Below, one piece after another: positions 1-21,720 of a stretch of 21,720 bases of DNA. The first letter of the stretch is position 1, and every line of letters begins with the position of its first letter. The stretch spans positions 1-21,720 of the IMG/VR virus record IMGVR_UViG_3300050014_000371; one strand, 5' to 3'. A program made the position numbers and the translations under genes. The DNA is from a virus. Under the pieces are notes generated by a model that made no database searches, had not been told where the DNA came from, and was given only the letters and a program-made list of their open reading frames with translations.

Positions 1-2
1 GC

Positions 3-101
3 GGGACTGAAATTAAAAAGCTGTGGGAAGCAAAAGTTCCAGAACGAGCCAAGGCTTTTAACGGAGATATTAACGTAAATCTTAAAGGGCTATCAAAATA
101 A
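3..101 (+). CDS. C-terminal end of an unrecognised protein (partial)
   Basis: An open frame enters from the left edge and ends at TAA 99-101, giving 32 visible residues that finish in NVNLKGLSK. The stretch is hydrophilic with several lysines. The next gene follows after 29 bases with a strong ribosome binding site, which fits a packed phage operon. The visible part is too short to recognise a family. The frame choice rests on it being open to the edge and stopping just before the next gene; another frame is also open to a stop at 76-78, so this is moderate evidence only. Confidence 0.5.
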   Translation, partial: GTEIKKLWEAKVPERAKAFNGDINVNLKGLSK

Positions 102-130
102 CTCCCACACCAAAACTTTAAGGAGGAAAT

Positions 131-640
131 ATGAGCGAACAAGAACCGAATGAGCCTTATATTTATCAGCCTTTTGGGTTTCAACATGAAATGGGGAAAA
201 GACTCTACGGAATTGGGGGGCTTCATACTCTTGGATTTCCTTACGGAACTAAAGTCGATGGGTTCACAAGTGAGGAAGCTAGTAAAATTCTTACAGTGAT
301 TAAAAACTTTCTGCTCAAATCCAGAACAGAACCAAATGAGGAAAGGAGAATGAAAGACATCAAGTTCAAACAATTTTTGTTTCCAGGCGGCAGAGAAAAA
401 GAGGCCATCATTGAACGTCCTGAACCAATAGCCGACAGAGCGGAAGTCTTACAGGATTACGGATTTTCTCTTGAGATTGAAAATCAAGGCGGTCAGGTGT
501 GGATGTCTTGCGTGAACCATGAAACCGAAGAATCCTTTGACCGAATTTGTGATAACGGCCCCGATGTGCCATTGAAGATTGACGAGATGATAAACGAGGC
601 GTTTGAGAAAACTCAAGCAAGAACAGAACCAAAACTTTAA
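131..640 (+). CDS. Hypothetical phage protein, 169 aa
   Basis: This ATG frame is preceded by an excellent Shine-Dalgarno (AAGGAGGAA, about 119-127). The product is soluble and acidic with no membrane segment. The N-terminal third contains a glycine-rich stretch (GIGGLHTLGFPYG, residues 27-39), and the C-terminal half has mixed strands and a closing helix. I do not recognise the family. Residues 60-69 (NFLLKSRTEP) are encoded by one copy of a 25-base direct repeat that recurs at 905-929, and the C-terminus (RTEPKL) is encoded by a related copy, so the gene is flanked and interrupted by a small repeat family. Codon use is AT-richer than in the structural genes. Confidence 0.75.
   Translation: MSEQEPNEPYIYQPFGFQHEMGKRLYGIGGLHTLGFPYGTKVDGFTSEEASKILTVIKNFLLKSRTEPNEERRMKDIKFKQFLFPGGREKEAIIERPEPIADRAEVLQDYGFSLEIENQGGQVWMSCVNHETEESFDRICDNGPDVPLKIDEMINEAFEKTQARTEPKL
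312..336 (+). repeat. 25-bp direct repeat, copy 1 (copy 2 at 905-929)
   Basis: The 25 bases beginning TGCTCAAATCCAGAACAG are identical at 312-336 and 905-929. A partial copy (AGAACAGAACCAAAACTTT) sits near 620-637, and its right end (ACCAAAACTTTAAGGAG) also occurs near 109-126. Copy 1 is inside the 131-640 gene, the partial copy spans that gene's stop, and copy 2 follows the next gene's stop. The copies near 109 and 620 run directly into ribosome binding sites. Confidence 0.85.
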
Positions 641-649
641 GGAGAGTGT

Positions 650-904
650 ATGAATGAGCCAGAATACAATTCTGAATTAGCAAACTCAGCACAATTTAAA
701 ATGTGCAAAGAAAAAGATTATCCGCACTTCGCTCCACCGAGGACTTGTTACGCCTGCAAGCGGGATATTTTTCAACCATTCACAAGGAAGATGAGAAATT
801 ATGAGGGGAAAGAAGTCGAGGTAACTTCAGGAATAAAAGTGGCAGATGCGGGAAACTCCCATATTACTGGATGTCCTCATTGCCATTACAGTTATTGCGA
901 TTAA
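650..904 (+). CDS. Small zinc-motif protein, 84 aa, unknown function
   Basis: The ATG at 650 follows GGAGAG at 641-646. The protein has two cysteine pairs: CYAC near residues 33-36 and CPHCHYSYC at the C-terminus (residues about 75-83). That spacing fits a single treble-clef or zinc-ribbon-like metal site. No catalytic motif is visible. Small zinc proteins of this shape are common in the early regions of phages and often bind nucleic acid, but nothing here shows the target. The stop codon overlaps a possible micro-ORF start (TAATG). The ribosome binding site is part of the repeated AACCAAAACTTTAAGGAG cassette also used by the preceding gene. Confidence 0.72.
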   Translation: MNEPEYNSELANSAQFKMCKEKDYPHFAPPRTCYACKRDIFQPFTRKMRNYEGKEVEVTSGIKVADAGNSHITGCPHCHYSYCD

Positions 905-963
905 TGCTCAAATCCAGAACAGAACCAAAACTTTTTGCGAATGGAACAACGGCAGGAAAATAA
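904..963 (+). CDS. Possible 19-aa micro-ORF
   Basis: An ATG overlaps the previous stop (TAATG) and opens a 19-codon frame beginning MLKSRTEPKLF and ending at TAA 961-963. The first 25 bases are the second copy of the direct repeat, so this may be a degraded duplicate of the LLKSRTEP part of the 131-640 gene and not a functional peptide. There is no separate ribosome binding site. Low confidence. Confidence 0.22.
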   Translation: MLKSRTEPKLFANGTTAGK

Positions 964-991
964 CCCCTCTTTCTGAGGGAAGGAGAAGAGG

Positions 992-1357
992 ATGCTTATT
1001 CACCGAGAGCTTGGAAATAAATATGGAGCGGAGCGCTGCCAGGGCTATCCCTCGAAGCTGGAGGCGGCGGTCGGAGCGACCCTCAAGATCAGGCTCCGAG
1101 TCGGCGAGATCAGGAACGTCAAGCGCCAAGTCTCGGTAAGGCTCGGAAATAGGTTCTGGAAATGTGATTTCACTTATGAGGAAAACGGGGAGACTGTTTT
1201 TTGTGAGGCGAAGGGGATGCAGCAGAGGGAGTGGATCTGGATCAAGGAGATGTGGGGGCTCGTGGGACCCGGCAAGCTCGTGATATGGGGAGGAAGTTAT
1301 CAAAGACCGCAAACGATTGAGACGATTGAAAGGGGACCTTATGCTTCAAAGATTTAA
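992..1357 (+). CDS. DUF1064-like phage nuclease-fold protein, 121 aa
   Basis: The ATG follows GGAGAAGAGG. The layout matches my recollection of the phage DUF1064 family (a PD-(D/E)XK, Holliday-junction-resolvase-like fold): SKLEA with E24, then GEIRNVKRQVSVRL (residues 38-51), then KCDFTYEENGETVFCEAKG with D59 and an E72-A-K74 pair. The length (121 aa) suits the family. Such proteins are presumed to cut branched or phage DNA during replication or recombination, but the specificity is not known. All three expected acidic/basic positions are present, so it looks catalytically intact. It overlaps the next gene by 17 bases. The family assignment is by motif; the activity is inferred. Confidence 0.68.
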   Translation: MLIHRELGNKYGAERCQGYPSKLEAAVGATLKIRLRVGEIRNVKRQVSVRLGNRFWKCDFTYEENGETVFCEAKGMQQREWIWIKEMWGLVGPGKLVIWGGSYQRPQTIETIERGPYASKI

Positions 1358-1664
1358 AATAGAGCTTGAGGAATGGCTTGTGAGGATTGGCCTCATAAGG
1401 GGAAGAAAGGTCGAAACCCAAGAGGAGTATGAAGCAAAGCACGAAAGGATCTACGTTTCCAGGCTCGTAATCCTCAAGATCTCGGAAAGGATGAGAGGGA
1501 GAGAGCAGAGGATGAAAGCGGACCGGAAAAGACGGTTTCGGATGGCACGCAGAGCAAAGATGCTTGTAAAGCATAAAGACATGGGCCTCGTGGATGATGA
1601 GAAGTACGGGGAGAAGTCGCCAAGAATGTCAATCGTAGAAGCGAGAATAAAGTTATGTTCGTAG
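1341..1664 (+). CDS. Hypothetical basic protein, 107 aa
   Basis: I chose ATG 1341 over an in-frame ATG at 1317 because GAAAGGGG lies at the right distance before 1341. The protein is strongly basic and helical: an N-terminal amphipathic helix (RFKIELEEWLVRIGLI) followed by an Arg/Lys-rich middle (RMRGREQRMKADRKRRFRMARR, with positions near 52-73). No membrane segment, cysteine pair or catalytic motif is visible. The basic helical content would suit nucleic-acid binding, but that is only inference. It overlaps the upstream nuclease-like gene and the downstream 46-aa gene. Confidence 0.65.
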   Translation: MLQRFKIELEEWLVRIGLIRGRKVETQEEYEAKHERIYVSRLVILKISERMRGREQRMKADRKRRFRMARRAKMLVKHKDMGLVDDEKYGEKSPRMSIVEARIKLCS

Positions 1665-1795
1665 CCCCTCCCGAGCCCTCAGGAGCAACGAAAGAGCAGA
1701 TCAAGAAAGCGAGGAAAGAATTTCTCAAAGAAACGCTTTACGTCACAAACCCGCACCACAAGAAAAGGAGGCCGCCTCATGAAAACCGATCCTAA
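1655..1795 (+). CDS. Hypothetical small protein, 46 aa
   Basis: The frame starts at ATG 1655 inside the end of the upstream gene and ends at TAA 1793-1795. The product begins MFVAPPEPSGATKEQIKKAR and ends in a basic KKRRPP stretch. The ribosome binding site is weak, so expression would rely on coupling to the upstream gene. It overlaps the next membrane peptide by 17 bases. No family is recognised. Confidence 0.5.
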   Translation: MFVAPPEPSGATKEQIKKARKEFLKETLYVTNPHHKKRRPPHENRS

Positions 1796-1871
1796 TTATT
1801 GGCTTCTCGCGATCATCATTATCGGCTATCTCGTTATCGTTTATAAGATAGCCCGAGGAGGGAAGCTGTGA
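1779..1871 (+). CDS. Single-span membrane peptide, 30 aa
   Basis: ATG 1779 is preceded by AGGAGG at about 1766-1771, an ideal site. The peptide is a short polar N-terminus (MKTDPNY), one hydrophobic span (WLLAIIIIGYLVIVY, residues 8-22) and a positive tail (KIARGGKL), which predicts N-out, C-in topology. Small one-span peptides in phages are often lysis accessories or superinfection-exclusion factors, but there is no lysozyme or endolysin gene here to support a lysis role. Its stop overlaps the next gene's GTG start. Confidence 0.58.
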   Translation: MKTDPNYWLLAIIIIGYLVIVYKIARGGKL

Positions 1872-2050
1872 AGAAATTGATCGTATGGCTCCTCTGCTTC
1901 TCGTTGATATTTTTCTTGGCAAAAACGCTATGGGCGGAGAACTGCAACACGGTGCAGGGAGCAGATGCTCAAGAAAGGATGGATAATATCCGTGATTGCC
2001 GGGAAGCGAACGCTTTAGAGAGGATTGCGGATTTTAATGAACCACGTTGA
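1868..2050 (+). CDS. Small exported protein with signal peptide, 60 aa
   Basis: This starts with GTG 1868, overlapping the previous stop as GTGA, with GAGGAGG immediately upstream. Residues 1-23 form a classical signal peptide: MKKL, a hydrophobic core (IVWLLCFSLIFFLAK), then a likely cleavage after LWA before ENC. The mature part is about 37 residues, hydrophilic, with two cysteines (C26 and C43) that could form a disulphide in the periplasm. The cysteines do not sit in a proper lipobox, so a lipoprotein is not supported. The pairing with a one-span membrane peptide resembles a spanin pair in size only. Function unknown. Confidence 0.62.
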   Translation: MKKLIVWLLCFSLIFFLAKTLWAENCNTVQGADAQERMDNIRDCREANALERIADFNEPR

Positions 2051-3470
2051 TCTGTTCTCCGGGATAGGAGGCTTCGCTCTCGCCGCCAGGAATACTTGGG
2101 GCGAGGAATACAACAATGTTTGTTTCTGCGAAATTAACAAATACGCGCAAGCGGTACTGCGTAAAAACTTTGGAAAGGACGTGGTGATCTGTGAGGACAT
2201 TAGAACGCTCAAGGCCGAACAATTCGGCGTTGTTACCAACGCCGACCGTTGCGGACGTGTTCACTGGAAATCTAAAATCAAGTCAGCAAAAGGATCACAC
2301 GAAGCACAGCGTGAACCTATCGCAAGCATTGAATCACCCGGCGTTCATGCTTCCGACACCAGAAACAGCGTGGGACGCGCCAAACAAAGGGAGCAACAAA
2401 AAGAACGGCCCGAAGTGCATGACGGAGGTAATGGATTACGCATCGACTTGCTCACAGGAGGGTTCCCCTGTCAGCCTTTTAGTCAGGCAGGACAAAGACG
2501 AGGCACGGAAGATGACCGCTTTCTCTGGCCGGAGATGCTTAGAGTTATTTCGGAATTCCGGCCCACTTGGATCATTGGCGAGAATGTTGCTGGACTCCTT
2601 AGCATGGCAGAGTTCGATGGTGAGTCTGAAGTGGCAAGTGAAACCGATTTATTCGGAAATCGAATCGACACACACACGAAACGAGGACGAGGAATCCTCT
2701 TCCGAATTATTGGAGAACTTGAGCAAATCGGCTACTCCGTCCAGACATTTGTTATTCCAGCTTGTGCCGTCAACGCTCCGCACCGAAGGGACAGAGTGTG
2801 GATTGTCGCTCATACGAACGCCGGACGCGAACATGGAGAGAGGACAACAGGAACGGACGAAAAATGTGAACGACCAGCTGGCAGACGTTTTGCCCCCGAA
2901 CAATGGAACGAAAACTGGCTTGAAGTTGCAACCCGCTTTTGTCGAGTGGATGATGGGTTACCCGAAAGACTTTACTTCCTTAACGGACTAGGCTATACTC
3001 CGTCAAAAGGAGATGACTATGAAGAAAGCGACGATACGGAAACAGAGCCAAAGATTTGTGAGTCTGTCTGGAAAGAGATGCGAAAAGTGTGGAGCGAGTG
3101 GCTATCTAAACAGGCACCATGTCAAGATGCAGAGGAAGGCGATAATGATTCTCTGCGTCCCGTGCCATGTAAGGGAACACCAAAAGAATGGGACGCGCCG
3201 AGTGAAGAGGCCGAAGAGTTGCGCGGTATGTGGCAAAGATTTTATGCCGCGCCATTCCAAGAAGCACAAGACCTGTTCCCCGAACTGCTTGAGCGAATTA
3301 GGGAGATTGAACGCAAGAAAAAGGTGGGATGCTCGCTGAATTTGTCCAAAGCAGGACACCGGGTCGAGCGATTTAAGGCTTTAGGAAACGCGATCGTCCC
3401 GCAAGTCGCGGAGCAATTCATGAGAGCGATTAAATCAACGGAAGAACAACAAAAAAGGAGGAGTAAATGA
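2037..3470 (+). CDS. DNA cytosine-5 methyltransferase (Dcm family), 477 aa from ATG
   Basis: It transfers a methyl group from S-adenosylmethionine to C5 of cytosine in DNA, presumably to protect phage DNA from restriction. Numbering from the upstream in-frame TTG at 2025, motif I is DLFSGIGG (9-16), motif IV is GGFPCQPFS with catalytic C149, motif VI is ENVAGL (186-191), motif VIII is APHRRDRVWIVA (251-262) and motif X is RFKALGNAIVPQVAE (449-463), so all key motifs are intact. ATG 2037 is preferred because GAGAGGA lies 12 bases upstream. Two insertions lengthen it: about 70 residues between motifs III and IV, and about 130 between DDGLPERL (309-316) and motif X. Both coincide with credible genes in the +1 frame (2191-2991 and 3019-3339). 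The recognition sequence is not readable. Confidence 0.9.
   Translation: MNHVDLFSGIGGFALAARNTWGEEYNNVCFCEINKYAQAVLRKNFGKDVVICEDIRTLKAEQFGVVTNADRCGRVHWKSKIKSAKGSHEAQREPIASIESPGVHASDTRNSVGRAKQREQQKERPEVHDGGNGLRIDLLTGGFPCQPFSQAGQRRGTEDDRFLWPEMLRVISEFRPTWIIGENVAGLLSMAEFDGESEVASETDLFGNRIDTHTKRGRGILFRIIGELEQIGYSVQTFVIPACAVNAPHRRDRVWIVAHTNAGREHGERTTGTDEKCERPAGRRFAPEQWNENWLEVATRFCRVDDGLPERLYFLNGLGYTPSKGDDYEESDDTETEPKICESVWKEMRKVWSEWLSKQAPCQDAEEGDNDSLRPVPCKGTPKEWDAPSEEAEELRGMWQRFYAAPFQEAQDLFPELLERIREIERKKKVGCSLNLSKAGHRVERFKALGNAIVPQVAEQFMRAIKSTEEQQKRRSK
2191..2991 (+). CDS. Overlapping +1-frame gene inside the methyltransferase, FVEWMMGYP-type phage protein, 266 aa
   Basis: This 266-codon frame lies entirely within the methyltransferase gene. 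It starts with GTG 2191 after GGAAAGGA (2172-2179) and ends at TAG 2989-2991. It looks like a known phage family from memory: two proline motifs (LLPTPTVAD near 14-22, MLPTPETAW near 53-61), SGRRCLELFRNSGPLG (112-127), LLFQLVPSTLRTEGTECG (187-204), RTPDAN (209-214) and a closing FVEWMMGYP (250-258). Each has a counterpart in the Dcm frame: RTPDAN lies over AHTNAG, and FVEWMMGYP over FCRVDDGLP. The family's function is not known to me. In relatives I recall, the LPTP motifs follow LVPS..RTEG; here they precede it. It could still be a long accidental open frame, but the motif matches argue against that. Confidence 0.55.
   Translation: MRTLERSRPNNSALLPTPTVADVFTGNLKSSQQKDHTKHSVNLSQALNHPAFMLPTPETAWDAPNKGSNKKNGPKCMTEVMDYASTCSQEGSPVSLLVRQDKDEARKMTAFSGRRCLELFRNSGPLGSLARMLLDSLAWQSSMVSLKWQVKPIYSEIESTHTRNEDEESSSELLENLSKSATPSRHLLFQLVPSTLRTEGTECGLSLIRTPDANMERGQQERTKNVNDQLADVLPPNNGTKTGLKLQPAFVEWMMGYPKDFTSLTD
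3019..3339 (+). CDS. HNH endonuclease-like zinc protein nested in the methyltransferase gene, 106 aa
   Basis: ATG 3019 has a perfect AAGGAG (3007-3012) six bases upstream. The start is chosen over ATG 3013, which touches the Shine-Dalgarno. Residues 20-54 show an HNH layout: CEKC (21-24), NRHHV (31-35), then LCVPCHVREH (45-54). A second zinc site follows: CAVCGKDF (68-75) and CSPNC (86-90), ending in GRLNARKRW. HNH proteins nick or cut DNA, and free-standing phage ones are often homing endonucleases. It lies in the same frame as the 2191-2991 ORF, 27 bases after it, and wholly inside the Dcm reading frame, in the insert before Dcm motif X. Dcm remains open across it. The protein-like zinc pattern plus its own ribosome binding site make this a real gene in my view. 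Confidence 0.78.
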   Translation: MKKATIRKQSQRFVSLSGKRCEKCGASGYLNRHHVKMQRKAIMILCVPCHVREHQKNGTRRVKRPKSCAVCGKDFMPRHSKKHKTCSPNCLSELGRLNARKRWDAR

Positions 3471-4339
3471 AACTAGTGCTTGTAGAAAAAGGGACGGTGG
3501 AAGGGTATACCGCGGCGTGGGTGGCGAAGAGGATGCTGAAAACAGATTGTGAGGTGATGTTTTTCGGGAACGGGGACCGGCTTCCGGACGCGAGGAACAA
3601 GGATCTCCTGATCTTCGGGCTTTCTTTCAGTCGGAACGTGGTCACAAACCTCGCGAAGCAAGCGAAGGGGGAAGCAGCAACCTTCCGTCTTTTCGACAAT
3701 GATTTCAAAGGGAGACAGGAGCTTTCCGGGATCAAGGAAGTCAAGATCAACGAGAAACAGACGGCCGCGCGTATGGCGTGGGAATACCTGAGAGCGGATT
3801 TCAGGGTGAAGATCGGCATCAAGAAGAACTACGAGTTTCACATTCAATCGACTCCGTGGATCGTGGATTACAGCGAGAAGCCGAAGCTTTGGAAATGGCC
3901 AGCCTTTGGAAATTATTTCGTGAAGCTCGCAATCGATCATTGTTATAAGCAGGAGCTCGAGGATTGGGACGAGCTCGCAACCCGGGATCTCGGCGCGGTG
4001 TTTGAGCAAGGGAAAGAGTTTGCGAAGAAGCAAGAGGAAGGGAGAAACAAATTCGCTCCTCAAGGTCTTGATGGAAATTCAGAAATAAATAGCATAGAAG
4101 AAGGAGTGCCACTTTTAACAAAAAAGGAGGAAGGCGATGAACTTTCAGGAGGAGAAAGAAAAAAAGATACAGAAGTTCAAGGAGAAGGGGCAGGAGGAGA
4201 ACAAGAAAAGGATTTACGAGTTGATGGATCTGCTTCTGGAAAAAGTGAAAGCGGAGAACAGGTTCCTTCTCACGTTTCACGTCGTGGAGGAAGGAAACAT
4301 AAAGCATCGGTTCGTCACGAACGAGTTTCCCAACGGTGA
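3467..4339 (+). CDS. Degenerate DHH-phosphoesterase-like protein, 290 aa
   Basis: ATG 3467 overlaps the Dcm stop (ATGA) and follows AAAGGAGGAG. Residues 1-160 follow the plan of DHH-family phosphoesterases of the NrnB type: EGYTAAWVAKR (12-22), DLLIFGLSFSR (46-56), LFDNDFKG (75-82) where the DHH motif is expected, TAARMAWEYL (99-108) and WIVDYSEKPKLWKW (131-144). The usual metal-binding Asp and His residues are largely replaced (E12 for D, G51 for D, FDNDF for DHH), so it is probably not a normal phosphoesterase. From about residue 224 the C-terminal tail is low-complexity Glu/Gly/Lys and overlaps the next gene for 203 bases, so the tail may be an extension past a lost stop. The family match is by motif spacing and is moderate. 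Confidence 0.6.
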   Translation: MKLVLVEKGTVEGYTAAWVAKRMLKTDCEVMFFGNGDRLPDARNKDLLIFGLSFSRNVVTNLAKQAKGEAATFRLFDNDFKGRQELSGIKEVKINEKQTAARMAWEYLRADFRVKIGIKKNYEFHIQSTPWIVDYSEKPKLWKWPAFGNYFVKLAIDHCYKQELEDWDELATRDLGAVFEQGKEFAKKQEEGRNKFAPQGLDGNSEINSIEEGVPLLTKKEEGDELSGGERKKDTEVQGEGAGGEQEKDLRVDGSASGKSESGEQVPSHVSRRGGRKHKASVRHERVSQR

Positions 4340-4421
4340 TCTTCTGAAATGCGTCGGATATCTCGAGCGTGAGTTCGTGGAAATGGAGAAGCGCGGAGCA
4401 ACCGGGAACGGGAGGATGTAA
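4137..4421 (+). CDS. Hypothetical protein with N-terminal coiled coil, 94 aa
   Basis: ATG 4137 follows a very strong AAAAGGAGGAAGGCG site. The first 38 residues are a charged helix (EEKEKKIQKFKEKGQEENKK, residues about 5-24) likely to be a coiled coil. The rest is a compact alpha/beta segment (FLLTFHVVEEGN, HRFVTNEFPNGDLLKCVGYLE). No catalytic motif or family is recognised. It overlaps the tail of the DHH-like gene by 203 bases in another frame. Its ribosome binding site and natural-looking sequence suggest that this frame is the one under selection in the overlap. Confidence 0.65.
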   Translation: MNFQEEKEKKIQKFKEKGQEENKKRIYELMDLLLEKVKAENRFLLTFHVVEEGNIKHRFVTNEFPNGDLLKCVGYLEREFVEMEKRGATGNGRM

Positions 4422-4436
4422 ACGAGGAGAAAGATC

Positions 4437-4607
4437 ATGCGCTATCGAGACGAGGAGCGACAAGATGACACCGTTCAAAGAAGGGAATCCGGACGGCTTG
4501 CGTTCATGAACGGGAGAGAGATCCAGAGGTTGCCGCCTTTGGAGTTCAAGGACCGGGAAGCGGCGAAGCGATATCTCCGGCAAATCGAGGAAGGGAGGCC
4601 CGATTAA
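4437..4607 (+). CDS. Hypothetical small charged protein, 56 aa
   Basis: The ATG at 4437 follows CGAGGAGA at about 4423-4430, and the frame ends at TAA 4605-4607. The product is highly charged (MRYRDEERQDDTVQRRESG at the N-terminus, then FKDREAAKRYLRQIEEG) and probably helical. No cysteines, membrane segments or family motifs are visible. The next gene starts two bases after its stop, so the two are probably co-translated. Function unknown. Confidence 0.5.
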   Translation: MRYRDEERQDDTVQRRESGRLAFMNGREIQRLPPLEFKDREAAKRYLRQIEEGRPD

Positions 4608-4608
4608 A

Positions 4609-4806
4609 ATGCGATGCCCCGGCTTCCTGTGCGGCTCTTTAAAAAATAAAGTTGTGAGAAGAACGGTGCGGCCTTCGTGGATTCGGAGGATAAGACGATG
4701 TTTAAAATGTGGAATCCGGTTTGCAACGAAGGAAATCAAGGACGATCTCAAACCTTATTCAAACGGTCATACAAACACTCGAGCGTCAAAAAAGAAACGC
4801 TCATAA
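4609..4806 (+). CDS. NrdR-like zinc-ribbon protein, 65 aa
   Basis: ATG 4609 follows GGGAGG at 4593-4598, inside the end of the previous gene. The sequence resembles the N-terminal zinc ribbon of NrdR regulators: C3 and C8 at the start (CPGFLC), a basic stretch (RPSWIRRIRR), then CLKCGIRFATKE with C31 and C34. The first cysteine pair has four residues between it instead of the usual two. The ATP-cone domain of real NrdR is absent, so it is not a ribonucleotide-reductase repressor of the normal kind. Phages often carry such free ribbons; DNA binding is plausible. It is the last gene before the terminator at 4933-4966. Confidence 0.6.
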   Translation: MRCPGFLCGSLKNKVVRRTVRPSWIRRIRRCLKCGIRFATKEIKDDLKPYSNGHTNTRASKKKRS

Positions 4807-4856
4807 AGGATTTAAACGAAACATTTTCAGACAAATATCGCTGAAAAGAGGAAAAA

Positions 4857-4895
4857 ATGAGAAAGGGGGTTGAAAAAAGTCAAGAGCTAGAATAA
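4857..4895 (+). CDS. Possible 12-aa leader peptide
   Basis: ATG 4857 follows AAAAGAGG and opens a 12-codon frame (MRKGVEKSQELE) that stops at TAA 4893-4895, shortly before the terminator. It might be a leader peptide or a chance start. It is reported because the interval has no other gene and the ribosome binding site is good. Confidence 0.18.
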   Translation: MRKGVEKSQELE

Positions 4896-4898
4896 TAA
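4870..4898 (+). promoter_or_regulatory. Possible promoter upstream of the packaging genes
   Basis: TTGAAA at 4870-4875 is one mismatch from a -35 hexamer. After 17 bases comes TAATAA (4893-4898) within the AT-rich run TAGAATAATAATTT, a weak -10. It lies in the only gene-free interval over 150 bases. If used, transcription would start near 4905 and meet the terminator at 4933-4966 almost at once, as in an antitermination-controlled late promoter or a small RNA. The -10 match is poor, so this is tentative. Confidence 0.3.
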
Positions 4899-4932
4899 TT
4901 TGAGCATGAGAAGCAAATTCGAGAGAGATTGT

Positions 4933-4966
4933 AAGAGCCGGGATTAAAAACCTCGGCTCTTTTTTT
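4933..4966 (+). terminator. Intrinsic (Rho-independent) terminator
   Basis: AGAGCCG (4934-4940) pairs with CGGCTCT (4954-4960) around an A-rich loop, extended by A4933-T4961 and an inner G-T/G-C pair, followed by a T run through 4966. It separates the early-type genes from the terminase block and is the one textbook terminator in the window. Confidence 0.88.
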
Positions 4967-4993
4967 GTTGTGTGCGCCCGAAAAGGCGATTCG

Positions 4994-5008
4994 CGGATCG
5001 GAGATCCG
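4994..5008 (+). promoter_or_regulatory. Hairpin over the terS ribosome binding site
   Basis: CGGATC-GGA-GATCCG is a perfect inverted repeat ending two bases before ATG 5011. The GGAG Shine-Dalgarno (5000-5003) lies in its loop and the first base of the right arm. When folded it could limit small-terminase translation. The six-pair stem is modest, so regulation is inferred. Confidence 0.45.
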
Positions 5009-5010
5009 AT

Positions 5011-5571
5011 ATGGCAAAGAAGGAAGCAGCGAAGAAGGGCAGACCGCCCACTCTGGACGAAAACGAAAAAAAGAAAGTTGTTGAGCTCTTAAAGTTTGGG
5101 TTGACGGAGAGCCAAATATGCGAAGCGTTAGGGTTTACAAGGCGAGCACTTCAATACGTCAAGGCGAAAGACGAGCCGTTCTTTCACTCCATAAGGGAAG
5201 CCCGCAAGATTTCAGATGCGAAAGTAGAACGTGCTCTTTATGAACGCGCAATCGGCTATCAGCATCAAGAAACAAAGTACATGGCAAGTGCTGGTAAATT
5301 CAAAAAGTTTGAAACGATTAAGATTTATCCGCCCGATGTTGATGCCTGTCGTTTTTGGTTGACGAACCGGAAATCCGAGAACTGGAAAGAAAAACATGAC
5401 ATTGATTTTGGAAAAGGAACAGCGGAGACAATGCGATCCATCGCCGAGCTTATCTCTGGAAGACGCAAGACGGAGAATGAACGGCTTGCCAAAGGGGAAG
5501 ATCCGGCATTGGTCTACCTTGGCCGAGCTGTCAAGCGTCCTACAAATGGCCGAAAAAGCGCCAAAGGTTGA
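5011..5571 (+). CDS. terS: Terminase small subunit, 186 aa
   Basis: It would recognise phage DNA and start packaging with the large subunit that follows. ATG 5011 is preferred over the in-frame GTG 4972 because GGAG sits seven bases upstream and the residues before it look non-native. After a basic N-terminus, residues 20-52 form a helix-turn-helix (KFGLTESQICEALGFTRRALQYVK, spread over 28-51). Residues 71-130 match small-terminase proteins: KVERALYERAIGYQHQE, then YPPDVDACRFWLTNRKSENW with its typical DxxAxxFWLxNR pattern. Order next to terL supports the call. The last 58 codons overlap the terL frame as annotated, so the C-terminus or the terL start may be shorter. Confidence 0.8.
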   Translation: MAKKEAAKKGRPPTLDENEKKKVVELLKFGLTESQICEALGFTRRALQYVKAKDEPFFHSIREARKISDAKVERALYERAIGYQHQETKYMASAGKFKKFETIKIYPPDVDACRFWLTNRKSENWKEKHDIDFGKGTAETMRSIAELISGRRKTENERLAKGEDPALVYLGRAVKRPTNGRKSAKG

Positions 5572-7045
5572 CGCGGCAAAGCTCGAGGAGACTACGCTTC
5601 GCTGGCGTAATGATCCCGTGGCTTATGCGAAAGAGCGTCTCGGTATTTTAAATCTTGATCAAGCCCCGCACGAAATAGAACTGCTCCGGGAACTTCCCGC
5701 TTGCGCCGTCCATAAGATCCCGCTCGTCGTTCCTTCTGCTCACGCGATGGGAAAAGATTTCATGATGGATGGTATCGCCGCGCTCTGGTTCCTCGAATGT
5801 TGGGGGCCATGCAAAGTGATCATGACAGGGCCGACGGATCGTCAGGTGAAGAACATCATGTGGTCAGAGCTTGAGCGAAGTTATAACAACCGGCCGCACA
5901 AGGACGCTTTTGGAAGACTGGTCACTTGCAAGCTTGAGATGGCGGAGGATTGGTTCGCGCTGGCGTTCACCACAAAAGAGACAGGGGAAGGCGAGGGAAA
6001 GTTTCAAGGCTCTCATAGTCAATGTATCATGATCATCGTTTCGGAAGCGCAGAAGGTGGACGAGAAAATCTACGAACAGATTGACGGACTTACGATGGCC
6101 TCCGTGGTTCTCCAGGTTTACATCGGTAATCCCACACGCACGACCGGCCGCTTTGCGAAAATGATCAAGGACACGACAAGCAACCGCGTTATTCACCTGG
6201 ACGCCTATCAAAGCCCGAACGTGATCCAGCGCCGGCAGATCATCCCCGGGCTCGTTGATCATACCTGGGTTGAGGATAAAGAAATCAAATGGAACTCGGA
6301 TAAATCAGGAAGAGATCCGAGGTATCGCGCAAAGGTCCGCGGTCTGCTTCCTCTCTCCAGCATGAACACCGTGATCTCAGAAGAGCTTTACGGTCAATGT
6401 ATCGGGAAAACGATCTTTGCGGCAAACAGGCGCGGGTATATCGGCGTTGATCCTGCCCGTGAAGGTGATGATGATATGGTGATCTCAGTCTATGAATCAG
6501 GGCGCCTCATTGACGAGAAAGCGATACCTAAATGCGATGCCGTGGCCGGGGCCGGGGAAGTGGTGATGATGCAGAAGAAGCATTTCCCGGAAGGACAGAT
6601 CGCGGTCGCGTTTGACTGTGACGGGCTCGGCGGTCCGTTCCTCGATATCGCGAAGAAGATGACACCCGATGAGCTTGGAGTGATTTGGGTCGAGTTTCAC
6701 GGATGCTCGACGGATTGCGATCCGCAGTATCAGAATCAACGAGCGGAAGCGCATTACTTCATGGCGGAGCAGATGAAAGAGGGCCAGGTTTGCTTGGATG
6801 AGAACGAGGAAGCGAAAGAGGATATGACCGAGGTTGAAGCCTGGACGAATCTTAGGGGCAAGATCCAGATCGAGGACAAGGACGATATCAAAGCTCGGCT
6901 TGGCCGGTCCCCGAACAAAGGGGATTCAAGGATTCTCGGGATATGGGCTTCAAAGTTCGCACCAATCATCAAAGCGAAGGATATGTATAGCCGTCCAGGA
7001 AGATCAACGATGGTTCCAAGCACTCATTCAGCGATGGGGGCATAA
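5396..7045 (+). CDS. terL: Terminase large subunit (packaging ATPase and nuclease), 549 aa
   Basis: This is the motor that drives DNA into the prohead and cuts the concatemer. The ATPase half has PSAHAMGKDF (113-122) as the Walker A-like loop, VIMTGPTDRQVKNIMW (141-156), IMIIVSEAQKV (211-221) as Walker B with the catalytic E217 kept but the preceding Asp replaced by Ser, and GNPTRTTGRF (244-253). The nuclease half has YIGVDPAREGDDDM (348-361, D352), AVAFDCDGLGG (403-413) and NKGDSRILGIW (507-517, D510), a complete acidic triad. The length is normal. The annotated start overlaps terS by 176 bases; ATG 5477 (GGAG just upstream but very close) and ATG 5546 are in-frame alternatives, and homology is only obvious from about residue 70 (WRNDPVAYAKE). 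Confidence 0.88.
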   Translation: MTLILEKEQRRQCDPSPSLSLEDARRRMNGLPKGKIRHWSTLAELSSVLQMAEKAPKVDAAKLEETTLRWRNDPVAYAKERLGILNLDQAPHEIELLRELPACAVHKIPLVVPSAHAMGKDFMMDGIAALWFLECWGPCKVIMTGPTDRQVKNIMWSELERSYNNRPHKDAFGRLVTCKLEMAEDWFALAFTTKETGEGEGKFQGSHSQCIMIIVSEAQKVDEKIYEQIDGLTMASVVLQVYIGNPTRTTGRFAKMIKDTTSNRVIHLDAYQSPNVIQRRQIIPGLVDHTWVEDKEIKWNSDKSGRDPRYRAKVRGLLPLSSMNTVISEELYGQCIGKTIFAANRRGYIGVDPAREGDDDMVISVYESGRLIDEKAIPKCDAVAGAGEVVMMQKKHFPEGQIAVAFDCDGLGGPFLDIAKKMTPDELGVIWVEFHGCSTDCDPQYQNQRAEAHYFMAEQMKEGQVCLDENEEAKEDMTEVEAWTNLRGKIQIEDKDDIKARLGRSPNKGDSRILGIWASKFAPIIKAKDMYSRPGRSTMVPSTHSAMGA

Positions 7046-9274
7046 ATGGCGAAGACGAAGCAATACAAGAAAAAGAAACTCTCCGAAATATCAACACCCG
7101 ATCTTATGGCGGATCTCGCCGGAGACAAGAAAAAGAATTTGCTGGCGGCTGGCGATAACGAGGAAATAGATATCGGGAAAGGAGTGACCGCTAAAGGAGA
7201 CGAGGAGACGGTTGATCCTTCCAAGCTATCCACCGGGGTCAAGAAAAAGGACGAGGATAAAGACGAGGATATAGAGAAACTTCAAGACGAGGGGGAGATC
7301 TTCAAAGAGATCGAGACGCTTCTCCCGATCGCAATCAAAGCAGATGCGAACTGGATGCTTGAGGCGAAAGAGGATATCAATTTCTGCCTCGGCGAACAAT
7401 GGGAAGAGCAGGACAAAAGCGATCTCAAGCGGCAGAACCGGCCCGTGATGGTGTTCAACAAGATCAAGCCTCTTGTGCAGCTCGTGACCGGTCATCTTAT
7501 CCAGACGAAGGCAAGGATCCAGGCGTTCCCGGAAGGTGGGGAGGACGAGCGATTTACCGCAGTTATGGATAAAGCGATGGATCACATCGAGAAAGTCTCG
7601 CATCTGAATTTTAAGATGAGCTATCTCTTCTCAGGCGGTGAGAAAGCGGGGAAGAACTGGCTTGAGTTTACCGTGGATTACGATGATGACCCGATCTTCG
7701 GCCAGCTCAAGATCCCGAACCTCGGGCCTTTTAAAGTGTTCATGGACCCATCCGGGGTTGAATACGATCTCTCCGATTGCGGGTTTGGCTTCAAGGTCCA
7801 GGAGATCACTAAAGGCCGGTTGAAACAGCTTTACCCGGACAAGAAAGACGAGATCGATCATGACGTGGATAACAGCATCAAAACCTTCATCACGAACTCG
7901 CAGCAGATCCCAAGCGGAGACGAGTCCGATTATGGGAACAGCCCGATCGTGCCACGGGGAGGGCAAGTCTCCGATGGCAAGTCTGAACTGAAAGGGGACA
8001 ATCAACCGATCACGACCGTTGATTACTGGAAGAAAAGCTATGTTGAGCGATGGTTCCTCTATTTCGTGGAGGATGGCGCGATTGAGGAGTTTGATACCGA
8101 GGAAGAATCGCAAGCGGAAGTCTCGCGCCGGCAGAAGATGAAGCATGACAAGCTCATGCAAGAGCATCATCAGATGGCTCAAAAACTGATGGCGGCGAAA
8201 GCAGCGGTTCATCCACAAGGACCTATTGCTCCCCATGTGTCAACGCCGCCTCCTATCGATGATGTAACCATTCCCGAGGCTCCCACGCTCGAATCCGTCA
8301 AGATCGAACACGCGATGAAGAAACGCCGGGTTGTGAAGATGCAAGTCTCGGTATGGGCGGGGAAGGTTTGTCTCACCGATGGTTTTAAAGATAGTCCCTT
8401 CGAGCCCTACTATTCCGGGTATCCGTTCTTCCGGTATATTGCGGAGTGGAGTCCGGAGGCGGAGAAGAACGAGCTTAAATATCAGGGGATGGTCAGGAGT
8501 TTAAAAGATCCGCAGCGAGAGAAGAACAAAGCGCGTTCGCAGTTCCTCCATATCTTGAACACTTCCGCGAACTCCGGGTGGGTGGGTGACGATGATGCTC
8601 TCAGCCCCGAGAAATGGGATGAGCTTAAAGATTACGGAGCTGTGGCCGGGATCACGGTCAGAAAGAAACCCGGTTCTCAGCTTGAAAGGATTCAGCCCGT
8701 TTCCCCATCCACGGCCCAAGAAGCGAGGGAAGCGAAAGCCGATGATTCGTTCAAGGAATGTTCGGGGCTCAATGCCGATCTTTTATCGATGGAGCAGAAC
8801 GAGACAACGAGCGGGAAAGCGATCGCGCTCCGCATCCGTCAAGCGATTACCATTCTCCAGCCGAGTCTTGAGAACTTCCGGTATACGAAAGTTCTGATTG
8901 GGAAATTCCTGTTCTCGATCATCCCATCGCTTTTTGATTCAGCGAAACTTCAAAAGGTTCTTGGCGAGAAATTCATGGAGGAGAACAAGATCGACCGGAA
9001 CGCTTTAAACGCTTATCTCACGATGGTCCATGACGGGAAATACCACGTCAATATCAACGAGGCTGGCGCTCCTGATACGTTACGGGAAGAGACGTTTGAG
9101 GATCTCATGCAGCTCGCGCAGCATGGAGTCGCTCTTCCTCCTGATCTTTTCATATCGTATATGAATATGTCGAACAAAACAGAGATTTTAAACAAGGTGC
9201 AAGAATGGACGAAGATGCAAGCGCAGATGACCTTGGCGACCAAAGGGAAACAGAAGCTCGGGCGATCAAGATAA
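7046..9274 (+). CDS. Portal protein, P22-like family, 742 aa
   Basis: It would form the dodecameric ring at one capsid vertex through which DNA enters and leaves. The ATG directly follows the terL stop. The first 80 residues are a charged Lys/Asp extension. The conserved portal core begins near 107: AKEDINFCLGEQWEEQDKSD, then RPVMVFNKIKPLVQLVTGH (about 132-150), and later the family's YQGMVRSLKDPQREKNKARS segment, a hallmark of P22-type portals. Residues around 370-425 hold a His/Gln/Ala/Pro-rich insertion (APHVSTPPPIDD) likely to be disordered or exposed. Length (742) matches P22-type portals (about 700). Position between terL and scaffold supports the call. Confidence 0.87.
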   Translation: MAKTKQYKKKKLSEISTPDLMADLAGDKKKNLLAAGDNEEIDIGKGVTAKGDEETVDPSKLSTGVKKKDEDKDEDIEKLQDEGEIFKEIETLLPIAIKADANWMLEAKEDINFCLGEQWEEQDKSDLKRQNRPVMVFNKIKPLVQLVTGHLIQTKARIQAFPEGGEDERFTAVMDKAMDHIEKVSHLNFKMSYLFSGGEKAGKNWLEFTVDYDDDPIFGQLKIPNLGPFKVFMDPSGVEYDLSDCGFGFKVQEITKGRLKQLYPDKKDEIDHDVDNSIKTFITNSQQIPSGDESDYGNSPIVPRGGQVSDGKSELKGDNQPITTVDYWKKSYVERWFLYFVEDGAIEEFDTEEESQAEVSRRQKMKHDKLMQEHHQMAQKLMAAKAAVHPQGPIAPHVSTPPPIDDVTIPEAPTLESVKIEHAMKKRRVVKMQVSVWAGKVCLTDGFKDSPFEPYYSGYPFFRYIAEWSPEAEKNELKYQGMVRSLKDPQREKNKARSQFLHILNTSANSGWVGDDDALSPEKWDELKDYGAVAGITVRKKPGSQLERIQPVSPSTAQEAREAKADDSFKECSGLNADLLSMEQNETTSGKAIALRIRQAITILQPSLENFRYTKVLIGKFLFSIIPSLFDSAKLQKVLGEKFMEENKIDRNALNAYLTMVHDGKYHVNINEAGAPDTLREETFEDLMQLAQHGVALPPDLFISYMNMSNKTEILNKVQEWTKMQAQMTLATKGKQKLGRSR

Positions 9275-9360
9275 TGTGTCCTTGGGAAACGAGCTTTGAA
9301 GTGTGCGGCCCCATTGGAGAAGTTGACGAAGATTTTTACGAACAAGAAGAGGAAGAATAA
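9274..9360 (+). CDS. Tiny acidic protein, 28 aa
   Basis: The start codon overlaps the portal stop (TAATG) and the frame ends at TAA 9358-9360. The product MCPWETSFEVCGPIGEVDED ends in an acidic FYEQEEEE tail. There is no independent ribosome binding site, so translation would be by reinitiation. It may be a small capsid-assembly helper or a chance ORF. Confidence 0.4.
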   Translation: MCPWETSFEVCGPIGEVDEDFYEQEEEE

Positions 9361-9364
9361 ACCG

Positions 9365-9389
9365 CGTCTCAGGAGCTCTTCCTGAGGCG
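9365..9389 (+). other. Stem-loop between portal and scaffold genes
   Basis: CGTCTCAGGA pairs with TCCTGAGGCG across a five-base loop (ten pairs, one T-G wobble). No T run follows, so it is not a normal terminator. It may be an mRNA-stability or processing element. Similar U-less hairpins occur at 11618, 12011 and 13417. Confidence 0.6.
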
Positions 9390-9425
9390 ATACGCGCCGC
9401 AAGGCGAGGGAAAAAGGAGAAACTT

Positions 9426-10550
9426 ATGGAAGCGACGGCTGAAACTCTGAGTGCAATCGAGGCGAAGATCGATAAAGGCGAGGCATTGTCCGCAGAAGAA
9501 AAAGCTCTGATCGAGAGCGCACCGGACACGAAGGAGCAAACGGAAGCGGCGGAAGAAACCGAGAAGATCGATCCTGAGGCCGTCAAGATCAAGAAGGTTG
9601 AAGAAAAGAAAGAAGAAAAAAAAGCTGGCGCGGAGGATACCCCCTCCGAAAAGGACGCCGAAGCTGCCAAGGCGAAAGAGAAAGAGGCAGCCGAAGAAGC
9701 GGCCGCGAAAGAGGCCGAGAGAAAAAAGCTTATCGAAGCGGAAGCCGCGAAACCGCTCGATGAGGCTGACATAACGAATTTTTCGCAGAGAGAACGAGCG
9801 ATCTTTTTTGAGCTCAAGGAAGAACGCATCAAACGGCAGAACGCGCAGAGAGAAGCCGATACCCTCAAATTCCAGAAAGCGAAAGAGGAAACGAGGCGGC
9901 AGATCGAGGCAGAGAAAGAGGCGGAAGCTGAAAGGCTGAAAGCCGAGGAAGCGGCGGATCCATTCAAGGGACTTGAGGACGGCGATCTTCCAACGGTCGG
10001 GCAGATCCGGGAGTTACTCGCGAAACAGAAGAAGACGAGAACCACCGAGCCGAACGTGGAAGAACAGAGAAAAGAGAATCAGCGGGTGTCCGATCTCCAG
10101 TCAAAGGTTTGGATCCTTGAGGCGCAGAGCAAGATGGCGGATGCCGTCGAGATCTGCAACGTCGGAGGCGAGCACTTAGACCTTCTTCATGACGCGATCG
10201 CGGCGGCAGCCGTGAAAGAGGTTGTGGATAAAGGCGGGAATCCGGTGATCGCAACCGTCAACTATCTCAAGTCGCATCCGAAATGGCCAGAGATCGAGGC
10301 AAAACTCAAAGCGAAAGCCGGAGGAAGCGTGAAATCCGAGGAAGAAAAAGCCAAGCAAGAGGAAGCTCGAATCAATCAGGAACGCGCAGATCGCATTGAA
10401 AAGAACAAAAAAAAACCAGTCACGACCGGATCAGGCGGCGGGTCATCGGCGGCGGGGGAGTACACGGTCCAGGAGATCCTTGATATGTCGGATGAGGATT
10501 ACTCCAAGCTCCCGAAATCGCAGCGAGATAAGATCCTCGAAGCATTGTAA
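9426..10550 (+). CDS. Scaffold-like protein, 374 aa
   Basis: It probably guides capsid assembly and is lost before maturation. ATG 9426 follows AAAAAGGAG. The protein is extremely rich in Ala, Glu and Lys and almost entirely helical: a charged N-terminal third (residues 1-115), a coiled-coil middle (FELKEERIKRQNAQREADTL near 128-147, on to about 175), a globular-looking helical patch around 240-295 (DAVEICNVGGEHLDLLHDA), a flexible GSGGGSS linker near 337-344, and a small C-terminal motif (EYTVQEILDMSDEDYSKLP). Scaffold proteins are recognised more by place and composition than by sequence. This one sits exactly between portal and capsid, and its C-terminal helix would contact the coat. Confidence 0.75.
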   Translation: MEATAETLSAIEAKIDKGEALSAEEKALIESAPDTKEQTEAAEETEKIDPEAVKIKKVEEKKEEKKAGAEDTPSEKDAEAAKAKEKEAAEEAAAKEAERKKLIEAEAAKPLDEADITNFSQRERAIFFELKEERIKRQNAQREADTLKFQKAKEETRRQIEAEKEAEAERLKAEEAADPFKGLEDGDLPTVGQIRELLAKQKKTRTTEPNVEEQRKENQRVSDLQSKVWILEAQSKMADAVEICNVGGEHLDLLHDAIAAAAVKEVVDKGGNPVIATVNYLKSHPKWPEIEAKLKAKAGGSVKSEEEKAKQEEARINQERADRIEKNKKKPVTTGSGGGSSAAGEYTVQEILDMSDEDYSKLPKSQRDKILEAL

Positions 10551-10588
10551 GGCGTGACACAAATTCCTTTTTGGAAAGGGTAAATTAA

Positions 10589-11611
10589 ATGGCAAACACA
10601 CAATCAATCGCCGGCTTGAGATCGAAAGTCTGGTACAAGGAGCTATTCGCCGACGTACAGACGATGCTTTTCATGAAGCGGTTCATGGGCGAAAGCCCCA
10701 ACAATCCGATCCAAGTGGTTCGGGATCTCGAGAAGGGCGCAGGGGAATACGTCGAGTTCGGTCTTTCAACGAAGCTTTCCGGGGATGGCGTTACCGGCGA
10801 TGACGAAATGGAAGGGAACGAGGAAGAAATTCTCACGTTCCAGACCGAGCTTCACATCGATCAGCTTCGCCATGCCGTTCGCTTGAAAGGGCGGATGGAT
10901 GAGAAGAAAGTCGCGTACAAGATGCGGAAAGACTCGAAGGAAAAGCTCACGATCTGGTGGGCGGAACGGCTCGACAAGGAGTTTCTCTGGAAACTCTCAG
11001 GGGTCACGTCGAAGAATTTCGCGAACACGCCGACCGCGCCCTCCGCAAACCGCAGTATTTGGGCGGGGAACGCCGGGGCCGACAACTCCTTGACCGCAGC
11101 GATGGTCATGGACACGAAATGCCTCGACGCCGCGAAGGAACTGGCGTTGACGGTTTCTCCGAAAGTGCGTCCGATCAAGAACGAGAACAGCCAGGAAACC
11201 GGGGAAGCGAAGTATATCTGCATCATGACCCCGTACCAGTTCTCGGGTTTGAAGAAAGATCCTGTGTTTAACCAAGCTTGCCGTGACGCGCATGAACGGG
11301 GCGGGAGTAACCCGATCTTCACAGGCGCGATCAAGGAATACAACGGGATCTATATCTATCAGCATGAACTCGCGTATGCGTTCACGAACACGAATGGCGT
11401 CACCTGTGCGCGTGCGATCCTGATGGGCCAGCAAGCCGGGATCATGGGTATCGGCGAGGATGAACGCTGGACCGAGGAAGAGAAGGATTATAAAAACAAG
11501 TGGGGCATCGCAGCGGGTCGTATTTTTGGCGTGATCAAACCGGTCTTCAATTCCGAAGATTATGGAGTGATCACGATCGCAACCGCAGCCGCGAAATCCA
11601 CAACCGCTTAA
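10589..11611 (+). CDS. Major capsid protein, N4-gp56 family, 340 aa
   Basis: It is the main head subunit. ATG 10589 follows GGAAAGGG. The N-terminus (IAGLRSKVWYKELFADVQTM, residues 7-26, then LFMKRFMGE), the segment LHIDQLRHAVRLKGRMDEKK (88-107) and the ICIMTPYQFSGLKKDP region (about 211-226) fit my recollection of the N4-gp56-like coat family, which adopts the HK97 fold. NPIFTGAIKEYNGIYIYQHE follows, another typical stretch. Length (340) is normal. No protease-type maturation gene is seen nearby, which agrees with a separate scaffold. Downstream lies a large hairpin without a T run. Confidence 0.88.
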   Translation: MANTQSIAGLRSKVWYKELFADVQTMLFMKRFMGESPNNPIQVVRDLEKGAGEYVEFGLSTKLSGDGVTGDDEMEGNEEEILTFQTELHIDQLRHAVRLKGRMDEKKVAYKMRKDSKEKLTIWWAERLDKEFLWKLSGVTSKNFANTPTAPSANRSIWAGNAGADNSLTAAMVMDTKCLDAAKELALTVSPKVRPIKNENSQETGEAKYICIMTPYQFSGLKKDPVFNQACRDAHERGGSNPIFTGAIKEYNGIYIYQHELAYAFTNTNGVTCARAILMGQQAGIMGIGEDERWTEEEKDYKNKWGIAAGRIFGVIKPVFNSEDYGVITIATAAAKSTTA

Positions 11612-11617
11612 TAACCC

Positions 11618-11663
11618 GGTTAGAGAAATCCCCGGGAGGTAAATGGCCTCCCGGGTTCTAACC
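11618..11663 (+). other. Two-tier hairpin after the capsid gene
   Basis: GGTTAGA (11618-11624) pairs with TCTAACC (11657-11663). Inside it, CCCGGGAGG (11631-11639) pairs perfectly with CCTCCCGGG (11647-11655) around a 7-base loop. There is no T run afterwards. A strong structure after the capsid gene could stabilise or cut the mRNA, or slow transcription into the next gene. Confidence 0.7.
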
Positions 11664-11686
11664 CGAAAAAGAGAGGTTCAAATAAT

Positions 11687-11992
11687 ATGGCAGCTTTAAC
11701 CGAAGCAAAAGTAATCGATACAGAACTCGCAGGGGATTGGAAGATCCTTGTGAAAACGGTAACGCCGGGAGCAGCCTCGGATACCTTGACCTTGGTGAGA
11801 GCCACGGACAAAGTAACCGAGATCGCGGCCGTAATCCCAATCTTCGAGGCAGGTCTTGACGCAAGTAACACTTTGCTGAAAGTCTCGTTCTCGGGGCTTG
11901 TGATCACGATCGTACAACTCAAAGCGGACGGAGCAACGCCCGCGGATGATTGGACGGGCACAAGTATTCGCCTCGTCATCATCGCCCGGTAA
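11687..11992 (+). CDS. Putative small structural protein, 101 aa
   Basis: ATG 11687 is preceded by AGAGAGG. The product is beta-rich and neutral (ILVKTVTPGAASDTLTLVRA, then LLKVSFSGLVITIVQLKAD), without cysteines or membrane segments. I do not recognise a family. Small beta proteins directly after the major capsid gene are often head-decoration or head-completion proteins; this is inference from position only. Strong hairpins stand on both sides of the gene, which would set its transcript apart from the capsid and downstream messages. Confidence 0.68.
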   Translation: MAALTEAKVIDTELAGDWKILVKTVTPGAASDTLTLVRATDKVTEIAAVIPIFEAGLDASNTLLKVSFSGLVITIVQLKADGATPADDWTGTSIRLVIIAR

Positions 11993-12010
11993 TAGGGCCT
12001 TAACTAAGAG

Positions 12011-12035
12011 CCGGGGGTCAATAAAAGGCCCCCGG
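12011..12035 (+). other. Intergenic GC-rich hairpin
   Basis: CCGGGGG (12011-12017) pairs with CCCCCGG (12029-12035) around an A-rich loop; no T run follows. Immediately after comes CCTCACACA and then the next ribosome binding site, the same order as after the 13417-13448 hairpin. Confidence 0.65.
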
Positions 12036-12064
12036 ATCTCCTCACACAGAAAGGGAGAGGACCT

Positions 12065-13090
12065 ATGACCATTCAACGATCAAACACCATCGCGCAAATC
12101 CACGCGAAAGGGTTGGCTCAAGTCGATCTTCTTTACATCGTTTCAAAAATGATCAACAGCTTCAATTTCGTTCTTTCTAAGCTCGATGCCGAAGGACTCG
12201 GAGACACGAATTATTGGAGCACGCTTTACATCAAGAACACGATTGGAGAAACCTACCTCGCTACTATCGATCCAAACGGGCTTTTGTGGGGAGATATGTA
12301 CGATCTCCTTCGCGCTCTTCTCGTAAACTTCAATGCGCTTTGTGAGAAGCTCGCGGCAGATGGGACGGTTACAGGAACCACGGTCTATACCGCAAGAGAG
12401 ATATCCACGACGGACAGCAAAGGAAGAGCCGTCGGATATCCCGGGTCCAGAATCCAGAAGCTCGGGGTCCATCAGGGATCGCTCGTAGAGTTCCTTGATC
12501 TCTGGATCGATATGTTCAACGCGGTCTTGTATGAACTGGATAACGATTCAACCGTAACCGGGACAGATTATCGCTCCGCGTTTGCTGTCACGGATATCGT
12601 TATGAAAGTCTCGTCCTCAAGCTCTTCCAGTTCCTCAAGCTCGAGCAGTAACTCAAGTTCGAGTTCTTCGTCCTCGAGCAGCAGCAGTTCCTCATCTTCG
12701 AGTTCTTCAAGCTCAAGTTCTTCGAGCTCGTCCTCGAGTATGAGTTCTTCCAGTTCGAGCAGCAAATCAAGTTCATCGAGCAGTTCGTCTTCCAGCAGCA
12801 GCTCAAGCTCCAGTAGTTCGAGCAGCTCCTCGAAATCGTCCAGCTCGTCCAGTAGCAGCAGTTCCAGCTCGTCCAGCTCAAGCTCCAGTAGTTCTTCGAG
12901 TTCTTTGAGTTCGAGCTCGAGTAGCAGTTCAAGTTCCAGTAGGTCAAGCAGCTCATCCTCTTCATCGAGTAGCTCTTTAAGCTCCAGCAGTTCGTCTTCG
13001 AGCTCATCGAGTTCCTCATTAAGCTCAAGCTCTAGCAGCTCCTCGAGTAGCAGTTCGTCCTCGTCGAGTTCGTCTAGCGCCAGCGCATAA
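12065..13090 (+). CDS. Putative virion protein with helical repeats and a poly-serine tail, 341 aa
   Basis: ATG 12065 follows GGGAGAGGA. Residues 1-182 contain three versions of one unit, a helix followed by a turn: LLYIVSKMINSFNFVLSKLDAE (22-43), DLLRALLVNFNALCEKLAADG (80-100) with TVTGTTVY, and FLDLWIDMFNAVLYELDNDS (143-162) with TVTGTDY. Units of the form KLDADxGVTDTxY are familiar in phage structural proteins, though I cannot name a function. Residues 183-338 are nearly all serine, broken only by single Asn, Met, Lys, Leu or Arg residues, and the protein ends in ASA. The tail is presumably flexible and surface-exposed, and could be a glycosylation target given the glycosyltransferase genes downstream (inference). 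No homopolymeric DNA is used to encode it. Confidence 0.78.
   Translation: MTIQRSNTIAQIHAKGLAQVDLLYIVSKMINSFNFVLSKLDAEGLGDTNYWSTLYIKNTIGETYLATIDPNGLLWGDMYDLLRALLVNFNALCEKLAADGTVTGTTVYTAREISTTDSKGRAVGYPGSRIQKLGVHQGSLVEFLDLWIDMFNAVLYELDNDSTVTGTDYRSAFAVTDIVMKVSSSSSSSSSSSSSNSSSSSSSSSSSSSSSSSSSSSSSSSSSSSMSSSSSSSKSSSSSSSSSSSSSSSSSSSSSSKSSSSSSSSSSSSSSSSSSSSSSSLSSSSSSSSSSSRSSSSSSSSSSSLSSSSSSSSSSSSSLSSSSSSSSSSSSSSSSSSSASA
12611..13078 (+). repeat. Poly-serine coding tract 1
   Basis: About 156 codons, all but a handful serine, use a shuffled mixture of AGC, AGT, TCA, TCC, TCG and TCT. The DNA is therefore repetitive in texture (AGCTC, TCGAG and CCAGT recur) but contains no long exact tandem repeat. 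Short identical blocks such as TCAAGCTCCAGTAGTTC recur here and in the tract at 20680-21003. Confidence 0.88.
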
Positions 13091-13101
13091 GGGGGGATGA
13101 T

Positions 13102-13410
13102 ATGGCTACCAGACCGAAAGGAACGCGATTCTGGAAAGGCGGAAACGCCGGCGGGACTGTGATGACCGGGATAGGAAATCTCTACTCGGCGTTCCTTAGC
13201 TGGAAAGGTGTTACCTCAGGGGATCGAGTTCTGATCCTAGATGGAGCAACCGTGATCGAGGAGATCATTCTCCAGGATACGGCCAATAACGGGATATCAA
13301 TTCCCATGCCGACAGTCGGGAAAGAGTTTGCGACATCGCTTGTCGTAACTCCGGTCCTGACAGGCGGGGAAATGAATATCTCCATCGGATATGACGCGAA
13401 CGGCGGTTAA
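13102..13410 (+). CDS. Hypothetical small beta-rich protein, 102 aa
   Basis: ATG 13102 is preceded by AAGGGGGGA. The protein has a basic N-terminus (ATRPKGTRFWKGG) and then beta strands with glycine turns (VLILDGATVIEEIILQD, FATSLVVTPVLTGGEMNISI). No known motif was found. Its size, composition and location between a putative virion protein and the modification operon resemble the 11687-11992 protein, so a minor structural role is likely but unproven. A 9-bp perfect hairpin follows the stop. Confidence 0.66.
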   Translation: MATRPKGTRFWKGGNAGGTVMTGIGNLYSAFLSWKGVTSGDRVLILDGATVIEEIILQDTANNGISIPMPTVGKEFATSLVVTPVLTGGEMNISIGYDANGG

Positions 13411-13416
13411 TGAATC

Positions 13417-13448
13417 GGGAGAGCGGGTCGAGTGGGGCTCGCTCTCCC
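13417..13448 (+). other. Intergenic hairpin before the modification operon
   Basis: GGGAGAGCG (13417-13425) pairs perfectly with CGCTCTCCC (13440-13448). CCTCACACA follows, then AAAAGGGG and the next start. There is no T run. It separates structural genes from the modification operon and may set their relative expression. Confidence 0.68.
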
Positions 13449-13481
13449 ATAACCTCACACACATAAAAAGGGGTGACTGAA

Positions 13482-15125
13482 ATGGAACACGATCTGTTTA
13501 AGGCGAAGAACTTGGAAGAAGGAATCCATAACACGGTCGGGGACTGCAACGGAATCCCGGCGCGTGAACGATGGGAGAAAGAAACCCCGGTATTTGCGAA
13601 ACAAATTCTCTCTCATCTTCAAACGAATCCCGGGACTGTTATCTTGGATTATGGGTGCGGTGTCGGCCGCCTCTCGAAAGAGATCCTTTTCCAAGATCAA
13701 AACGTAACCGTGATCGGGCTTGACGCATCAGAGCATCAGCTCAAGATTGCGACGGAGTACGTCAACGACAGCCGGTTCATTCCCATTCTTCCCCATCAAC
13801 TCAAGCAGAAGGTGGACCTTGTATACTGCGTCTATTGTCTACAGCACGTTCCTGCGGTTGAACTCCGAGACGTTCTTTATCGAATTTACACGTTTCTCAA
13901 ACCCGGAGGAATTTTCATTTACTGCTCATCCGATTACCGAATGGCAATTCGCTATGACGGAGGAGGATTCTTTGACGATCGATTCCTGGGCGTGAATATC
14001 CGGGAAGAAATCTCCCGTCTTTTCACCGCACAAGGCGATCTTTTCGATCGCAGCACCACATTAGAGCCCGTCGTGGAGAAGATGGTATGGGGTGAATTAC
14101 CCCATACCGCGAAGGTTTACCTTAAAAAGAACGTCGGCGGTCATCTTTTTAACGCCAGGATTGATCAGGTTGAACGATCTCAAGATCCGGCGCTCACTAT
14201 CATCCCCCCCAAACGGAATGATCGAAGACTCGTCCTTCGTAATCGATTAAGCCCGGGAGATATCCTTGTCATGACAACAGCTATCCGAGCTCTCCACAAA
14301 GCGCATGGCGATAAATTCATGATCGACGTGGACACTCCATGCCCTCAGATTTTTGAGAACAATCCCTATCTTACGAAGTTCGATCACGATGGCGCGGACG
14401 TTCAGATGATCGATATGCAGTACCCCGAGATCCACAAGTCAGGGGCGAGCGGCCGTCATTTCTCGGACGGACACCGGAAATATCTTGAGGAGATACTTGA
14501 GATCAAGATCCCGAGGGTCGGACTTCTCCCGGATATTTTTCTCAATCAAGATGAAAAGCTCTGGCCTTCCCCGGTCCTAAAGAAAACTGGCTTTGAAGGA
14601 AAGTATTGGGCGATCAACGCTGGATCAAAATCGGATTACCCGTTGAAACAATATCATCGGTGGCAGGAGGTTGTTGATCGGTGGGCGATCCAGTACCCCA
14701 ATATTCGCATGGTTCAAATCGGACAGCTTGATCATAACCATAAAGCTCTTGATGGAGTTATCGATATGAGAGGGAAGACTGATATCCGGGAATTGTTCCG
14801 GACGATCTACCACGCCGAGGGTGTTCTGTCTTGCGTGAGTTTTCCAATGCACATCGCCGCGGCCCTTGAGAAACCTTGCGTTGTCGTAGCCGGAGGCCGT
14901 GAGGGAACAAGATGGGAGCTTTACCCTTCTCATCGGTTCCTTTACACGAACGGCATAACGGATTGCGCTCTCTATGACGGATGCTGGAAGTCAAAGACGG
15001 AAGAGTGTAAGAATCTTGTGGAAACGGTTCCGCTTTGCATGGAGCTCATCCGCCCCGAAGATATTGTCCGGGCGATGGAGCTTTATTATCTCGGAGGCGT
15101 TTTGAAGGAGGTGGCCCATGTTTAA
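13482..15125 (+). CDS. Fusion of a SAM methyltransferase and a GT9-like glycosyltransferase, 547 aa
   Basis: ATG 13482 is preferred over GTG 13473 because AAAAGGGG is correctly spaced for it. Residues 50-155 are a class I methyltransferase: ILDYGCGVGRLSKE (54-67, SAM-binding loop), VIGLDAS (77-83), LVYCVYCLQHVP (113-124) and FLKPGGIFIYCS (138-149). Residues about 248-540 resemble GT-B glycosyltransferases of the GT9 heptosyltransferase type: VLRNRLSPGDILVMTTAIRA (251-270), a WAINAGSKSDYPLKQYHRW segment, then SCVSFPMHIAAALEKPCVVV and GGREGTRWELYP where GT9 proteins bind the sugar nucleotide. The last 60 residues hold several cysteines (CALYDGCWKSKTEEC). The acceptor is unknown: phage protein glycan or host polysaccharide. 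It is the first gene of an overlapping operon. Confidence 0.75.
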   Translation: MEHDLFKAKNLEEGIHNTVGDCNGIPARERWEKETPVFAKQILSHLQTNPGTVILDYGCGVGRLSKEILFQDQNVTVIGLDASEHQLKIATEYVNDSRFIPILPHQLKQKVDLVYCVYCLQHVPAVELRDVLYRIYTFLKPGGIFIYCSSDYRMAIRYDGGGFFDDRFLGVNIREEISRLFTAQGDLFDRSTTLEPVVEKMVWGELPHTAKVYLKKNVGGHLFNARIDQVERSQDPALTIIPPKRNDRRLVLRNRLSPGDILVMTTAIRALHKAHGDKFMIDVDTPCPQIFENNPYLTKFDHDGADVQMIDMQYPEIHKSGASGRHFSDGHRKYLEEILEIKIPRVGLLPDIFLNQDEKLWPSPVLKKTGFEGKYWAINAGSKSDYPLKQYHRWQEVVDRWAIQYPNIRMVQIGQLDHNHKALDGVIDMRGKTDIRELFRTIYHAEGVLSCVSFPMHIAAALEKPCVVVAGGREGTRWELYPSHRFLYTNGITDCALYDGCWKSKTEECKNLVETVPLCMELIRPEDIVRAMELYYLGGVLKEVAHV

Positions 15126-15783
15126 AAAAATCCAGCAAGCCGCGATCTTTAACACGCTCCGGATTTTGAAACAAGTGAACCCGGGGGACGCTTATTACGA
15201 AGCGTATCTCGGTCATCTTCAAACAAGCGGACCTGAACTCTACGATCTCTATATGCTGCTTTGGGAGATCGCCGTGGACAGGAAACCACGAAGAATCCTA
15301 GAGATCGGGACAAGGACCGGCCTCTCTCTTTGTCAGCTCATGAGCGCCTACATCGATCCGAACATCATCCAGAAGATCGTCTGCATCGATCCCTTCGAGG
15401 ATATGTTCATCTCGAAGCATCTCGTTTTGAAGAACCTTCGGTATCTGAATTTACCGACGGATAAGATCGAGTTCTTGGAAGGCTTCTCTCAAGATTTCCT
15501 TCCAAAAATGAATTACGTCGATAAGGAGCGGTTTGATTATATCCTCGTTGACGGGGACCATGAAAAGAAAGCGGCCCGGAATGATCTTGAGTTAGCCCTT
15601 GGGCTTCTCGCCCACGGCGGAGTAATCGTCTTTGATGATATCTCTGACGCTCCCGGAGAATGTGCTTTGATCGACGTGTGGATGGATTTCAAAACCTGTC
15701 ATGCGAACGAATTTGAGTATGTTCAAGAGAATATGTCCGGAAAGGGTGTCGCATGGGCGATAAGAAAAGCATCCACACCATAG
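15118..15783 (+). CDS. Class I SAM-dependent methyltransferase, 221 aa
   Basis: ATG 15118 overlaps the previous stop by eight bases and has AAGGAGG upstream (about 15106-15112). The Rossmann features are clear: RILEIGTRTGLSLCQL (59-74), KIVCIDPFED (86-95), FDYILVDGDHEKKAARNDLE (139-158) and LLAHGGVIVFDDI (163-175). The VDGDH...D..L...GG..v.DD pattern is typical of the Methyltransf_24 / cephalosporin-hydroxylase-like group, often found in glycan and natural-product clusters, where it methylates sugar hydroxyls. The substrate is not readable here. It is one of four or five methyltransferase domains in this operon. Confidence 0.78.
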   Translation: MFKKIQQAAIFNTLRILKQVNPGDAYYEAYLGHLQTSGPELYDLYMLLWEIAVDRKPRRILEIGTRTGLSLCQLMSAYIDPNIIQKIVCIDPFEDMFISKHLVLKNLRYLNLPTDKIEFLEGFSQDFLPKMNYVDKERFDYILVDGDHEKKAARNDLELALGLLAHGGVIVFDDISDAPGECALIDVWMDFKTCHANEFEYVQENMSGKGVAWAIRKASTP

Positions 15784-16328
15784 GGGACAGCCACGCTTGG
15801 CATTGTTGGCTCAAGATCCGAGAGACTGTCCCTTTCTCTCCCGGTCCGATGACGCTGCATCATTTCGGGATTTATAAGCCGGTCATGACAAAGAATATCC
15901 CGCTCGATCATATTATCGTCTTTGCTTACGGCGAGATTGATTGCCGCTGCCACGTCTTTAAAAATCCGCCTTGGGATGAGTGTATTGATAAACTCGTCGA
16001 GAATTACAAACTCGCTTTAGATTTAAACTCGGAAGGAAGAGATCCTAAAAATATCTGGATCAATTACGTTGTGCCTCCTCCGCATCGGGACGGACTCCCT
16101 CAAGCGGAACATGAAAACCCGATGTTCCCATTTCTTGGAAGCGATCAGGAACGTCTCTCTTTCGTCAAAAGAATGAACGAGGGATTACGAAAACTTCCCT
16201 ATACGTTCATTGATATCTACGACAAATACGCGGATAAAGACGGATTTCTTAACCCGGGGATGAGCGACGATCAATGCCACGTCTCAGATCCAAAACCTTT
16301 ACAGGAGTGGGTCGATGCTCACGCATGA
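15753..16328 (+). CDS. SGNH-hydrolase-like protein, 191 aa
   Basis: The start at 15753 lies 31 bases inside the previous gene. Motifs follow the SGNH esterase/acyltransferase plan: IGDSHAW (10-16, putative nucleophile S13), AYGEIDCRCH (58-67, where GxN is usual), and SDDQCHVSD (171-179, putative Asp-His pair D173 and H176). Proteins with GDSH and GEIDCR motifs occur in polysaccharide clusters, from memory. In this setting it may add or remove acyl groups on sugars. The GxN asparagine is replaced, so activity is uncertain. There is no signal peptide, so it would act in the cytoplasm. Confidence 0.6.
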   Translation: MGDKKSIHTIGDSHAWHCWLKIRETVPFSPGPMTLHHFGIYKPVMTKNIPLDHIIVFAYGEIDCRCHVFKNPPWDECIDKLVENYKLALDLNSEGRDPKNIWINYVVPPPHRDGLPQAEHENPMFPFLGSDQERLSFVKRMNEGLRKLPYTFIDIYDKYADKDGFLNPGMSDDQCHVSDPKPLQEWVDAHA

Positions 16329-16965
16329 ACTAGATATCGAGTATTTCAAGGAATATCCGGCCCCGATCATGCAAGCGGTTCAGGAACTTCATCATACGAA
16401 TATCAATTCCACGATCTCCTTTTTCGGGCCGATGATGTATTTCCTTTTGAGGGATATCGGCGCGGAACAAGTGCTCGAGATCGGTCACGCGGAAGGATAC
16501 ACCGCGCATTATCTCGCGAACGCCGTGAAAGATAACGCGGTCCGTTTCGGGATGAAAGGGAATAAATACTACGGGATCGATATCGTACAGACTGAGAAGA
16601 TCCGATCGGCTTTAGAGGCCAAAGGGCTCCCGGTCGATGTTCGGAATGTAGACTCCATGACTCTAAGTCCCGAGACGTTCCCGGGCCTTCTCTTCGACGT
16701 AATCTTTCAAGACGGATGCCATGACACGGAGCACGTCCTTTATGAGCTCAAGACGATGTATCCGCAGCTCAAAGGGGAGGGGAAGGGTTACTGGATCATG
16801 CACGACGTATTCGGTCCGGCGGAGGAAGGATTTCATGCGGTGAAGAAATTGATCGATCAAGGGGTTTATAACTTCGAGTTTGTCCGGATCTTCTCTTGCT
16901 ACGGACTCGGAATCTTCCGGAAGATGGAAGGTTGGGACGAATCAAAACGACATTGGAGGGATTGA
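16315..16965 (+). CDS. Class I SAM-dependent methyltransferase, 216 aa
   Basis: ATG 16315 follows AGGAG (16303-16307) and overlaps the upstream gene by 14 bases. Key segments are QVLEIGHAEGYTAHYLANAV (52-71, SAM loop), YYGIDIVQTEK (85-95), FDVIFQDGCHDTEHVLYELK (127-146) and GYWIMHDVFG (158-167). The QDGCHDTEHV...D layout is like the VDGDH-type methyltransferases beside it but divergent, so it probably acts on a different position of the same product. A downstream TGATG couples it to the next gene. Confidence 0.73.
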   Translation: MLTHELDIEYFKEYPAPIMQAVQELHHTNINSTISFFGPMMYFLLRDIGAEQVLEIGHAEGYTAHYLANAVKDNAVRFGMKGNKYYGIDIVQTEKIRSALEAKGLPVDVRNVDSMTLSPETFPGLLFDVIFQDGCHDTEHVLYELKTMYPQLKGEGKGYWIMHDVFGPAEEGFHAVKKLIDQGVYNFEFVRIFSCYGLGIFRKMEGWDESKRHWRD

Positions 16966-18074
16966 TGAATTGCGACGTTTGCAGGAGGGATCAGGGACCG
17001 GAAGGAACGCAACCGCTCGAGTTTTTGGGGAAGACATATAACCTCTGCCCGTTCGATCAGTTGGAGGTTCAACGGTTCCTCGATATGCGGATCAGTCAAG
17101 ACAATCTGAATATCTGTTGGGGCGGCGGGAAAGTCTGTCCTCAGAGTTGGGAATCGATCAGGGGTTATTTAAGAAAATACAAGATCAATGAAGTCCTTGA
17201 GCTCGGCGCCGGATTGTCAAGCGAGCTATTCGTTCTTGAAGGCATGGATCTTAAAAGCTTCGATGTTCTTGATTTCCATATCCGGATGCTTGCCAGTTGC
17301 CGATCGATGGCGAATAAAGCGAAGTTCCACGCCTACGAATACGGACAGATCCCTCCTGTGATGGAGCTTTATCCGGGAAAGAAATGGAATTTTGTGTTTG
17401 TTGACGGACCCCAGGAACGCTCCCGCGAAGTCGATCTCGCTATGAAGCTTTCGACGCATCTGATCTATCTTCATGATCCGAACATGGGCGAGCAGGGATT
17501 TTTCCCGAACGCGGAGTGGGAAATGATGCCGGGAGACAACAAGCTTTTTAAGAAAGTAAGGCCGGCGAATCATCACGGACAGGTGTTGACGCTTCTCAAA
17601 GATCATTTTGGGGATAAAAAGATATCCGGGATCGAGATCGGAACGAGATACGGATGCCTCACGAAAGCGATCCTCGGGGAATGTCAGAACGTGAAAAAGC
17701 TTTATACCGTCGATCCCTGGCTTCATCAGGAAGGGAATTGCTTTGAAGCGGCGCAGCCCCAAGAGGAGCAGGAAGTCATCAAAGCACACTCTTATAAAGC
17801 CCTTGAGAGTTTTGGGGACCGCGTAAAAATCATGCCCTGCTTGAGCGATCAAGCATTTAAAGAGATCGACGAGCAAGTGGATTTTTGCTGGATCGACGGG
17901 GATCACACCGTAACAACCGCGAAGCGGGATATCATGAACGGGTTGAATATCGTGAGGCCCGGAGGCATCCTCGGCGGACACGATTACGCAACCATCAAAC
18001 AAGCGATCGATGAAACCCTGGCGGGAGTGGACGTGTTCCAGGGACACGATCTTACATGGTGGCTTTATGTCTAA
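16965..18074 (+). CDS. Tandem double methyltransferase-like protein, 369 aa
   Basis: ATG 16965 overlaps the previous stop (TGATG) with GGAGGG upstream, and is preferred to an in-frame ATG at 16896 inside the preceding gene. The protein has a short cysteine patch (CDVC at 3-6, C28), then two Rossmann domains. The first: EVLELGAGLSSELFV (76-90), SFDVLDF (98-104) and NFVFVDGPQERSREVDLAMK (142-161). The second: GIEIGTRYGCLTKAIL (222-237), LYTVDPW (246-252), CWIDGDHTVTTAKRDI (308-323) and RPGGILGGHDY (331-341). Both SAM loops look intact. It could perform two successive methylations or arise from domain duplication. The second domain resembles the 15118-15783 protein. Confidence 0.72.
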   Translation: MNCDVCRRDQGPEGTQPLEFLGKTYNLCPFDQLEVQRFLDMRISQDNLNICWGGGKVCPQSWESIRGYLRKYKINEVLELGAGLSSELFVLEGMDLKSFDVLDFHIRMLASCRSMANKAKFHAYEYGQIPPVMELYPGKKWNFVFVDGPQERSREVDLAMKLSTHLIYLHDPNMGEQGFFPNAEWEMMPGDNKLFKKVRPANHHGQVLTLLKDHFGDKKISGIEIGTRYGCLTKAILGECQNVKKLYTVDPWLHQEGNCFEAAQPQEEQEVIKAHSYKALESFGDRVKIMPCLSDQAFKEIDEQVDFCWIDGDHTVTTAKRDIMNGLNIVRPGGILGGHDYATIKQAIDETLAGVDVFQGHDLTWWLYV

Positions 18075-19065
18075 ATACGCTTTTATCGTGTCGGCGTGTT
18101 CAAAATATATTCCCGAATTGACTGCGCTCTTAAATTCCCTGGAGCTGATGGGAAACGTCCACGACGTTCATATCAACGGATTCAACCTTCCTCCTGAGTT
18201 CGTCGGTCAGTTCGGGAAATTATCCTACAATGTTTGGCTTCACGCGATCTCGGAAGAACAGGCCCGGGAATACGGCGGGGAGTCCGAGATCCTATGCCGG
18301 AAACGGTATTACTACGCCTCCGAATGGGGCGCGAATTATGAAGCGGTTTGCATCCTCGATGCGGACATGATCGTTGTCAGGAATATGGATAATTTCTTCA
18401 AGATCGCGGAGGCCGGGATCATCCTTGGAGTGACGCTCGAGCAAAAAACGACCTACGGGACGGATGAGGACGGGCATGATCATCAGAGAGTTCTCGGTGA
18501 GCATATCGTTAAGAAAAGAACTTGGAACGATAAAGACATTTGTTGTACGCCGATGTTCATCAATCCGAATACTTATGCGGATCAACTAGAGTACGCTTGG
18601 CAGATCTTTACCCTCGGCTATCCGGACAATAATTTCAAGGCCCCGGATCAGCAAGCTTTTAACATGATTCTCGTTGCGGATGATTTGGCGAAGAACGTCG
18701 TTCTTCTCCCGAATATGTGTTGGGTGGGATCGAATGAGAAGCTCCTGAAACCATACACAAGGGTCACGGTCCAACAGGACGGGCTTTTATGGACCGAAAG
18801 CGGAGAGCCGATCTTTATTTTTCATGGACGGTATTACACGAAGAAATGGAGGCAGCAGCAGATCCTTAACCGGCATGGATGCGCGGCTGGCTATCTCAAA
18901 GCCACGGAGTGCTGCGACGCGATCGCAGAAGGCGCGATGAATTGTCTCTATGAGTTTTTCAAGAAATGTCTCTCAGGTCCGATCCAGATTGACACGATGA
19001 AAGAGTATACGACCGACGGACTTCCGGACAAGACCTACGCCGAACTAGGGAGGCCCATCGTATGA
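18067..19065 (+). CDS. GT-A-type glycosyltransferase with DxD motif, 332 aa
   Basis: ATG 18067 (in-frame with an upstream ATG at 18010 that lies inside the previous gene) overlaps the preceding stop by eight bases. The N-terminus KYAFIVSACSKYIPELTALL (3-22) and AVCILDADMIVVRNMDNFFK (93-112) with D98-A-D100 fit a GT8-like nucleotide-sugar transferase; the DxD binds the metal and sugar nucleotide. Later segments NFKAPDQQAFNMIL and PIFIFHGRYYTKKW (a conserved H for the metal) agree. It should transfer a hexose in the cytoplasm. The acceptor is unknown. Confidence 0.72.
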   Translation: MSKYAFIVSACSKYIPELTALLNSLELMGNVHDVHINGFNLPPEFVGQFGKLSYNVWLHAISEEQAREYGGESEILCRKRYYYASEWGANYEAVCILDADMIVVRNMDNFFKIAEAGIILGVTLEQKTTYGTDEDGHDHQRVLGEHIVKKRTWNDKDICCTPMFINPNTYADQLEYAWQIFTLGYPDNNFKAPDQQAFNMILVADDLAKNVVLLPNMCWVGSNEKLLKPYTRVTVQQDGLLWTESGEPIFIFHGRYYTKKWRQQQILNRHGCAAGYLKATECCDAIAEGAMNCLYEFFKKCLSGPIQIDTMKEYTTDGLPDKTYAELGRPIV

Positions 19066-19874
19066 GTTTCTTGACCGAGGCCAAAAACGGCATGAAATTA
19101 AAGGAGCATCTTGATACAGGTAAGTTTAATAGGGTATTAATACCCTTTTGGCATGGTGTAGGAGACGTTGTAATGGTTCTCCCGATCATTGTTAAGCTTC
19201 GGGAATTATACCCTCAAATCGAGTTTAAATTGGGGTTATGCAAAGGGCTCGATCAGGAGACTTTCGTACCGGATGCGGTGCTTCTTGAAGGGGACTGGCG
19301 CGAGAAAGCTCTTACGCTCGGGTTTGATCTTGTGTTCCCCGTGAATTTTCCTCTCGAAAGACCCGAGGATCTCACGAAAACGAAAGCGGAGATCTGTTGC
19401 GAGGAAGAAATCGGGATTCCTCCGGTGTGTGGTCATTTACCGCTCAAGGCCAAGAAACTCGTCGGGGTTTGTTTTCAATGCACCTCGGTCCCCTGGGTGG
19501 CGAACGCGGAGCCCGAGATCGCGGAGAAGATCTGGAACGATATCAAGGAGGCCGGCTATGTTCCAATCGAAACTCAGTTTATTCATGTATTCGCTAACCC
19601 TGATAACAAGCTGTTTCCTTGCGTGGACGCTCATTTCCGAGGTTGCCCCGCGAAGATTCAAACGCTTATGTCGGTGCTTGGTTCTTGCGTCGCTTTTGTC
19701 GGGACTGTCGGGGGTAATTTTCACCTTGCTTTATCAGTTCTTGGCCCTGGACGGGTAATGCTTCTCGAAAAAGATTTGAAGAAAGAGCATTTCACGAAAG
19801 AGAAGATCGCGACGGCGAATTTGAAGGATTATCAAGGGGAAGTTAAAAAGTGGCTTGAGGGGTTAAATGCCTGA
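19062..19874 (+). CDS. GT9-like glycosyltransferase, 270 aa
   Basis: ATG 19062 overlaps the preceding stop as ATGA. HGVGDVVMVLPIIVKLRELY (31-50) is the typical GT9/heptosyltransferase start (GxGDxxxxxPxxxxLR), and FVGTVGGNFHLALSVLG (212-228) fits the sugar-nucleotide site where S/T-GxxHLA is usual. The length (270) is short for GT9 (about 320-350), and the C-terminal domain appears reduced. GT9 enzymes build LPS cores in hosts; here the gene lies between another glycosyltransferase and a fibre gene. A 16-base perfect palindrome lies within codons 24-29. Confidence 0.67.
   Translation: MSFLTEAKNGMKLKEHLDTGKFNRVLIPFWHGVGDVVMVLPIIVKLRELYPQIEFKLGLCKGLDQETFVPDAVLLEGDWREKALTLGFDLVFPVNFPLERPEDLTKTKAEICCEEEIGIPPVCGHLPLKAKKLVGVCFQCTSVPWVANAEPEIAEKIWNDIKEAGYVPIETQFIHVFANPDNKLFPCVDAHFRGCPAKIQTLMSVLGSCVAFVGTVGGNFHLALSVLGPGRVMLLEKDLKKEHFTKEKIATANLKDYQGEVKKWLEGLNA
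19131..19146. repeat. 16-bp perfect palindrome
   Basis: AGGGTATTAATACCCT is its own reverse complement. It sits inside the GT9-like gene in a locally AT-rich stretch. It could be an operator or a chance result of coding for N-R-V-L-I-P. Confidence 0.5.
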
Positions 19875-21165
19875 GGCAACCGGCGGGACAATTACTCACG
19901 CGAACGGAAAAACGATCCACACTTTTAAACTTGCGGATAGTGGAACGAATTTTGTTGTTCCTGCGGGCGGTTTAACGGTTGATGTTTTAATTGTTGGTGG
20001 AGGCGGAGGTGGAGGTGGATTGAGTAATAATCCAGGCGGTGCTGGTGGTGCTGGTGGTTTTAGGTATCTTACTGGAAATGTTCTATCATCTGGAAATTAT
20101 CCCGTAGTTGTCGGTGATGGTGGAACAGGTTGGGTTGCGGCATCGACCACAAAACAGGCGAGTGGAAATACAAGCTCTGCCTTGGGATTTTCTTCCGCTG
20201 GAGGCGGTGCTGGAGCTGATAACGATAATAAAAATGGAGTTGCAGGAGGAAGTGGGGGAAGCGCAGTAGGAAATAATACTAATGGAGCTGGAAATACTCC
20301 GTTAACTTCTCCGCCCCAAGGAACTGATGGAGGCCACGCCGCAGACCTTTATTCTTCTGGTGGTGGAGGAGGAGCTAGTCAAGCGGGAGGAAATGGAACT
20401 GGAAATGGCGGGGTTGGAGGTAAAGGCGGGGATGGAACTTCATGCTCTATTTCTGGTTCTCCTGTTACTTATGCAGGGGGAGGCGGAGGAGGACACTATA
20501 ATGGGACTGCTGGAGCGGGTGGCGCTGGAGGCGGAGGAGCTGGATCGTTGTATCCAGCAAGCGCAACAAATGGAACAAATGATATTGGCGGCGGAGGAGG
20601 CGGAACGGGTGGAAACGGTGCTTCCGCAAACGGTGGACACGGCGGCAGTGGTATCGTAATTATTTCTTACGATACGCCGTCGAGCTCCTCAAGCTCCAGT
20701 AGTTCCAGCAGCTCGTCCAGTAAATCGTCGTCATCGTCTAGTTCATCGAGCAGCTCATTTTCCTCAAGCTCAAGTTCATCCTCTTCGAGTTCTTCATCAT
20801 CTTCATCGAGCAGTAGCTCATCGAGTTTGTCCAGTTCTTCGTCGTCGAGCTCAAGCTCAAGCAGCAGTTCATCATCGTCTTCGAGTTCGAGCTTATCATC
20901 ATCCAGTAGCAGCTCTTCGAGTTCGTCCAGTTCTTCAAGTTCCTCCTCGAGTTCTTTTAGCTCTTCCAGTTCATCGTCTTATTCGTCGAGCAGTTCCTCA
21001 TCCCATGATTGCAGGTGGCACGATCGAAAAGAATCTTGCGTAGATCAGGAAGAAGTGAGAGATCCCGTAACACCCGGCCCTTGCGTTCCTTGGGGGAGAA
21101 GACAAGAAACGTGCGTTGATAAAAAACCAGTAAAAGACCCGGACCATGTTCCGGATTTCGCGTGA
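19867..21165 (+). CDS. Glycine-rich adhesin with poly-serine linker and cysteine-repeat tail, 432 aa
   Basis: ATG 19867 overlaps the previous stop by eight bases. Residues 1-48 (GGTITHANGKTIHTFKLADS, then FVVPAGGLTVDVLIVGG) are the usual opening of the glycine-rich domain seen in phage fibres and bacterial surface proteins. Residues 49-265 are mostly GGGGGG runs with sparse polar residues, suited to a polyglycine-II helix bundle as in T4-like receptor-binding adhesins, and end in GIVIISYDTP. Residues 272-379 are poly-serine. Residues about 380-432 hold two related cysteine units (CRWHDRKESCVDQ and CVPWGRRQETCVDK). It is likely a receptor-binding fibre. Codons in the glycine part are AT-richer than upstream genes (many GGA, AAT, GCT), a sign of separate origin. 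Confidence 0.76.
   Translation: MPEATGGTITHANGKTIHTFKLADSGTNFVVPAGGLTVDVLIVGGGGGGGGLSNNPGGAGGAGGFRYLTGNVLSSGNYPVVVGDGGTGWVAASTTKQASGNTSSALGFSSAGGGAGADNDNKNGVAGGSGGSAVGNNTNGAGNTPLTSPPQGTDGGHAADLYSSGGGGGASQAGGNGTGNGGVGGKGGDGTSCSISGSPVTYAGGGGGGHYNGTAGAGGAGGGGAGSLYPASATNGTNDIGGGGGGTGGNGASANGGHGGSGIVIISYDTPSSSSSSSSSSSSSSKSSSSSSSSSSSFSSSSSSSSSSSSSSSSSSSSSSLSSSSSSSSSSSSSSSSSSSSSLSSSSSSSSSSSSSSSSSSSSFSSSSSSSYSSSSSSSHDCRWHDRKESCVDQEEVRDPVTPGPCVPWGRRQETCVDKKPVKDPDHVPDFA
20680..21003 (+). repeat. Poly-serine coding tract 2
   Basis: About 108 codons, nearly all serine (mixed AGY and TCN), with single Lys, Phe, Leu and Tyr interruptions, joining the glycine-rich domain to a cysteine-containing tail. Its texture is like tract 1, and short blocks are shared. 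Confidence 0.88.
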
Positions 21166-21171
21166 GGAAAT

Positions 21172-21720
21172 ATGTCGGTATTAATTAATCAGTATTCAGC
21201 AAATTACTTTGGCCCTTTTTTAAGATTCACATCTAATGCTCAAGGGGTCGGTCAATCATTCACGCTCATTGAGAGTGCAACCATTACGGGTTTTACTTTT
21301 AGTTTATCAAAAAACGGTACTCCTTCCGTAGTTTTAACCCCAAGGCTTTATTTGGCGGACGCGAATGGACTTCCGACAGGGGGAGTTCTTGCTTCTGCAC
21401 CTAGTATTAACACGTCCGACTTAACTGGAAGCTATGTAAATCATTCCTTTTCTTTCTCTGTCCCTTATTCAGGAATTGGTGGGATTCAATATGTCGTTAT
21501 GCTTGAAACCGACGCGGGATCAGGAGATAATATTAATTGGCCATCCTATGAAGCGGTTTACGGTTCTGTGTATGCTGGAGGTCAAAGAGTCTTTAAAAAT
21601 TCATCGGGTAATTATACAACCGGTCCTAGTTACGACCTTTATTTTGAGATCCTTGGAGCTGATCCATCCTCCTCCTCGTCGAGCTCCTCGAGTTCGAGTT
21701 TATCATCCTCATCCTCCAGT
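21172..21720 (+). CDS. Beta-sandwich-like virion or adhesin protein, partial, poly-serine at the edge
   Basis: ATG 21172 follows the previous stop by six bases, with GAGGAAA upstream. The frame is open to the window edge (183 codons). Residues 1-163 look like an all-beta domain: GQSFTLIESATITGFTFSLS, then TPRLYLADANGLPTGGVLAS and SFSVPYSGIGGIQYVVMLET. The pattern (a Q-SFT opening, LYLADANGLPTG, then Y.V.L) resembles jelly-roll modules appended to surface proteins and phage fibres, some of which bind carbohydrate; I cannot name the family firmly. At residue 166 (nt 21667) a serine run begins with the occasional Leu and continues past the edge. It is the third poly-serine protein of the window. 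Confidence 0.68.
   Translation, partial: MSVLINQYSANYFGPFLRFTSNAQGVGQSFTLIESATITGFTFSLSKNGTPSVVLTPRLYLADANGLPTGGVLASAPSINTSDLTGSYVNHSFSFSVPYSGIGGIQYVVMLETDAGSGDNINWPSYEAVYGSVYAGGQRVFKNSSGNYTTGPSYDLYFEILGADPSSSSSSSSSSSLSSSSSS

Follow-up and report, generated by a model that had tools for sequence, protein, structure and literature searches.

The window, the whole 21.7 kb stretch of viral DNA analysed here, encodes phage terminase, portal and capsid genes and, in frame 0 at 2037-3470, a C5-cytosine methyltransferase of 477 aa (PF00145, E 2.4e-39; phrog_363, E 3.7e-66), hereafter alpha. Inside this gene, the +1 frame is open for 266 aa at 2191-2991. Its product, P0002 or beta, matches phrog_1008 (E 3.8e-19), a family labeled 'DNA methyltransferase', and no Pfam or NCBIfam family. 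The features of the locus are as follows.

2037-3470, plus strand: alpha, large domain of the C5-cytosine methyltransferase, bearing motifs I-VIII and X (PF00145, phrog_363, similarity to M.HhaI)
2049-2075, plus strand: alpha motif I, DLFSGIGGF, SAM binding (M.HhaI alignment)
2172-2179, plus strand: Shine-Dalgarno-like GGAAAGGA, 11 bases 5′ of the beta GTG at 2191 (family-wide Shine-Dalgarno enrichment)
2191-2991, plus strand: beta (P0002), +1 frame, with motif IX and LLPTP (probable recognition) segments and a proposed GTG start (phrog_1008, codon shuffles, nested loci)
2230-2244, plus strand: beta LLPTP segment
2466-2474, plus strand: alpha motif IV, catalytic PCQ (M.HhaI alignment)
2781-2798, plus strand: alpha motif VIII, HRRDRV, overlapping the conserved beta block near RTEGTE
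2926-2964, plus strand: beta motif IX, LQPAFVEWMMGYP (hhalign against single-chain methyltransferases; alignment with LTPxECxRLQGFPD)
2943-2963, plus strand: alpha RVDDGLP, read in frame 0 from the DNA that encodes beta motif IX
2970-3345, plus strand: alpha insertion of about 120 codons, seen at no other locus compared (spacing from RVDDG to motif X)
3005-3012, plus strand: Shine-Dalgarno AAAAGGAG, 6 bases 5′ of ATG 3019
3013-3339, plus strand: HNH/zinc-finger endonuclease-like ORF P0003, +1 frame, likely start ATG 3019 (phrog_1271, phrog_171)
3378-3404, plus strand: alpha motif X, ALGNAIVPQ

The motifs by which a C5-cytosine methyltransferase is recognized (I, IV with PCQ, VIII and X) are all present in alpha. 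Motif IX is missing from alpha between VIII and X and is found in the +1 frame instead. An earlier sequence-only reading had described the two open frames and the paired motifs read from the same DNA, and both observations held, the frames exactly as claimed. Its statement that the methyltransferase frame keeps its catalytic motifs held for I, IV, VIII and X, motif IX not being in alpha. The +1 product does belong to a recognizable phage family (phrog_1008), as claimed; the claim that this family is a separate one is refined here, since alpha and beta are most likely two parts of one enzyme. That reading had overlooked the third ORF at 3013-3339, which is also in the +1 frame and also nested in the methyltransferase frame.

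This third ORF, P0003, is likely an HNH-like endonuclease, as judged by eye and from weak profile matches (phrog_1271, E 2.8e-5; phrog_171, E 4.8e-5; Pfam HNH at 13.9 bits, below the cut-off). The distance from the RVDDG-like motif to the GN of motif X is 145 residues in the window and 14 to 38 in 90 other methyltransferase ORFs, and the extra residues coincide with the HNH-like ORF. The alpha frame stays open throughout this ORF, which is expected in 1.1% of shuffles. A tblastn search of phages with P0003 gave no match, and the insert was not seen in any other locus compared. A different HNH element lies elsewhere in the genes of two other loci, L043 (2977-4341) and L097 (2486-3190). These two HNH endonucleases are related; the one at L043 occupies the beta frame and the one at L097 the alpha frame, and HNH elements therefore seem to invade both frames of the overlapping gene.

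Two further features of the window lie outside the methyltransferase locus. Two ORFs beside the structural genes (12065-13090 and 19867-21165) have very long terminal poly-serine tracts. A run of genes at 13473-19874 resembles, by eye, SAM-dependent methyltransferases and glycosyltransferases and is perhaps a glycan-modification cassette.

Spread and annotation of the nested frame

We compared 233 loci drawn from phage, IMG/VR and bacterial collections. In 225 of them a methyltransferase ORF encloses beta in its +1 register, and no stand-alone beta gene was found among the 233. The loci are not all independent, as some IMG/VR loci were fetched by more than one scan. These counts answer a check proposed in the sequence-only reading, namely whether +1-frame homologues overlap methyltransferase genes, and its guess that the +1 family is generally an alternative-frame product of such genes held. 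A tblastn search with P0002 matched 62 phage records. Furthermore, beta of the K1ind3 type was found in 220 phage records and in a dozen plasmid records, where the only annotation is cytosine methyltransferase. The sets of 220 and 62 records may overlap, and the alpha frame was not confirmed record by record.

Public annotation treats this gene pair in several ways. In the Paenibacillus phages Lily and Diva, the cytosine methyltransferase is annotated with an 'internal gene', which is beta, and the annotators of K1ind3 list the nested gene as a 'Mte8-like' ORF29. In Porphyromonas phage018a (L001:2450-3064), the public annotation holds the beta frame only, leaving the catalytic alpha unannotated. 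Likewise, only beta is annotated in Xanthomonas PhiXhv-2 (L235:1370-2176), where it is called 'cytosine-specific methyltransferase'. The 'two DNA methylases' of Kampy and Krili were rejected as candidates: they are consecutive genes that overlap partially and are not nested, and their +1 scores are low. As a separate observation, a single-chain methyltransferase of Streptococcus phage P0092_45 contains a nested 141-codon +1 ORF (L089:1457-1876). None of 300 synonymous shuffles gave one as long; this ORF has no similarity to beta and remains unexplained.

No paper describing this nested methyltransferase family was found in the literature searched, which left out most subscription journals. Within that limit, novelty appears to lie in the breadth across phages, in reading the LLPTP/WMMG proteins as the half of the enzyme with motif IX, and in the additional HNH nested in the gene.

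Constraint on the +1 frame

Conservation of the methyltransferase by itself gives the +1 frame some resemblance to the family. Therefore, synonymous codons were permuted within each methyltransferase gene, and the +1 frame was rescored by the family profile (200 permutations per locus). For the window alone, a +1 frame open for this length is no more than mildly unusual: 1 of 200 shuffles reaches 267 codons. Its beta scores 212 bits with a leave-one-out family HMM, against 73 ± 12 for the shuffles (maximum 109). The real +1 frame exceeded all 200 shuffles at every one of 45 non-redundant loci, with a median z of 12. The same held at 38 of 38 loci that had been fetched solely via the methyltransferase frame, a set that shares a few contigs with the 45. 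Ascertainment through +1 similarity is thus rejected as the cause, because the loci found by the methyltransferase frame alone pass too.

The 4-fold degenerate sites point the same way. Where 56 sequences encode the same amino acid at such sites, the third base is identical in 53.7% of cases within the overlap and in 30.8% outside it. Amino-acid identity is alike in the two regions (42% and 45%, respectively). Conversely, when the beta codons of the window were permuted, the alpha frame stayed open in 0 of 2000 trials. Comparison thus shows that both frames are under purifying selection at the protein level.

The simplest rival explanation is shadow similarity, in which the methyltransferase alone is translated and conservation of the +1 frame merely reflects the underlying DNA. 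In its favor, shuffled sequences do retain a +1 score (mean about 40 to 110 bits), and the long +1 run of the window is by itself little out of the ordinary. Against it, every shuffle was beaten at all 45 and 38 loci, third bases of 4-fold sites are constrained solely inside the overlap, and neither the +2 frames nor the single-chain controls give a comparable signal. On the codon shuffles and the 4-fold sites, we reject this explanation as all but excluded.

Dual coding of the methyltransferase and beta is therefore very likely, on comparative evidence. The sequence-only reading had inferred that both frames are translated; dual coding is strongly supported, and translation is still an inference. 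It had also named synonymous-site constraint as a check, which came out positive within the overlap and not outside, and chance overlap without conservation as a refutation, which was not borne out and is contradicted by the recoding and 4-fold tests.

Motif IX and the split-enzyme reading

In the C5 methyltransferase fold, the large domain comprises motifs I-VIII and X, and the small domain comprises the variable region and motif IX (PMC3404938). The beta alignment terminates in a strongly conserved block, GLKLQPxFVEWMMGYPxxWT. Single-chain enzymes of actinophages and Streptomyces (L091 from Seagreen, L149, and those of Rita and Spartoi) have the same block in the frame of the methyltransferase itself, following motif VIII and preceding motif X. 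An hhalign comparison of beta with single-chain methyltransferases gave a match confined to this block (96.4%, E 1.2e-9), and the block aligns with the classical motif IX, LTPxECxRLQGFPD. The K1ind3 row of that alignment stood in the alpha frame through an error and carries no weight here.

At 172 of the 225 nested loci, beta contains the motif IX pattern; in alpha it was found at none. PCQ was found in alpha at 189 and in beta at none, and motif X in alpha at 188 and in beta at 1. The motif IX pattern was found in neither frame at 53 of the 225, owing to truncated contigs or divergence. Distant phages follow the same division: N15 (gp58), K1ind3, KPN N137, RcPescado, PS-1 and Porphyromonas phage021a carry a WLMG/MMMG motif IX only in the +1 frame, and in HdK5 we read LNPAFPCWLMGYP by eye as motif IX. 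In the controls DMCA, SPbetaL2, SpP and P0092, motif IX lies in frame 0 (by eye where the pattern missed it). Comparison thus shows that the motifs are divided between the frames and that motif IX is in frame in single-chain relatives. Two loci, L084 and L086, are intermediate, with motif IX in the alpha frame and the LLPTP region in +1.

Apparent single-base indels were seen at four loci (L112, L113, L036 and L097), where they swap frames or split alpha. In L112 and L113, apparent single-base indels join the N-terminal part of alpha to the C-terminal part of beta. These could be sequencing errors or real exchange.

We consider it very likely that the locus encodes one C5-cytosine methyltransferase made as two polypeptides from overlapping frames. 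Frame 0 would yield alpha, the large domain, with motifs I-VIII (including SAM binding and the catalytic PCQ) and X. An internal +1 start would yield beta, which carries motif IX and, most probably, the variable DNA-recognition part; the recognition role of its LLPTP part is inferred. The two chains would associate into a working enzyme, as alpha and beta of the two-polypeptide enzyme M.EcoHK31I do. This enzyme would modify phage DNA, probably against host restriction. Its assembly, activity, target site and antirestriction role are all inferred.

Internal initiation of beta is likely but also inferred, with no protein-level evidence. Of 132 non-redundant loci, 40% have a Shine-Dalgarno match of at least 5 bases ahead of an in-frame start close to where beta opens; in shuffles the figure is 13%. 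An alternative route would be a programmed frameshift by ribosomes translating alpha, which would put the catalytic motifs and motif IX on one fused chain and leave no separate beta. Single-chain relatives exist, and the joined chains of L112 and L113 after an indel would be compatible with it. Programmed frameshifting is known in phages. However, conservation of beta reaches well upstream and covers the catalytic motifs, where a ribosome shifting only after motif VIII would have no use for it. Shine-Dalgarno sites are also enriched 5′ of internal beta starts. We regard frameshifting as very unlikely.

Several observations weigh against the split-enzyme reading. There is no protein-level evidence of beta. 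Significant sharing with single-chain enzymes is limited to motif IX (about 25 residues), and the N-terminal two thirds of beta has no recognizable homologue among them. AF2 predictions were poor both for full beta (pLDDT 57) and for a trimmed relative (103 sequences; pLDDT 65). Foldseek with the predicted beta found nothing significant (best E 0.7), and the beta profile (A1) found no chain in the PDB. Moreover, the predicted TRD of M.EcoHK31I sits on its large subunit (PMC3404938).

The N-terminal two thirds without a single-chain homologue, and the lack of a Pfam family or fold match, would also suit a second rival. Here, beta is translated yet is no subunit, being instead an overprinted accessory protein such as a regulator, inhibitor or anti-defence factor. 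This appears unlikely, given the strong profile match of beta to motif IX, the identical place of the beta block between VIII and X in single-chain genes and the absence of motif IX from alpha.

Under the preferred split-enzyme reading, the inferred origin is a single-chain gene in which the segment from motif VIII to motif X was displaced by one frame, with motif X itself keeping the original one. Beta would later have acquired an upstream start within the catalytic region. In the window, a later arrival would have been an HNH-like mobile endonuclease, inserted in the +1 frame downstream of the RVDDGLP region and ahead of motif X without closing the alpha frame.

A bolder reading, towards which we lean with considerable reservation, is that, in a large class of phage C5 methyltransferases, one and the same stretch of nucleotides encodes the catalytic part in one frame and the DNA-recognition part in another. 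Such a class would have arisen by frame displacement, with partition points varying by lineage, as in L084 and L086. Many annotated 'orphan methyltransferases' would then be half enzymes, inactive unless the hidden frame is expressed.

If the split-enzyme reading is true, many phages have just half of the enzyme represented in databases, and an annotated gene recoded for another host loses its second subunit. This would offer a testable explanation of seemingly inactive phage methyltransferases. As a natural example of dual coding on one strand, the locus would be unusually clear: the two products would be parts of an ordinary enzyme, and the arrangement is conserved in phages of great diversity. 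Besides, such an overlap is suited to measuring how one DNA sequence meets the demands of two proteins.

Comparison with known systems

Beta-type proteins are already in databases, some as nested genes, under PHROG 1008, in Lily and Diva and in K1ind3. Unlike here, they are not called a motif IX half in the records or literature searched.

The HNH-like ORF recalls the 'ShiLan' domain, a hidden out-of-frame HNH within an insertion in an actinophage methylase whose frame stays open (PMC11855218). The arrangement in the window is alike in all these respects. However, the HNH sequence and the insertion site differ, and the window has a good Shine-Dalgarno where no RBS was found for the ShiLan HNH (PMC11855218). 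Furthermore, in the window the beta gene precedes the HNH in the same +1 frame.

M.AquI is likewise a C5 enzyme of two polypeptides. In contrast to our locus, its split is linear and its small subunit carries both IX and X (PMC3404938), whereas here motif X stays with alpha.

The closest parallel in the division of motifs, which is not a sequence comparison, is M.EcoHK31I. Its large polypeptide carries I-VIII and X, and only motif IX is on the small polypeptide (PMC3404938), as in the window. The small polypeptide is reported to be nested in another frame (Lee, Kam and Shaw 1995). M.EcoHK31I differs in being a characterized enzyme of known specificity (YGGCCR), whereas the phage gene has a long LLPTP-containing beta and an extra nested HNH. 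By analogy, the type of enzyme proposed here has a biochemical precedent in M.EcoHK31I (PMC3404938).
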